Program-made: the position numbers and the translations under genes
Shown here: positions 1 through 60,852 of the stretch, one piece after another
How the letters are laid out: each line of letters starts with the position of its first letter
Position numbering within the stretch: the first letter of the stretch is position 1
Notes under the pieces: model-generated
The model's database searches: none
Seen by the model: only the letters and a program-made list of their open reading frames with translations
Told to the model about the DNA's origin: nothing
Assembly (NCBI GenBank): GCA_945861465.1
Contig: CAMAVB010000008.1
Span: 1 to 60,852, forward strand
DNA length: 60,852 nt
From: Candidatus Kuenenia stuttgartensis
GTDB taxonomy: Bacteria; Planctomycetota; Planctomycetia; Planctomycetales; Planctomycetaceae
Direction of reading: 5' to 3'

Positions 1-971
1 CTTCCGACGATAATCGCTTCGCTTGATATGTAAACAAAGCCAATGCCGCTGGCGTTCTGTGGGAATTCGCTGGCCGATCTGCTGGACTCGGAATCAAGAT
101 AGACTCGCCGATTTTGAAAATCTACAGCGAGATCCAGGTAAGTCAGAAGTCCCATCCCAATGCAGTTAAGTTTTCCGCGGCTGGCTGGAACATTCCGAAA
201 TACGACTCCCGCGATTTCAATCTCTTGAATTATAGTGTCGCGATCCACGTGCAGGCCATCAGCCGTGAAGGATTCCTGCTCAATGCCGAAAACTGCGCGT
301 TGTGAACGAATAAGTGCCTGAGCAAGTTTGTCGGTAATAATCAGGTAGGCATTGAATCCCGTGTCCACCTGGAAATTATGGGTGCCATAGATAGGAAGTT
401 GAATTGGAAGTTGTGGTCGGGATCGATTTTGGTAACTGCTTTGCGTTACTGACGTTCTGGAAAATCTTTCGTGGACCGAAGTTACAATCTTCGGCTCACC
501 ATCGACGATACTAAGCACCTGATTACTGAGCAAATCCATGCCAACAACTGCTCCAATCTTCTGGCCCAATACCTCGTCGAATGCCTTGAGATTAAAAACT
601 TGCGAGGAGATTACTGCATTCGGATTACCATTAAGTGAAATGGAAATGTCGTCAATGGTCTGCATCTCAATGATCGCGGAATTCGTCTGAAACTTTTCCG
701 TTTTCTTTCCTTGAGGTACGCCTAATCCGCACACATCTGCATCGAGGATGCTTTTTGTCGAGCCGGTGTCTACGACGCACCTGACAGATCGCCCTTGTAC
801 AATAGCGTCATAAATTAACATCCCAGACTCGCGAAACGCCGGTTTGTCCTCAACTGCACCCAAGGTTGTTGGGATCATGAGATATAACGACATCAATGCT
901 AACTGAATGATCGCACCCCAGATCAATTTAATGGAGGGGTGAACCCTTGTTCCGCCGAGCTTTGTCTTCAA
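1..971 (-). CDS. Secreted two-lobed aspartic protease (retropepsin-like), C-terminus outside window
   Basis: The minus-strand frame is open from a stop at 980-978 to the window edge, about 323 codons seen. I place the start at TTG 971-969 because GGAGAGGTG lies 7 bases upstream; there is no ATG before residue 27. The N-terminus has a basic stretch, then a hydrophobic run (about residues 15-36) ending near LGA, a plausible signal peptide cleaved around residue 39. Two catalytic motifs are visible: VVDTGSTKS with Asp about residue 68, and VDTGFNAYLI with Asp about residue 203. The second lobe is followed by IGMGLLTYLDLAVDF, like the flap and tail of PF13650/PF13975 aspartyl proteases. Two DTG lobes in one chain suggest an intramolecular pepsin-like pair, whereas retropepsins dimerise. 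The gene follows the rhs gene on the same strand with a 73-base gap and looks AT-richer than genes further right. The substrate is unknown; processing of the neighbouring Rhs protein is only a guess. Confidence 0.72.
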   Translation of the reverse strand, partial: MKTKLGGTRVHPSIKLIWGAIIQLALMSLYLMIPTTLGAVEDKPAFRESGMLIYDAIVQGRSVRCVVDTGSTKSILDADVCGLGVPQGKKTEKFQTNSAIIEMQTIDDISISLNGNPNAVISSQVFNLKAFDEVLGQKIGAVVGMDLLSNQVLSIVDGEPKIVTSVHERFSRTSVTQSSYQNRSRPQLPIQLPIYGTHNFQVDTGFNAYLIITDKLAQALIRSQRAVFGIEQESFTADGLHVDRDTIIQEIEIAGVVFRNVPASRGKLNCIGMGLLTYLDLAVDFQNRRVYLDSESSRSASEFPQNASGIGFVYISSEAIIVG

Positions 972-1044
972 TGAATGTCACCTCTCCAAAACCTTATGGT
1001 GTAGCAGACCGGAATAGCATTAGATGAATGGCTGACCCCACCAC

Positions 1045-4000
1045 TCACTGACGCCGGATGACATTTAGCATGAACTGTTGATATTCTAAATATGGATCGC
1101 CCCCTGGCTGAAAGTCGATCCCTGGCCCAATTCCAAATTCCCACTGTTTGTATTGTATCTTGAGTCTAGGTTCTAATTCCCACTTATCATCTCTAAAGTC
1201 GATAAATGTGTCTTTAAAGTGCCACACCTCTTCAATTGTCATCGTAAGGTGGAGATTAGTAGTCAATTCGTATTTGGCGACGTCTATTTCTGGAAACTTC
1301 CACTTATTGATTATATCATTTTGAGCCAGCAAGGATGTTACGCCGACTGCCGTGGCAGCCATAATAACAAGCCTAACTTGGTCTTCAGCCAACATTCTCC
1401 AAGCTTCTTCTTTGGCTTGCGCTTCGAGTTCGTCCACATACTCCTGATACTCTTTCAAATACGCATCTCCGACGTATTGAGCTACTTCTTGATATGTCAT
1501 TACTAAAGAAGGATCGATAGGTTGATACAGCGTATGCGGAGGGTCTTCTTGCATTAGTCCAGTTGGATCGGTTGCATTTGGTGTGCTGTTGCCGACATAC
1601 CTGGTGATGTTCGTATCCCCCGCAGCAAAGCCCATCGGATCCTCGCTGATGAACCGCCCAATCTTAGCGTCGTACCAGCGGGCTCGGTAGTAGTAGAGGC
1701 CCGCGTCACCGTCCCATTCGCGACCGGTGTAGCTGAAGAGGAATTTGATCGACGAATCGGACTCGGCGGTCAGGTTTCCGAAGGCATCGAACTTGCGGTG
1801 GTTGACGACGGTCGTGGTGCCGCTGGCGTAGCGGGTGAGGTCGCGGATGGTGCCCTGGTGATCGGCGAGGGCCCAGGTGACGATGTTGCCGGAGACGGTT
1901 TCGCTGGCGAGGATCTGATCAAAGAGCGGGCCGTGGAGGTAGCGGGTAGTGAGAGTTGCTGAGCCGGAACCGTCTCCGTCGGCACCGGTGAATTCGAGGA
2001 CGATGTCGTCGAGTGACGTGCCAGTGTTGCGATCGCGTTTTCCGGCATCGTCGTAAACCCAGTACGTGGCGGATTCGTACGTGCCATTCCCATCGGCGTC
2101 CAGCTTTCTGCCGATGCGACGGTCAAACACGTCGTATTGATACTGGATCTTCTTCGTCACGGTCCCGCCCGAGGTCTTGAACACGATGTCCGTCAGCCGA
2201 TTGCGGTAATCCCAGGTGTACTCCACCTTGGTGCTGTCCGAGATCTTTGTGCGTGAAGTCCGGTTTCCTTCATCGTCGTACGTGTAGTTGTACGTGCCGT
2301 CGCTGGTCACCAGATTGTTCGTACTCGTTGTGTATCCGGTGTTTGTTCGGTTGCCGTTGGCGTCGTATGTCCAGGTCTCGTCGGTTTGATACGAGTGATC
2401 GACGACGGTGACTTGGTCATTGCTATCGTACGAGTAGTTCGAATAGCCGTCAATATTGGTGAAGTTGGTGATGCGCCCGTCGGCATCGTACGTCCAGGCG
2501 TAGTTCGCCAGATTCCCGCCCGCCGCGTTCTTGTGATCCAGAGCCTTCAACCGAGCCAGTCCTTCATACGCGTACGTCGTGTTCGCCACAATCTGGGTCC
2601 CAGCCAGATCGTTGTACCGCGTGATGCCGGTGAACATTCCTCCCGTGTTATAGGCGAAATTGACGCGCTTCGCCGCGACGGTGTTGCCACCGGATTGACT
2701 TTCCTGCTTCACCTGCGTGAGTCGATTGGCGTTGTCGTATGTCCAGGTGTTCCTGAAGTCAGCGGTGCCGGAGATCGCGGCCGTCTGTTGAGTGCGACGA
2801 TTGTTGGCGTCGTAGACATTGGTCATAACGGTCGTCGGGATGTTGGTCGTTCCCGAATTACTGGATGTCAGGGCTCGACCGAGGTTGTCGAACGTGTAGG
2901 CCATCTGCGTTCCGGTGGCCGAGGCACTCGTCAGCTGACTGCCGGCGTCGAAGTTGTAGTTGAACGTATTCACGACCGTGCTTCCCGACATCCATTTTTC
3001 CTGCGTCCGACGATGCAGATTGTCGTACGTAAAGTTCGTCACACGTCCGTTGCGATCCGTGCGACTGGTTACGTCTCCCGCCGCATTGTAGCCGAACGAT
3101 TCCACTTTGCTCAGCGAATTTGTTTCGCTGGTCACACGATTCAGGCCGTCGAACGCCCAGCTCGTGACGTTGTTGTCCGGATCTGTCAGCGACGTCCGGC
3201 GACTGAGGGCATCAAACGCAAACTTTGTGATCGGAGATGTCAACGCTCCCGCTCCGTCCGGATCCGGCTGAGTAATCTGCGTCGTGCGGTTTAGATTGTC
3301 ATACACCCAGGTCGTGACTTTGCCCAGTGCGTTCGTTTCTGTTACGCGATTCCCGTTGGCATTGTACGTGTAGTTCGAGACTGGAGCCGATTGCGGTCCC
3401 GCTCCATCGGGATCCGACTGTGTCATCTGAATCAGCCGGTTGACGTTGTCATACACATAGGTTGTCGTACTGTCATCCGGATTTGCCGTGGAGGCTCTGT
3501 GCGACGTGACTCGTCCCAGCAGGTCATATTGGTTTGACTGGGTGGCCGCCGACAACGAGCCTGCTCCATCAGGATCCGGCTGAGTGACCGTGGTGACGCG
3601 ATCAAGATTGTCATACGCATACGACGTGACATTCCCGAGTGGATCGGTGACGCTCGTCGTGCGGCTGACGGAGTTCCAGGCGACATTGATCACCGGGCTG
3701 GAAAGCGAACCGGCACCATCCGGATCCGGCAGCGTGGTCTGGGTTTGGCGGCCGAGTTTGTCGAACACGTAAGTCGTCGTTCGGTTCAGCGGATCAACGA
3801 TGCTCGTCACCTGATCTGCCGCATCGTAGTTCCAGCTTGTCACCGGTGACGTGAGCGAACCTGCGCCGTCCGGATCTGCCTGGGTCAGTGTCTTGAGTCG
3901 ATTGAGGTTGTCGTATGCATAGTTGGTGATGTTGCCCAGTGGATCGGCAACGGTCAGCACGTTGCTGTTGGCATCGTATGTGTAATTGATCTGCGGCGAT

Positions 4001-7000
4001 GTCAATGCACCCGCTCCGTCCGGATCGGGCTGAATCACCTGTTGCACCCGTCCCAGATTGTCGAACGTCCGGGATGTGACATAGCCCAGAGCATTGGTCA
4101 TTGACGTCATCTGGCTGGCGGCGTCGTACGCCCACTGTGTGACTGGACTTATGAGCGCTCCTGCGCCGTCCGGGTCGGGAGCGGTCTGCTTCTTCAGTCG
4201 CGAACGGTTGTCGTATTCCAGCGACGTGACATTCCCGAGCGGATCAGCCTGAGTGATGTTTCGTCCCAGGGCATCGTACGTCATCCCGAAGACAGGACTT
4301 GTCAATGCCCCGGCTCCATCGGGATCCGGTTGAGTGACCTGAGTCACATGGCTCATCGCATCATAGGCGTACCCTGTCACAAATCCTAAGGCATTGGTGA
4401 CGGACGTCAATTCGCTCGCCGCATTGTACGCCCACAGCGTCACCGGCCCGGAGCCAGCGCCGACGGCTGGCTGTGTCTGCTTGGTGACACGATTTCGGTT
4501 ATCGTAATCCACGGTCGTCACGCGGCTCATGACATCCGTGACGGTGATCGTGCGACTGAGTGCGTCGTAGCCATAGCTGGTTACAGGGCTGGTCAGCGGT
4601 CCGGCACCGTCGGGATCGGCACCAGTGACCGTCGTGTTCCGCTGGGCATTGTCGTAACCATACGCCGTGACTGCGCCCACCGGATCGGTCGTGGATGTCA
4701 TCAGCCCGGCCACATTGAACGCAAACTGCCACACCGGTGCAGCCAACGATCCAGCACCGTCAGGATCTGGCCGAGTCACTTGAGTCCGCCGGTCCATGCT
4801 ATCGTATGCGTATGACGTGACGAAGCCATTGGGATCGGTCACTGAAGTCACGAGACTCCCGACATTGTATGCGATCGTGGTGACAGGGCTGGTGAGAGGC
4901 CCGGCACCGTCCGGATCAGGAAGCGTGGCGGTCTTCATTCGATCGAGATTGTCGTAGGAATATGTTGTGACTCTGCCAAGCTCGTCGGTGGCCGTCAACA
5001 TCTGGTCGGCGGTGTTGTACGTAAACGTCTGGGTTGAGGTGTCCGGATTCGTCAGTGTGACCGGGCGTCCGAGCGTATCGTATGCGACGTTGGTGACAGG
5101 ACTGGTCAGCGGGCCGGCTCCATCCGGATCGGGAAGTGTGATGCTCGTAATCTGACCCCGCAAGTTGTTCGCGTACGTTGTGACTTTTCCCAGCTTGTCT
5201 GTGTGAGTGAGCATGTTCCCGCTGGCGTCGTATGTCCACGATTCGCCGCGCGTGAGTTCATCGGTATGACTCGTCGGTCGGCTGAGCGTATTGTAGACCC
5301 ATGTCTGGATGTCACTGCCGATCGCAAGTTGAGTCAGGTTTCCGTTGGCGTTGTACGAATAGTTCCAAACCGGCGCAGTTTTCATTCCCGCTCCGTCCGG
5401 GTCTGGCAGAGTCAACTGTGTGACAAGCCCGTTGCTGTTGCGGACTGCAGTCGTGGTGCTGCCGATCGGATCGATGGTGGTGGTGACCTGACCGAATGCG
5501 TTGTAGATCGCCTTTGACACCTGATTCAGTTGATCGGTATAGACGGAATACAAGTTTGCAGTCGCATTGGGCAGATAAGGAGTTGCCGGGTTACCGACAG
5601 TCCCGGTGCCGCTCGCCGGAATCCCTCGCGACTGATACGGATCGAGCTTCTTGACACCACCGTCGGCTGCGGTGATCCGATCGAAAAGTCCGACGTAGTC
5701 GTAGGCGATCGTACTGGCATGATTCAGCGGGTCAGTGATGGTCACTAGTTTGCGGGTTGTCCCGGAATACGCATAGTTGGTAATGGGAGGTGCTCCCAAG
5801 CCGTTCGGATCGGGTCGCGACACCGACGTAATTCGTCCCAGCCCGTCGTGTCCAATCGTTGTCACGCGACCAGCATGGTCGGTGACCGTTGACAGCAAGC
5901 CTCCGGAATAGACGAAGGTCATCACGCGGCCCCATGGGTCGGTGACAGTGGAAAGATCATCCGTCTGGCCGTCACTGTCAGCATCGACGTAAGCGTACGC
6001 CGTGGAATTGCTGTTTGAATCAACGCGAGTCGTGACGTTGCCGCTTGATGAGAAGTTCGTCTTGCTGCCGTATTCATCTGTGAGCGTGTACGTTCCGCCC
6101 GTATTCTGGACGAGCACCGAAAACGCAGACGGGCCAGCGGGACTTGTGTACGTGGGACCTGTGCCGGAAAACAAAGCCGCCGCACCGTCGCCTCGAATCC
6201 ACAGCATTCCGCCGGAAACCGACGCCAGTCGATCCATGTCTCCGAGATTCCAGGAATCTCCTTCGGTATTGACGTTCCAGTTCACGACGTAGCTCGAACC
6301 GGCGAAACTGCGGGTACTCGACGATCCATCGGAATACTTCGCCTTCAGCGCCATCGACCATGCGTACTTGCCCGTGATCAGACTTGTTGCATCGGTCTGA
6401 TGTGCAAATCTCAATCGCGTCGTCCCGGAGATACCGGTCGTGCTGTAATAGGCTGTGGCACCCGCGACACCGTTGAACGTCAGGACACTTTCGAGGGATG
6501 TCGGAGTGCCGCCGTTGAAGTCAACTTCCACGGCAATGATGGGTTTGGGGTCACTGTTCGAGGAATAGATCAGTTCGAGCCCGTCCCCGACCGGCGCTGC
6601 GGCCTGTGCATCGCCCGTGTAACCCACAACCGCAACCGCCCCGAAGTCATCCGCCGTTTCCGCGACGCGGTCTTCCGCGTTGGTCTGAGCACCCCAGGAA
6701 TTCGTGACCGTCACATAAACGGTCGTCGCGGGGCTGTAAGACGTCCCGTCAAATGCCCGATATTGAAAACTGTCAGAACCGCTATACCCAAGCGTCGGCA
6801 CATAAGTGAAACCACCGTTGGAATTGAGCGTCACGGTTCCATGAAGTGCGTTGGAATAGAGGCTCGCCGTCAGGGCATCCCATTCCATGTCCATGTCGTT
6901 GGCGAGAACCCCGGATGCGGCAACCGTATACGAGTCCTTTGACACGCCAGAATACGTATCGAAATTCGAAAACGGTGCCATCCCGGAAAGCAGGATCTTC

Positions 7001-7170
7001 GACTCGCACGACTCACTGCGCTGTGCAACCCTCCATGAAGCTCGCCGCCGTCGTTCGTTGCGTCGCAGATCCGACACAAATTCTGCGAGAAAGGTCAGCC
7101 AGCGGCCCCCGGATACAGGGATGCAGGGATGCAGGGATGCAGGGATGCAGGGATGCGGTCGCCGCATCAT
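1045..7170 (-). CDS. Giant RHS/YD-repeat surface protein with cadherin-like domain and variable C-terminal tip
   Basis: The protein has 2041 residues. A basic N-terminus with RNERRRR and then ESKILLSG resembles the planctomycete export motif (Planc_extracel, LE-R-LLS). A cadherin/VCBS-like domain follows at about residues 75-155 (VLANDMD, GFTYVPTLGYSG). From about residue 370 there are YD repeats, 13 of them carrying DPDGAG about every 65-70 residues. A classical Rhs core follows (YTGREWDGDAGLYYYRARWYD, GRFISEDP) and ends at DPTGL near residue 1872. The last 169 residues are unlike the core, with a helical stretch, a short hydrophobic run (VIMAATAVGV) and an aromatic C-terminus. This is the layout of polymorphic Rhs proteins, whose C-terminal domain is released after the core. 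I do not recognise a toxin fold in the tip and see no standard immunity gene. The start is uncertain: ATG 7170 or 7167 lies just upstream of an 8-base tandem repeat, and the family-like N-terminus begins only around WLTFLAEFVSDLRR. Confidence 0.93.
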   Translation of the reverse strand: MMRRPHPCIPASLHPCIPVSGGRWLTFLAEFVSDLRRNERRRRASWRVAQRSESCESKILLSGMAPFSNFDTYSGVSKDSYTVAASGVLANDMDMEWDALTASLYSNALHGTVTLNSNGGFTYVPTLGYSGSDSFQYRAFDGTSYSPATTVYVTVTNSWGAQTNAEDRVAETADDFGAVAVVGYTGDAQAAAPVGDGLELIYSSNSDPKPIIAVEVDFNGGTPTSLESVLTFNGVAGATAYYSTTGISGTTRLRFAHQTDATSLITGKYAWSMALKAKYSDGSSSTRSFAGSSYVVNWNVNTEGDSWNLGDMDRLASVSGGMLWIRGDGAAALFSGTGPTYTSPAGPSAFSVLVQNTGGTYTLTDEYGSKTNFSSSGNVTTRVDSNSNSTAYAYVDADSDGQTDDLSTVTDPWGRVMTFVYSGGLLSTVTDHAGRVTTIGHDGLGRITSVSRPDPNGLGAPPITNYAYSGTTRKLVTITDPLNHASTIAYDYVGLFDRITAADGGVKKLDPYQSRGIPASGTGTVGNPATPYLPNATANLYSVYTDQLNQVSKAIYNAFGQVTTTIDPIGSTTTAVRNSNGLVTQLTLPDPDGAGMKTAPVWNYSYNANGNLTQLAIGSDIQTWVYNTLSRPTSHTDELTRGESWTYDASGNMLTHTDKLGKVTTYANNLRGQITSITLPDPDGAGPLTSPVTNVAYDTLGRPVTLTNPDTSTQTFTYNTADQMLTATDELGRVTTYSYDNLDRMKTATLPDPDGAGPLTSPVTTIAYNVGSLVTSVTDPNGFVTSYAYDSMDRRTQVTRPDPDGAGSLAAPVWQFAFNVAGLMTSTTDPVGAVTAYGYDNAQRNTTVTGADPDGAGPLTSPVTSYGYDALSRTITVTDVMSRVTTVDYDNRNRVTKQTQPAVGAGSGPVTLWAYNAASELTSVTNALGFVTGYAYDAMSHVTQVTQPDPDGAGALTSPVFGMTYDALGRNITQADPLGNVTSLEYDNRSRLKKQTAPDPDGAGALISPVTQWAYDAASQMTSMTNALGYVTSRTFDNLGRVQQVIQPDPDGAGALTSPQINYTYDANSNVLTVADPLGNITNYAYDNLNRLKTLTQADPDGAGSLTSPVTSWNYDAADQVTSIVDPLNRTTTYVFDKLGRQTQTTLPDPDGAGSLSSPVINVAWNSVSRTTSVTDPLGNVTSYAYDNLDRVTTVTQPDPDGAGSLSAATQSNQYDLLGRVTSHRASTANPDDSTTTYVYDNVNRLIQMTQSDPDGAGPQSAPVSNYTYNANGNRVTETNALGKVTTWVYDNLNRTTQITQPDPDGAGALTSPITKFAFDALSRRTSLTDPDNNVTSWAFDGLNRVTSETNSLSKVESFGYNAAGDVTSRTDRNGRVTNFTYDNLHRRTQEKWMSGSTVVNTFNYNFDAGSQLTSASATGTQMAYTFDNLGRALTSSNSGTTNIPTTVMTNVYDANNRRTQQTAAISGTADFRNTWTYDNANRLTQVKQESQSGGNTVAAKRVNFAYNTGGMFTGITRYNDLAGTQIVANTTYAYEGLARLKALDHKNAAGGNLANYAWTYDADGRITNFTNIDGYSNYSYDSNDQVTVVDHSYQTDETWTYDANGNRTNTGYTTSTNNLVTSDGTYNYTYDDEGNRTSRTKISDSTKVEYTWDYRNRLTDIVFKTSGGTVTKKIQYQYDVFDRRIGRKLDADGNGTYESATYWVYDDAGKRDRNTGTSLDDIVLEFTGADGDGSGSATLTTRYLHGPLFDQILASETVSGNIVTWALADHQGTIRDLTRYASGTTTVVNHRKFDAFGNLTAESDSSIKFLFSYTGREWDGDAGLYYYRARWYDAKIGRFISEDPMGFAAGDTNITRYVGNSTPNATDPTGLMQEDPPHTLYQPIDPSLVMTYQEVAQYVGDAYLKEYQEYVDELEAQAKEEAWRMLAEDQVRLVIMAATAVGVTSLLAQNDIINKWKFPEIDVAKYELTTNLHLTMTIEEVWHFKDTFIDFRDDKWELEPRLKIQYKQWEFGIGPGIDFQPGGDPYLEYQQFMLNVIRRQ
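7116..7155. repeat. Five tandem copies of an 8-bp unit at the 5' end of the rhs gene
   Basis: The unit CAGGGATG (plus strand) is repeated five times without error. On the minus strand it encodes the repeating HPCIPASL part of the Rhs N-terminus. Eight is not a multiple of three, so gain or loss of one unit would put ATG 7170 out of frame with the rhs body. That is the classical arrangement for slipped-strand phase variation, although translation could also start downstream. Confidence 0.9.
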
Positions 7171-7982
7171 AGTGAGGACTTACACCGGGGCGGTTGCGAC
7201 GCGGCTTCAAGTCGAAATGCAACCCTGCCAACATGGTCCGAAGTCTGCCATTCGCCATGACATTTCTCCCGGTTTGCGATCCACTTTCAGAAACCGCAAA
7301 TACTGCGTACTGCAAGTGCGACTCAGTGAGGCTGAGCCTAGCCATAGGGGTCGAGGACAAATTCCATTTTCCGATGCGAAGTGGGAGCATTACCTCCAGC
7401 AATGCAAGCGTCAATGGCAATGGAAGAAGTATTTCCCCGGAATTTGAAAAGCGGCCAATTATCATTTTTGCGGTGCCGTCTTGCTTACCGCCATGCAGAT
7501 CAGGCAATGCGTCACAGATTCAATCCCGTGAGACGAGCCCGTTTTCTGATTCGGCAACGTCACGTCGAGTGATCATTTGCGAGGGTCTAAACGCTTAACG
7601 TCGAGAACGACCAATTTGTCGATGCGATTACAAGTCAACGAAACTGCTTCTGTCGGCATCCGCTGAAGTCGGCAAGATGCGTTCGCTCTTTGTTATACCT
7701 CCGGCACAAACGCACGGGACTTGAGTTGCGAGTGGAATCAATCGTCCACAACTTCTGGCCGGGGTGTTGTTCCGCTCCGCGGTCGCACAGGAGGAATTTT
7801 CCGGACCTGCCGCCATCATTGGCGACGATCGCGGCTCCCAAGTCATTAACCCGCAGCATCAGCGCAGCCTTAACATCCCAAGTCCTCGCCGCCGCTTCGG
7901 GTTACGTTTCAGAAAAAGTGGAAAGCGGGGACACAGCTCGATACTTGACAGTTTGGCTTGAGTTGCATCTGGCTATTGACTC
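7171..7982. other. Intergenic stretch with no supportable gene
   Basis: About 810 bases between the divergent rhs gene and the transposase remnant. Short open frames exist on both strands, but none has a recognisable motif, a good ribosome site or similarity to a known family. The last part (around 7911-7960) reads like the upstream flank of IS-like transposase genes. It is probably decayed sequence plus the rhs promoter. Confidence 0.6.
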
Positions 7983-8014
7983 CTGACCCCATTTCAAACT
8001 GACCCCATTTCAAA
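7983..8014. repeat. Two tandem copies of CTGACCCCATTTCAAA
   Basis: A perfect 16-bp direct repeat directly abuts the surviving part of the transposase fragment. It probably marks the junction where the 5' part of the gene was lost. Confidence 0.85.
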
Positions 8015-8016
8015 AG

Positions 8017-8565
8017 CTGGTCCTGAGATCGCGACCGGATGTCGTGGCGGAGTGGGATGATTCTGAAGTCGCCCGACGGTGGTTGATGCTTTGTCCCGAA
8101 CGCCGCGACAAACACGGCAAGCCTGAAGAACCCTCGGAATTCGAACTGAACCACATCCGCAAGGACAAGGCGAAGCTGAAAGTAATCCGCAGTCGGCTGA
8201 GCGATATTTCATGGTGGATGCGGTTGCTCAGCCAGCACATTGCTCAACGCGCCAATAAGGAAGACGGCGAGCTCGGAAAATTCTGGCAAGCGCGCTATCG
8301 AGCAGTTCGATTGCTGGACGAAACGGCGATTCTGGCGTGTGCGGCGTATGTGGATCTGAATCCGATTCGAGCGGCATTGGCGGAGATGATTGAAGAGACC
8401 CAATATTCATTCCCAATATTCATTCCACGCTCAGCCGCCTCGCCCGCCAGAGAATTCAGGGTTCACCGATACGTCGGGCAGACCATGGGGCAATTGGTTC
8501 AGCCACGGCTAAAGTCGATCGGTCTGGACTTCAGATTCGCGTTCAGATGGTCTAAGCTGCCGTGA
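8017..8565 (+). pseudogene. REP-associated (Y1/IS200-like) transposase, 5'-truncated remnant
   Basis: The readable frame starts inside the protein at LVLRSRPDVVAEWDD and continues through SEVARRWLMLCPERRD, FWQARYRAVRLLDE and ACAAYVDLNPIRA. These match the second half of the PF01797-related transposases (TnpA-REP, RAYT) common in planctomycetes and gammaproteobacteria. The N-terminal half, which carries the His-U-His metal site, is missing; upstream is only a tandem repeat and an in-frame TGA at 7984. The C-terminus after about EETQYS also looks diverged. The remnant cannot be active. RAYT enzymes are linked with REP palindromes, and this window has several REP-like families, so an intact relative elsewhere may have moved them. 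That link is inference. Confidence 0.8.
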
Positions 8566-8592
8566 ACTAAATCTACACCACGGAGTCGAGTC

Positions 8593-9957
8593 ATGGTCAG
8601 CCTTCCATTCTTGTTCAGCGTCATGGCGTGCAGCCTATTGCTTGTCCCCGATGATAGCGGGATTGTCGTGCTGAGTTCGACGGAAGCAGGCTGGACTCAT
8701 TCCGGCCCCCGTGAGGAGATTCTGCCTGCGTTTGAGTTTCGTCCGGAGGCAGGCCCTGATCATTCCGGTAGTCTCGTGACTTCGTCCGACAAACGCGATG
8801 GATTGCATGGCTGGTGGGAACGAACAGTGCCGGTCGAAGGCGGTCGATACTATCGATTTTCTGCCGTGCGTCGTGTGGTAAATGCTGAGTATCCCCGCCG
8901 GACCGCTGTCGCTCGGGTGTTCTGGCTGGATGCAGCGGGCAATGCCGCGATCCACGACTTTAATGCAACAACGACGTATCGCGAAGGTGAACGTCCTCGT
9001 TCAGAACCAGAATATCCGGCCGATGGACCTGAACACGCCGACGGATGGACTGAAGTGTCCGAGATCTTTCGGGTTCCTTCCGCAGCAACTCAGGCCCGCA
9101 TCGAATTGTCATTCCGCTGGGCGGCCGATGCGACGGTTGAGTGGTCGAACTTGATCCTACAGCCAATCGCAGAGCCTGCGTCTCGCAAGGTCCGATTGGC
9201 GACTGTCCACTTTTCCCCGGCAGCCGGAAAATCGAATGCGGAAAAATGTGTGCAGTTCGCGCCACTGATCGGCAAAGCTGCCGCTGAAAAGGCTGACTTG
9301 ATCGTGCTGCCGGAGACGCTGACGTATTTCGCATCAGGACGGTCGATGAGTGATTGTGCGGAATCGATTCCAGGCCCATCCACCGACTATTTCGGAACAC
9401 TGGCCAAACAGCATGACCTGTACATCGTCGCGGGGTTAGTGGAACGCGATGAGTATCGAGTGTTCAACGTGGCGGTATTGATCGGCCCGGACGGCAAGGT
9501 TGTCGGCAAGTATCGCAAGGTCGCTCTGCCACGCACAGAGATTGACGCCGGAGTTGAAGCGGGAGATGACTACCCGGTTTTTGATACTCGGTTCGGCAAA
9601 GTTGGCATGATGGTTTGTTACGACGGATTCTATCCGGAGGTCGCCAGAGAACTCAGCAATCGCGGCGCAGAAGTCATTGCATTTCCGGTCTGGGGCTGCA
9701 ATCCGCTGCTGGCTTCGGCACGAGCGTGTGAGAATCATGTCTTTGTGGTCAGCAGCACCTATACCGACGTCGCTTCCAACTGGATGATCACGGCGATCTT
9801 TGGGCGCGACGGTCGTCCGCTGGCCAAAGCTCAGAACTGGGGAGATGTGGTGATCGCTGAAGTTGATCTCGGACAGCCAGCGATCTGGCATAGTCTGGGC
9901 GATTTCCACGGCGAGATTCTGCGACATCGACCGCCAGTGAAGCCGCTGGTTCCGTGA
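8593..9957 (+). CDS. Exported carbon-nitrogen (nitrilase-family) hydrolase
   Basis: 454 residues. The N-terminus has a hydrophobic segment (about residues 2-18) that looks like a signal peptide. Residues about 45-190 look like a beta-rich carbohydrate-binding-like domain (WWERTVPVEGGRYYRFS). The CN-hydrolase domain runs from about residue 198 to the end. The catalytic triad is visible: Glu241 in LPETLTY, Lys309 in KYRKVALP and Cys342 in VCYDGFYPE. Such enzymes cleave non-peptide C-N bonds in amides or nitriles; the substrate cannot be told from sequence. An accessory domain plus export suggests it acts on extracellular or periplasmic material. GGAG lies about 9 bases before ATG. It stands alone, with its nearest neighbours a transposase remnant and a convergent EIIA-like gene. 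Confidence 0.9.
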   Translation: MVSLPFLFSVMACSLLLVPDDSGIVVLSSTEAGWTHSGPREEILPAFEFRPEAGPDHSGSLVTSSDKRDGLHGWWERTVPVEGGRYYRFSAVRRVVNAEYPRRTAVARVFWLDAAGNAAIHDFNATTTYREGERPRSEPEYPADGPEHADGWTEVSEIFRVPSAATQARIELSFRWAADATVEWSNLILQPIAEPASRKVRLATVHFSPAAGKSNAEKCVQFAPLIGKAAAEKADLIVLPETLTYFASGRSMSDCAESIPGPSTDYFGTLAKQHDLYIVAGLVERDEYRVFNVAVLIGPDGKVVGKYRKVALPRTEIDAGVEAGDDYPVFDTRFGKVGMMVCYDGFYPEVARELSNRGAEVIAFPVWGCNPLLASARACENHVFVVSSTYTDVASNWMITAIFGRDGRPLAKAQNWGDVVIAEVDLGQPAIWHSLGDFHGEILRHRPPVKPLVP

Positions 9958-10055
9958 TTCAATACCTTAACAGAAACAGGCCCGGCAGGGCGCTTTGCCA
10001 TTAGGAAAACGGGGCTGTGCATGCGGTCAAACGTGTGCGTCTTCTCGAATGAAAC

Positions 10056-10760
10056 TCACATTCCAACTTGCCCGTCTGCGCTGACGATCAACTCGTATGC
10101 CTGAGGTCCGGATTCCGCCTGACGAAGATCTTCAACAAATCCTTGACGCTGAAGGAGTCGACCTAGACGGGCGAGAATCTGCAGATGTGTCGCTGCATCC
10201 CGCGCAAGTACCAGAAAGAATAAGTCCGTGAGTTGCCGTCCGGGTGCCCCAAATGGTATTCCCGACAGGGTTTTCCCAAAGGCAATGATCGACTGGCCGA
10301 CGGCATCGGGCAGAGGATTTCTGGGGTGCGGAATTGCAATGCCATTTTCGAAGCCCGTTGACATCACGTCTTCTCGTTCCTTGACCGCTTTCAGGATCGA
10401 CGCGGGGTCCCAAACCTGCCAGGTCCGCCCCGCGACCTCGATGAGGGCCTGCAGAACGGCCGGTCGAGTTCCCGCATCGAGTGGAATTTCACAGGTCTCC
10501 GGATGCAGCAACCCAGCGATGGGACTTTGCGATTTCTGATCGCCGGATTGTTGAGACTGTTCCAGTTGGGCCAGGCCCTGATCGTCTAGTCCTCGAAGAT
10601 CCTGTTCCAGCCAGTGCGTAATCTCAATTTCGTTGAATCGCCAGTCTCCGCCAACTCGTCGCCCGGGAATGATGCCTCGGTTGACTAGCTTCTCAACCTG
10701 ACGTCGATCTCTCCCAATTTGCAGTGCAAGTTCGTCCAGAGTGTAAAAACCGCGGGACAT
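10056..10760 (-). CDS. PTS EIIA (fructose/mannitol-type) domain fused to an N-terminal excisionase-like HTH
   Basis: 234 residues. Residues 1-55 form a MerR/excisionase-like winged helix (FYTLDELALQIGRDRRQVEKL, then GDWRFNEIEITHWL), as in Xis and MerR-type binders. A Gln/Ser-rich linker follows, then a PF00359 EIIA type 2 domain from about residue 88. The phospho-accepting histidine is His145 in GIAIPHPRNPL, matching the family motif. No EIIB, EIIC, HPr or EI gene is nearby, so this is probably a regulatory phospho-switch and not part of a sugar transporter, comparable in role to PtsN but with its own DNA-binding head. ATG 10760 is followed at once by the HTH. Confidence 0.9.
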   Translation of the reverse strand: MSRGFYTLDELALQIGRDRRQVEKLVNRGIIPGRRVGGDWRFNEIEITHWLEQDLRGLDDQGLAQLEQSQQSGDQKSQSPIAGLLHPETCEIPLDAGTRPAVLQALIEVAGRTWQVWDPASILKAVKEREDVMSTGFENGIAIPHPRNPLPDAVGQSIIAFGKTLSGIPFGAPGRQLTDLFFLVLARDAATHLQILARLGRLLQRQGFVEDLRQAESGPQAYELIVSADGQVGM

Positions 10761-10787
10761 AAATGGATGAAACCTTGAGAAACTGAA

Positions 10788-10913
10788 TCAAATGACCAGC
10801 AGTATCAGAGTATTGAGGTTTACAGCAAGCGGCTGAACCTGCATCAGGAATCCGATTCCCAGAAGCAGTTTTTTGGGAACGGTCCGTGCGACCGCAAATA
10901 AACCAAATGCCAT
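10788..10913 (-). CDS. Possible 41-residue hydrophobic peptide between pyrF and the EIIA gene
   Basis: A short minus-strand frame begins at ATG 10913 and ends at TGA 10790-10788. It would encode a peptide with hydrophobic stretches around VARTVPKKLLLGIGFLM and VNLNTLILLVI, enough for one or two membrane passes. It lies between two same-strand genes. I see no good Shine-Dalgarno before the ATG, so it may be chance or the remnant of a larger membrane protein. Confidence 0.25.
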   Translation of the reverse strand: MAFGLFAVARTVPKKLLLGIGFLMQVQPLAVNLNTLILLVI

Positions 10914-10941
10914 CAGGCCGAAGCCCGGCTTGTCCAGCCTC

Positions 10942-10957
10942 CCCGCAGTTCTGCGGG
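10942..10957 (-). terminator. Hairpin just after pyrF
   Basis: CCCGCAG-TT-CTGCGGG forms a perfect 7-bp GC-rich stem five bases past the pyrF stop. No U-tract follows, so it is either a weak or Rho-assisted terminator or an RNA-stabilising hairpin. Confidence 0.35.
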
Positions 10958-10961
10958 CATC

Positions 10962-11903
10962 TCAAATTTTGCCGGCTGGGGTATGCTGAGCAAGGTCGGC
11001 AATCATGTCGCGTGTTGCGGCGGCGATAGCGTCCTGCCAGCGGGCTTCACCGAATTGGTCTGAATACGGCTGGCGTTGCCATGCGAAATTGATTCCTCGC
11101 GAACTGTTAATCACTGCACCGAGACCATCGGAATTGAAGGCTCCGGCTGTGTCAGATGATGTTCCGCCCTGGGTGCCGTAGCCGGGGATCAGCAGGGGAA
11201 CGGCGGGCATTTGATTCCGAAGTTCCTGAAGTTGCACTGGCCATGTGGCACCGACAACGGCACCGACACAGCCAAAGACCTGATCGGTCGCGCGCGTGGT
11301 GTCACTCAGCCGCTGTACAGTACGCGCTACGATTTCGAACAGCGGTTGTCCGTCCGACATTCGATCCTGAAACTCTGCCGCACCTGGATTGCTCGTACGA
11401 ACCAGCACGTAAAGTCCTGCTCCGCGGCGGTGGGCAAGATCCACGAATGGCTGCAGCGAATCAGTGCCCAGATAGGGGTTGATCGTCAGCGCGTCGGCTG
11501 GCCATGCTGCTGCATGCGGGTCCTCGCCAGCCAGCCATGCGTCGGCGTATGCCTCAGCTGTCGAGCCGATGTCGCCACGCTTGGCATCGGCAATCACAAT
11601 CAGACCTGCCCGACGTGCGTAGTCCATCACGGAATGCAGTGCCCTGAATCCAAGGACGCCCAGCTGTTCGAAAAAGGCAACTTGTGGTTTGATGGCTGGA
11701 ACAAGCGGTGCCACAACGTCGATCAATTGTTTCGAGAACGCTTCAAACGCCCAGGCATCCCGCTCACAGCGATTTGCGGATTTTGATCCGGCAACTTCTC
11801 TGATTGCTGCAGGCAACAGGTCCCAGCGTGGATCAATTCCTACCAGGGCAGGCGTTTTCAAGATTCTGATGCGTGTGTTGAGCCGTGTAGAATAGTCGGG
11901 CAT
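10962..11903 (-). CDS. pyrF: Orotidine 5'-phosphate decarboxylase, type 2
   Basis: Converts OMP to UMP, the last step of de novo pyrimidine synthesis, in the cytoplasm. 313 residues, the size of the long bacterial type-2 enzymes (about 270-310). The catalytic DxKxxD motif is Asp106-Ala-Lys108-Arg-Gly-Asp111 within IADAKRGDIGSTAEAY. The N-terminal VGIDPRWDLLP and the phosphate-loop region LLIPGYGTQGG also fit. It begins at ATG 11903 and diverges from folK across a roughly 430-base intergenic region. Nothing around it is pyrimidine-related. Confidence 0.96.
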   Translation of the reverse strand: MPDYSTRLNTRIRILKTPALVGIDPRWDLLPAAIREVAGSKSANRCERDAWAFEAFSKQLIDVVAPLVPAIKPQVAFFEQLGVLGFRALHSVMDYARRAGLIVIADAKRGDIGSTAEAYADAWLAGEDPHAAAWPADALTINPYLGTDSLQPFVDLAHRRGAGLYVLVRTSNPGAAEFQDRMSDGQPLFEIVARTVQRLSDTTRATDQVFGCVGAVVGATWPVQLQELRNQMPAVPLLIPGYGTQGGTSSDTAGAFNSDGLGAVINSSRGINFAWQRQPYSDQFGEARWQDAIAAATRDMIADLAQHTPAGKI

Positions 11904-12331
11904 GAATGTCTGGTCTCTGCGATGATATTGCGGGGCCTGTCTGTCGCTTGACGTATTTTGTGAGAGGCCAGTGAGGATGGCTATTCAAAGTCCATGAATT
12001 CCGGGATACGGTTTCGGATTCGATCTCGTATTGAGGTGGCAACCGTTGCCAATTTTTTCTTGTGGAACGATCTTCCTTGTCGCGGGCTTCGCCAGCAACC
12101 GAAAAAAGTAAGCAGATTTCGCTGAAATCTGCTGTGCCGACTTCGGCGAAGTCGGCCTACATTGAGTGGGCCTCAAAATGATGCGTTGTCAAAAATCTTC
12201 TCAGGAATGTTCAACTCTCAACGTTTACTGAGCAGACAGCGTAATTTTTCGCGTCCTCAAGTTTGTTGCCGCAATTTCCCAGGTATCACACTACAATCAA
12301 GCCGCCTCAGTTTTGTTTGGGAGTGGTGGCT
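11904..12331. other. Divergent intergenic region between pyrF and folK
   Basis: It should hold the promoters of both genes, but I could not pick a convincing -35/-10 pair. It contains a partial copy of the GCGGGCTTCG hairpin family near 12081 and a double-hairpin repeat at 12112-12156. No coding frame is supportable. Confidence 0.55.
12112..12156. repeat. Two adjacent hairpins (REP-like)
   Basis: GCAGATTTCGCTGAAATCTGC (21 bases, written here only to show the palindrome: stem GCAGATTTC/GAAATCTGC) at 12112-12132 is followed three bases later by stem GCCGACTTC/GAAGTCGGC at 12136-12156. Both have short CGCT or GGC loops. Paired palindromes of this kind are typical of REP/BIME elements. Confidence 0.8.
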
Positions 12332-13081
12332 TTGCATGAATGTCTGATCGCTCTTGGCGGTAACCTGCAGATTTCGGGACAGGTCTTCAAAGATGCACTT
12401 GGGCAGTTACAGTTGCTCGGATGCAGCGGTGTCGAAATGAGTCGTGTGTTGAAGACGCGCCCGGTCGGTGTGGAAGCAGGACAGGAATTTCTGAATGCGG
12501 CTGCCGTGCTGCATACCGATCAGAGTCCCGACGAATTTCTATCGACGCTGCATCAGATTGAGGCGATGTTCCACCGAGTTCGCACGCGCCATTGGGGGCC
12601 GCGCACGCTGGACCTCGATCTGATCCTGTACAGCGACTGGATTGCAGACATGTCTCAGCTGGTCGTTCCTCATCCTGCGATGTGGTATCGACGTTTTGTA
12701 CTCGAACCTGCGATCGACGTCGCGGCACACATGGTTCACCCGACTCTAAACGAATCTGTGGCGGGGCTGCATGAACGCCTGATGTATCGTCCCCTGCGGC
12801 TGGAGATCTGCAGTGGGGGATCAGCGCCAGAGAATCGGTTTCTCGATGAAATCATGCATCATGTGCGGGAGGTGAGGAATGACGAAACGGAGTGGCATCC
12901 GGCAGATCCAGCGTCCGTCATCGCGCAGGATTCGTTTGCCCGCATCATGCTGCGGCAGGGGGAAATGTTAAGGGCGTCGCAGAAGTTGAATCGGAAAAAC
13001 AGAGAAATCGAGGTCAGTGGGAATACGGTGGCAGAAGTCCTGTCGCAGATCGAACATTTGAGCATTGCCATGCTTGGTTGA
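12332..13081 (+). CDS. folK: 2-amino-4-hydroxy-6-hydroxymethyldihydropteridine pyrophosphokinase with C-terminal extension
   Basis: HPPK transfers pyrophosphate from ATP to hydroxymethyldihydropterin in folate synthesis. Visible motifs are LIALGGNLQ at the N-terminus, RPVGVEAGQEFLNAA, HWGPRTLDLDLILYSD with the metal- and ATP-binding Asp pair, and VVPHP. The frame is open from 12263, but the family core begins at HECLIALGG. I prefer TTG 12332, which has GGGAG 8 bases upstream; GTG 12326 is the alternative. The catalytic domain normally has about 160 residues, and here about 90 extra residues follow (from about MYRPLRLEI), Asp/Glu-rich and probably helical, of unknown role. No folP or folB is adjacent. 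Confidence 0.93.
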   Translation: MHECLIALGGNLQISGQVFKDALGQLQLLGCSGVEMSRVLKTRPVGVEAGQEFLNAAAVLHTDQSPDEFLSTLHQIEAMFHRVRTRHWGPRTLDLDLILYSDWIADMSQLVVPHPAMWYRRFVLEPAIDVAAHMVHPTLNESVAGLHERLMYRPLRLEICSGGSAPENRFLDEIMHHVREVRNDETEWHPADPASVIAQDSFARIMLRQGEMLRASQKLNRKNREIEVSGNTVAEVLSQIEHLSIAMLG

Positions 13082-13098
13082 TGGACCTGGCCTTCGCC

Positions 13099-13336
13099 TT
13101 TTGAAGTTGCGCTATACTGTCCCTTCTCCCCCGACATTGGGGGAGAAGGTGGCCGACAGGCCGGATGAGGGGGCTTTTGAGTAAGGCCACGTGCGAGAAA
13201 AGCCCCCCTCACCCTGCCCTCTCCCTCAAACCGTTTGCAGCGACACGGCTGAGTAATCCGGATGTACAAACTCGCAAACGATTGGGGGAAAGGGAGCAAA
13301 ATGATGCCGACCAACCAGGAATGCGCAACTTCAAAA
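13099..13336. repeat. Nested palindromic element bounded by 14-bp inverted repeats
   Basis: TTTTGAAGTTGCGC at 13099-13112 is exactly complementary to GCGCAACTTCAAAA at 13323-13336. Inside are CCTTCTCCCCC/GGGGGAGAAGG (13122-13149) and a second stem, arms at 13166-13178 and 13198-13211 around GGGGGCTTTT. No coding frame is convincing. It looks like a MITE-like or REP-cluster element dropped between folK and nadB. Confidence 0.8.
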
Positions 13337-13441
13337 CCGTTGGCGACGTTAATAATTGTTGAGTTGCTGACCGGAAAAAAGCCCTATTGGCAGCGTACTT
13401 TGTATGATACAGCCAGCATTTTAGGACTGAGACAGAAATAA

Positions 13442-13488
13442 GTGGGGCACGATTCCATCGTGCCGGGCACGTTAAAAACGTGCCCCAC
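13442..13488. repeat. Cruciform-like inverted repeat (GTGGGGCACG family)
   Basis: The outer arms GTGGGGCACG (13442-13451) and CGTGCCCCAC (13479-13488) enclose two smaller stems, GCACGAT/ATCGTGC and GGGCACGTT/AACGTGCCC. It lies 75 bases before nadB. Confidence 0.85.
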
Positions 13489-13562
13489 GTCCGGAAGACG
13501 ACAGTTATTTCTGCGCCGGTCCTTACGGTTCGAATCCTACGAATTTCAGTCGAAGCAACGTC

Positions 13563-15188
13563 ATGCAGCCGCGAACGATTCATGTCCCGACACTACGTCG
13601 CTATCTGGTGCCATTTGATCCAAAACGGGTTCCGCATCTATATACCGACGTTCTGATCATTGGTGGCGGGATTGCTGGCATCCGGGCGGCACTGGCAGTA
13701 GATCGATCGTTGCGAACAGTTGTGATCACGAAAGATTCCTTACAGCAATCCAACAGCGCGTATGCTCAGGGAGGCATCGCGGGGGTACTCGATCCGCTCG
13801 ATGATTTTTCAAACCACGTAGCTGATACGATGGCTGCGGGAAAAGGACTTTGCCATCAGGACATCGTGGAACTTGTCATCCGCGAAGCGCCGCAACGCAT
13901 TCGCGACCTGATCACTTACGGAGCAGAATTCGACAAGGTCGATGGCGAGCTGGCACTGACCCTCGAAGGCGGTCACAGCCATGCGAGAGTGGCGCACGCA
14001 TTAGGCGACGCCACCGGTCAGGAAGTCATGCGGGCCATGAATCGTCGTGCCATTGAAGCAGACTATCTCGATATCTGGCCGAAGACATTCACCATCGATC
14101 TCCTGACTCACGAAGGCAACTGTCGTGGCGCTTTGGTGTGGAATCCGAATCATGGCCGAACATTTGTGTGGGCCAAGCAGACGATTCTCTGCACCGGCGG
14201 TGCGGGGGCGTTGTATCGCGAAACGACAAATCCGCAGATCGCAACCGCGGACGGTCACGCCGTCGCTCTGCGCGCGGGCTGCGAATTGCGGGACATGGAA
14301 TTCATGCAGTTTCATCCGACCGTGCTGTACATCGCAGGCAGTTCACGGTATCTCATTTCGGAAGCTGTCCGTGGCGAAGGCGCGCATCTGGTGGACTGCA
14401 ACGGTCATCGTTTCATGCGGGATTACAATCCCGCCGGTGAACTGGCACCACGCGATGTTGTCAGCCAGGCGATCACACGCCAGATGGCGAAGACATCGCA
14501 TCCCTGCGTCTATCTTGATCTGTCGTCGATTCCGGCAGATCATGTGCGTCATCGATTTCCACATATTGGTCAGGTCTGTGCCGACTTCGGAGTGGATTTG
14601 ACGAAAGATAAAGTTCCCGTTCGCCCCGGAGCCCACTACATGGTAGGCGGCGTAACGACGGATGCCGATGGGCGCACGTCATTGCCGGGTTTATGGGCTG
14701 CCGGTGAAGTCACATCAACCGGGTTGCACGGTGCCAATCGACTGGCGAGCAACAGTCTGCTGGAGGGCGTCGTGTTCGGACTGCGCTGTGGACAGAATGC
14801 ATCGCAGGTGGCATTGAGCCAGCCGGACAACTTCACCGCGCCACGCCTGGAATCACCTTCGATGACATCAAAGACGCGCATCGACGATCCGCTGGACCTG
14901 ACGGACATTCGCAATTCACTGCGGAGTCTGATGTGGCGCAATGTGGGTATCAGTCGGAATGAGCAGGACCTTGTGACCGCTCGACAGCAACTGGATTTTT
15001 GGGCGAATTATGTTTGTCGTCGAGATCTTGTCGATCCCGCGGGCTGGGAACTTCAGAATATGATGCTCGTGGCACGGTCGATGGCGGCGGCGGCTTTGGA
15101 ACGCCGCGAAAGCCGCGGCGTGCATGCACGATCTGACTACCCCGACACACTGGAATCGCAGCGCAGTCATATCTGCATTCGTGACTGA
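13563..15188 (+). CDS. nadB: L-aspartate oxidase
   Basis: Oxidises L-aspartate to iminoaspartate, the first step of de novo NAD synthesis. 541 residues, matching the usual length of about 540. The FAD-binding dinucleotide motif is LIIGGGIAGIRAAL (about residues 31-44). The family signatures SNSAYAQGGIAGVL, LEGGHSHARVAH, MEFMQFHPTVLY, SEAVRGEGAHLVD and GANRLASNSLLEGVVFG are all present, so it is NadB and not succinate dehydrogenase SdhA. It is preceded by repeats and followed by two inverted repeats. nadA and nadC are not in the window. Confidence 0.96.
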   Translation: MQPRTIHVPTLRRYLVPFDPKRVPHLYTDVLIIGGGIAGIRAALAVDRSLRTVVITKDSLQQSNSAYAQGGIAGVLDPLDDFSNHVADTMAAGKGLCHQDIVELVIREAPQRIRDLITYGAEFDKVDGELALTLEGGHSHARVAHALGDATGQEVMRAMNRRAIEADYLDIWPKTFTIDLLTHEGNCRGALVWNPNHGRTFVWAKQTILCTGGAGALYRETTNPQIATADGHAVALRAGCELRDMEFMQFHPTVLYIAGSSRYLISEAVRGEGAHLVDCNGHRFMRDYNPAGELAPRDVVSQAITRQMAKTSHPCVYLDLSSIPADHVRHRFPHIGQVCADFGVDLTKDKVPVRPGAHYMVGGVTTDADGRTSLPGLWAAGEVTSTGLHGANRLASNSLLEGVVFGLRCGQNASQVALSQPDNFTAPRLESPSMTSKTRIDDPLDLTDIRNSLRSLMWRNVGISRNEQDLVTARQQLDFWANYVCRRDLVDPAGWELQNMMLVARSMAAAALERRESRGVHARSDYPDTLESQRSHICIRD

Positions 15189-15191
15189 TCC

Positions 15192-15251
15192 CAGTGTCGT
15201 CTTTCGCTCCGCGAAAGTAACGCAGCTTTTGCGGAGCAAAAGGCGACACTG
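15192..15251. repeat. Inverted repeat after nadB, possible terminator
   Basis: Outer arms CAGTGTCG (15192-15199) and CGACACTG (15244-15251) enclose two internal hairpins, CTTTCGCTCCGCGAAAG and CTTTTGCGGAGCAAAAG. It begins three bases after the nadB stop region, so it may end the transcript. The nested form argues for a dispersed repeat. Confidence 0.75.
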
Positions 15252-15329
15252 AATCAGCGAATGTGGCAAATCGAATGCCATTGGGCGCTAGCGGAGCGTT
15301 GATTTAGTGATGTTTTGAGCTTAGGGTCA

Positions 15330-15393
15330 TACCAACCCGAAGCGCAAGCGAGGAATACAGCAATTTCTGCCTCGCTGGCGCTTCGGGTTGGTA
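15330..15393. repeat. Long imperfect hairpin (TACCAACCCGAAGCG family)
   Basis: TACCAACCCGAAGCGC at the left pairs with GCGCTTCGGGTTGGTA at the right, and the arms extend inward through CGAGG/CCTCG. It lies in the 330-base gap between nadB and the radical SAM gene. Nothing else is recognisable in that gap. Confidence 0.8.
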
Positions 15394-15521
15394 TTAAGTC
15401 AACAGACTGCTAGCCCTCGGTTCGTGAGGAAACAGACCTAGCGCCTGGCGGCTGATAAGCCATCTGTTTCCTGAATAATCCCGCGCTCAATTCCCGTCGT
15501 TTTCTTCGAAAGTTTCTTTAC

Positions 15522-17078
15522 TTGGCCGACATCCTCCTTTCCACCTTGAACGCCCGATACAGCCACAGTTCGTTTGGTCTGCGATATCTGCTGGCCAACA
15601 TGGGTGCGTTGAGGCCGCAGACGGCGCTGCTGGAATTCACGATCAATGACAATACCGTCGATATCCTGTCGTCAATTCTCGAACATTCTCCTCGGATCGT
15701 GGGCTTTGGGATATACATCTGGAATGTCGAACAAACGACGCGGTTGATCGCGGATCTGAAACGTGTCCGACCGCAGACGATTGTCGTGCTGGGTGGCCCG
15801 GAAGTCAGTTACGATACCGATGGTCAGGCCATTGTTGCACTCGCTGATTACGTCATTACCGGCGAAGGAGATCATGCATTTCGGGAATTGTGCGAGCAAC
15901 TGTTGCTCTCGTCCGCTGCATCTTTGCCCGCGAGGTCGCCGAATGTCGCGGCGGTTCCGAAATTTATCCACGCTCCTGTGCCGCAACTCGATCAGATTCT
16001 GTTGCCTTACGATCTCTATTCAGATGAAGATATCGCGAATCGGGTCATCTACGTTGAAGCGTCGCGTGGCTGTCCGTTTACGTGTGAGTTCTGTCTGTCG
16101 GCATTGGAGATCCCTGTTCGGCTGTTCGACCTTGATCAGTTTCTGACGGCCATGCAGACGTTGTTCGATCGCGGTACACGGCAGTTCAAGTTCGTGGATC
16201 GCACGTTCAATCTGAATCTGCGTGTCAGTCGGGCGATTCTGAAGTTTTTTCTGGATCGTTGTGAACCGGGTTTGTTTCTGCACTTCGAAATGATTCCCGA
16301 TCGGTTGCCGGAATCGCTGCGTGAACTCATTGTGAAGTTTCCGCCGGGTGTCCTGCAGTTTGAGATTGGCGTGCAGTCGTTCGATGATGACGTGAGCCGA
16401 CTCATCAGCCGGCCGCAGGATAACGCGAAGCTGGAAGAGAATTTTCGCTTTCTGCGTGATCATTCCGGCGTGCATATTCATGCCGATCTGATTGTTGGTC
16501 TGCCTGGTGAAACGCTGGAAAGTTTCGGTCGCGGTTTTGACCGGCTGTTCGCACTGCGACCGCAGGAGATTCAGGTCGGCATTCTGAAACGGTTGAAGGG
16601 CACGCCGATTGTCCGGCACGATGATGAGTGGCAGATGATCTACAGTCCATCTCCGCCCTTTGAGATTCTCAGCAATCGCCTGCTGAACTTCGACACACTT
16701 CATCGCCTGCGACGCTTTGCAAGGTACTGGGACCTGATCGGTAACAGCGGGAATTTCCCGGCGACATTGCGGCTGATGATCGATGGTCAGACATCCGCAT
16801 TTGGTTACCTGCTGCGGTTTTCTGATTGGTTGTACGGCCAGGAACAGCGGCGGCATGGGATCTCGCTCATTCGATTGTTCGAGCGGTTGTTTGAATTTCT
16901 GACTTCGGAATGTCAGCATGTGCCTCAAACCGTCGCAGAAACACTGTGGAGTGATTACACTCGTGCAGGTCGCCGCGATCGACCGGCGTTTCTGAAACGA
17001 TTTGAGTTGGACGCTCCCCCGCCCCGCTCGGTGGCGACTCAGGGGATTCCTGCACGACAGGGGCGTCATTTGGAATGA
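15522..17078 (+). CDS. B12-binding radical SAM protein
   Basis: 518 residues. The N-terminal half (about 1-130) fits a cobalamin-binding Rossmann domain (PF02310), with [11 protein letters not shown] and [10 protein letters not shown]. The radical SAM cluster motif is C184-x3-C188-x2-C191 in [11 protein letters not shown]. The domain continues with [24 protein letters not shown] and [11 protein letters not shown], typical of Elp3/MiaB-like SAM enzymes. The C-terminus (about 390-500) resembles a DUF4080 tail. The reaction is unknown; relatives include methyltransferases and cyclising enzymes. The start is TTG 15522; no better ATG is in frame. It stands alone, with repeats on both sides. Confidence 0.9.
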
Positions 17079-17085
17079 AGACAAA

Positions 17086-17186
17086 GGTGAGCGGCAGGGC
17101 GTCAGTCCTCCGTGGACCAGCCAATGAACAAGAAGGTTTTTGTGATGGAAATCATAGCACGGAGGGCTGACGCCCAGCCGCTCGCC
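17086..17186. repeat. REP-like inverted pair (family A) overlapping the 5' end of the peptidase gene
   Basis: The left arm at 17086-17114 (GAGCGGCAGGGCGTCAG core) and the right arm at 17158-17186 (CTGACGCCCAGCCGCTC core) are near-perfect inverted copies of a unit found again at 22696, 22804, 23851 and 36434. The right arm is inside the reading frame and encodes [10 protein letters not shown]. Confidence 0.9.
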
Positions 17187-19052
17187 ATAGGAATGGGAAC
17201 AATGTCCAGCCAAGTACTTATCTTATGCCTCTTTTTTTTCATCTCGGCATCGACAGTGGCCGACGAATCAGCTTCCCCTGCGAAACCTGTTTTCAAAGAC
17301 GGCGAAGCACAGGTCGTTGAAGCATTCAATCAGGACTGGATTCGACACGATTTGTGGGTCGAAACGGAATTTGATTCTGACGGTAACGGCAAACCGGATC
17401 GGATGCATGTTGATGTGATACGTCAAAAACAAACCGACACAGAAGGGCTGAAAGTGCCGGTCGTCTACGAATCCAGTCCGTACTATGCGGGCACGGGCTC
17501 CAACGACGCGCAGTATTTCTGGAACCCGCGGCAGGACGTGGGTGCCCAGCCCCCGAAACATGTGACGCCTGCGGCAATTGAACAGCAGAGCCTCCGACCG
17601 ACAATCTCGGATTCGCAGGTGGGCGACTGGGTTCCTCGCGGCTTTGCGGTCGTGCATTCGTCGTCGCCCGGTACCGGTTTATCGCAGGGATGCCCGACGA
17701 TCGGCGGCGACAATGAATCACTCGCGCCGAAAGCCGTCATCGACTGGCTCAACGGTCGCACGAATGGCTACACGACGCCGGACGGTGACGAACGAGTTGC
17801 CGCATTCTGGTGTACTGGCAAGGTCGGCATGACGGGCGCATCTTTCAACGGGACCATTCCGCTCGCCGCTGCGACGACCGGCGTGGACGGCCTTGAAGCC
17901 ATCATTCCCGTGGCTCCGAATACCTCATATTACCATTACTACAGATCTCATGGCCTGATTCGCCATCCCGGCGGTTATCTGGGCGAAGACATTGATGTGC
18001 TCTACAACTTCGTCAACAGCGGAGACCCGAAACTACGAAAATTCTGCGACTGCAATGTGCGCGATCAGGAAATGGCGGAAGGGTTCGATCGTGCTTCGGG
18101 CGACTACAATGAGTTCTGGGCCGGGCGGGATTATCTGAATGATCTTGGCCCGATGAAAGCCGCACTGTTGATGTCACATGCGTTCAATGACTGGAACGTG
18201 ATGCCCGAACACAGTGTGCGGATTTATGAAGCCGCGAAGGCAAAAGGACTTCCCGTGCAGCTCTACATGCATCAGGGGGGTCACGGCGGACCTCCTCCGC
18301 TCAAGCAGATGAATCGCTGGTTCACGCGATACCTGTACGGCTTGGAAAATGATGTTGAGAAAAGCCCAAGGGCCTGGATCGTGCGCGAAGACGCGGAAGG
18401 CAGGGTTGCAACGTCGTATCCGGACTATCCGCATCCGGAGGCTGTTGGCGTAACGCTGCATCCGATTGCGGGCGGATCGCAGGTTGGACAACTGCAGTTG
18501 GACGCCGCTCCTGGCCAGGGCAACGGAAAAATCATCGACAATTTTTCGTTCAGCGGAGCTGCGTTGGCGAAAGCGGAATGGACCGACCATCGGCTGTTAT
18601 TTGCCACACCCGCGCTGACGGGGCCCTTACATCTCTCCGGCACTGCCAAGTTGTCAATTCGACTGGCCAGCAACAAACCGGCGGCCAATCTTTCTGTGTG
18701 GCTTGTCTCACTCCCCTGGACGGACAGCAAACGCATCACGGACGACGTGATTACGCGCGGCTGGGCAGATCCGCAAAATCATCGTTCATTGACGGAAAGT
18801 GAACCGCTCGTGCCGGGGCAGTTCTATGATCTGACGTTTGATCTGCAACCCGATGACCAGATCATTGCCAAGGGCGCAAAAATCGGCCTCATGATCTTTT
18901 CCAGTGATCGTGACTTCACGCTCTGGCCAGACCCCGGAACCGAACTTACCGTCGATCTCGACGCCACGTCGATCACGCTGCCGGTCGTCGGTGGACAGGT
19001 CGCGTTTATGGGATCCGTCACTCGCGCGATTGAAACTAAGTCCGCACCGTAG
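17145..19052 (+). CDS. Secreted Xaa-Pro dipeptidyl-peptidase / CocE-family serine hydrolase
   Basis: About 635 residues. After an n-region encoded by a repeat there is a signal peptide, VLILCLFFFISASTVADE. The alpha/beta-hydrolase domain (PF02129) has nucleophile Ser in TGASFNG, an acid candidate in SHAFNDWNVMP and His in MHQGGHGG. The C-terminal jelly-roll (PF08530) has PLHLSGTAKLSIRLAS and FDLQPDDQIIAKGAKIGLMIFS. Family members cleave N-terminal Xaa-Pro dipeptides or hydrolyse esters and cephalosporin-type substrates; GCPTIGGD and WCTGKVGMTGASF are closest to the PepX/S15 type. The start is uncertain: ATG 17145 has AGAAGG 8 bases upstream; ATG 17193 or 17202 lie just past the repeat. If 17145 is right, the repeat has supplied the first residues of the signal peptide. 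Confidence 0.88.
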   Translation: MEIIARRADAQPLAIGMGTMSSQVLILCLFFFISASTVADESASPAKPVFKDGEAQVVEAFNQDWIRHDLWVETEFDSDGNGKPDRMHVDVIRQKQTDTEGLKVPVVYESSPYYAGTGSNDAQYFWNPRQDVGAQPPKHVTPAAIEQQSLRPTISDSQVGDWVPRGFAVVHSSSPGTGLSQGCPTIGGDNESLAPKAVIDWLNGRTNGYTTPDGDERVAAFWCTGKVGMTGASFNGTIPLAAATTGVDGLEAIIPVAPNTSYYHYYRSHGLIRHPGGYLGEDIDVLYNFVNSGDPKLRKFCDCNVRDQEMAEGFDRASGDYNEFWAGRDYLNDLGPMKAALLMSHAFNDWNVMPEHSVRIYEAAKAKGLPVQLYMHQGGHGGPPPLKQMNRWFTRYLYGLENDVEKSPRAWIVREDAEGRVATSYPDYPHPEAVGVTLHPIAGGSQVGQLQLDAAPGQGNGKIIDNFSFSGAALAKAEWTDHRLLFATPALTGPLHLSGTAKLSIRLASNKPAANLSVWLVSLPWTDSKRITDDVITRGWADPQNHRSLTESEPLVPGQFYDLTFDLQPDDQIIAKGAKIGLMIFSSDRDFTLWPDPGTELTVDLDATSITLPVVGGQVAFMGSVTRAIETKSAP

Positions 19053-19080
19053 CTTGCCGGCGCAGCGGACATTTCGAACG

Positions 19081-19172
19081 TATTTGCCCGCGAATCACGC
19101 GAATGAAGGCAATAAACAAGAGTTAACGAATTCAATGAATCGCGCCCAATCGCGTGATTCGCGGGCAAAATA
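19081..19172. repeat. Inverted repeat between the peptidase and DUF1559 genes
   Basis: TATTTGCCCGCGAATCACGC (19081 on) pairs with the complement at 19150-19172 (TCGCGTGATTCGCGGGCAAA). The arms are about 22 bases with a 47-base spacer. It follows the stop at 19052 and may act as a terminator, but it has the look of a dispersed element. Confidence 0.85.
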
Positions 19173-19256
19173 CACCGACAAATTTGTGATCGAGGCCGCT
19201 CGGTGGTACAGATCGTTTAGTTCCGGATCGATTGGACTCTTCTGAAAGGATTGAAA

Positions 19257-21578
19257 ATGCGTTTCTCGTTCATCGCCGGAATGCTGGCAGCCGTTGTGTT
19301 AAGTCACGCTTGCGACGCTCAGCAGAAGAAAGCTGCCAATCTCCAAAAGTCTGCGACTGTTGCACCCGGTGAGAAATCTGCGGAAATATCGGCAGTGCAA
19401 CGTTACACGCCGGAAGATGTGGTCGGCATCGCGGCCATCCAGCCATCGCGGATGTTGAAATCCAGATATCTGCAGATGATGGTCGAAGCGGCGTCAGGTC
19501 AGCAGGAAGTCGATGAGATGATGACTACGCTGACCAGTGAACTCGGGATGGACCCACGCACGGTTCAGGAAGCCGCGATACTCTTCGACCGCGAAACCAT
19601 CGATCGCACGTTGAGTCCGTTGGGAGTCTCGGCGGGCGGCACCGTCGGCCTGAAAAACAATCTCAAGCAGTTTGGATTGGCAATGCACAATCTGCACGAT
19701 ACCTACGGTCGTTTTCCGGACGACGATGGTATTGACAACGAAAACAACGGCAACTTGAGTTGGCGAGTCTGGATGCTGCCCTATCTGGAACAGGCTGCGC
19801 TTTACCAGCAGTTTCATCTGGATGAACCGTGGGACAGCGACCACAACAAGACGCTGATCGAAAAGATGCCCGCAATCTTTGAGTCGCCCGGCGTGACTGA
19901 AAAGGGGAAGACGTCGGTTCACGTCTTTACAGGTGAAGGGGCTCCATTCGCAGGCGACAGAGGTCCTGGAATTCAAAACATAACCGACGGTACGAGCAAC
20001 ACGATCATGTTGGTACTGGCGGGCGCGGATAAAGCGGAAATTTGGACAAAACCCGGTGGCCTCGACTTCGATCCCAAAGACCCCATCAAGGCATTGGGAA
20101 AGATTGACAAGCAATTCCTGGTTGGATTCATGGATGGATCTGTTCGCTCACTGCCAGCTGACATCAATCCGGTGTCGCTGGCAAGTCTCATCACTCATGC
20201 GGGCGGTGAGGTGGTTGATTATACTCAACCGGACGGAAACAGTCCGGCGCGTGTGCAATCCATGCCGGGTATCATTCTGCGAACCACTGCACCGCTGGAT
20301 CGAGATACCATCTTTAGTATCTCACTGGTCGGTCTGGGAGAAGGCGAAGCCGGGAAAATCGGATCGCAGGATGTGACAGTGTTCGAAAGCTGCATGGTCG
20401 CGATGCCGGATGATCGCACATTGCTGGTCGGCCCCGAACCGCTGCTGAAAAAAATGCTGGCTCCGCGGGCAGCAGCCGGAGGGCAAGCTGCTGGTTCAGT
20501 TCAGCAGCAACTGAACGCAAGTTTCCCGAGCAATGATATCGCCGGCGTGATCGATCTGGAGTCCCTGAAAGACCTCAAGGCACAGATCGCACAAAACACT
20601 CCGATGCCCGGTTTAATCGAAGGTCTTCAAGGGGCGATGTTTACAGCCGATCTTGCGGGCACGGGCAAATATCTGTCGCAGATCGAAGTTCGCACGGCAA
20701 ATAAGAATTCTGCCATGCAGTTGTCCGCACTGGCTCAGGGAATGCTGCAGATGCAAAAGGCACAGATGCTGTCGATGGCGAATGCACCGGAGTCACCATT
20801 GAATGAGGAAGCAGCCGAAACGCTTGCAGGATTGTACGACACTGTGAAGATCACCACGAAGGATTCCAGCGTGTCTTACGTCATGCCGAAGCCTGACGAT
20901 ATGGATTCCTTTCTCGCAACCATGAAACCCGGCTTCGTAGCCATGTTTGAAGCCGTTCGCGAATCCCGCAAAGCCGCAATTGCAATGTCTCGCGTGAACA
21001 ACATGAAGCAGATTGGCCTGGCATTTCACAACTATCACGATGTTTACAGTCATTTTCCCGCTGCCAATGGCAATGGTGAAAGTGGCCAGGGAAAGAAGAC
21101 CGGCCTGAGCTGGCGAGTGTATCTGCTGCCATTCATCGAACAGGCACCGCTCTATACGCAGTTCAACATGGACGAAGACTGGGACAGTCCGCACAACAAG
21201 GCATTGATCGAGAAGATGCCTGATATCTTCAAAGTCGAAGGTGTCGATAAACCCGGCCATACGAGCGTGCATGTGTTTACGGGCAAAGATACCGCAATGG
21301 GAACCGATGACGGCGTAGGATTTCGTGACATTGTTGACGGCACATCAAACACCATCCTGGCCGTTGTCGCAGGACCAGAATCAGCGGAAGTCTGGACAAA
21401 ACCCGGCGGCCTGGAATTCAATCCCGAAGACCCTAAGAAGGTGCTCGGCACACTGGGCGAGCAATTCCTCGTGCTGATTTGTGATGGTTCTGTCCGGTTC
21501 CTGAAGTCCAGTATTGACGTAGAAACGCTGCGAAATCTGATCCAGCGGAACGACGGGAATGTCGTGGGTGATATATGA
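19257..21578 (+). CDS. Secreted protein with two DUF1559 domains
   Basis: 773 residues. The signal peptide FSFIAGMLAAVVLSHACDAQ is followed by a lysine-rich segment. Two copies of the DUF1559 (SBP_bac_10) unit are visible: NNLKQFGLAMHNLHDTYGRFP with LSWRVWMLPYLEQAALY, DGTSNTIMLV and EIWTKPGGLDF, then again NNMKQIGLAFHNYHDVYSHFP with LSWRVYLLPFIEQAPLY, DGTSNTILAV and EVWTKPGGLEF, about 440 residues apart. DUF1559 proteins are greatly expanded in planctomycetes and usually carry a type IV pilin-like N-terminus; this one has an ordinary signal peptide. Their function is not known; pseudopilin or surface roles have been suggested. ATG 19257 has GAAAGGA 6 bases upstream. Confidence 0.92.
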   Translation: MRFSFIAGMLAAVVLSHACDAQQKKAANLQKSATVAPGEKSAEISAVQRYTPEDVVGIAAIQPSRMLKSRYLQMMVEAASGQQEVDEMMTTLTSELGMDPRTVQEAAILFDRETIDRTLSPLGVSAGGTVGLKNNLKQFGLAMHNLHDTYGRFPDDDGIDNENNGNLSWRVWMLPYLEQAALYQQFHLDEPWDSDHNKTLIEKMPAIFESPGVTEKGKTSVHVFTGEGAPFAGDRGPGIQNITDGTSNTIMLVLAGADKAEIWTKPGGLDFDPKDPIKALGKIDKQFLVGFMDGSVRSLPADINPVSLASLITHAGGEVVDYTQPDGNSPARVQSMPGIILRTTAPLDRDTIFSISLVGLGEGEAGKIGSQDVTVFESCMVAMPDDRTLLVGPEPLLKKMLAPRAAAGGQAAGSVQQQLNASFPSNDIAGVIDLESLKDLKAQIAQNTPMPGLIEGLQGAMFTADLAGTGKYLSQIEVRTANKNSAMQLSALAQGMLQMQKAQMLSMANAPESPLNEEAAETLAGLYDTVKITTKDSSVSYVMPKPDDMDSFLATMKPGFVAMFEAVRESRKAAIAMSRVNNMKQIGLAFHNYHDVYSHFPAANGNGESGQGKKTGLSWRVYLLPFIEQAPLYTQFNMDEDWDSPHNKALIEKMPDIFKVEGVDKPGHTSVHVFTGKDTAMGTDDGVGFRDIVDGTSNTILAVVAGPESAEVWTKPGGLEFNPEDPKKVLGTLGEQFLVLICDGSVRFLKSSIDVETLRNLIQRNDGNVVGDI

Positions 21579-21631
21579 CCCGGGCAGCCGATTTTGTTTG
21601 ACGTAATTAAGAAGTAGGAAATGACCTTGGC

Positions 21632-21646
21632 GCGGGCTTCGCCCGC
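21632..21646. repeat. GCGGGCTTCGCCCGC hairpin
   Basis: A perfect short palindrome with CTTCG-type loop, also present at 60819-60833 in the opposite sense and partly near 12081. It lies in the 124-base gap between the DUF1559 and cyclase-like genes and is a REP-like element or a terminator stem without a U-tract. Confidence 0.7.
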
Positions 21647-21702
21647 AACCCGTCAGGTTCATTGGCAGGAAAGTTGGTTGCCTCGATTATGCTGCTTTCG
21701 CA

Positions 21703-23757
21703 ATGACACTGACCGTACTTTCGCACCGCGAAATCCTGCAGGCAACGGACCGCGTCAACGCTCTGTTGCTCTCTAAACAAAACGAACACGGCTGGTGGAC
21801 CGGGCGGTTATCGACATCGGCGCTTTCGACGGCGACGGCCGTGATGGCACTGCACAAAGCTGTTTCCGCGACTACGGATCAGGCTCAAAGGCTGCGCTGG
21901 CAGGAATTGGTGAACGGTGGATTGAAGTGGCTCGCCAAACATCAGAATTCCGACGGTGGCTGGGGTGATACGGTCCTTAGTATCAGTAATATCTCGACGA
22001 CGATGCTGGCTCATGCCGTGTTTCGAGTTCACGAACGGGCGATTTCACGGGAGGGCGAAGCTCCTGCTGAGCCGCGCACGACGCAGGTCACAACGTCTAC
22101 AGCTCGGCAGGAGCCTCGCCCTCCCGAATTGAGTGCGGCCACACAGTGGGATGTCGTCATTGAATCCTCCGCTGAGTACATCGCAAAATCCGGTGGTGTC
22201 GCAGCGGTCATCAAACGTTACGGCAAAGATCGCACGTTTTCCGTTCCCATTCTGACTCACTGCGCGCTCGCGGGGATTGTGGAATGGAAGAACGTGATTC
22301 CTCTGCCGTTCGAACTCGCCTGCGTGCCCCATCGCTTGTATGCGGCCGTCAGGATGCCTGTCGTGAGCTATGCGCTTCCGGCTTTGATTGCGATCGGACA
22401 AGTGATCTTCAGGCATCAGGGTCACTGGAATCCGGTGATGCGGTTCGTTCGCCGCAAAGCCATCGCGCCGTCTCTCCGCGTGCTGGAATCCATCCAGCCG
22501 CCACACGGGGGATTTCTGGAAGCAACGCCACTGACCAGCTTTGTCTGCATGAGCCTGCTCGGTTGTGACCTGTTCGATCATGCCGTGACACAGCGCTGTC
22601 TGCAGTTCATCGAAGCGTCCGTCCGCGAAGATGGCAGTTGGCCGATTGATACCAATCTGACCACATGGGTGACGACGCTGAGCGTCAATGCTCTCGGCGA
22701 GCGGCTGGGCGTCAGCCCTCCGTGCGCTGACGAACAAACACCGACGGCTGACGAACAGACTCCGAACGATGACGAAAAAACACCGAACGATGACGAAAAA
22801 ACTCGGAGGGCTGACGCCCTGCCGCTCGCCATTCGCACCTGGCTCCTGAGCCAGCAGTATCGGCAGATTCATCCATACACGCACGCGGCTCCTGGAGGCT
22901 GGTCCTGGACTGATTTGCCGGGTGGCGTTCCCGATGCGGACGACACACCGGGTGCCATGTTGGCATTGATGAATCTTCGCGGACAGGATGACGTCGTCTC
23001 GCCGGAAGAAGTTTCCTCCCTTCGCGCGGCTGCTATCTGGTTGCTCGACCTGCAGAATCGCGATGGTGGCTGGCCCACATTCTGTCGCGGCTGGGGGACA
23101 TTGCCGTTTGACCGGAGTTCCTGCGATCTGACGGCTCATGCCCTCAGAGCCCTGGATTTGTGGCTCAAGCGGGATTCGGGCACGGAACCTGCGTTGAAAC
23201 TGCGATCTGAGCAGTCGATGAAGCGTGGACTCAGGTTTCTGCAAAACGCGCAACGGCCAGACGGTACGTGGTTGCCACTGTGGTTTGGGCATCAATTCCA
23301 CGAAGACGACGAAAATCCTCTGTACGGGACATCGCGCGTCGTCCGCGCTCTGGCGACGATCGGCGAAGAATCCTCGGACTGCTGTCAAAAAGCCGTCCGT
23401 TGGATTCTGGACAATCAAAACGACGACGGCGGCTGGTCGGCTCGCCGCGGTTTGGAAAGTTCCGTGGAAGAGACCGGACTGGCACTCGATAGTTTGGCGT
23501 CGTTCTGGATATCGTCCGGTATCGCTGCCACAACGATCCCTGATGCCGAATTGAGCAACTCGATTGACCGAGCGGCGACATGGCTGGCCGTGAGAGTGAA
23601 TGCAGGCACAGTCGATCAGCCCACTCCGATCGGCTTCTATTTTGCTCGACTCTGGTATTTTGAGGACCTGTATCCGATCATTTTCGCGGCAGCCGGTTTG
23701 AACGGCTGGCGGATGACCAATGGTAAAAGGTCGATTCTATCAGCCGGAATGCGTTAG
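21703..23757 (+). CDS. Squalene-hopene cyclase-like protein with two palindrome-encoded insertions
   Basis: 684 residues with repeated QW-type motifs ([42 protein letters not shown]). The acid motif [10 protein letters not shown] (about residues 409-418) matches the catalytic DxDDTA of squalene-hopene cyclases, which protonate the polyene. The family is PF13243/PF13249. It is probably a triterpene or related prenyl cyclase; no squalene synthase genes are nearby, so the substrate is open. Two low-complexity stretches break the alpha-toroid: about residues 115-141 (EGEAPAEP... ARQEPRPPE) and about 331-376 ([14 protein letters not shown]... [10 protein letters not shown]). Each is bounded by inverted DNA repeats that also occur outside genes, so they are in-frame repeat insertions in surface loops. 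The frame is intact, so the gene is probably functional. Confidence 0.88.
22048..22126. repeat. In-frame coding palindrome, family B ([10 protein letters not shown] type)
   Basis: CGGGAGGGCGAAGCTCCTGC at 22048-22067 pairs, with one mismatch, with GCAGGAGCCTCGCCCTCCCG at 22107-22126. It is wholly inside the cyclase-like gene and translated as EGEAPAEP plus a variable loop and EPRPPE. Confidence 0.92.
22696..22830. repeat. In-frame coding palindrome, family A, with 21-bp tandem repeats in the loop
   Basis: Arm one at 22696-22722 (GAGCGGCTGGGCGTCAGCCC core) and arm two at 22804-22830 (GGGCTGACGCCCTGCCGCTC core) are near-perfect inverted copies. The loop consists of about three 21-bp units encoding [14 protein letters not shown] and NDDEKTR, so growth of the loop by unit duplication keeps the frame. 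Confidence 0.92.
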
Positions 23758-24122
23758 TGGTCTGTTGATTTAATACCATCAGACCACTCGTGCCTCGTCA
23801 AGCCAACGAATTGGGGTTGAACTGTGCCAGTGAAAGCAAGTACAACGGCAGGCGAGCGGTTAGGCGTCAGCCCTCCGTGTGCGTAGCGGGCTATCCTTTT
23901 CACGATCACCACCTCGCCATCGCCCAATTTTGGCCAGAATGTTCGAACTCTTGCGCTGCCGCACGACAATTTGCGTTCGCTTGGCGGGAAAATCTGCCAA
24001 CACGGCTTGACGGGAAGCCGTCGCCTGCGAGCATAACGCGGTTCAGAGAAGAATTCTCTGAGCGAGCCACCCAACTCGGAACCAGGCTCATCAACCAGGC
24101 AATTAGCAGGGAGGCGATTCAA
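23758..24122. other. Intergenic region upstream of the SNF2 gene, with a solitary family A arm
   Basis: The SNF2 frame stays open through this stretch from 23790, but the translation has no family similarity and a strong ribosome site lies at 24108-24114, so I treat it as untranslated. A single copy of the family A repeat sits at 23851-23879 (GGCGAGCGGTTAGGCGTCAG, then CCCTCCGTG). No paired arm was found nearby. Confidence 0.65.
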
Positions 24123-27100
24123 ATGGCGCGCAATAAGAATGATCGGCGTGGCGAACGATTTGATCCCGGAACATTTGCCAGCAATCCGGAAATTGCCAGA
24201 ATGCTGAGGGAAATGGGCATCGGGGTCCTCGGCGCGAATTCCATGATGGCCCCGCAAAAAAACGTCACCAGTGAATTGCTGGATGAGTGGCGGGACGCAG
24301 TTGGCGGGCTGATCAGCGGTCACAGCGTCGATGAACGCCGCCGCGGCGAACGTGTTAAGGGTTCACTGGAGCTCAAGTCCGTCAATCGCGAAGAAGGATG
24401 TGAAGTTGTTCTGAAATGCGGAGCATCAACGTATCGGGCCTCATGGAAGTTTGACCTGGATGGCCGTACGTTTTCGACATCGTGTAATTGTGGTCATCAC
24501 GATCTGTGCGAACACACTTACTTCATGGCTGTGAAGATCAAGGATCTTCTCGGTAACCCAAGGTCGGAACTGGTCACAAAGATCCTCGGAGAGGACCTCG
24601 CCGATCGAACTCTGAAGCAGACGTTTTCGATGCTGCAGTCACTCGCACGCAATGCGCAGATGGCGCTGCCTAAAAGTGCTGATGCTCCTGTGATCGATAA
24701 GCCACTGACACGGTTTGTGTGGGATGTCAAACTCGATCGTCATTACAAGTCCGTTCATCTGAGCCCATGTTTGCAGCAGGAGAAAAAAAACGGCGGCTGG
24801 ACGAAGGGTAAAGAAAGCACTCTGGAAGCATTCCTGAAATCATCCCGAGAGCAGTGGACCGCGATCGACCAACAGTTGTCGGAATTGATCAAACAGGAAC
24901 GCTGGCAGACACCCACACTGGAACTCGCCGATGCGCTGAGAGTTTTGGCGGGAAGCGATCAGTTTGCGTTCGACCGCGATCAGTGCGAACTGGAAACGCG
25001 ACCGCTGGAGATCATTGTTCAGGAAGTGGAAGGCGGACTGCGCCTGTCAACGTCCGCGACTGATCTGATGAGCGCGCAACCGGAAGGCAGCCAAACGTTC
25101 TTTGCAGATGCCAAACGTGGTGTCCTCGTCGTGCTTCAGGAAAAACGTCAGGCCGTTTATTTCTCAGGTCCGCCGCATTCCAGCGACATCTGTAATCATC
25201 TCAGGAAACAAGCGGACATCATTCCGCTCGAAAAGAAAGCTGCGCTGCTCAAGGAACTCGAACCGCTGCGGTCCTGCATGGCCGTGCGACTGCCGGAGTC
25301 CATCGCCGGACAGGACGTGCCTTATCACGGACAGATGACGCTTGTCCTGCAACTGCGTCGCAATGGAATGCTGGACGCATCCATCCAGGTGCGTGACCGC
25401 AATCAGATGCTGCAGTCGCCCGGCGAAGGGCTCGCTCGCATCCATGAGACCGTTGACGAAAAGCCCGTCCAGTACGTGCGTAATCTCGCCGACGAAGTGC
25501 ATCGCACCCGTGAATTGGCGACGGAACTCAAACTGAAACGCGGCGTTCCGATCAGCCGCTGCGGCTGGAGAATTTCCGACGCCGATGACATCAGCAATCT
25601 GCTGTCGGATGCCGGAGCCGCCGTCGAACGCGGTGAACTGGTTGTGCTGTGGCACAAAGATTCCGTGAGTCGCTTTGATGTGATCGGCAGATTGACAGCG
25701 AACAATGTCCGCGTCACCGTGTCACGCCAGCGTGACTGGTTTGGTTTGACGGGTACCTGCAAAATCGGGGAACAGGAAATCCCACTCAAAGATCTGCTGG
25801 CCGGAATGCACGGACGACCGACCAATGGACTCATGGAAATCTCCCCTGGCAAATGGGCGGCTGTCGCGGAAGAGCTCCGCAACGCCCTGCGGCGACTGTC
25901 GGATGTGAGTCTGGAATCGCGCGGAAAACTGCAGTTGGATGCGTCAGCGATTCCGGTCGTGGCGGCACTGGAAGCGGCTCGGATTCAGGTCGATGCTGAC
26001 AAGCACTGGGACAAGTGCCTCAAACGACTGCGCGAAGCCACGGATACGGTTTACGATCCGCCGGCCGGGCTCAACGCGCATCTGCGAGATTATCAGCTGG
26101 AAGGATTTCGCTGGTTGTGCCGCCTGTCTCACTGGGGCATTGGCGGCATTCTGGCGGACGACATGGGTCTCGGAAAAACCGTGCAGGCTCTGGCGATGCT
26201 GCTGACCCGCGTCGAATCCGGTCCTACGCTCGTGATTGCACCGACGTCACTTGGTTTCAACTGGCAGCGCGAATGCGAACGGTTCACACCTTCGCTGACG
26301 CCGATCGTGTTCCGCGATATCGATCGCATGGATCTGAAGAATCACGTCGGCGATGGCGATGTCGTGATCTGCAGTTACGGACTGGCGCTACGTGAGGCCG
26401 AACTGCTCAAAGACATCAAGTGGGGCACGCTCATTCTGGACGAAGCCCAGAACATCAAGAACAGCAACAGTAAGACGGCCGCCCAGATTCGCACGTTTCA
26501 GGCCGAGTGGAAAATCGCACTCACCGGTACGCCGATGGAAAATCATCTGGGCGAACTGTGGAGCATCTTCCACACGGTGGCACCGGGAGTCCTGGGTTCA
26601 TGGGAACAATTCCGTAAACGGTTTGCAGCCCCGATCGAGAAAGATCGAAACAGCGACCGCCGTGAAGCCCTGGCACACGTAATTGCCCCGTTTATCCTGC
26701 GACGATCCAAGGCAGAGGTTCTCAAGGATCTGCCGGAACGTACGGAGACAAATCTGATGGTGGATCTGTCCGCCGAGGAACGTACGCGCTACGACCAGAT
26801 GCGATTGGCGGCGGTCAGCGAACTCGATCAGATCGGAGATGACAGTCTGTCGCACGACCAGCGGTTCAAAGTGCTGCAGATGCTGACTCGCATGAGACAG
26901 TTGTCGTGTCACATCGGGTTGGTCGATGACACATGGAAAGGCTCATCCGCGAAGCTCGATGTGTTAATGGAGCAGCTTGAGCAATTGAAGGAACGCGGCA
27001 ACCGACCACTGATCTTCAGTCAGTTCACATCGCATCTGGCCCTGATCCGCGCAGCCTGCGACAAGGCGGGCATCACGTATCAGTACCTTGACGGCCAGAC

Positions 27101-27485
27101 GACACCCGCTCAGCGGCAGCAGCGCGTCGAAGCGTTTCAGAATGGTGAGAGCGATGCATTTCTGATTTCGCTCAAGGCCGGTGGCACGGGGCTGAATCTC
27201 ACGGCCGCAGACTACGTGATCCACATGGATCCATGGTGGAATCCCGCCGTCGAAGACCAGGCGACAGACCGTGCCCACCGCATTGGCCAGACACGTCCCG
27301 TCATGGTCTACCGTATAATTGCGCGCGGCACGATCGAGGAACAGATTCTGAAAATGCATGAAGAGAAACGCGATCTCGTCGATGGTGTCCTGTCAGGTGC
27401 CGACGCAGCAGCCAAGCTGTCCACCAGAGAACTGGCCGATCTGATCCGTCTCGGTGTCGATCCATCTGTCAGCAAGAACCCCTGA
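24123..27485 (+). CDS. SWIM zinc-finger SNF2-family helicase
   Basis: 1120 residues from ATG 24123, with AGGGAGG 8 bases upstream; a longer frame from 23790 is less likely. The SWIM finger is C121-x-C123-x5-C129-x-H131 in STSCNCGHHDLCEHTYF. The SNF2 ATPase begins near residue 660: Walker A DDMGLGKT (about 678), motif II LDEAQNIKN (about 772), TGTPMENHLGELWSIF. Helicase_C (about 960-1075) has ISLKAGGTGLNL and ATDRAHRIGQTRPVMVYRI. This is the HepA-like bacterial SNF2 group, dsDNA translocases that remodel protein-DNA complexes, with the SWIM domain thought to bind DNA or protein. No methyltransferase or nuclease is adjacent, so a defence role is not supported. It converges on the pyruvate carboxylase gene. 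Confidence 0.93.
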   Translation: MARNKNDRRGERFDPGTFASNPEIARMLREMGIGVLGANSMMAPQKNVTSELLDEWRDAVGGLISGHSVDERRRGERVKGSLELKSVNREEGCEVVLKCGASTYRASWKFDLDGRTFSTSCNCGHHDLCEHTYFMAVKIKDLLGNPRSELVTKILGEDLADRTLKQTFSMLQSLARNAQMALPKSADAPVIDKPLTRFVWDVKLDRHYKSVHLSPCLQQEKKNGGWTKGKESTLEAFLKSSREQWTAIDQQLSELIKQERWQTPTLELADALRVLAGSDQFAFDRDQCELETRPLEIIVQEVEGGLRLSTSATDLMSAQPEGSQTFFADAKRGVLVVLQEKRQAVYFSGPPHSSDICNHLRKQADIIPLEKKAALLKELEPLRSCMAVRLPESIAGQDVPYHGQMTLVLQLRRNGMLDASIQVRDRNQMLQSPGEGLARIHETVDEKPVQYVRNLADEVHRTRELATELKLKRGVPISRCGWRISDADDISNLLSDAGAAVERGELVVLWHKDSVSRFDVIGRLTANNVRVTVSRQRDWFGLTGTCKIGEQEIPLKDLLAGMHGRPTNGLMEISPGKWAAVAEELRNALRRLSDVSLESRGKLQLDASAIPVVAALEAARIQVDADKHWDKCLKRLREATDTVYDPPAGLNAHLRDYQLEGFRWLCRLSHWGIGGILADDMGLGKTVQALAMLLTRVESGPTLVIAPTSLGFNWQRECERFTPSLTPIVFRDIDRMDLKNHVGDGDVVICSYGLALREAELLKDIKWGTLILDEAQNIKNSNSKTAAQIRTFQAEWKIALTGTPMENHLGELWSIFHTVAPGVLGSWEQFRKRFAAPIEKDRNSDRREALAHVIAPFILRRSKAEVLKDLPERTETNLMVDLSAEERTRYDQMRLAAVSELDQIGDDSLSHDQRFKVLQMLTRMRQLSCHIGLVDDTWKGSSAKLDVLMEQLEQLKERGNRPLIFSQFTSHLALIRAACDKAGITYQYLDGQTTPAQRQQRVEAFQNGESDAFLISLKAGGTGLNLTAADYVIHMDPWWNPAVEDQATDRAHRIGQTRPVMVYRIIARGTIEEQILKMHEEKRDLVDGVLSGADAAAKLSTRELADLIRLGVDPSVSKNP

Positions 27486-27693
27486 AAAACTGCCGTGAAC
27501 GAGTCATGTTGCCTTGGTTGCAGTGACCTCCTCAGGTGATGCGCCTTGCGGCGCACTCAACAAAACGTCGCTAAGTCCTGGCCGCGCGGAGTATAGAATC
27601 CGGTCGAGTCAGGGAGTTTGAGATCACGAGGGCAGTGGTTTGCCTGCGGCATCTCTCACGTCTAAACCCAAATTCGGTTCAGACCAAAAACGG

Positions 27694-30600
27694 TTATTCC
27701 TGTTCGATCACTACCAGCAGGTCGCCGGTCTCGACGCGTCGGCCTGGCTGGACGAGGACGTCGCGGATTTTGCCGTCGAGGTCGGCGGTGATCGTGGTCT
27801 CCATTTTCATGGCTTCCAGAGTCAGCAGCTTTTGACCTTTCTTGATGCGGTCGCCGACTTTGACAGACACCGTTACGACCATCCCAGGCATCGTGGAACC
27901 GATCTGGCCCGCGATCGCAGGGTCGGCCTTGATACTGGCTTCTGCTGTGGCTTCGACCGACTGATCGGCCACGGTGATCTCCCGCGGCTGGCCGTTGAGT
28001 TCAAAAAAGACGGTCCGCGTTCCATCAGCGTGCGGAGTACTGACCGACACAAAACGGATGATAAGCGTCTTACCGGGTTCGATGTCAGTGGAAATCTCTT
28101 CACCAGGCTCCATGCCAAAAAAGAAGTTCGGTGTGGGCAGAATGCTGACGTCGGAGTACTGCACCTGATGCATGGCAAATTCTTCGTAGACACGCCCGTA
28201 CAGCAGCCATGAAATGACGTCGCGGCCTGACGGTTCGCCCTCCACCATTTCGGCGACCGATTTCCTGGCCGCATCCATGTCGGCGGGTGGCAGAGTTTCC
28301 CCCGGACGTCCGACGAATTCTTCCTTGCCCAGCAGCACTCGTTTTTTTACCGCATCGGGGAAACCGCCTGGTGGCTGACCCATGCCGCCGCCGATCAGAT
28401 CAATGACACTGCCCGGAAACGCAATGTCGCGATCCGGGTTCAGCACGTCTTCACATGTCAGATTGTTCGCCAGCATGAACAGCGCCATATCGCCCACGGA
28501 CTTGCTCGTCGGAGTCACTTTGACGATGTCACCAAACAGCTGATTCACTTCCGCGTAAATCCGGCACGCATCCGGCCAGCGATCCGCCAGTCCAAGGGCC
28601 CGGGCTTGCTCAAAGAGGTTTGTGTACTGCCCGCCTGGCATTTCATGGCGATATAAATCGGCCGTTGCCGCCAGCGACACACTTTCGAACGGTGTATAAA
28701 AGTCCCGTGCTCCACGCCAGTATTCGGCGATCGAATCCAGGCGATCCGAATCGAGTGCTGGATTGCGATCTCCGAACCGCAGCATTTCGACGAGTGTATT
28801 GAGATTCACCTGTGATGTTCCGCCTGACATCGGAGCCATCGCGGCGTCAGCAATGTCCAGCCCGACCTTGCTGCCTTCCAGAATCGACGCAGCCTGAATT
28901 CCCGCTGTGTCGTGCGTGTGGAAGTGAATCGGAATACCGATTTCCTGCTTCAATGCCTGGATCAACTGAGACGCCGCCGCCGGTTTACACAGTCCCGCCA
29001 TGTCCTTGATCGCAAGAAAATGCGCGCCCATCTTTTCCAGTTGCTTCGCCAGATCGACGTAATACTTCAGGTTGTATTTGGTACGTTTGGGATTTGTGAT
29101 GTCGCCTGTGTAACAGATCGCCGCTTCGCAGATAGCACCAGTATTGACGATCGCATCCATCGCCACCGTCATGTTCGGCAGCCAGTTCAGGCAGTCGAAG
29201 ACACGAAAGACGTCGATACCAGCATCGGCCGCTTCCTTCACAAACACCTTGACGATGTTGTCCGGATAGTTCGTATAGCCAACCGCATTCGACGATCGCA
29301 GCAGCATCTGAAACAGAATGTTGGGCACTTTTTCGCGCATCAGCACAAGGCGCTGCCATGGGCATTCCTTCAGGAATCGCATGGATGTGTCAAATGTTGC
29401 CCCGCCCCACATTTCCAGACTGAACATTTCGGAACAGTAATGAGCGTACGCATCTGAAACGCCCAGCAGATCGAACGTTCTCATGCGTGTCGCGAGCAGC
29501 GACTGATGGGCATCGCGAAACGTCGTATCGGTGATCAGCAGTCGCTTCTGCTGCAGGACCCACTTCGCAAATCCGGTGGTTCCGAGTTCCTTCAGCTTGT
29601 CACGGGTTCCTTTCGGCGGATCGACGCCTTTCGGCACGCCGGGCGATAGCGCCGGTTCGCGGCGGAGAGATTTGGGACGACCCTTCACGAGACTGTTTCC
29701 GTTGACGATCGTTTCGGCAAGATACGACAGCAGCTTGGTCGCTCGGTTCTTGCGATGATCGAATTGAAACAGCTCGGGGGTTTCATCAATGAATCGCGTC
29801 GTACAGTCACCATCGATGAACGTCGAATGCGCCACCACCTTGCTGAGGAAAGGGATATTGGTCTTCACTCCACGAATCCGGAATTCCCGCAGAGTCCGTT
29901 CCATGCGATGCACGGCGTCCACAAATCTGCGACCGCGAGTCGTCACTTTGGTCAGCAGCGAATCATAAAACGGATTCACGACCGCCCCTGAAAACGCGCT
30001 GCCGGCATCCAGACGAATTCCCATGCCACCCGATGAACGGTAGTGAGTCACACGACCGTAGTCCGGCATAAAATTGTTGGCCGGATCTTCCGTCGTGACT
30101 CGACACTGTACCGAAAATCCGTTGAGCTGCACGTTCTTCTGATCGCCGAGGCCGATTTCGTCGTCTGCCAGTTTCATTCCCTGGGCGACCAGAATCTGTG
30201 ACTTGACGATATCGATATTGGTGACCTCTTCGGTCACCGTGTGTTCGACCTGAATTCGAGGATTCACTTCGATGAAGTAGAACTTCTCGGCTTCGACATC
30301 CACCAGGAATTCCACCGTGCCAGCGCACGAGTAATTGACAGCTTTGCCGATGTTTATTGCCGCTTCCAGAATGCCGTCGCGCAGCCTTTGAGACAGATTG
30401 GGCGCTGGGGCGATTTCGACGACTTTTTGATGACGACGCTGGACCGAACAGTCGCGTTCGAACAGATGCACGAGGTTGCCATGTTCGTCGCCCAGCAACT
30501 GGACTTCGATGTGCTTGGCGCGGTTGATGAACTTCTCAATGAACACATCGGCACAGCCGAACGCGGTGTTCGCTTCGTTGCGAGCGGATTCAAACGCCTG

Positions 30601-31143
30601 ATCAAAATCGGCGACCTTCATCACCGCGCGCATCCCACGACCTCCGCCGCCTTTGGCCGCTTTGATCATCACGGGGAAGCCAATCTCAGTCGCTTTCGAC
30701 CGGGCTTCGTCGAGCGATTCAATGGACTGTTCCGTACCACCGAGTACCGGCACGGCGGCGGAAATCGCAATGTTTCGCGCCGCCGTCTTGTCGCCGAGCG
30801 ATTCCAGGCACTTGACACTCGGCCCGACAAACTTGATTCCGGCCTCGGCACACGCTGTGGCAAACTCCGGTCGCTCTGAGAGGAATCCGTAGCCGGGATG
30901 AATGGCATCCACTTCAGTCTGTTTCGCCAGTGCGATGATCGAGGGAATGTCCAGATATGACCGAATCGGCTCGCCTGTCTTGCCGATGCGATACGCTTCG
31001 TCTGCCTTGAACCGATGCAGCGCGTAGCGGTCTTCATGCGAATAGATCGCGACCGTCCGAATCCCGAGTTCCGATGCGCTGCGAAAAACTCGAATGGCAA
31101 TTTCGGACCGATTGGCAACTAACAGCTTTTTGAACGTTTGCAT
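27694..31143 (-). CDS. pyc: Pyruvate carboxylase
   Basis: Biotin- and ATP-dependent carboxylation of pyruvate to oxaloacetate, the main anaplerotic reaction. 1149 residues, the usual length for the single-chain enzyme. The domains are in standard order: biotin carboxylase (about 1-450, with AAKGGGGRGMRAV, FERDCSVQRRHQKVVE and EVNPRIQVEHTVTEE), carboxyltransferase with HMG-lyase-like barrel (about 535-830, with DTTFRDAHQSLLATR and IHFHTHDTAGI), then the C-terminal biotin carrier with EAMKMET, biotinylated Lys. ATG 31143. No biotin ligase or regulator is nearby. Confidence 0.97.
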   Translation of the reverse strand: MQTFKKLLVANRSEIAIRVFRSASELGIRTVAIYSHEDRYALHRFKADEAYRIGKTGEPIRSYLDIPSIIALAKQTEVDAIHPGYGFLSERPEFATACAEAGIKFVGPSVKCLESLGDKTAARNIAISAAVPVLGGTEQSIESLDEARSKATEIGFPVMIKAAKGGGGRGMRAVMKVADFDQAFESARNEANTAFGCADVFIEKFINRAKHIEVQLLGDEHGNLVHLFERDCSVQRRHQKVVEIAPAPNLSQRLRDGILEAAINIGKAVNYSCAGTVEFLVDVEAEKFYFIEVNPRIQVEHTVTEEVTNIDIVKSQILVAQGMKLADDEIGLGDQKNVQLNGFSVQCRVTTEDPANNFMPDYGRVTHYRSSGGMGIRLDAGSAFSGAVVNPFYDSLLTKVTTRGRRFVDAVHRMERTLREFRIRGVKTNIPFLSKVVAHSTFIDGDCTTRFIDETPELFQFDHRKNRATKLLSYLAETIVNGNSLVKGRPKSLRREPALSPGVPKGVDPPKGTRDKLKELGTTGFAKWVLQQKRLLITDTTFRDAHQSLLATRMRTFDLLGVSDAYAHYCSEMFSLEMWGGATFDTSMRFLKECPWQRLVLMREKVPNILFQMLLRSSNAVGYTNYPDNIVKVFVKEAADAGIDVFRVFDCLNWLPNMTVAMDAIVNTGAICEAAICYTGDITNPKRTKYNLKYYVDLAKQLEKMGAHFLAIKDMAGLCKPAAASQLIQALKQEIGIPIHFHTHDTAGIQAASILEGSKVGLDIADAAMAPMSGGTSQVNLNTLVEMLRFGDRNPALDSDRLDSIAEYWRGARDFYTPFESVSLAATADLYRHEMPGGQYTNLFEQARALGLADRWPDACRIYAEVNQLFGDIVKVTPTSKSVGDMALFMLANNLTCEDVLNPDRDIAFPGSVIDLIGGGMGQPPGGFPDAVKKRVLLGKEEFVGRPGETLPPADMDAARKSVAEMVEGEPSGRDVISWLLYGRVYEEFAMHQVQYSDVSILPTPNFFFGMEPGEEISTDIEPGKTLIIRFVSVSTPHADGTRTVFFELNGQPREITVADQSVEATAEASIKADPAIAGQIGSTMPGMVVTVSVKVGDRIKKGQKLLTLEAMKMETTITADLDGKIRDVLVQPGRRVETGDLLVVIEQE

Positions 31144-31736
31144 AACTTCAATTCAAACGACAGATTGATGTTCAGATTTGTTTCGACTCGCGACCGGAAC
31201 TTCGGAGTCCCGGTCCGAATGACATATTTTTTTGCGTCGATCTGGGGGGAATTACGGCGGGAATCCTTCCGCGCCTCCTGCCACCAGCGACAGCGGAAAT
31301 ATATTCCACACGGCGGCGGCATTCTACTCGCCGCTGATCTGCAAGTCCCTGGTCTCCATCGGTTGAGAACGTGGCGCGGACCGAACTTACCTTACTTTTG
31401 GCCTTTGCAAGCACAACTTTCACAACTCTCCAACAGAATGTCGATCAGACCAGCACTTGGCGGACGACTGTCAAGAGACTGATTCCGAGCGCGAGATTCC
31501 TCGAATATGTTGACGGGGCGGGCTGTTTCTCGTCGCTCAATTGCGACTTGACGACACTCCTGAGCATGCGAAAAACAAAGTCGTGCCTGCAGGTTCGCTC
31601 TGCGGCAATTCGCCTTCGTCGTGAATTGCAGGGCATTAGATTTGTGACTCCTTGGTCGCGAATCCGAGGGGGACACCTGTGAAGGGGGGACACCTGGGAC
31701 GGGCACCACGGCATTCTTTGCCCGGACTTTCGGGAT
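31144..31736. other. Intergenic region between pyc and a glycosyltransferase gene
   Basis: 593 bases. The left part should hold the pyc promoter and leader; no clear -35/-10 stands out. Small frames on either strand have no recognisable motif. A 12-bp direct repeat, GGGGGACACCTG, occurs at 31668-31679 and 31685-31696 near the right end. Confidence 0.6.
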
Positions 31737-32864
31737 TCAGCAGGACTTCTGACCGACCATTTCGTAGACGTCCAGTGTCTTGCGCAGCATCGTCTCTTTT
31801 TCGAAAACGTTGGGATCGGGGACTGGGCGTGGTTTACGGGCCAGAATCAAAGCCACGGTTTCAGTCAGGGTCTCAAGATTGCCGATTTCAACCGCACCGG
31901 CTGGAAACTGGGCCGCCAGAATTTCCGCGCCGCCGCCGTGGTTGTAGCCGACGACGGGGGTTCCGATCGACAGGGCTTCTGCGACCGTGCGACCAAACGA
32001 TTCGGGCGTGGATGACAACGAGAGCACGATCGATGACATCGCGTAGATTTGTTTCAGGTCCGATCGATGGCCGGTGAATGTCACACGGTCTGACAAATTC
32101 AACGATGCCGCCAGCGCCTGCATTTCATCAGCATATGCCGCTTTCCGAGGATCCGTGCCGCCGACGATGAGTCCGTGCGCCGCAATCCCGCGATCTTTCA
32201 GGCGGGCCAGCAGATGCAGCAGATCTGCGTGCCCCTTCAGTCGCGTGAGCCGTCCGACCAGCGTCAGCAGCGGTTGATCGCATGTCCTGGGAAACTGTCG
32301 AGAGAACTCGGAATTCCATGAGTCATCGGGTTGATAGCCGCGAGGGAATTCATCGCCATCAATGCCTCGATGAATCAGATGCAGTCGCGTCTCAGGTACG
32401 AAACGGTAATTCCGGCGCACGTGCTCCAGCACAGTTTCTGAGACCACAATAACGTGTTCGCCGCGGCACATGATGCTGCTGTAGAATCCGACAGAATGCA
32501 GGCCGTGTACAGTCGATATCAACGCCGGGCGTTTTGCGGCGGGCAGGCTTTTCCATGCCAGCCATGTGATCCAGCCGGGCAGGCGTGAATGAATATCGAC
32601 AACATCGACCCCCTGTTCGATCATCAGCTGTCGCAGCCAGTAGACGTGTTGCAATGTCAGAGGCGATTTTGTGCCGATCGCTCTGCCAAAGTGCGCGCTA
32701 CCGCGATTTGTCAGTTCATCGACCATCCGACCGCCGCCGGAGATCACCAGTGACCGATGTCCGGCAGCGACGAGTGCCTCTGCCACTTCGAGCACACCGC
32801 GTTCCACACCACCGCTTTCAAGTGCGGGGAGAACCTGAAGCACGGTGAGTGGACGAGTTGCCAT
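31737..32864 (-). CDS. GT4-family glycosyltransferase
   Basis: 375 residues with GT-B layout. The N-terminal domain starts VLQVLPALESGGVERGVLE (the glycine-rich GGVER loop of the family). The C-terminal domain has LTLVGRLTRLKGHADLL and the nucleotide-sugar site ESFGRTVAEALSIGTPVVGY with the E-x7-E pair. Members transfer sugars from activated donors onto lipid or polysaccharide acceptors at the inner face of the membrane. No signal peptide or TM segment is seen. The acceptor is unknown; there is no surface-polysaccharide cluster around it. Distinct from the membrane glycosyltransferase at 36482. Confidence 0.92.
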   Translation of the reverse strand: MATRPLTVLQVLPALESGGVERGVLEVAEALVAAGHRSLVISGGGRMVDELTNRGSAHFGRAIGTKSPLTLQHVYWLRQLMIEQGVDVVDIHSRLPGWITWLAWKSLPAAKRPALISTVHGLHSVGFYSSIMCRGEHVIVVSETVLEHVRRNYRFVPETRLHLIHRGIDGDEFPRGYQPDDSWNSEFSRQFPRTCDQPLLTLVGRLTRLKGHADLLHLLARLKDRGIAAHGLIVGGTDPRKAAYADEMQALAASLNLSDRVTFTGHRSDLKQIYAMSSIVLSLSSTPESFGRTVAEALSIGTPVVGYNHGGGAEILAAQFPAGAVEIGNLETLTETVALILARKPRPVPDPNVFEKETMLRKTLDVYEMVGQKSC

Positions 32865-33011
32865 GATGCTTTACTGATTTCCATGCAGGTCCTTTCTGCC
32901 GGAAAGGACTTTCGAGCGACGCTCGAAACGCCAGGGGACGAGCGTCGGCAACACGCCGCCCAGTTTATTTTCATTCAACACGATTTTGGTCGCAGGTCGC
33001 GACAAGTCGCG

Positions 33012-33071
33012 AAGTCCAGCCCGGCAGGCTGGACCTACAGAAGAAGTCCAGCCCGGCAGGCTGGGCCTACA
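33012..33071. repeat. Two direct copies of a 28-bp unit containing a palindrome
   Basis: AAGTCCAGCCCGGCAGGCTG (first 20 bases of the unit) occurs at 33012 and 33044, with the units differing by one base. Each contains CCAGCCCGGCAGGCTGG, a perfect hairpin. It lies downstream of a small minus-strand gene and upstream of the glycosyltransferase gene. Confidence 0.88.
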
Positions 33072-33087
33072 CAACGCAGGACTCGAA

Positions 33088-33366
33088 TCAGCCGCGTTTA
33101 ATGACACCCTTCTGGAGTTCTTCCACAACTTTTGCCAGGACCGCAGCGTCTTTGGTTTCCATCACATGCGCGATGCGACTCGCTGGTAACTTCATGCGAG
33201 TCATCAGCTCTTCTGCCGACTCCCACATTTTGGCCTGCTTTTTGGGTGGAGCCAGATACAGATTCGTGACCAGTTCGCTCAGTCGCTGTTCGTCGATCTG
33301 GTCTTTGTTGTCGTAGTATCGCTTAATGACTTTTTGCTGAAATGCGCTGTAATTTCGGTCGGTCAT
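33088..33366 (-). CDS. Small cytoplasmic protein of unknown function
   Basis: 92 residues from ATG 33366 (an upstream TTG at 33372 adds two). There is no signal peptide or membrane segment. The protein is charged and appears mainly helical (QQKVIKRYYDNKDQIDEQRLSELV, read here in parts; EELMTRMKLPASRIAHVMET). I do not recognise the family. Codon use and a clean start argue that it is real. It lies head-to-tail with the gcvT gene (gap 140) but is not obviously co-functional. Confidence 0.7.
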   Translation of the reverse strand: MTDRNYSAFQQKVIKRYYDNKDQIDEQRLSELVTNLYLAPPKKQAKMWESAEELMTRMKLPASRIAHVMETKDAAVLAKVVEELQKGVIKRG

Positions 33367-33506
33367 CGTCAAAAACCTGAGACAGGAAAGAAGTATGTGA
33401 GGGGCGGATTTTAGCGAACTATCGGAATCATCGGAACCTTGATTTCAGAGGTGATTCGGGCGGGCAGCGAAGCATGAATCCATACGGACGGACAAGGATG
33501 TCCATC

Positions 33507-34598
33507 CTACGTTGATGCATTGCGCTTGTAGAACGGCAGGGCAGCGATTGTGGCAGGGACCAGCGTGCCTCGAAGGCTGACCTGAACGACTGTGCCCAAC
33601 GAAGACGAAGCGACCGGGACATAGGCCATTGCAATGACTTTCTGCAGCGTCGGCGAAAACGTGCCGGACGTTATTTTGCCGACTTCCTGCCCGTTGATTT
33701 GAACGGGCGATTCCTCACGAGCAATGCGGCGACCTTCGAGCAACAGACCGACGCGAGCCATTTTCAGGCCCTGACTTTTGATCGATTCCAGTGCCGCCTT
33801 GCCGGGGTAATCGGGTTTGTTGAATTTGACGGCGAATTCGAGACCCGCGGTGAGCGGATCGATCGTCTCATTCAATTCATGCCCATACAATGGCATCGCT
33901 GATTCCATGCGAAGTGTATCGCGACAGCCAAGACCCGCCGGTACGATGCCGTAGTTCGCGCCATGTTCGAGCAGCGTCAGCCACATTCGCTCCGCGTCGG
34001 CCGATGGCATGACAAGTTCGAAGCCATCTTCACCCGTGTAGCCTGTGCGCGAAACAACTCCGGTGCTTCCCAGGAACTGCATTTCCATCGCCGAATAATA
34101 CTTCATTGATGCCAGATCGAGCTTGGCGGCTGCATTCATCAACCTCAGTGCCCGTGGTCCCTGCACGGCAATCATGCCGGTGGTCAGTGTGCAGTCTTTG
34201 AAATCAACGGCGGCAAAGCCTGCGCAGTGCCTCAGCCAGTTGACGATCTTTTCGCGGTTAGATGCGTTGACGACCAATTCCCACCGGTCCTGAAGTCGAT
34301 AAACCAGCACATCGTCGAGGATTCCTCCGTCTTTGCCGCAGATCAGGGAGTATCGAACGTCGCCGACCTGGAGTTTTGCCGTGTCGTTGGTTAACACACC
34401 GTTCAGGAATGCCTGACTGGAATCGCCGCGAAACTGCAGCCGTCCCATGTGTGAGATGTCAAACAGTCCGACAGCGGTTCGCACGGTCGTGTGTTCCTCG
34501 ACGATCGACGAGTACTGGACGGGCATTTCCCAGCCTGCAAAATCGACCATTCGACCATGATGTGCGTGATGCCACTGATTGAGGGGTGTCGTATTCAT
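33507..34598 (-). CDS. gcvT: Aminomethyltransferase, T-protein of the glycine cleavage system
   Basis: Transfers the methylene group from aminomethyl-lipoyl H-protein to tetrahydrofolate. 363 residues from ATG 34598, equal to the usual length (364 in E. coli). Motifs: LNQWHHAHHGRMVDFAGWEMPVQY (read in parts), DISHMGRLQFRG, SRTGYTGEDGFELVMP, GLGCRDTLRMESAMPLYGHE, and the C-terminal KITSGTFSPTLQKVIAMAYV. A longer frame to 34634 (TTG) exists but adds nothing family-like. gcvH, gcvP and lpd are not adjacent, so the system is split here. Confidence 0.96.
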   Translation of the reverse strand: MNTTPLNQWHHAHHGRMVDFAGWEMPVQYSSIVEEHTTVRTAVGLFDISHMGRLQFRGDSSQAFLNGVLTNDTAKLQVGDVRYSLICGKDGGILDDVLVYRLQDRWELVVNASNREKIVNWLRHCAGFAAVDFKDCTLTTGMIAVQGPRALRLMNAAAKLDLASMKYYSAMEMQFLGSTGVVSRTGYTGEDGFELVMPSADAERMWLTLLEHGANYGIVPAGLGCRDTLRMESAMPLYGHELNETIDPLTAGLEFAVKFNKPDYPGKAALESIKSQGLKMARVGLLLEGRRIAREESPVQINGQEVGKITSGTFSPTLQKVIAMAYVPVASSSLGTVVQVSLRGTLVPATIAALPFYKRNAST

Positions 34599-34661
34599 GC
34601 GGAGAAGTGTATTCTGCTCAGGTGCTTCGATCAAACGCGCGTTTTTTTCAGGATTCTTCTC

Positions 34662-36287
34662 GTGACAGCATCCGTGCTCCTTCGAACAATCGCCATGCTT
34701 TTCATCGGTCCTGGGTTAGCAGTCGGTGCCGACGGTCCGATGCTGGCAGCCGATGGGTGGCCCGGGACGCTGATCATAGTTGGTGGCGGTTCCGTTCCGG
34801 ACGACGTCCTGATCGCACTCAAAGAATCCCTGCGCGGCGAGGGATCGTTGGTGGTGATCGCTGAAGCGGCATCCAATCCGAAGGAAGCAGCCGATTCATC
34901 GACGAAGTGGCTGGCCGAGTCCGGAATTTCCCACGTCGTTGTTGTCGATTCGTCGCTGACGGAAAGTGAACGCGGTTTGATGACGGTCGCAGCGATTGAT
35001 GCCGCATCAGCTGTCTGGATCTGCGGTGGGCAGCAATCGAGACTTGCCACGACTTTCGCGAAGTCCGGAGTTGAGGGAGCGTTGCAGAGACTGCTGCAGC
35101 GAGGCGGTACGGTCGGCGGTACGTCGGCCGGCGCGGCCATTATGTCAAAGGTCATGATTGCGTCCGGGAATGAGCAGCCGGAGATGTCCGAAGGATGGGA
35201 TCTGTTGCAAGGCGCGATTGTGGATCAGCACTTCACCAATCGAAACCGTCTTGCGCGATTGCAGATCGCTGTCGAAATGCATGTGGAGTGTTTGGGAGTC
35301 GGGATTGATGAAGGGACGGCTGTGTTCATCCAGGGTCGTCACATGCGTGTCACAGGGAGCGACAGCGCATCGATTGTACTTGCGAAGACAGACTATCGAG
35401 ACGCCGAAGTGCTTCGGTTAGCTGCAGGCGAGGCTGCGGATCTGACTCAGCTTCGGCGTGCCGCCCGTCAGCGGGCATCACGAGTTGATCCTGGTGAACC
35501 TCAATCTGGCAGTCCCGAAGTGCGATCCGGATCGCTCGTGATTGTAGGTGGTGGGGCCATGACGGAAGACGTCGTCCAGCGCTTTGTGGAACTCGCTGGA
35601 GGAAAGTCTGCAAACATCGTGGTGCTGCCCACTGCTGTGTCTCGTGAGGAAGCGAGTTCGAAGGTCCCCGGCTTTCTAAAAAAAGAAAGCGTCGCCAACA
35701 TTACGGTTTTGACTCAACGCGGTCCAGTGGAAGTTGCAAGTGAAGAATTCCAATCATCGCTCAAAGCAGCGACGGGAATCTGGTTCGGGGGCGGCCGGCA
35801 GTGGAACTTCGTGGATGCGTACGAGGGGACAGAGGCAATGGAATTGTTTCGAGATGTACTGCGGCGGGGCGGAGTCATCGGTGGCAGTTCGGCTGGCGCA
35901 ACGATTCAGGGGGAATTCCTCGTTCGAGGACATCCACAGGGAAATTCGGTCATGATGGCCGAAGGCTATGAACGTGGGTTTGCGTTTCTCCCAGGGATGG
36001 CGATTGATCAGCATTTCTCGCAACGGGATCGACTTCCGGATCTGCTGCCCGTGATCCGACGTCATCCAAAGATGGTGGGCGTTGGCATCGACGAAGGCAC
36101 AGCCATCGTCGTGACGGGCACAAGAGTAGAAGTCATCGGGCAGCACTCCGCTCATTTTGTTTCGGCACAGCAGCTAATGTCCATTCCGGCAGAACAGGAG
36201 CTGCCGGCCACTGCTGAAGAAGCAGCGAAGTTGTATGTGACTATCAAGACCGGGGAGTCCACGGATTTGCAGGCACTCTCGCAATAG
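34662..36287 (+). CDS. Tandem cyanophycinase-like (peptidase S51) protein, exported
   Basis: 541 residues from GTG 34662, which has AGGA 8 bases upstream; the frame is open further but overlaps gcvT. The start gives a signal peptide ending near GLAVGADG. Two S51 domains follow. Domain 1 has LIIVGGGSVPDD, GGTSAGAAIMS (nucleophile Ser), DQHFTNRNRLARL and GIDEGTAVFI. Domain 2 has LVIVGGGAMTED, GGSSAGATIQG, DQHFSQRDRLPDL and GIDEGTAIVV. Both copies keep the serine and the DQHF-RxR motif of cyanophycinase, a family that hydrolyses beta-aspartyl-arginine peptides. Ordinary cyanophycinases are single-domain (about 270-400 residues) and act as dimers, so this may be a covalent dimer. No cphA is nearby; a secreted enzyme for external isopeptides is possible. 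Confidence 0.9.
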   Translation: MTASVLLRTIAMLFIGPGLAVGADGPMLAADGWPGTLIIVGGGSVPDDVLIALKESLRGEGSLVVIAEAASNPKEAADSSTKWLAESGISHVVVVDSSLTESERGLMTVAAIDAASAVWICGGQQSRLATTFAKSGVEGALQRLLQRGGTVGGTSAGAAIMSKVMIASGNEQPEMSEGWDLLQGAIVDQHFTNRNRLARLQIAVEMHVECLGVGIDEGTAVFIQGRHMRVTGSDSASIVLAKTDYRDAEVLRLAAGEAADLTQLRRAARQRASRVDPGEPQSGSPEVRSGSLVIVGGGAMTEDVVQRFVELAGGKSANIVVLPTAVSREEASSKVPGFLKKESVANITVLTQRGPVEVASEEFQSSLKAATGIWFGGGRQWNFVDAYEGTEAMELFRDVLRRGGVIGGSSAGATIQGEFLVRGHPQGNSVMMAEGYERGFAFLPGMAIDQHFSQRDRLPDLLPVIRRHPKMVGVGIDEGTAIVVTGTRVEVIGQHSAHFVSAQQLMSIPAEQELPATAEEAAKLYVTIKTGESTDLQALSQ

Positions 36288-36433
36288 TCATCGTCAGCCT
36301 GGATTCTGCTGCGGGCGGGGATTGAAAGATCGTCTAAATTCCAATCTTGCCGGATTTGTCTTTCAACCTGATTTCACGGATCGTTTTGCAGGTGAAATGA
36401 CGTACACGAATCTCAGACGGCAGCGTCTTGTAC

Positions 36434-36460
36434 CGGTGGGCTGACGCCCGACCGCTCGCC
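36434..36460. repeat. Solitary family A repeat arm
   Basis: CGGTGGGCTGACGCCCGACC followed by GCTCGCC matches the right-hand arms at 17158 and 22804. It ends 21 bases before the start of the membrane glycosyltransferase gene, so it lies in its leader. No partner arm was found. Confidence 0.8.
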
Positions 36461-36481
36461 GGGTTGCAATAAAAGATCAAC

Positions 36482-38101
36482 ATGCTTCGCCTCTCCTGGA
36501 TTTCCATTGTCTCATTCTTCACGGCGTTGCTCCTGTCGTCGATGCTGGTGGATCATGGCACTGTCGAAGGTCGGCTGCGTGGCCCGGGCCTGACAATCGA
36601 TGAATCCTTCAACATCCAGCAGGGTGCGTATCTTGTGGATGCATTGGTACAACATGGGCCGCTGATTTTTTCGCCGTCCGGAGCTCAGGAAGTTTTCGGT
36701 TCACCGGAATATCTTCCCGACCATCCGCCAATGGGCCGCGTGGTGCTGGGAGTCTCGCATTATTTGACGTCCTGGTGTATCCCCGGATCGGAATCGACGA
36801 GCTACAACGTTCCTGCCGCCAGACTGGGATCCTGCTTTGCCTTTGCGATGATGGTTCTGTTGCTGACCGAATTCTGCCAGCGACGATATGGCTGGGCGTG
36901 TGCAGTGTGCGTCGCAATTCTGATGATCAGCACGCCTGGTTTGATTGGACATGCACGACTTGCCGCATTGGAATCAGCGACGAATCTGGCATGGATCGCG
37001 GCGATGTTGCCGCTCCTGGCGTGGTGGACCGATGCTCGCCCACCGTCGACGCTGCGCGCTTGCATTTCCGGTGTATTCTGGGGACTGCTGCTGCTGACCA
37101 AGGTGCAGGGAGTTCTGTTGCCACCGATTGTCTTCCTGTGGGCTGTGTGGCAGTTTCGCTGGCAGAGCCTGCGACCGCTCGTGTGCTGGACAATTTGCGG
37201 CGGCGGCATGTTCCTGTTGGCCTGGCCGTGGCTTTGGCTGGATCCGATTCACCACCTGCAGCAGTATCTTGGTCGCACATCAGATCGCCCGACGCTGTAT
37301 TGCTGGTATTTCGGAGAACGCTTTGCCGACAAGCAGGTGCCGTGGCATTATCCGTTTGTCATGACTCTCTTCGCGCTGCCCGTTGGCACGCTGCTGTGTT
37401 TGCTCGCAAGGTTCAGGCGAACGCGACCGGATTCGATTGATCAATTGTTGGCGCTGAGCATCGCCGTTCCACTCATCGTGTTCGCGTTACCCGGAACTCC
37501 TGTCTACGATGGCAATCGATTATTCCTTATTGTGATGCCAGCGATCATCGTTCTGGCTGGTCGGGAGTTTTGCCGATTCGACGACAGGAAGCAGGGCACG
37601 AACGAGCCGTCGCGTTCACCGCTCCCACGCACGATCGTACACTGGCAAGCGGCTGTGCTGGGTCTGCTCGCACTACAACCGTTCGGCTCACCGATCTTTT
37701 CGCCGTACGCCATTTCCCAATACGGCCCGCTGGCAGGCGGCAGCAACGGGGCGGCCTGGATGGGAATGGAGTCCAGTTATTGGTCCGATGGTCTGAACAG
37801 CAGCTTCTGGGAACAGGTTCCCGAGAACTCAACGGTGTTCGTTGCGCCGGTCAGCCACCAGTTTCAATTGCAGGACATCATGTCACTTGTGCCGATCGTG
37901 CAGCAGCGAAACATCCGTCTGGTGCCGTATGAATATGATCCCGCCCGGCAGGAGGGATTACTGCTGCTGATTCATCGACTGGCCGATCTGCGACCGGAAC
38001 TGCGTGTCGTGCCTCCCGGAGCCACAGTGATCGCAGAGGCCCGTCTGGAAAATGTGATCCTCGCACGACTGATTGACACCAATCCCGGCAAAAGTCCATG
38101 A
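36482..38101 (+). CDS. Multi-pass membrane glycosyltransferase-like protein (GT39/PMT type)
   Basis: 539 residues with about 9-11 hydrophobic segments, including SIVSFFTALLLSSMLV, FAFAMMVLLLTEF, CVAILMISTPGLIGHA, GVFWGLLLLTKVQGVLLPPI and LIVMPAIIVLAG. An acidic motif LTIDESFNIQQGAYL sits just after the first segment, the position of the catalytic Asp-Glu in GT-C enzymes that use lipid-phosphate sugars (ArnT, PMT). FSPSGAQEVFGSPEYLPDHPPMGR (read in parts) is the external loop. Proteins of this kind glycosylate secreted proteins or lipid A-like acceptors. The exact role is unknown. ATG 36482 has weak ribosome-site support. It converges with the dehydrogenase gene, only 17 bases away. Confidence 0.8.
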   Translation: MLRLSWISIVSFFTALLLSSMLVDHGTVEGRLRGPGLTIDESFNIQQGAYLVDALVQHGPLIFSPSGAQEVFGSPEYLPDHPPMGRVVLGVSHYLTSWCIPGSESTSYNVPAARLGSCFAFAMMVLLLTEFCQRRYGWACAVCVAILMISTPGLIGHARLAALESATNLAWIAAMLPLLAWWTDARPPSTLRACISGVFWGLLLLTKVQGVLLPPIVFLWAVWQFRWQSLRPLVCWTICGGGMFLLAWPWLWLDPIHHLQQYLGRTSDRPTLYCWYFGERFADKQVPWHYPFVMTLFALPVGTLLCLLARFRRTRPDSIDQLLALSIAVPLIVFALPGTPVYDGNRLFLIVMPAIIVLAGREFCRFDDRKQGTNEPSRSPLPRTIVHWQAAVLGLLALQPFGSPIFSPYAISQYGPLAGGSNGAAWMGMESSYWSDGLNSSFWEQVPENSTVFVAPVSHQFQLQDIMSLVPIVQQRNIRLVPYEYDPARQEGLLLLIHRLADLRPELRVVPPGATVIAEARLENVILARLIDTNPGKSP

Positions 38102-38118
38102 ACTGCTGTCCTGGGGCA

Positions 38119-39099
38119 TTACCACTTCCAGCCGGTCACGCCTTTTAAATTTTGAATGCATTCCGCAGGCCATTCGCCGCGATGCAGACGAATGATAATG
38201 TTCGCTCCCAGAGCCCATGTGCCTTCGTGCGATTCGTTGTCCATACCCGCGACATGGCCGCTCAACAGCACATTCGGCATCGAAATGAGCGGACTGTCGG
38301 CTGGCAGCGGCTCAACCTCGAACACATCCAGCCCGGCTGCGCGAAGCTTGCCTGACTTCAGTGCCCGAATCAAAGCCGGTTCATCAATCAACGCCCCGCG
38401 AGCCGTGTTGATCACTACGGCACCGTCCTTCATGGTCGCGATGGATTTGTCATTGATCAGATGTTTCGTCGCTGGTGTCATCGGGGAATGCAATGAGACG
38501 AAATCGGACTTCGCCAGCAAATCTTCCCGTGACACCATTATGATCCCGTGCTGTTTCACAAAATCTGCAGGCGGATACGGATCGTAACCCAGCACCTTCA
38601 TGCCCAGTCCAATCGCGCGCGTTGCGGTGGCCTGACCGATGCGCCCGAGTCCCACCAGACCGAGAGTGCATTCAGAAATACGCGGCAACGGAATGCGATT
38701 CCATTCGCCGCGTCGTACTTCCTGATCCAGTGCCGGGAATCCTCGACCAATCGCCATCAACATCGCAATCGCATGTTCGGCCACTGCATGATGATTCACA
38801 CCCGGCGTTGTTGCCACGACGATCTTGTGTTCGTCACAGGCCTGGAGGTTGATGGCATCAAATCCTACTCCAGCTCGAGCCAACACGCGGAGCTGCGGAC
38901 TGGCGGCGATGACTGAAACAGGATAGGGCTCTGATCCTGCAATGATCGCGTCAAACCCTCTGATCACCTTTGTCAGGATTTCGTTGTTCCATAGGTCCAG
39001 CAAACGATCCGGAACCAGACATTCATGTCCGGCATCTGTCAGGAGTTTGAAATGGGGGCCGCTTTCAGCATTCAATGCCGTACACAAAACACGTACCAT
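38119..39099 (-). CDS. D-isomer-specific 2-hydroxyacid dehydrogenase (phosphoglycerate dehydrogenase-like)
   Basis: 326 residues. NAD-binding motif GLVGLGRIGQATATRA; catalytic triad Arg in INTARGALID, Glu in DVFEVEPLP and His in SGHVAGMDNES. The layout is that of PF00389/PF02826. It lacks the C-terminal ACT domain and ASB domain of long SerA enzymes, so it is the short type. Substrate specificity (3-phosphoglycerate, glyoxylate, hydroxypyruvate) cannot be fixed. No serB or serC lies nearby. Confidence 0.93.
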   Translation of the reverse strand: MVRVLCTALNAESGPHFKLLTDAGHECLVPDRLLDLWNNEILTKVIRGFDAIIAGSEPYPVSVIAASPQLRVLARAGVGFDAINLQACDEHKIVVATTPGVNHHAVAEHAIAMLMAIGRGFPALDQEVRRGEWNRIPLPRISECTLGLVGLGRIGQATATRAIGLGMKVLGYDPYPPADFVKQHGIIMVSREDLLAKSDFVSLHSPMTPATKHLINDKSIATMKDGAVVINTARGALIDEPALIRALKSGKLRAAGLDVFEVEPLPADSPLISMPNVLLSGHVAGMDNESHEGTWALGANIIIRLHRGEWPAECIQNLKGVTGWKW

Positions 39100-39204
39100 A
39101 ATCGTTTCCTGATTAGAATGACAGAAAATTTGTGGTTGTAGATTTCAGAACTCCACCTGAATTCCACCCGTTGGAATTCCCAGACAAGCCCCCCGGATCA
39201 ATCC

Positions 39205-39657
39205 ATGCGAAACGTATCAGTCAGTCTCAACGCCGACAATCAGATCGAGGTGCATGTCGGAAGCGAATCCCGCGCGGGGGAAAGTTATTATCTCGGGCTG
39301 CATCCGAACAGCGAGAACGATGACTTTCGCCCGGTCATAGGCACGATGCAACTTGTCGGCGAATGGATTCGGCTGCTCTCCGACCTGAAAGATGGCCAGC
39401 AGTTGTTTCTGCCATTTGATTTCTCAGACGAATATACCCGTTGGCTCACCATGCTCCGCGAAGGTCGTGACGTCACTGTCGTCTTCGGCTGGGCGACAGT
39501 CGAAGGCTGGTCGATCTCTCCGCAAGACCTTTCGCAGTACGCTCACAGCCTGCCCAACTTTATGCCCGATGAACCTCTTCACACGCAGACATTCTATTTG
39601 CCAAACGTCCTCAGCAACCTTCGCCACAGTCTTGCAATCCTGGCCTCGCCAGCATAG
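39205..39657 (+). CDS. Protein of unknown function, 150 residues
   Basis: Acidic, no signal peptide, no membrane segment, no cysteine motif. Regular alternation of charged and hydrophobic residues (SVSLNADNQIEVHVGSE, LPFDFSDEYTRWLTMLREG, VVFGWATVEGWSISPQDL) suggests an alpha/beta fold. I do not recognise a family. ATG 39205 lies downstream of a divergent dehydrogenase gene. It converges with the ribosomal operon, and the terminator at 39696-39729 may serve both. Confidence 0.72.
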   Translation: MRNVSVSLNADNQIEVHVGSESRAGESYYLGLHPNSENDDFRPVIGTMQLVGEWIRLLSDLKDGQQLFLPFDFSDEYTRWLTMLREGRDVTVVFGWATVEGWSISPQDLSQYAHSLPNFMPDEPLHTQTFYLPNVLSNLRHSLAILASPA

Positions 39658-39695
39658 CCCACAGGTTGTGGCAGGCGACTGATGAGTCGCGCAAG

Positions 39696-39729
39696 AAAAA
39701 ACCCTGGCTCGTCCGGAACCAGGGGTTTT
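39696..39729 (-). terminator. Rho-independent terminator of the ribosomal protein operon
   Basis: On the minus strand the stem AAACCCCTGG / CCAGGGTTT, with one bulged base, is followed by a run of T's (TTTTTTCTT). It lies 27 bases past the rplQ stop. An A-run on the other side lets it act in both directions, also ending the convergent 39205 gene. Confidence 0.88.
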
Positions 39730-39756
39730 GGATTTTCAGAATATCGCGTGTATCGC

Positions 39757-40335
39757 TTATGTTACAGCAGCAGCTTCTACGACAGGCCCCGTCCGCTTGC
39801 GAGACTTCACTCGATCACGTACGCCCACAAATTCAATGATTGCCTGTTGCCCCGCATCGCCAAGGCGAACAGCCGCCAGCCGAACAATACGAGTGTAACC
39901 ACCATCCCGGTCCGCGAAGCGTTTCGCCAGATCGTCGAAGAGAATATCCACGGCATTGGTATCGCGAAGCTCTGAAAACGCCCGGCGACGCAATGCCAAA
40001 GCTGCGGCGTTTGAGTTGACCCAGTTCTTGCCTTGTTCCGATTGACGCCATTCATTCCAGGCATCAGAACCTCGTTCAGCCGTCGTCCCATATTGGGCCG
40101 CAGCTTCGGAGATCTTCAGTGCCTTACGAGCCATCGTGACCAGCTTTTCAACGATTGGTCGAAGTTCCTTTGCCTTCGGGACAGTCGTGACGATCCGTCC
40201 GGCCACCTTCGGCTGCCCTTTGACACCTTTTTCGATGCGCACAGTCCCAATGAGGCTCGTAGCCATATTGCGAAACATCGCTTTGCGATGCGAAGCGTTT
40301 CGACCCAGTTTTCGACCAGCAACACGGTGTCTCAT
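39757..40335 (-). CDS. rplQ: Ribosomal protein L17, with internal insertion
   Basis: 192 residues from ATG 40335; typical L17 has about 120-130. The N-terminus [23 protein letters not shown] is canonical, as is the end [22 protein letters not shown]. The extra length is an insertion between the second and third helices (around [20 protein letters not shown]) and a basic/Ala-rich C-terminal tail. L17 lines the exit-tunnel mouth on the 50S subunit. It is last in the operon, 72 bases after rpoA, followed by the terminator. Confidence 0.96.
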
Positions 40336-40407
40336 GTCAGACACTTACTCACTATAAACGCCAATTTGAATCTCGTTCGAGCCGCCTCGAACCGACATAA
40401 TCATCCA

Positions 40408-41418
40408 TCACTTTAATTGCTGATTCGGCAACCGCATTCCCAGCCGCAAATCAATTCCACCCAGACGTTCACGAACTTCGTCCAGAGTCGTCTCGCCAAA
40501 GTTTCGAACCTGCAGCAATTCGTCTTCTGTGCGGACCACCAAGTCCCGGACGGTATTTATACCAACCGATTCGAGGCAGTTCGTGGCTCGAACTGAAAGA
40601 TTCAATTCCGCCAGACTCTTGTTCAGCTTCTCTTCCAGTTCCATATCAACCGGTGAATAGCCCGTGGCTTCCATCATTCCACGCAGACCGCCCTCCGGCC
40701 CGGACTCGGGTCCTGGCTCACGGAAGGTAATGAAACAGTTCAGATGTTTACGTAGGATCTTCGCCGCTTCCACCAACGCCATTTCAGGAGTTATGGTTCC
40801 GTTTGTCCAGAGTTCAAGGTTCAACTTGTCGAAGTTCGTACGCTGACCAACTCGCGTTTCCTCAATGTGATGCCGCACCCGGGTGACCGGCGAGAACGCC
40901 GCATCCAGCGGGATGATCCCGACTTCTGGTTCGTGCTGATACTGCTCAGTAGCAGCCACATATCCACGACCATTCTCAACTGTCATTTCAATATGAAACG
41001 GCACATCGTCAGTCATTGTCGCAATCACCAGATCGCGGTTAATGACTTCAACCTGATCATCACAAATCACGTCAGCACCCGTCACAACACCCCGCGAATT
41101 CTTCTCGATTCTTAGTGTCTTGCTGGATGAACTATGATTCTTGATCACCAATGATTTCAGATTGAGACAAATGTCCGTGACGTCCTCGACCACACCAGGA
41201 ATTGTCGTAAATTCATGCTGAACGCCCTGAATTCTTGCGCGGGTTACTGCGGAGCCCTCAAGGCTGGAAAGCAGAATCCGACGCAGACTATTTCCGATCG
41301 TGGCCCCGAAACCTCGTTCAAAAGGTTCCGCCACAAATTTCCCATATGTCCCAGTCCGTGTATCACGATCAACTGCCACTCGACTTGGCAACTCAAGCCC
41401 ACGCCAACGAATTCTCAT
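40408..41418 (-). CDS. rpoA: RNA polymerase alpha subunit
   Basis: 336 residues from ATG 41418. The N-terminal assembly domain has [31 protein letters not shown] (read in parts). The C-terminal domain (about 260-320) has [23 protein letters not shown] and [20 protein letters not shown], the helix-hairpin-helix contact with UP elements and activators. It sits after rpsK with no rpsD between them, unlike many bacteria. Confidence 0.97.
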
Positions 41419-41469
41419 TTCCGCCCCCACCAGGATTTCGATCAAAACAAAAAAGCGATCCAGCCGAGC

Positions 41470-41850
41470 TTACACTCGGCGGCGCTTCGGTGGCCGACAA
41501 CCATTGTGCGGCAACGGAGTGATATCTTCGATCGACTTGATTGACATGCCGGACGCCTGCAGCCCCGTGATTGCACTTTCACGCCCCGCGCCTGGTCCTT
41601 TCACCCGAATTTCCAGTTCACGTACGCCAACCTTGGCAGCCTTTTCGGCGACCGTTTCAGCCGCTCGCTGTGCAGCGAACGGTGTACTCTTGCGAGAACC
41701 TTTGAAACCGACTGTTCCAGCGGTCGCCCAACAGATCACGTCGCCGGTCGCATCCGTCATCGTCACAATCGTATTGTTAAAAGTCGCCTTAATGTAGACG
41801 ATGCCCTTGTTGACATTACGGCGAATCTTTTTCTTTTTGACTTTAGCCAC
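41470..41850 (-). CDS. rpsK: Ribosomal protein S11
   Basis: 126 residues from GTG 41850. Signatures: [40 protein letters not shown] and the C-terminal [18 protein letters not shown] platform protein of the 30S subunit near the mRNA exit. It is 63 bases after rpsM, as in the alpha operon. Confidence 0.98.
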
Positions 41851-41913
41851 GCAACTCTCTCACTGAACCAGAAAACACCAAATGCAAAAATTTAATCCGC
41901 CGGCTTAGCTTAA

Positions 41914-42300
41914 CTAACGCTTCGCATCCTTCACGCCCTTCTTTCCGGCCACCGTCTTTTTTCTTCCCTTCCTGGTCCGCGCGTTCGTCTTCGTTCGCTG
42001 ACCTCGCACAGGCAACCCTTTGCGATGGCGAACTCCACGATAACACTGGATCTCTCTCAACCGGCCGATTTCCTGCTGCACTTTACGTCGCAACGGACCT
42101 TCGACTGTGTAGTTCTTGTCAAGGTGATTTGTGATCCGGCTGACTTCGTCTTCCGTCAACTCACCAGCGCGAACATGAGGATCAATCCCCAGTTCATAGC
42201 AAATCTGAACTGAAAGGAATGGACCAATACCGTAGAGGTACGTCAACGAAATATACGTTGACTTATTATTCGGGATGTCAACACCCAGAATACGTGGCAT
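41914..42300 (-). CDS. rpsM: Ribosomal protein S13
   Basis: 128 residues. MPRILGVDIPNNK at the N-terminus, YLYGIGPFLSVQIC, and RGVRHRKGLPVRGQRTKTNA near the C-terminus are family signatures. S13 forms intersubunit bridges and contacts the P-site tRNA. The C-terminal tail is strongly basic. It follows rpmJ with a 41-base gap. Confidence 0.98.
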   Translation of the reverse strand: MPRILGVDIPNNKSTYISLTYLYGIGPFLSVQICYELGIDPHVRAGELTEDEVSRITNHLDKNYTVEGPLRRKVQQEIGRLREIQCYRGVRHRKGLPVRGQRTKTNARTRKGRKKTVAGKKGVKDAKR

Positions 42301-42341
42301 CTAAAGACTCCGAAACAAACAGCCGCTAACCAACTACTCAC

Positions 42342-42458
42342 TCAGCCCTGACGCTGTTTGTGCCGTGGGTTTGACGAACAAATCACGAAAATACGCCCGC
42401 GACGACGCACGAGCTTGCAATGATCACAGATCCGCTTAACGCTTGACCGAACTTTCAT
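42342..42458 (-). CDS. rpmJ: Ribosomal protein L36
   Basis: 38 residues, read directly from the minus strand between secY and rpsM: starts [20 protein letters not shown] and ends NPRHKQRQG. It keeps the zinc-ribbon pattern C-x2-C (CDHC), then a single Cys (VICSS) and His (PRHK), the zinc-binding form. It is the usual bridge between the spc and alpha operons. There is no infA before it. Confidence 0.96.
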
Positions 42459-42502
42459 CGTAACACCTTTGGGTTGATTCTGATACCAACTGAGCAGAAC
42501 TT

Positions 42503-43879
42503 TTACTTATCGGAATCAAGCAGACCCGGATAATTCCGCATCACCAGATGAGAATCGATCTTTTGGACAAGATCCAAAGCCACTGAAACAATAATCAACA
42601 GACCTGTACCACCGAAGAAACTCGCAGTAACAAAGTCATTCGTAATCGTATTTGAGATCACTGTGGGAATCACCGCCACGACAGCCAAAAATGCGGCCCC
42701 GACATAAGTAATTCTCAACATCACCTGCTCCAGATGAGCTGCAGTCCGCCCCCCAGGTCGATACCCAGGAATGAAACTTCCGTTGTCTTTCAGGTTCTCA
42801 GCCATATCCTTCGGATTGAAAGTGATCGCCGTCCAGAAGTAGCAAAAGAAGTAAATCAGGATGATATAGCCCAGGCTGTAAACAAATCCCTGCCCCGGCG
42901 AAAAACAATCACCAATATAGGCCAGCCCTTCTGCCCACCGGCTGCCTTCCTGGCCCATAAAAGCGCGACCCAACTGGCTGAACACAAAAAACGGGATCAT
43001 CAGTAAGCTTGATGAGAAAATAATTGGCATCACGCCCGATTGATTCACACGTAACGGCAACCACTGACGATTCCCGCCCATCACACGACGTCCACGCACG
43101 TGCTTCGCACTCTGAATCGGGATTCTTCTTTGCCCCTGCGTGATAAACACGACCACTGCGATCACAGTCACAAACACGAACGCCATTACCAAGAGCTTCT
43201 CAATACCAAATTGTGTACCGATCTGAACACCGCCGTCAGCAATTCCATTGACCCAAGTCGAAACAATGTCGGGCATCCTCGCGAGAATCCCTGCCATGAT
43301 CAGCAGGCTGATCCCATTTCCAATTCCATATGCATCAATCTGCTCGCCGATCCACATCAGGAACACCGTCCCGGCGGTCATCACGAGTGTGCCAAACAGG
43401 AGCCAGTGGAATCCGTCATACCCAGTGAGAATCACCGCCTGCCCCGAGCCGCCGGCAGACATCGTCCGCAACAGGAAAAAACTCTGCAGCAGGCAAACGA
43501 CAACAGTCGCGTAACGAGTGTATTCATTCAAACGTCGCCGTCCGGATTCACCTTCCTTCTGAAGCTGCTCCAGAGGTGGATAAACCGTCGCTAACAACTG
43601 AAAGACAATCGATGCCGTAATGTACGGCATAATTCCAAGCCCGAACACAGATCCATTCTGCAGATCGGATGCGGAAAAGACTGACACGACCTGCAAGAGC
43701 CCACCAAGACCACCTTTGCCGCTGGCGGCATTATTCACTGCCTGCCCGACCGTCTCATGATCAATGAAAGGCAGCGTGATGTGGAACCCCAACCGATAAA
43801 CTGCAAGCAGCACAACGGTCAGAATGATCTTCCGGCGCAGTTCCGGTACACGAAAAACAGTTAGAAGTTTAGCAAGCAA
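42503..43879 (-). CDS. secY: Preprotein translocase subunit SecY
   Basis: 458 residues, about ten membrane segments. Starts at TTG 43879 with AGGAGGAG 7 bases upstream; no ATG is in frame near it. Motifs: [18 protein letters not shown], the loop FFVFSQLG and the cytoplasmic loop GFNPK-like [19 protein letters not shown]. With SecE and SecG it forms the protein-conducting channel. It follows rplO by 41 bases; adk, map and infA, which often follow secY, are absent. Confidence 0.97.
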
Positions 43880-43920
43880 CCTGCATCTCCTCCTCGCAAT
43901 GAATCCATCGCAGGCATATC

Positions 43921-44382
43921 CTAAACAGCCCCGGTCGGAATGCGTTCGAACGAACCTCCGACCGCCAAAATCTTCTGCTCAGCAGACGCCGAAAAACGGT
44001 GTGCACTGATTCGAAAATTCTTGGACAATTGACCATCACCAAGCACTTTGAGCTCATCAAACTTCGTGCGAATCAGACCCTTCTCCAACAGCAGTGCCGG
44101 AGTAATCTCGGCCCCTGTTTCAAATGAGTCATTCAACTCTCCGACGTTGACAACCGCAACATCCAGCGCAAAACACTTATTATTGAAACCACGCTTTGCC
44201 ACACGTCGAAAAAGTGGTTTCTGCCCGCCGTGAAACCCACGGCGACGAGAAGAACCTGAACGACTGAAGAAACCCTTATGCCCACGACCCGAGGTCTTCC
44301 CGTGACCGGACCCCGAACCGCGACCAATACGCTTTCGCGCTTTTTGACGCTGAATACCGACATGCACATCATTCAAAATCAC
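43921..44382 (-). CDS. rplO: Ribosomal protein L15
   Basis: 153 residues from GTG 44382, whose GTGA overlaps the rpsE stop by four bases, so the two are translationally coupled. The longer frame to 44538 lies inside rpsE and is rejected. Motifs: [35 protein letters not shown] and [14 protein letters not shown]. An assembly protein of the 50S subunit. rpmD, which usually lies between rpsE and rplO, is absent. Confidence 0.96.
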
Positions 44383-44861
44383 AGCGACACCCCTCGCAAT
44401 CGTTCGATCTGTTCTCGTGTCCGCAACTTCTTCAGCGCGTCGAGTGTGGCCTTCACAAGATTCAACGGATTTGTTGACCCATAGGCCTTTGTCAGAATGT
44501 CCGTAACTCCAGCTGCCTCCAAAACCGATCGAACGCAATGCCCGGCGATCACCCCTGTACCTGGCTTTGCAGGCAATAACAGAACCTTGGAGGCCCGGTA
44601 CTCGCCCAGCACTTGATGCGGAATGGTGGTCCCAACTATTGGCACTGACATCTGCGTACGATTCGACTGCTTCGTTGCTTTTTCAACAGCCAGCGGTACT
44701 TCGATCGCCTTGCCGTATCCATAACCCACGCGCCCATTGCTGTCTCCTGTGACCACAAGAGCTGCAAAGCTGAAACGTCTTCCACCCTTAACGACGCAGG
44801 CGCAACGCCGAATCTGAATCACGCGCTCGCCAGAATCACTTCTGTTGTCTGAACTGGACAC
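44379..44861 (-). CDS. rpsE: Ribosomal protein S5
   Basis: 160 residues from GTG 44861. Motifs: [38 protein letters not shown] and [21 protein letters not shown]5 is near the mRNA entry and contributes to decoding accuracy. It overlaps rplO by GTGA. The N-terminal extension before the dsRBD is short. Confidence 0.98.
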
Positions 44862-44887
44862 CGATCACCTCAGGCACAAAAAACGAA

Positions 44888-45259
44888 TTAAAAATCCAGA
44901 CCCGCTTCACGGGCAGCATCTGCCAGAGCGGCGATCCGACCATGATAGCGAAATGAACCCCGGTCAAAAACCACCTGAGAGATCCCCAGTTTTCCTGCTC
45001 GCTCGGCAATCAGTCTGCCCACCTTGCCAGCAGATTCTGCATCACTGCCGACGCCACCCGGCCCGGCAACTTCACGATCCACAGTACTGGCTGCCACCAG
45101 TGTCTTGCCTGCGGAATCGTCGATAATCTGCGCGTACATGTGGCGATTGCTGCGGAACACGGACAGGCGCGGACGCCCATGCGCGTCGCGAACCACTCGA
45201 TTCCGTACGCGGTACTCACGTCGCTGATGTTGTTTTGCCAGTCGAGAACGAACACCCAT
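44888..45259 (-). CDS. rplR: Ribosomal protein L18
   Basis: 123 residues from ATG 45259 (the frame extends to 45277 with a non-ATG codon). Motifs: [42 protein letters not shown] and [19 protein letters not shown]. Binds 5S rRNA in the central protuberance. 26 bases upstream of rpsE. Confidence 0.97.
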
Positions 45260-45291
45260 TGCTGAACCCAATATCAACAGACAGGAAATAA

Positions 45292-45834
45292 TTACTTAGA
45301 CCCGAACGCCTTACCAGATTTACGCCGAACAAATTCATCCTGATAACGGATGCCCTTGCCTTTGTAAGGTTCCGGGGGACGCACGGCACGAATATTTGCC
45401 GCAAACTGACCACACGCCTGACGATCGGAGCTTTTCACAATCACATGCGTCGCGTCCGGCAATTCACATTTCACGCCCACCGGTACTTCCAGCACGATCT
45501 TGTTTGCAAATCCAACCTGCAGAGTCAGCTTCGTGCCGACCAGATTTGCATTGTAACCCACACCAATGATCTCCAGCTTCTTTTCGAACGGCTTCACAAC
45601 ACCCGTCACCATGTTCTGAATCAGGCTGCGCGTCAATCCATGTAATGCACGGCTGCTGCGCTTGTCGTCCGGACGACTCACAATCACATCGCTTCCGACG
45701 ACAGCAATCAACATAGTCGGGTGGAACACCACACTCAATTCGCCTGCCGGCCCCTTGGCGGAAATCCGCGTACTGGAAACCTCTACCTTCACTCCCGCCG
45801 GAATCGCAACGGGTTTTTTACCAATTCGAGACAT
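45292..45834 (-). CDS. rplF: Ribosomal protein L6
   Basis: 180 residues, ATG 45834. [15 protein letters not shown] at the N-terminus and [19 protein letters not shown] near the C-terminus are diagnostic. It sits by the GTPase-associated centre of the 50S subunit, where EF-G and EF-Tu bind. Confidence 0.98.
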
Positions 45835-45892
45835 GACTCAGTACCCATCCAGACACAACAGATAATCAAACACGCCGCTGACCAAACTGGTC

Positions 45893-46288
45893 CTACCAGA
45901 CCTGACAGACCAATTCGCCGCCAACGCCCTGCTTGTGAGCCTCGCGATTACTCAGTACGCCCTTCGACGTTGACAATACCGAGATCCCAGTCCCCTGGCG
46001 AACCGGCTTCATTTCGCCAACACCCACGTAAACACGGCAACCCGGCTTTGACACTCGCTCAATATGCTGGATCACATGTTCGCCGTTCGGACCATACTTC
46101 AGATTGACCCGCAACATCCGGCACACATCGCCTTCGACCACTTCATGGTCCCAGACGAAACCTTCCCGCGTCAACGCTTCGACAATATGGATCTTGATTT
46201 TCGAAAGAGGCACGTCTACGAACGGACGTTCCACTCGCACTCCATTGCGGATTCGAGTCAGCAGATCGGCTATTGGGTCAGTCATCAT
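45893..46288 (-). CDS. rpsH: Ribosomal protein S8
   Basis: 131 residues from the first of two ATGs, at 46288. MTDPIADLLTRIRNG, SKPGCRVYVGVGEMKPVRQG and GISVLSTSKGVLSNREA are family signatures. It binds 16S rRNA helix 21; in E. coli it represses the spc operon. 20 bases downstream of rpsN. Confidence 0.98.
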   Translation of the reverse strand: MMTDPIADLLTRIRNGVRVERPFVDVPLSKIKIHIVEALTREGFVWDHEVVEGDVCRMLRVNLKYGPNGEHVIQHIERVSKPGCRVYVGVGEMKPVRQGTGISVLSTSKGVLSNREAHKQGVGGELVCQVW

Positions 46289-46308
46289 ATCAGCACTATT
46301 CCTATGTT

Positions 46309-46494
46309 CTACCAGCTGGCTTTTTTTACGCCAGGGATCAAGCCGTCCAGAGCCAAGTCACGAAAACAGATGCGGCAGACTTTAAACTTCCGGTACACGG
46401 CCCGAGGGCGTCCACAAAGCCCGCAACGATGTTCGATGCGGCTGCTGAACTTCGGCGTCCGATTCGCTTTTTCAATTTTCGCTTTGCTGGCCAT
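46309..46494 (-). CDS. rpsN: Ribosomal protein S14, zinc-binding (type Z)
   Basis: 61 residues from ATG 46494, the short form. Two zinc-ribbon pairs are intact: CGLC and CRIC in [20 protein letters not shown]. The longer frame to 46521 overlaps the rplE end and is not family-like. It lies between rplE and rpsH as in most spc operons. Confidence 0.97.
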
Positions 46495-46517
46495 TGACTG
46501 TTTCCGGATCCAAAATC

Positions 46518-47081
46518 TCAATTAGCGGTGAGTGATTCTTCAACTTTAAAGAACGGCATTCCGAACGCACTCAGCAGAGCCCTGCCTTCGTTGTCTGTTG
46601 CTGCCGTTGTCACGAAAGTAATATTCATTCCCTGAGTGTTTGTCACTGTTTCCGGATCAATCTCAGGGAACACCATTTGTTCATTCAATCCGTAGTTGTA
46701 ATTTCCGCGACCATCGAAGCCCTTCGGACTGACCCCCCGAAAGTCACGTACCCGGGGAAGCACGAGTGTAATCAGTCGATCCAGAAAATCGTACATCCTC
46801 TGGCCACGCAGAGTGACGCGACATCCGATCGGCTGACCTTCCCGCAGGCGAAATCCTGCAACAGATTTCTTCGCCTTGCAGATCTGGGCTTTCTGGCCAG
46901 CCAGCTGTGTCAATTGATCAGCAGCCTGGTCGAGACGCTTGCGGTCGTTCACCGCTTCACCCACACCCATGCTGACAACGATTTTCTGCAGTTTTGGAAT
47001 CGCATGGCTGTTCTTTCGCCCCAGCAACTGCTTGAGTTCCGGAACAATCCGTGTGTTGTAATCTTCGAGCAACCGAGCCAT
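46518..47081 (-). CDS. rplE: Ribosomal protein L5
   Basis: 187 residues, ATG 47081. Motifs: [38 protein letters not shown] and [19 protein letters not shown]. Binds 5S rRNA and contacts P-site tRNA. It directly follows rplN with a 52-base gap; rplX, normally between the two, is not there. Confidence 0.98.
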
Positions 47082-47133
47082 CTTATCAACTCTTCAAAAA
47101 CAGCAATCAATTCAGAACCAGACAACCACGCAA

Positions 47134-47502
47134 CTAAACGACTTCGCTGGCGAGACTGACAATTTTCATAAATCGCTTGTCTCGCAGTTCACGCGCTACC
47201 GCTCCAAAAATACGAGTTCCCTTGGGGTTGCCGTCATTGTCAATAATCACAATCGCATTGCGGTCGAATTTCACATAAGAGCCGTCCGATCGACGCGCGG
47301 CCTTTTTGGTGCGAACCACAACACCTTTAACCACTGAACCACTCCGGATCGCACTGCCGGCAAGACTTTTCTGAACCGCCACCACCACGATATCCCCCAA
47401 GCCGGCATAACGGCGCCGACTTCCACCGAGCACCTTGATGCAGCGGGCAGATTTCGCGCCGGAATTATCCGCCACATCCAGCATTGTTTGCATCTGAATC
47501 AT
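47134..47502 (-). CDS. rplN: Ribosomal protein L14
   Basis: 122 residues from ATG 47502 ([17 protein letters not shown], canonical). [34 protein letters not shown] and [15 protein letters not shown] are diagnostic. It forms intersubunit bridges. The frame upstream to 47532 is rejected. A 117-base gap separates it from rpsQ; I found no gene or clear promoter there. Confidence 0.97.
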
Positions 47503-47619
47503 CGCAACACCCCGATCCTGACTGTGTCCCACAAAATCACTGCGTCCCGGACGACAGCGCTGAATAACGATTTTAACACATATCCGATTTCCGAAGCATT
47601 ATGGCTCAGCACCAAATCC

Positions 47620-47895
47620 TCAGACGCCAGACGATTCGACATTGCCGATGACCGCAGCGGCAGCGACGACCCGCACCAGATCCCAGCGCTTCAACCGCGA
47701 CCGCGGTGGAGCCTCTGAGATTTCCACGGTATCGCCGAGCTTTGCTGTTCCGTCCTCATCGTGCGCGTGACAAATTGTTCTCCCGCGAATGATCTTTCCG
47801 TATTTCGGATGTTTCATTCGGCGGGCGATTTCAACTCGCAGGGTCTTTACTTGACAGCCAGCGACAACTCCGACCACTGTTTTTTTCGTCTTCAT
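47620..47895 (-). CDS. rpsQ: Ribosomal protein S17
   Basis: 91 residues. KKTVVGVVAGCQVKTLRVEI and AHDEDGTAKLGDTVEISE with RSRLKRWDLVRV are family signatures. A primary 16S rRNA-binding OB-fold protein. 18 bases after rpmC. Confidence 0.98.
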   Translation of the reverse strand: MKTKKTVVGVVAGCQVKTLRVEIARRMKHPKYGKIIRGRTICHAHDEDGTAKLGDTVEISEAPPRSRLKRWDLVRVVAAAAVIGNVESSGV

Positions 47896-47913
47896 CTGAA
47901 CTCATACCAAAAA

Positions 47914-48114
47914 TCAGGCTTTAGCGATTTCACGTTCACGCTGAACTGTACGAATGCGGGCGATATTCCGACGCATTTTCTTCACGTTGCTCGGGACGTC
48001 GTTTCGTTCTGTGGCCGCCTGCAATCGCAGCCGGAACAAAGACTGCTGAGTTTCCCGGAGCTCGTGCTCAAGTTGCTCTTCCGACATTTCACGAACAGCG
48101 CTTGCTTTGGACAT
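47914..48114 (-). CDS. rpmC: Ribosomal protein L29
   Basis: 66 residues, ATG 48114. EMSEEQLEHELRETQQSLFR and VKKMRRNIARIRTVQRERE show the two-helix L29 fold. It sits at the tunnel exit beside L23, where trigger factor and SRP dock. It lies between rplP and rpsQ as usual. Confidence 0.96.
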   Translation of the reverse strand: MSKASAVREMSEEQLEHELRETQQSLFRLRLQAATERNDVPSNVKKMRRNIARIRTVQREREIAKA

Positions 48115-48149
48115 TTCCCTGCACCTTCAACACTCACCATGAACACTCA

Positions 48150-48569
48150 TCAGATCTCAGGGCGACGTCCGACCAGACGTACCCGAACCGGCAGTTTGTG
48201 AGCCACACGCTGAAAACAACTTCTTGCTGTATCATGCGTCACGCCCTTCAACTCGAACAGAACCGTACCGGGTTTAACAACCGCCACCCAACGATCCGGC
48301 TCGCCTTTTCCCTTACCCATACGGGTTTCCAATGGTCTTGCAGTCACCGGCTTCTGAGGAAATATACGGATGTAGACTCGACCTTCGCCTCGAACATACT
48401 GTGTGGCTGCGATTCGACAGGCTTCAATCGTTTGACCAGTAATATGACCTGGATCCACTGACTGCAATGCCCACTCACCAAAGACCACAGTATTCCCACG
48501 GGTCGCGTTACCTCTTATACGTCCTCTTTGGCTTTTTCGATGCTTGACCCGCTTTGGCATTAGCGCCAT
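48150..48569 (-). CDS. rplP: Ribosomal protein L16
   Basis: 139 residues from ATG 48569 ([16 protein letters not shown]); 48560 is possible. Motifs: [39 protein letters not shown] and [19 protein letters not shown]. It helps shape the A-site tRNA region. The 5' end overlaps the rpsC 3' end by about 62 bases, a long overlap for this pair. Both reading frames remain family-like through it. Confidence 0.97.
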
Positions 48570-49209
48570 CTGCAGTCTCCTCGTTCGAATAGTCACCCAG
48601 ATCAATCCACACCTTCACACCAATAATCCCCATCGTCGTCGCCGACTCGGCCAAACCGTAGTCGATATGACGCCGAAGAGTCGATAAGGGAATCGATCCT
48701 CGACTCGCCTTTTCCTGACGCGACATTTCGGCACCGCCCAAACGCCCCGACATCTGAATCTTTACACCATAAACACCAGAACTCATTACTTCATCAAGCG
48801 TCTTCTTGATGGCACGACGGAAACTTCCTCGCTTCTGCAACTGCTGGGCAATCTTCATCGCTACCAGTTTGGCGTTGCGATTCGGATTTGTGATCTCAAC
48901 GATTTTCACATCCATCCGGCGACCGGTCAGATCTTCGAGCTCTGCTTTGAGCTTATCGACTTCCTGGCCCTTCCGCCCGATAATCACGCCTGGGCGAGCC
49001 GTGTGCATATGGACCACAACCTGATCCCTTGTCCGCTCAATTTCAACCCGCGCAATTTCTGCAAACGCATACTTTGTCGCCACGAATTTTCGGATCTTCT
49101 GATCCTCCAGGAGCAGATCACCAAATTCACGCTTTGATGCATACCAGCGGCTGCGCCAAGTCTCCATGACTCCGACACGAAACCCGGTTGGCCTGACTTT
49201 CTGACCCAT
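48508..49209 (-). CDS. rpsC: Ribosomal protein S3
   Basis: 233 residues, ATG 49209. MGQKVRPTGFRVGVMETWRS, KH-domain GVIIGRKGQEVDKLKAEL, and MSRQEKASRGSIPLSTLRRH are diagnostic. S3 forms the mRNA entry tunnel with S4 and S5. The basic tail (KKPKRTYKR) is read across the start of rplP. Confidence 0.98.
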   Translation of the reverse strand: MGQKVRPTGFRVGVMETWRSRWYASKREFGDLLLEDQKIRKFVATKYAFAEIARVEIERTRDQVVVHMHTARPGVIIGRKGQEVDKLKAELEDLTGRRMDVKIVEITNPNRNAKLVAMKIAQQLQKRGSFRRAIKKTLDEVMSSGVYGVKIQMSGRLGGAEMSRQEKASRGSIPLSTLRRHIDYGLAESATTMGIIGVKVWIDLGDYSNEETADGANAKAGQASKKPKRTYKR

Positions 49210-49237
49210 AACACGAACCTTGCTTCAAGCAAACCGT

Positions 49238-49588
49238 TTACGAAATACCCAATTCCGGAGCGTCCACCGCCACATGAATGTGAGCCGTACGGCGACGAAT
49301 CAAATTCGCCATGCCGCGCGCTCGAGCGTGAACACGTTTGAACATCGGACCGCCATCCACCCGCGCCTCGGAGATCTTTAACCGATCCGGATTGCGAACG
49401 CCGCGGTCCTCCGCATTTGCGATCGCGCTTTTCAGAACACGCTCAATAAACCGTGCACCGCGGTTCGGTTCGTACGCCAGCGCACTCAAACCCTGCTCCG
49501 CAGACATCCCACGGATCATGTCCGCGAACGGACGAACCTTTGTAGGCGAAATTCTTGCAAACTGATGTGAGGCACGTACTGACGCCAT
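49238..49588 (-). CDS. rplV: Ribosomal protein L22
   Basis: 116 residues. ISPTKVRPFADMIRGMSAEQ and MFKRVHARARGMANLIRRRT with AHIHVAV match the family; the beta-hairpin lines the exit tunnel. It starts only two bases after the rpsS stop. Confidence 0.97.
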   Translation of the reverse strand: MASVRASHQFARISPTKVRPFADMIRGMSAEQGLSALAYEPNRGARFIERVLKSAIANAEDRGVRNPDRLKISEARVDGGPMFKRVHARARGMANLIRRRTAHIHVAVDAPELGIS

Positions 49589-49590
49589 AA

Positions 49591-49860
49591 CTACTTCTTA
49601 CCTTTTGAACCGTGCCCACGAAAGGTCCGGGTGGCTGAAAATTCGCCTAATTTATGCCCAACCATATCTTCTGTCACGTACACACTCATGTGCATGCGAC
49701 CATTGTGAACAAGGAATGTGTGACCAACGAATTCTGGTGAAATCGTACAACGACGAGCCCAGGTCTTCACTGGCTCCTTGCGCCCGGCTGAATTCAGCTT
49801 TTCAACTTTCTCCAGCAGACGAGGGTCAACAAAAGGACCCTTTTTCAACGAGCGACCCAT
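49591..49860 (-). CDS. rpsS: Ribosomal protein S19
   Basis: 89 residues. [40 protein letters not shown] and [20 protein letters not shown] are canonical. It binds S13 and the 30S head. Two bases separate it from rplV. Confidence 0.98.
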
Positions 49861-49881
49861 TCAAACACCCTTCCAAAAACC

Positions 49882-50739
49882 TTACAACTTGACCTCACCA
49901 TAACGCACTGAACGCCGACGCCGAATGATGGCCTTGGCCGACGCTTTCTTCCGATTTCTCGTGCGTCCACCTTTGGCCAGCTTCCCCGTAGGACTACAAG
50001 GATGACGGCCACCTGAATTTCGACCTTCACCGCCACCCATCGGATGCGCGGTCGGATTCATGGCCGTACCACGAACTCGGGGACGAATGCCCTTCCAGCG
50101 ATTACGACCAGCCTTGCCGATCACAATGCTGCTATGTTCTGAATTTCCGATTACCCCAACCGTCGCGCGGCAGGAGCCAGGCAATCGACGGACTTCACCA
50201 CTCGGTAATGTCACTTGCGCCCAGCGACCTTCGCGAGCATTCAAAGTCGCTCCGACGCCAGCACTGCGACACAACTGACCTCCACGGCCCGGCTGCATTT
50301 CAATATTGTGAACCCTGGTACCGGCAGGAATCGAACCGAGCAGCATGCAATTGCCGATGTTCGGCTCAAGATTCTGGCCGCTCTCGACAACCATTCCGGC
50401 CTTCAATCCTTCGGGTGCCAGAATATAACGTTTCTCACCGTCCGCGTACTGCACCAAAGCAATGCGACTGCTGCGATTCGGATCGTATTCAATGTGTGTC
50501 ACGGTACCACGAACACCGTCCTTGTCTCGCTTGAAGTCAATCTTGCGATACAGACGTTTGTGACCGCCGCCGCGATGCAGTGCCGTGATCTTTCCCTGGT
50601 TGTTACGACCGCCCTTTTTCTTAGCGCGAATCGTCAACTCTTTTTCCGGGCGTTTCTTCTTGTCAGTGATTTCTGCAAAATCACTGACCGAAGCACCACG
50701 GCGACCTGGCGTAACTGGTTTGTAAAATCGAATCCCCAT
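49882..50739 (-). CDS. rplB: Ribosomal protein L2
   Basis: 285 residues from ATG 50739 ([15 protein letters not shown]). The peptidyl-transferase-associated loop [19 protein letters not shown] with its conserved histidine, and [19 protein letters not shown]-type N-terminal segment, are present. Required for subunit association. Confidence 0.98.
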
Positions 50740-50791
50740 GACACCCACTCACATCCACACGACAAAAATCTTTCAGACCTCGACGCCAATC

Positions 50792-51100
50792 CTAGAAGAA
50801 CGCTATTCGATCTTCGTCGTGCAGCTTGACCACTGCTTTTTTCCACGATTTCGTATGTCCGACCACCATTTTGTGACGGCGGGGCTTGCCTACCCGAGTC
50901 TGCGTCCGAACAGCCACCACGCGGACATCCCAAAGCTGCTGTACGGCAGCCTTAATGTCTGTCTTGGTCGCAAGCGGATGCACCTCAAATGAGTATGCAT
51001 TGAGCTTTTCAGAAAGATGCGTGCCCTTTTCCGTCACCAACGGTCGACGAATGACCTGATGCGCTGCAAGAGTGACACCACTAACTACAAATGAACTCAT
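50792..51100 (-). CDS. rplW: Ribosomal protein L23
   Basis: 102 residues from ATG 51100 with GGGTGA 6 bases upstream. VIRRPLVTEKGTHLSEKLNA, SFEVHPLATKTDIKAAVQQL and GRKKRWKK-like KMVVGHTKSWKKAVVKL fit the family. It forms the chaperone and SRP docking site at the tunnel exit. Confidence 0.96.
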   Translation of the reverse strand: MSSFVVSGVTLAAHQVIRRPLVTEKGTHLSEKLNAYSFEVHPLATKTDIKAAVQQLWDVRVVAVRTQTRVGKPRRHKMVVGHTKSWKKAVVKLHDEDRIAFF

Positions 51101-51139
51101 TGAATCACCCAAACCTGAACTCGACCTGCCAACAACTCG

Positions 51140-51766
51140 CTACGCATTACGACCAAGAAGTCGATCCATCTCAGCAACTGTGATTACCAGATGACGCTGG
51201 CGCAACAACGTGTATGCGTTCAGGTCGGAGCCCGGGAGAATCACGACACCCTTAATATTGCGAGCCGACTTCCAGACATTTGTGTTGAGACCCTCGGTGG
51301 TCAACAACACTGACTGACCAGCCAGACCTACAGCATCCAGAAACTTTGCAACTGTCTTTGTCTTCGGTTCAGAACACTGCCAGCTGTTCAGCATCACCGC
51401 CTGTGAATCCTGAAACTTGCTGAGCAATGCCATCCGCATTGCCTTGCGAATCGCCTTTTTCGGCATCCGATAATAATAATCGCGAGGCTTCTTTGCGAAA
51501 GCATGACCACCACCGCGACGCACTGGCGTCCGAATCGCCCCGGCGCGAGCTCGACCGGTACCCTTTTGCTTGAACAGCTTACGAGTACTGCCAGAAACCA
51601 TGCCGCGTGATTTCGTCTGCACTTCACCGACACGGCGATTTGAGTTGTACATCACGACCGCGTCGTGCAGCAACTGATTGCAAATGACGTCAGAAACCTC
51701 TGACGGATCAAAAGCATACGTGCCACACTCTGCACCAGCCATATCTCGAACAGGAACGGAAATCAT
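51140..51766 (-). CDS. rplD: Ribosomal protein L4
   Basis: 208 residues from ATG 51766. VVMYNSNRRVGEVQTKSRGM, QKGTGRARAGAIRTPVRRGG and YRMPKKAIRKAMRMALLSKF are family motifs. In E. coli L4 also represses the S10 operon. The frame to 51787 overlaps the rplC stop and is less likely. Confidence 0.97.
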   Translation of the reverse strand: MISVPVRDMAGAECGTYAFDPSEVSDVICNQLLHDAVVMYNSNRRVGEVQTKSRGMVSGSTRKLFKQKGTGRARAGAIRTPVRRGGGHAFAKKPRDYYYRMPKKAIRKAMRMALLSKFQDSQAVMLNSWQCSEPKTKTVAKFLDAVGLAGQSVLLTTEGLNTNVWKSARNIKGVVILPGSDLNAYTLLRQRHLVITVAEMDRLLGRNA

Positions 51767-51783
51767 GAAATCACCGACCAATA

Positions 51784-52482
51784 TCAAATACGATTCTTGA
51801 CAGAACGACGCACCACCACAAACCCGCCGGCCGGACCAGGGACCGCGCCCCTGACCAGCAATACATTCGACTCGCCATCAATCCGCACTAGCTTCAAATT
51901 CCTGGATGTCACACGCACACAACCATAATGGCCCGGCATCTTTGTCCCGGCCAGTACTCTCGAGGGATCCGCACTTTGCCCAATCGAACCACCACGTCGA
52001 TGAACTCGCTTTGCACCATGACTGGCCGGCATACCATGGAAGTTGTGTCTCTTCATCACGCCCGTGAAACCGCGACCGAGAGAAACACCAATCACATCGA
52101 CGAACTTCAATCCTTCCAGCATCGTCGGCCCGACAACCTGGCCAACCACAAACCCATGAGCCGCATTTTCGCAACGAAACTCTCGCACGAAACGCTTCGG
52201 TTCGCACTCGGCCTTCGCAACCGCCGCAACACCCGCAGTGCTGCGAGACTGCTGACGGCGACCGCTCAACACCGCCACATGGCCGCGAACAGAACGCGAC
52301 GACTTTGTGCGCGAGCGATCACCGAAACCAATCTGCACGGCATCGTAGCCGTCCCGTTCCATCGACCGAACCTGAAGCACAACGCACGGGCCAGCCTCTA
52401 TGACCGTGACAGGCACAATAACGCCGTCAGCGTCATAGACCTGTGTCATTCCAATTTTACGACCAAGTAAACCAACGGACAT
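51784..52482 (-). CDS. rplC: Ribosomal protein L3
   Basis: 232 residues from ATG 52482 (MSVGLLGRKIGMTQVYDADG). GFTGVMKRHNFHGMPASHG and HRRGGSIGQSADPSRVLAGT with KMPGHYG are diagnostic. The frame continues upstream to 52605 into rpsJ; that part is not L3-like. One of the first 50S assembly proteins. Confidence 0.97.
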   Translation of the reverse strand: MSVGLLGRKIGMTQVYDADGVIVPVTVIEAGPCVVLQVRSMERDGYDAVQIGFGDRSRTKSSRSVRGHVAVLSGRRQQSRSTAGVAAVAKAECEPKRFVREFRCENAAHGFVVGQVVGPTMLEGLKFVDVIGVSLGRGFTGVMKRHNFHGMPASHGAKRVHRRGGSIGQSADPSRVLAGTKMPGHYGCVRVTSRNLKLVRIDGESNVLLVRGAVPGPAGGFVVVRRSVKNRI

Positions 52483-52570
52483 AGCTCTGCACCCGCGAGC
52501 AGAAAATTGAAAAAGACAGACCATCACAGTCCGCCAGAACAAGACGACACTAATCGCGATCAACCAAAAC

Positions 52571-52897
52571 TTAAGCCGTAGCTGTCGCTTTGATCTTGAT
52601 ATCAACCCCAGCCGGCAACGAGAGCTTGTTCAAAGCATCCACCGTCTTACCAGTGGGCTGAATGATGTCGATCAGCCGCTTATGTGTCCGAATTTCGAAC
52701 TGCTCACGTGACTTCTTGTCAATGTGAGGACTTCGGAGCACCGTGTACCGCTCTATACGAGTCGGCAACGGAACCGGACCATGAACAATCGCCCCGGTTC
52801 GTTTTGCAGTATCGACAATTTCCGCTGCAGACTGATCCAGCACAGAGTGGTCGTACGCTTCCATCCGAATCCGGATACATTCTTCTGCACCAGCCAC
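52571..52897 (-). CDS. rpsJ: Ribosomal protein S10 (NusE)
   Basis: 108 residues from GTG 52897. [40 protein letters not shown] and [20 protein letters not shown] are canonical. It is the first gene of the S10 run; S10 also binds NusB in antitermination. A strong promoter lies about 60 bases upstream. Confidence 0.98.
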
Positions 52898-52965
52898 CGC
52901 AAACCACCTTGAGCAAACAAGTTACGCAAACACGAAACCGTGACCCGAAAAACGGGGAATCGGGG

Positions 52966-52994
52966 ATTCTAAAGTTTGTCTCTGATTCTGTCAA
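52966..52994 (-). promoter_or_regulatory. Sigma-70-type promoter of the S10-spc-alpha run
   Basis: On the minus strand TTGACA (52994-52989, perfect -35) and TAGAAT (52971-52966, one mismatch to TATAAT) are 17 bases apart. The expected transcription start, near 52959, gives a leader of about 60 bases before rpsJ. It lies between fusA and rpsJ, so the ribosomal run can be transcribed apart from fusA. Confidence 0.85.
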
Positions 52995-53046
52995 CCAACA
53001 GCCAACAGAAATACCATACTTCGACGGAACGTCTCTAATTCTGAAA

Positions 53047-55128
53047 TCAGGTCATGTGATCTACAGCACTTGATGGTGCAATTTCATAGCGGCAAGGCTG
53101 CATAGAGTATGATGCTCGACCTTGAGAAAGACTGCGAATCTGATTTGAATAGCCGAACATTTCCACCAGCGGTGCCTCACATTCAATCACACACAGGTCT
53201 CCACGTCTGTACGAATTCATGATCACCGCACGCCGAGAATTCAAATCCGATTGGATATTTCCTAGGAATTCCTCAGGTGTCACAACTTCCAACGACATGA
53301 TCGGCTCAAGGATTTCCATCTTGCCGTCGCTCAGAACTTTTCGAAATGCGTCGGCTGCCGCCATACGAATGGCGACCTCGTTGCTTTCGCCTTCCCGATA
53401 GCTCACCGACGTGATTGTCAGGCTTAATCCCATTATCGGATTTCCGTAAACTCCGCCACCTTCTGCTTCTTTCTGAATTGACTCAAGCAGGATCTGCAGC
53501 GACGGTTTGGGCATCGCATCCGGTGCCAGCCGATGTCCTACGGTAATCCCGGTCGTGCCATCTTTGATTTCCCGCGCGAGCAACGAAACTCCGAAACCAA
53601 TCACACCAGACGGCAGATGTTTCGAAAAATCGATATTCACGTTGATTTCGCCGGTCAATCGCTCGCGGTAGCTGACTCGGGGTTTGTGGAATCGGACCTT
53701 CAACTTGAAATCACGCTCCATCCGGTGACGAATGACTTCCAGATGCAATTCACCCATTCCACTGATAATTGTCTGCCCAGTTTCGGCATTTGATTTGACG
53801 TGAAATGTCGGATCCTGGCGCTCCAGACGCTTCAGTGTTTCATCAAGTTTCTTGCGGTCATTGCTCGATTCCGGCTCAATGGCTACCGAAATCACCGTCT
53901 CCGGAAACACGATGGATTCCAGTGCAATCGGTGACTGAGCGTCGCACAAAGTGTCGCCGGTCGCAGAATCCCGCGGTCCAATAATGCCGCAAATGTCACC
54001 TGTTTCGACCATTTCTACCTTTTGTCGCGAATCTGACTGAATATGCCAGAGCTGCGTGACCATCTCTTTTTTACCGGTACGCGGGTTCAACAGCTTGGAG
54101 TTTCCAGTCAGGACCCCGGAATAAACACGCGCAAAATATAAATCTCCATGAGATTCCGCCTGCACCTTAAACAACAGCACACAGACAGGTTCATCCACTG
54201 AAGGCTTGCGAACGGTCGACTGCCCCGCCTGTTTTCCGGACGGAATTAAGCCTTCCACTGGGGGGCGATCGAGCGGGCTTGGCAGAAAGTCGCGGATGCC
54301 ATCAAGCACCGGCTGTACGCCTATATAATCGAGCGACGCTCCGCAGAAGACAGGGTGCAAAGTTCCCCTGAGCGTGGCCTTTCGGATGGCGGAGATCAAG
54401 ACATCGTGCGGAACAGAATCGCTTTCCAGGCAGGCAGCCATGACGTCGTCATCGATTTCTGACAAAACGTCGTTCAGTTCCGACCGCCACAACACGGCGT
54501 CCTCTTGACAATGTTCCGGAATCTCTTCTACGCGGAATTCCAGACCACGGGATTCCGCGTCCCAATACATGGCTTTCATTGTCAGAAGATCAATCACACC
54601 CGTGAATCCGTCGGTGTTTGTCGTCGGACCTGCTCCGATTGGAATCTGTAATGGCAGCGTCTGGCACTTCAAACGGTCGCGAATCTGATTCAGAACGCGG
54701 TCAAAACTCGCTCCCATGCGGTCCATTTTGTTGATAAAGCAAATTCTGGGCACGCGGTATTTCGTGGCTTGCCGCCAAACGGTTTCGCTTTGAGCCTCAA
54801 CTCCCTCAACCGCGCTGAAAATGACGACCGCCCCGTCTAGCACTCGCAGGCTGCGTTCGACTTCCGCCGTAAAATCCACATGTCCCGGCGTGTCAATGAT
54901 ATTGATCGTGCAGCCTTTCCACGGACAAGTCACCGCCGCTGAATAGATCGTGATGCCTCGCTGCGCCTCTTCAGGATCGAAATCGGTCTCCGTGGTTCCG
55001 TCATCGACGTTCCCCATCCGGTGCGAAGCCCCGGTGTAGTAGAGGATTCGCTCAGTCGTGGTCGTCTTTCCGGCATCAATATGAGCGATAATGCCAATGT
55101 TTCTGATAGTTTCAATGGGGCGAGACAT
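53047..55128 (-). CDS. fusA: Translation elongation factor G
   Basis: 693 residues. GTP-binding motifs: [19 protein letters not shown] (G1), [10 protein letters not shown] (G2), DTPGHVDF (G3), NKMDRMG (G4). Domain IV has [14 protein letters not shown] and the C-terminus has [20 protein letters not shown], as in EF-G. It drives translocation on the ribosome. The switch region reads [20 protein letters not shown], closer to the spd-type or mitochondrial-like EF-G forms described for spirochaetes, planctomycetes and deltaproteobacteria than to E. coli EF-G; a tree is needed to place it. rpsL, rpsG and tuf, its usual neighbours, are absent. Confidence 0.95.
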
Positions 55129-55304
55129 GATCCAGAATGACCGTCAAAAGGAATGTTTCAGGGATCGCCCGACCTGAGAAACCGGCGCGATATTTCCAAC
55201 TGCAGACGCTGTGGCACGAACACTATCAGCTTCATCGATCTATGACCAATGTCCGAAATGGTGAGCGGCCAGGAATGAAATGAAGAAATGGTCTGCCAAC
55301 TTCA

Positions 55305-55862
55305 TCAGTCGTCTGCGAGGCGTCCCAGTATCTCTGGCGATTGTCTGATGACGAGCAGTGCGTGGTGCAGGCGGGACTTGACGGTTCCCAGCGGGACATC
55401 CAGAGCGACCGCGATTTCTGGTTGAGTCATCTCGTCGACAAACCGCATCAGCAGGATTTCGCGATGCGCGTCCGACAAACCGGCAAGCGTTTGAGTCAAC
55501 TCGTCGCGGTTCGCAGAATCTGACGACGGTGGTTCAGGGATCAGGGACAGCGTGTCCTGATTTTCAGTCACCGACCGCAGCCGTTTTCGCCGCGCGGCCA
55601 GTGCGAGATTCCTGACAGCCGGATACAAAAACGTCGTAAGTGCTGCGGTGAGCTCAAAACCTGGGAACTTGCGGACGAAATACCCGAACGTTTCCTGCAG
55701 CACGTCCAATGCGTCCTCGTGGTGCCCCGTGAACCGCATCGCCAGCCGCATCACCCAGTCGCGATGGCGGAAGTACAGCACGTCAAACGCAGCCGCGTCG
55801 CCTTGATTGAGAGCTGCCACCAGCTGCAGGTCCGTCCGATTTTCGTGCGGTGCCGGTGACAT
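55305..55862 (-). CDS. ECF-type RNA polymerase sigma factor
   Basis: 185 residues from ATG 55862; a longer frame to 55955 is unlikely. Region 2: LVAALNQGDAAAFDVLYFRH, DALDVLQETFGYFVRKFPGF. Region 4: LSDAHREILLMRFVDEMTQP, EIAVALDVPLGTVKSRLHHA, a helix-turn-helix. There is no C-terminal extension. It diverges from the DUF4349/dockerin/cohesin-like/VIT genes across about 215 bases, so it may control them. No classical zinc anti-sigma domain is adjacent, but the membrane dockerin protein at 56900 is a candidate. Confidence 0.92.
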   Translation of the reverse strand: MSPAPHENRTDLQLVAALNQGDAAAFDVLYFRHRDWVMRLAMRFTGHHEDALDVLQETFGYFVRKFPGFELTAALTTFLYPAVRNLALAARRKRLRSVTENQDTLSLIPEPPSSDSANRDELTQTLAGLSDAHREILLMRFVDEMTQPEIAVALDVPLGTVKSRLHHALLVIRQSPEILGRLADD

Positions 55863-56078
55863 CGTGAAGAATTGTCCAATGACCAATGCGAAATGACGAA
55901 TGACACCGGAATTGGTGAGTGGAATGGCGCCAGCCACCAGTGTCTGCGTCGCCACAAAACTCGCTGCTTTTCTATGACTTCAACCGGTTCAAAAAAGTTT
56001 CCAGATTCTTTGAACCATTCCGCAGTTCTGCGCACTTCAAAATGCGAAGTACGTTGAAACACTGTGTGGAGTTGAACG

Positions 56079-56903
56079 ATGTCTGTCAAATGGATGACCA
56101 TTGGGTGGTTTTTATTGCTACTGGCGATAAGTGGCTGTGCAGCGGAATCCGGACCTGGTGAATACGCGGTCGATTCCCTGCTGAGTTCGGTCGTGCCCGC
56201 AAAGTCGCCGGCTCCTGATGAAACATCGAGCGGCGAGACAAAGACGGCTCGTCATGTGATCCGTGAAGGTGAGCTGCGATTTGAGACCACCGACCGAAAT
56301 GCGACTCGAACGGAAATTCTCGGATTCGTCAAAACGCATCAAGGGTATCTGGCGGATGATCGGGAGCAACGAAATTCCAACAGTCTGGAACAGTCGATGA
56401 CCATCCGTGTTCCATCGGCAGAATTTGATGGACTGCTGGCTGACGTTTCCGCCGGAGTCACTCACTTCGATAAACGCGAGATTCGCGCGCTTGACGTCAC
56501 TGCAGAATATGTAGATATCGAAGCGAGACTGAAAACCAAGAAGGAAACGGAGTTACGTTATCGCGAATTGTTGACGCAGGCAAAAAATGTCGAGGAAGTT
56601 CTGAAGATAGAAGAGCAGATTGACAAATTGCGGGCGGAGATTGAATCCACTGAGGGGCGTTTGAGGCTGATGAAAGATCGTGAAAGTTACAGCACCTTGG
56701 CAATGTCGTTCTATGAACCTTCTGCAAAGGCGGCCGGCTTTTGGAATCGTGTGCAGGCCAATTTCCTGTTGGGTTGGCAGACTGTCGTGGAATTCACAAT
56801 TGCCGTTGTCGTTTTGTGGCCGCTGATTTTTCTGACATCACTGGGCTTATTGGCGGTCTGGTGGTTTAACAGAAAACCAATGACGAAGCGGGTGACTTCA
56901 TGA
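56079..56903 (+). CDS. DUF4349 lipoprotein with coiled coil and C-terminal membrane segment
   Basis: 274 residues. The signal peptide MTIGWFLLLLAISGCAAESG contains a lipobox (ISGC), so the protein is lipid-anchored. The DUF4349 domain (about 55-255) includes HVIREGELRFETTDRNATRT and AEYVDIEARLKTKKETELRY; about residues 160-210 form a charged coiled coil (VEEVLKIEEQIDKLRAEIES). Near the C-terminus, VVEFTIAVVVLWPLIFLTSL and GLLAVWWF form a membrane segment, followed by a short basic tail. The family function is unknown. The ribosome site GGAG is 8 bases before ATG. It overlaps the next gene by ATGA, so the two are co-translated. Confidence 0.88.
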   Translation: MSVKWMTIGWFLLLLAISGCAAESGPGEYAVDSLLSSVVPAKSPAPDETSSGETKTARHVIREGELRFETTDRNATRTEILGFVKTHQGYLADDREQRNSNSLEQSMTIRVPSAEFDGLLADVSAGVTHFDKREIRALDVTAEYVDIEARLKTKKETELRYRELLTQAKNVEEVLKIEEQIDKLRAEIESTEGRLRLMKDRESYSTLAMSFYEPSAKAAGFWNRVQANFLLGWQTVVEFTIAVVVLWPLIFLTSLGLLAVWWFNRKPMTKRVTS

Positions 56904-57391
56904 AGGATAATATGGAATTTGATGAGATCGGTCAGGAGCTGCCGGACGCGGTGAAAGCCGCTCTTCGAAAACGCTTTGGTCCTGTGCCGGATGTGCCGTC
57001 CAGCATTGACCAGTCAATTCTGGCAGATGCTCGTCGTCATTTTGAACAGCACGGTCCTGCTGCGCTGCGGTCGACAAAACGGCGAAGAGCTTCCGTGTGG
57101 CAATGGACGGCGATCGGATCCACTGTGGCTGCGGCGTGTGTGCTGTTCTTTGCATTGATGCCACGGCAACCAAATCAGGCTGTCAATATTGTAGCCACGT
57201 CAGATACGCCGGCGTCCGGTGAAGAACTCACCAGTGATGTGGACAAAAACGGCCGCGTTGACATTCTCGATGCTTTCGCGATGGCTCGTGAAATGCGTGA
57301 CGGTCTCAGTGGTTTTCGTGACATCAATCACGACGGGCGATTTGACCAGCTGGATATCGATATGGTGGCTCGGGAAGCGGTGAAGTTGTAG
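56900..57391 (+). CDS. Single-pass membrane protein with extracytoplasmic dockerin domain, anti-sigma candidate
   Basis: 163 residues. About 65 N-terminal residues (LPDAVKAALRKRFGPVPDVP, SSIDQSILADARRHFEQHG) precede TKRRRASVWQW and the TM segment TAIGSTVAAACVLFFALM. Positive charges before the segment put the N-terminus inside and the rest outside. The outer part carries two Ca-binding loops of a dockerin type I repeat: DVDKNGRVDILD and DINHDGRFDQLD, each followed by a helix. Dockerins bind cohesins. N-in with a helical cytoplasmic domain beside an ECF sigma gene recalls RsgI-type anti-sigma proteins of clostridia, which also have a sensing domain outside. That role is inference; no anti-sigma domain is recognised. 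Confidence 0.8.
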   Translation: MKDNMEFDEIGQELPDAVKAALRKRFGPVPDVPSSIDQSILADARRHFEQHGPAALRSTKRRRASVWQWTAIGSTVAAACVLFFALMPRQPNQAVNIVATSDTPASGEELTSDVDKNGRVDILDAFAMAREMRDGLSGFRDINHDGRFDQLDIDMVAREAVKL

Positions 57392-57403
57392 GTCGCAAAC
57401 GAT

Positions 57404-57481
57404 GTAGGGTGGGACCAGCGAAGCGCCGGCCCACCAAACCCCGGACATGGTGGGCCGGCGCTGTCGCTGGTCCCACCCTAC
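57404..57481. repeat. Long inverted repeat (GTAGGGTGGGACCAGCG family)
   Basis: Arms of about 33 bases (57404-57436 and 57449-57481, outer GTAGGGTGGGACCAGCG) enclose a 12-base loop. It sits between the dockerin and cohesin-like genes and can form a strong hairpin, so it may separate expression of the two. It has the look of a dispersed planctomycete repeat. Confidence 0.9.
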
Positions 57482-57503
57482 GAATTGGTGAAAGAGTAAT
57501 CCG

Positions 57504-58064
57504 ATGAATACCAATGAACCAACCAACTCCCAAAGCGGCTCACGATGCCTTCGCATCCCCTTGTGCTGGGCACTGTTGATTGCATTTGATGTCAGTCTGA
57601 TGGCGTTGACATATGCTCAGGAAGGCAACACCGGTACGGCTGATCCACCGGTGCAGAGCGTCCAGACAGAAATTCCCGGGCCGGACGATGTTGCAGCCGA
57701 CGTCCGGCGATTCGAAGCGATCGACGTGTTTGTGGATTCCGGCAACCAGCGATTGGCCGCATGGCAACTGGAAGTCAAAAGCACAGCCAACGATGTGCAG
57801 ATCGTGGGCATTGAAGGCGGTGAACATCCGGCCTTTGCCGAACCTCCGTATTACGACAAACGGGCGATGAACAATAACCGAGTCATCATCGCGGCTTTCA
57901 GCACAGGCGACAATCTGCCCAGCGGACGCAGCCGAGTCGCCCGCATTCACGTGCAGGTCCGCGGCTCCGGGGCTCGCACATGGCTGTCTGAACTGACGAC
58001 TTCGGCTACGACGGACGGCTCAAGAATTCCCGCTGAGATTTCGATTGCGAAGACGGACAGATAA
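57504..58064 (+). CDS. Secreted cohesin-like protein
   Basis: 186 residues. After a signal-peptide-like stretch (IPLCWALLIAFDVSLMALTY, ending AQE), residues about 65-180 resemble a cohesin jelly-roll: IDVFVDSGNQRLAAWQLEVK, VQIVGIEGGEHPAFAEPPYY, NNNRVIIAAFSTGDNLPSGR and VARIHVQVRG. The pattern of alternating strands with a conserved 'asset'-type VFVDSG opening matches PF00963 only loosely. Its placement one gene after a dockerin protein strengthens the call. If correct, this pair could be a non-cellulosomal dockerin-cohesin system. ATG 57504 has AAAGAG upstream. Confidence 0.62.
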   Translation: MNTNEPTNSQSGSRCLRIPLCWALLIAFDVSLMALTYAQEGNTGTADPPVQSVQTEIPGPDDVAADVRRFEAIDVFVDSGNQRLAAWQLEVKSTANDVQIVGIEGGEHPAFAEPPYYDKRAMNNNRVIIAAFSTGDNLPSGRSRVARIHVQVRGSGARTWLSELTTSATTDGSRIPAEISIAKTDR

Positions 58065-58144
58065 GTCGGCAGATTTCAGATCTCAAATTTCAAATTTCAA
58101 ATACGACAGGTCAATGACTGTTGAATCATCGAAAGGTAGTCCAC

Positions 58145-60403
58145 ATGAACATTTTCCGATCTCGAATAAGCGCCGTGATGGCATTGTGTTTCGCAGCAAC
58201 AGCGTGTGTGTTTCAGCTCGGATGTGGCCAGTCGGAACAGGCTACATCCGAATCGTTTTCCCGTGTGGCATCGAGTGTTGCAAAGAACGCCGCAAATCCC
58301 AAGCCCGGAGCAGTTGGCGGGCAAGAAAGTATTTTGTTTGATGCCATGATGGGCTCAGCAGTGGATCTTGACATTAATATTAATCCTGAGGCTGGCAGGC
58401 AGGCAATCCCCATACAAGGTCGTCCAACAGATCCTTCAGCTGTTTCGGAAAATAAAGGTCGTCCGGTCGTCGCCCGTGCTACATTCGAACTGATGCCGGG
58501 CGAAGAATTGTGGGTCATCGCGAAGGGCTCTAATCCGGCAACTCCGGCGAGTGAAGAAACACCGCCGGGATGCGGAGCCTTGATGGCCAAACTCCCGGAC
58601 TCCAAAAAGGAAGTTCCTGTACCGCTCAAGCACACAGCCGTTGTCGGAAACATCGATGGTTACATTGCCACCGTGGATGTGACGCAGCAGTTTCAGAATC
58701 CATACAACTCAAAGATCGAAGCGGTCTACGTCTTCCCTTTGCCCGACAACGCAGCCGTGAGCGAATTCGTGATGACAGTCGGTGAACGCAAAATCCGTGG
58801 CATCATTCGTGAGCGTGAAGAAGCGGCGAGAATCTACAACGACGCACGAAAACAGGGGCACGTCGCATCATTGCTGACTCAGGAACGACCGAACATTTTC
58901 ACTCAAAAAGTGGCCAACATCGAACCGGGCAAGAAGATCGACATCAATATCCGCTACTTTAACACGCTGCAGTATGACGACGGAGCTTATGAATTCGTGT
59001 TTCCAATGGTTGTCGGCCCGCGCTACAACCCACCCGCCACAACCGACGGCATCGGAGCCGTCGGGCGCGGCAACCAGGGCGTCAGCGGTCAATCCACCGA
59101 AGTCCAGTACCTGACTCCCGGAGAACGCAGCGGTCATGACGTGTCGCTGAGTCTCAACATCAACGCAGGCGTGAATATTGAATCCGTCCGCAGCGTCAAT
59201 CACGACGTCGCCGTGAAAGACGTAACTGAAACAGAACGCAGCGTGACTCTGTCGGCCAGCGATTCCATTCCAAACAAGGACTTCGTGCTGCGATATCAAG
59301 TGGCCGGCGACAAGATCAAGACGGCCATGATGACGCACAAAGATGACCACGGTCAGTACTTCACCATGATGTTGTATCCGCCGGCGGATCTTAAGAAAGT
59401 TCAGCGGAGCCCGATGGAAATGGTGTTCGTGCTGGACTGTTCGGGTAGCATGAATGGTCGCCCGATTGACCAGGCTCGCGCGGCAATATCCCATGCTGTG
59501 CAGTCACTCACGCCCCGCGATACTTTTCAGATCATCAACTTCAGTTCGACAGCGTCTCAGCTTGGTGCAGCTCCGGTGATTGCGACTCCGCAGAATATCC
59601 AGAAGGGACTGACGTACCTGAACTCGCTCAATGGGCAAGGCGGTACTGAAATGATTGAGGGGCTAAAGGCCGCGCTGGATTTTCCTCACGACGAAGGTCG
59701 TTTTCGCCTGGTGTCATTCATGACGGACGGTTACATCGGCAGCGATCACGATATGCTGAATGCGTTGTCTGACAAGCTTGGTGATTCCCGCATTTTCAGT
59801 TTCGGCGTCGGCCAGTCGCCCAACCGATTTCTGATGGATCGCATGGCCCTGATCGGACGCGGTGCTGTGGCCTATCTGAGTCTGAACGATGATCCGGTTG
59901 AGATCATGAATCGGTTCAACGAACGCATCAGCCATCCGGCGATGACAGATCTGTCGATCGACTGGGGCAACATGAACGTGACGGATGTGTATCCTCAGAT
60001 TCTGCCCGACCTGATCGTGGGCCGTCCGGTTGTCATCACGGGCCGCTTTACGGGTGAACCGAGTTCCATAACAGTCGGCGGGCGTCAGGGCATGCAACCC
60101 ACTTCGTTTGCAGTTGCCGTGGACGCAGCGGATGCGTCAAAAGAACACAAGGGAATCGCGTCAGTGTGGGCTCGGCTGAAGATCATGGACCTGATGACGC
60201 AGTTCTCACGAACACCCGATCAGGCTGCCGAACTGCAACAAACGGTAACGCAGACGGCTCTGGAATACAGCCTGATGAGTACCTTCACGGCCTTCGTGGC
60301 TGTGGATTCCATGAGCAAGACCGAAGGAGAATTCGGGACAACAGTCGCGGTTCCGGTGAACGTCCCGGAAGGTGTGAAGTACGAAACGACGGTGGAGAAT
60401 TGA
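58145..60403 (+). CDS. VIT/von Willebrand A domain lipoprotein
   Basis: 752 residues from ATG 58145 (AAAGG about 10 bases upstream). Signal peptide with lipobox, VFQLGCGQ. The VIT domain spans about residues 165-290 (VDVTQQFQNPYNSKIEAVYV, FPLPDNAAVSEFVMTVGERK, REREEAARIYNDARKQGHVA). The vWA domain starts near residue 425 with a full MIDAS: DCSGSM (about 431), a Thr in GQGGTEM and Asp in FMTDGY. The C-terminus EYSLMSTFTAFVAVD is typical of this class. Relatives are inter-alpha-trypsin inhibitor heavy-chain-like and Gram-negative sortase-target proteins with adhesive functions. It is the last gene of the cluster and could be what the sensor and pair display or bind. Confidence 0.94.
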   Translation: MNIFRSRISAVMALCFAATACVFQLGCGQSEQATSESFSRVASSVAKNAANPKPGAVGGQESILFDAMMGSAVDLDININPEAGRQAIPIQGRPTDPSAVSENKGRPVVARATFELMPGEELWVIAKGSNPATPASEETPPGCGALMAKLPDSKKEVPVPLKHTAVVGNIDGYIATVDVTQQFQNPYNSKIEAVYVFPLPDNAAVSEFVMTVGERKIRGIIREREEAARIYNDARKQGHVASLLTQERPNIFTQKVANIEPGKKIDINIRYFNTLQYDDGAYEFVFPMVVGPRYNPPATTDGIGAVGRGNQGVSGQSTEVQYLTPGERSGHDVSLSLNINAGVNIESVRSVNHDVAVKDVTETERSVTLSASDSIPNKDFVLRYQVAGDKIKTAMMTHKDDHGQYFTMMLYPPADLKKVQRSPMEMVFVLDCSGSMNGRPIDQARAAISHAVQSLTPRDTFQIINFSSTASQLGAAPVIATPQNIQKGLTYLNSLNGQGGTEMIEGLKAALDFPHDEGRFRLVSFMTDGYIGSDHDMLNALSDKLGDSRIFSFGVGQSPNRFLMDRMALIGRGAVAYLSLNDDPVEIMNRFNERISHPAMTDLSIDWGNMNVTDVYPQILPDLIVGRPVVITGRFTGEPSSITVGGRQGMQPTSFAVAVDAADASKEHKGIASVWARLKIMDLMTQFSRTPDQAAELQQTVTQTALEYSLMSTFTAFVAVDSMSKTEGEFGTTVAVPVNVPEGVKYETTVEN

Positions 60404-60852
60404 TGGAATTGAATGTGCTCACGAAATACGCTGTGCAAACATAAATACGGTGTGCAAACAACAGCGTATTGGGTTAGACTTCCCGTAACCGTTCACGCCT
60501 CGGAACGAAAACTTCGCAAGCAACCACAGATAAACACAAATTGACACAGATAGAAATCAACAGTCAATCTGTACTACTAACAGTTGAATATTTGTTTTCT
60601 CGCGGCGATTTCCATGGGTCCCATTGCAGAAGTCAGCTCTGGTGTGGCAGAAACATTTATTGCAGAAAGATACAAAACAAGCGTTGAAGTCTTTTGCGCC
60701 ATGCATTTCTCTGCAAAGAATTCAAGATGCAGAATGCCGACATTTTTCTGCTATCAATTTTTCTGCTTTCTATTTTCCCGTCGCAAATCTTCCTGAGTTT
60801 CGTCTTCAACCTTGGGTTGCGGGCGAAGCCCGCGTTGGGTTCATCCGTGTCC
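60404..60852. other. Intergenic tail of the window; hairpin at 60819-60833
   Basis: 449 bases without a supportable gene; a 70-codon frame at 60584 has no motif. Two close repeats of a CTGTGCAAACA-like stretch lie near 60431-60460. GCGGGCGAAGCCCGC at 60819-60833 is an inverted copy of the hairpin at 21632. Confidence 0.6.

Follow-up and report, generated by a model that had tools for sequence, protein, structure and literature searches.

Cohesin–dockerin binding is among the tightest protein contacts known, and has been studied mostly as a scaffold for plant-fibre enzymes. In Planctomycetes, non-cellulosomal cohesins and dockerins have been proposed to assemble into 'planctosomes', which the available text of the proposal presents as peptidase scaffolds; sigma factors figure in that text only as per-genome inventories (PMC6461901). 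Among signalling systems, as the available portions of the respective papers describe them, RpoE–RseA–RseB of Escherichia coli joins a sigma factor, a membrane anti-sigma factor and a co-encoded periplasmic protein on the outer domain of the anti-sigma factor (PMC8103513), while CnrYXH of Cupriavidus metallidurans joins an ECF sigma factor, a membrane anti-sigma factor with two cytosolic helices and a separate periplasmic sensor (PMC4598750). In the clostridial SigI–RsgI systems, the membrane anti-sigma factor bears an outward module of cellulosome-type biology, RsgI factors being described as biomass-sensing in the available text of PMC11557425.

Here we describe a locus within a 60,852-nucleotide stretch of DNA (the window, analysed as a whole) that is probably a signalling operon of sigma factor, anti-sigma factor and periplasmic partner, with a dockerin–cohesin pair as its outer interface. 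It resembles RpoE–RseA–RseB in outline, but has a putative dockerin and cohesin-fold interface, an extra VIT/vWA lipoprotein and, by Pfam scan, no protease gene among its five genes. It may also resemble CnrYXH, although its presumed partner protein is predicted to be a cohesin fold and not a sensor of metal, and class I zinc domains occur in distant relatives of the window dockerin protein. Kinship with clostridial RsgI/SigI, which the first-pass annotation had raised, was rejected, since the sigma factor is of the ECF type and the 23 Pfam families to which 40 dockerin proteins gave matches at E ≤ 0.1 include no RsgI family; a putative protein–protein pair here stands in place of biomass sensing. 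A literature search, outside which the key ECF surveys lay, returned no description of a sigma/dockerin anti-sigma/cohesin module.

Organization of the locus

All five genes reported in the first-pass annotation were recovered at their positions from the open reading frame list and by profile searches of the window (Table 1). The ECF sigma gene is divergent from the DUF4349, dockerin, cohesin-fold and VIT/vWA genes, and the TGA of the DUF4349 gene overlaps the ATG of the dockerin gene at 56900 (ATGA). The sigma frame is listed at 55305-55955 (-) with a GTG start, and an in-frame ATG at 55862 is the likely start. Its product of about 185 residues scored over the Pfam cut-offs for Sigma70_r2 (41.9 bits) and Sigma70_r4_2 (51.5 bits), with region 3 unmatched, as in an ECF sigma factor, and reached 80.5 bits against TIGR02937 (NCBIfam).

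In the case of the VIT/vWA gene, an ATG at 58145 is a likelier start than the TTG at 58121. Its translation contains a MIDAS (DCSGS, then T and D downstream). The protein shares its VIT and vWA architecture with the TIGR03788 marine sortase target proteins, but scored below the NCBIfam cut-off for that family (524.8 against 551.65 bits) and, by eye, lacks an LPXTG-type end. The DUF4349 product has an ISGC lipobox in its translation. Relatives of it were found by a single-sequence search in only 7/106 homologous stretches, the window included, so we treat it as an optional member and rejected its earlier placement in the conserved core. Five of the seven (the window, L050, L058, L146 and L150) have it between the sigma and dockerin genes; in L129 and L136 it is downstream. 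A 67-residue DUF4349 fragment was also seen in L057.

Table 1. Features of the locus, with coordinates in the window
Feature	Position	Strand	Basis
ECF sigma factor, 185 aa	55305..55862	-	Sigma70_r2, Sigma70_r4_2, TIGR02937
Promoter-like element facing sigma, GAAACTT-N16-GTC	55976..56001	-	Pattern scan of divergent loci
Promoter-like element facing operon, TGAACC-N18-CTTCA	56011..56039	+	Open dyad scan
DUF4349 lipoprotein, optional member	56079..56903	+	PF14257, 172.1 bits
Putative membrane anti-sigma factor with external dockerin, 163 aa	56900..57391	+	Dockerin_1, weak NCBIfam antisigma, zf-HC2 relatives
Cytosolic two-helix segment, residues 14-51, presumed sigma-binding	56939..57052	+	AlphaFold helices 16-26, 34-51
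Transmembrane helix, residues 69-87	57104..57160	+	Hydropathy 1.89; AlphaFold model helix 60-86
Dockerin, two calcium loops	57233..57373	+	Dockerin_1
Nested perfect inverted repeat	57404..57481	.	Dockerin/cohesin intergenic; arms 18 + 15 nt, 100% complementary
Secreted cohesin-fold protein, 186 aa	57504..58064	+	AlphaFold pLDDT 93.3, pTM 0.86 (residues 39-186)
VIT/vWA lipoprotein with MIDAS	58121..60403	+	VIT 124.6 bits, VWA_3 65.7 bits (Pfam)

A membrane dockerin protein with kinship to anti-sigma factors

The 56900 product has a single hydrophobic helix, with five K/R among the 15 residues before it and one among the 15 after, and is therefore predicted to be oriented N-in. When this product was modelled alone, as the first-pass annotation had suggested, AlphaFold returned two cytosolic helices (block pLDDT 83-95) followed by the membrane helix. 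Its outer part is a type I dockerin, scoring 29.9 bits against Dockerin_1 (Pfam cut-off 22.9; 31.3 bits in the genome search), and both DxDxDGxxxxxD loops are complete (DVDKNGRVDILD and DINHDGRFDQLD). All 40 aligned members of the family matched Dockerin_1 at E ≤ 0.1, and 5 of 12 distant dockerin proteins scanned fell below the cut-off. The best eight Foldseek matches to the dockerin model were short chains of cohesin–dockerin complexes, none with E below 0.4.

On the cytosolic side, residues 29-103 matched the NCBIfam antisigma model at E 1.8e-4, with 21.6 bits against a cut-off of 100, and sub-cut-off matches at E ≤ 0.1 were found in 23/40 near members and 8/10 further proteins scanned. Three of the 12 distant dockerin proteins scanned exceeded the zf-HC2 cut-off of 22.2 bits (L135, 38.0; L138, 23.3; L178, 29.4); the other nine did not. 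The class I zinc motif HxxxCxxC occurs near the N-terminus of 12/99 dockerin proteins and is absent from the window protein, which thus falls outside class I. The cytosolic part of the latter, at about 60 residues, is shorter than the class I mean, given as 101 ± 33 residues in the available text of PMC7406223; the two cytosolic helices predicted in the single-chain AlphaFold model may or may not correspond to the sigma-wrapping pair of class II (CnrY-like) factors. Because some distant relatives carry zinc anti-sigma domains, and a distant cohesin (below) exceeds its Pfam cut-off, we interpret the dockerin protein, from its sequence relationships, as most likely a membrane anti-sigma factor.

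The cohesin-fold protein and conservation of the module

The 57504 product matched nothing over cut-off in Pfam or NCBIfam, and just 1 of 41 near members matched the Pfam cohesin family PF00963, at E 0.012. By title, Foldseek matches 1-17 to its predicted structure were all cohesins or their complexes (TM-scores 0.49-0.60; E ≤ 0.001 in two of them), while the first 42 VIA matches were cohesins or scaffoldin entries bearing a cohesin, the best being cohesin 6kgc_A (Z 10.1, rmsd 2.9 over 122 residues). The AlphaFold model thus has a cohesin beta-sandwich, in line with the 'cohesin-like' label first given to this protein. One of eight distant orthologues scanned (L140) exceeded the Pfam Cohesin cut-off (24.8 against 24.1 bits), and the near and distant cohesin profiles are homologous (hhalign 99.7%, E 1.7e-25). 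Sequence searches of the PDB returned no match for either profile and one, irrelevant, match for a single distant cohesin protein.

We collected 106 distinct homologous loci, mostly from Planctomycetota, with some from Verrucomicrobiota and single bins of other phyla. Removal of 20 duplicates with identical cohesin ends had reduced 128 loci to 108, from which L179 and L182 were left out as cohesin-type proteins without dockerin or sigma; some cohesin-type relatives therefore exist without either. A dockerin gene lies at the cohesin gene in 102 of the 106 loci, a sigma gene adjoins the module in 90, and a vWA gene follows the cohesin gene in 83 (two of them, L141 and L178, of another type), so that the gene set is conserved well outside the window. 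Four loci were counted though they lack a dockerin: L051, L126, L155 (with 45 nt of contig upstream) and L175 (a broken locus). Missed by the automatic rule and added by hand were the dockerins of L123, L128 and L134 and the sigma genes of L123 (broken frame) and L174 (directly downstream of the cohesin gene). The weakest dockerin assignments, below 35 bits, are those of L133, L137, L176 and L177 by rule and L134 and L128 by hand. Weak order-level matches to the dockerin protein in L036-L045, which are larger, show no dockerin and include several that look anti-sigma-like by eye, were not counted, nor was G154 (L018/L063), taken as a chance match.

Across the 1,115,926 bases of the 106 stretches, the family dockerin profile found 92 open reading frames above 22 bits (90 by rule, plus L123 and L128). 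As all of them are module dockerin proteins, the presence of a dockerin at the locus is not due to chance. The module genes overlap or nearly touch, with a median gap of -4 nt from mechanically assigned starts. Two loci fetched later fit this pattern: L202, whose phylum is that of a Verrucomicrobiota locus, carries sigma, dockerin and cohesin genes together with a cut vWA gene, and in L203, a second copy from Fermentibacteria, dockerin, cohesin and vWA genes are followed by the contig end. In two lineages, moreover, a single reading frame encodes a dockerin–cohesin fusion. An intact dockerin precedes the cohesin in L117, while the dockerins of L176/L177 (one genus) are degenerate; such fusions may make the dockerin–cohesin switch act in cis.

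Promoter region, mechanism and alternatives

The region between the sigma gene and the operon is conserved as a divergent promoter region. The pattern GA?AACTT-N15-17-GTC, chosen after these same sequences had been viewed, occurs upstream of sigma in 7/13 divergent loci (Markov null mean 0.09, maximum 1; reverse strand 0); sigma-side patterns were not enriched at co-directional sigma genes (1/75 loci). Facing the operon, an open dyad scan recovered the reverse complement GAAG-N19-GTTC in 7/13 divergent loci, against maxima of 2-3 in ten shuffles. The pattern TGAAC-N19-CT[CT][AC]A occurs in 13/16 regions (null mean 0.042, maximum 2), namely all 13 divergent loci and 0/3 loci with an unlinked sigma gene. 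Upstream of co-directional sigma genes, the dyad scan gave nothing above shuffles (72 loci). Genome-wide, the operon-side pattern had 12 matches against 7 for a control pattern, for which reason we do not claim a wider regulon.

The most likely reading is that the periplasmic cohesin binds the dockerin of the anti-sigma factor and controls release of the sigma factor, by analogy with RseB–RseA or CnrX–CnrY. The cytosolic part of the 56900 product would tether the ECF sigma factor to the membrane, while the 57504 protein, presumably delivered along with the VIT/vWA lipoprotein 58121, would bind the dockerin outside the inner membrane. The envelope trigger may be that the cohesin or calcium is lost, or that another ligand captures the cohesin. 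The altered dockerin complex, whichever sign the control may have, would lead the anti-sigma factor to give up the sigma factor through a change of shape or proteolysis, and the freed sigma factor would transcribe from the conserved back-to-back promoters, refilling the system by putative autoregulation.

We also looked for covariation, using 74 joint rows of sigma, anti-sigma segment, dockerin and cohesin (82 loci with all three genes, less 8 gappy ones). Mutual information between dockerin and cohesin did not exceed that of pairs that cannot meet (anti-sigma segment–cohesin, cohesin–sigma). A signal between anti-sigma and sigma that appeared with near-invariant columns kept was not above this impossible control after filtering, and was set aside.

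It is unlikely, if the strongest of the alternatives, that dockerin and cohesin do no more than assemble a complex with the vWA protein in the envelope or at the surface, as in a cellulosome or the proposed planctosome, with the sigma factor driving expression and the dockerin protein acting as an anchor. For freshwater Planctomycetes, the available text of PMC6461901 does propose cohesin/dockerin assemblies that lack cellulases, and large adhesin-like proteins (FG-GAP, cadherin, RHS) carry the other dockerins of this genome. However, the supposed anchor bears anti-sigma domains in distant members and retains its cytosolic part, and a sigma orthologue, though unlinked, is kept in four genomes (G015, G019, G021 (partial) and G245; 59-62% identity). 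The locus itself also differs from a cellulosome or planctosome in having one cohesin, a dockerin on a membrane regulator and, by Pfam scan, no enzyme family among the five window proteins (0/5).

The same additional dockerins bear on a more doubtful idea, in which the cohesin is a receptor shared with them and the anti-sigma dockerin reports free cohesin. Four further dockerin matches do occur in the genome, where no Pfam cohesin was found, but these dockerins are unlinked and, by eye, of a different subtype, and three of the four adjoin small secreted proteins of their own with PEP-CTERM-like ends, which are possible partners; that those neighbours are cohesins was unsupported by profile comparison with the cohesin described here (3.9%). 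Least probable of all is an anti-sigma factor that senses calcium through its dockerin, in the manner of an EF hand, while the cohesin-like protein does something else: at least one strict loop is present in 91/99 dockerins and two in 58, but the remaining eight have none, the five degraded-loop dockerins that were read (L109, L128, L174, L176 and L177) all lie beside or are fused to a cohesin, and the cohesin-fold adjacency in 102/106 loci would be left to explain. The helix after loop 1 is recognisable by eye in L109, L174, L176 and L177 and less clear in L128.

Taken together, the gene set, the cohesin fold and the anti-sigma kinship of the first interpretation stand, while its DUF4349 core and RsgI/SigI kinship do not. 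Two of the outcomes it had named as refuting, a fold other than cohesin for 57504 and absence of the gene set elsewhere, were checked, and neither occurred. On balance, we favour the view that a periplasmic cohesin–dockerin contact is the switch of an old transmembrane sigma/anti-sigma pathway that has spread in Planctomycetota and beyond. A regulator that combines an outer dockerin with an inner anti-sigma domain would give the pair a signalling, not a scaffolding, role, and a ready experimental handle. ECF sigma factors of Planctomycetota gain from the module an assignment that can be tested, and its recurrent neighbours, the vWA and DUF4349 envelope lipoproteins, gain a possible function as partners. 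These findings suggest that a lock-and-key pair from cellulose-digesting machines also switches genes on and off.

Conservation of the gene set

Searched with a profile of the cohesin-fold protein, 34 of 392 genomes drawn from the phylum gave a match, as did 41 of 347 from the class of genome G241 and 2 of 288 from the phylum to which the Verrucomicrobiota locus L096 belongs; a second profile, for distant relatives, matched 31 of 294 phylum genomes. A scan of named genomes yielded 40 loci. Most lie in Planctomycetota or Verrucomicrobiota; Fermentibacteria, Krumholzibacteriota and Acidobacteria are each represented by a single bin so labelled, and another bin has no label beyond bacterium. Once duplicates and two unrelated cohesins had been removed, 106 loci were left. 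A dockerin gene adjoins the cohesin gene in 102 of them, 90 have a sigma gene next to the module and 83 a vWA gene. The core of the set in which the first-pass annotation saw a candidate envelope-sensing module is conserved outside the window. The adjacency of dockerin and cohesin is not due to chance, since all 92 open reading frames scoring above 22 bits with the family dockerin profile, in 1.1 Mb of homologous stretches, are module proteins.

Nine of the 16 loci without an adjacent sigma gene have a contig end within 1.3 kb on that side. For the other seven, all but L093, the rest of the genome was searched for a sigma orthologue: G015, G019, G021 (partial) and G245 carry one at an unlinked site with 59-62% identity, and the matches in G408 and G189 reached only 40-41%. 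In 75 loci the sigma gene is co-directional; in 13, all of them from the family to which the window belongs, it is divergent. With mechanically assigned starts, 4-nt overlaps are common between dockerin and cohesin genes (34/96) and between cohesin and vWA genes (33/83). The distant search added five places: L178 and L180 with sigma, dockerin and cohesin, L181 with a dockerin at a contig end, and L179 and L182 with neither dockerin nor sigma. Two later loci agree with this pattern: L202 holds all four genes, the vWA gene truncated by the contig end, and L203 holds dockerin, cohesin and vWA genes followed by a contig end.

Individual loci show further variation. At L174 the order is dockerin, cohesin and, directly downstream, sigma; no vWA gene was found there, and its dockerin has lost the first loop. 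The Fermentibacteria genome G837 has two cohesin gene copies (L102, L203), the second module carrying a zinc anti-sigma motif. The modules of L095 (contig labelled Acidobacteria) and L097 (labelled Verrucomicrobiia) are almost identical, which suggests that one bin is mislabelled.

Within the window, whose contig (C8) belongs to an 8.2 Mb genome, the annotated gene coordinates were correct, as were the ATGA overlap of the DUF4349 and dockerin genes, the dockerin loops and single-pass topology of the 56900 product and the MIDAS of the vWA lipoprotein 58121. A 17-nt piece from the left side of the inverted repeat occurs once in the window.

Features of the module locus and its surroundings in the window
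Feature	Position	Strand	Remark
Elongation factor G-like gene	53047-55128	minus	directly past the sigma gene, same strand; named by eye
ECF sigma factor	55305-55862	minus	
DUF4349	56079-56903	plus	
Dockerin protein	56900-57391	plus	single-pass membrane protein, C-terminal dockerin, 163 residues
Nested perfect inverted repeat	57404-57481		arms 18 + 15 nt; between dockerin and cohesin genes
Secreted protein	57504-58064	plus	186 residues
VIT/vWA lipoprotein	58121-60403	plus	

The vWA and DUF4349 lipoproteins recur in near and distant forms of the module, and neither is universal. A single-sequence search found DUF4349 relatives in 7 of the 106 stretches. In the window, L050, L058, L146 and L150 the gene separates sigma from the dockerin gene; in L129 it follows the vWA gene and in L136 the cohesin gene. 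Among 81 vWA-profile proteins with a length of 450 residues or more, 75 retain the DxSGSM motif. The distant modules L138, L141 and L178 are followed, one or two genes on, by a different vWA protein of YfbK type, of which the L138 stretch contains just the N-terminal part.

The cohesin fold and its putative dockerin partner

By sequence, the 57504 protein matched no family over cut-off, its family had no match in the PDB, and no Pfam cohesin was found in the window's genome. An AlphaFold model from an alignment of 41 relatives (pLDDT 93.3, pTM 0.86) was compared with the PDB using Foldseek, in which rows 1-17, judged by title, were all cohesins or cohesin complexes, headed by a non-cellulosomal archaeal cohesin (E 3.5e-4); E was 0.001 or below in only 2 rows, and TM-scores on the model ran from 0.49 to 0.60. 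VIA-align gave Z 10.1 across 122 residues, and its rows 1-42 were, by title, cohesins or cohesin-bearing scaffoldin entries at 7-16% identity. Moreover, one of eight distant cohesins scanned (L140) passed the Pfam Cohesin cut-off, and hhalign shows clear homology between the near and distant families (99.7%, E 1.7e-25). Taken together, these results show that the predicted fold of the 57504 product is that of a cohesin, in line with its annotation as cohesin-like. The dockerin is its putative ligand.

Gene fusions support the view that dockerin and cohesin are functionally linked. A single reading frame in L117 encodes the anti-sigma part, the membrane helix, the dockerin and the cohesin, and by eye it shows no second signal peptide; in L176 and L177, from one genus, the fused dockerin has lost its calcium loops and keeps its first helix. 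Residue covariation did not set dockerin-cohesin pairs apart from protein pairs that cannot meet. We consider it likely that the two proteins bind each other.

Among the four other dockerin matches of the window's genome, three (L183, L185 and L186, on contigs C36, C164 and C227) adjoin small secreted proteins with PEP-CTERM-like ends, and two of these three dockerins sit on FG-GAP/RTX/cadherin and RHS/cadherin proteins. These neighbours could form another group of dockerin-binding partners, although comparing profiles did not support their kinship with the cohesin family.

The dockerin protein as a putative anti-sigma factor

Near-family dockerin proteins consist of about 50-60 cytosolic residues (two predicted helices), one membrane helix, a linker and the dockerin. 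Of 96 non-fused proteins, 93 have a helix hydropathy of 1.3 or more and 81 one of 1.6 or more. Across 99 proteins, strict calcium loops number two in 58, one in 33 and zero in 8. The 56900 model was weaker (pLDDT 75.6, pTM 0.34), and its first eight Foldseek rows were short chains from cohesin-dockerin complexes, none with E below 0.4. An NCBIfam anti-sigma model matched 23 of 40 near members at E of 0.1 or below, every match weak, and 8 of 10 further proteins. What decides the assignment is that some distant members carry zinc anti-sigma domains: among 12 scanned, three (L135, L138, L178) exceed the Pfam cut-off for this domain, and seven, these three included, exceed that for Dockerin_1. Distant loci mostly have the sigma gene upstream and the cohesin gene downstream, and at L203 the zinc-motif protein stands beside a near-type cohesin. 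The dockerin protein is very probably the anti-sigma factor of the adjoining sigma; the 56900 protein is thus best read as one with a reduced inner domain.

Larger proteins at L064-L066, L068 and L070 have an anti-sigma-like N-terminus (by eye), long outer parts and no visible dockerin; those of L066 and L068 have an ECF sigma gene no more than about 150 nt away.

Among the open-licence literature matches listed, none described an anti-sigma factor that bears a dockerin and is paired with a cohesin; an earlier mention may exist outside them, for example in the ECF classification of 2021, the surveys of Planctomycetes from 2012 and 2020 or the cohesin-dockerin survey of 2009. The listed matches combining dockerin and anti-sigma appear to concern cellulosomes, cellulolytic clostridia and plant-fibre-degrading communities or processes (PMC11557425 among them).

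Candidate promoters and proposed control of the sigma factor

When the regions preceding sigma in the 13 divergent loci were scanned openly for 4-mer dyads, GAAG-N19-GTTC came up in seven (maxima of 10 shuffles, 2-3). The relaxed operon-facing form TGAAC-N19-CT[CT][AC]A, derived from the very sequences in which it was counted, has matches in 13 of 16 regions, against a null mean of 0.042 and maximum of 2. Every one of the 13 divergent loci has it, and the three loci with unlinked sigma lack it. Facing sigma on the opposite strand, 7 of the 13 carry GA?AACTT-N15-17-GTC. These opposed elements resemble ECF-type promoters set back to back, which suggests autoregulation of the sigma factor.

The nearest working analogies of the module are RpoE-RseA-RseB (PMC8103513) and CnrH-CnrY-CnrX (PMC4598750), in each of which a periplasmic partner, bound to the membrane anti-sigma factor at its outer end, governs sigma release. 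We lean towards dockerin-cohesin binding being the control step of sigma release, to which calcium, cohesin loss or competing dockerins would be candidate inputs.
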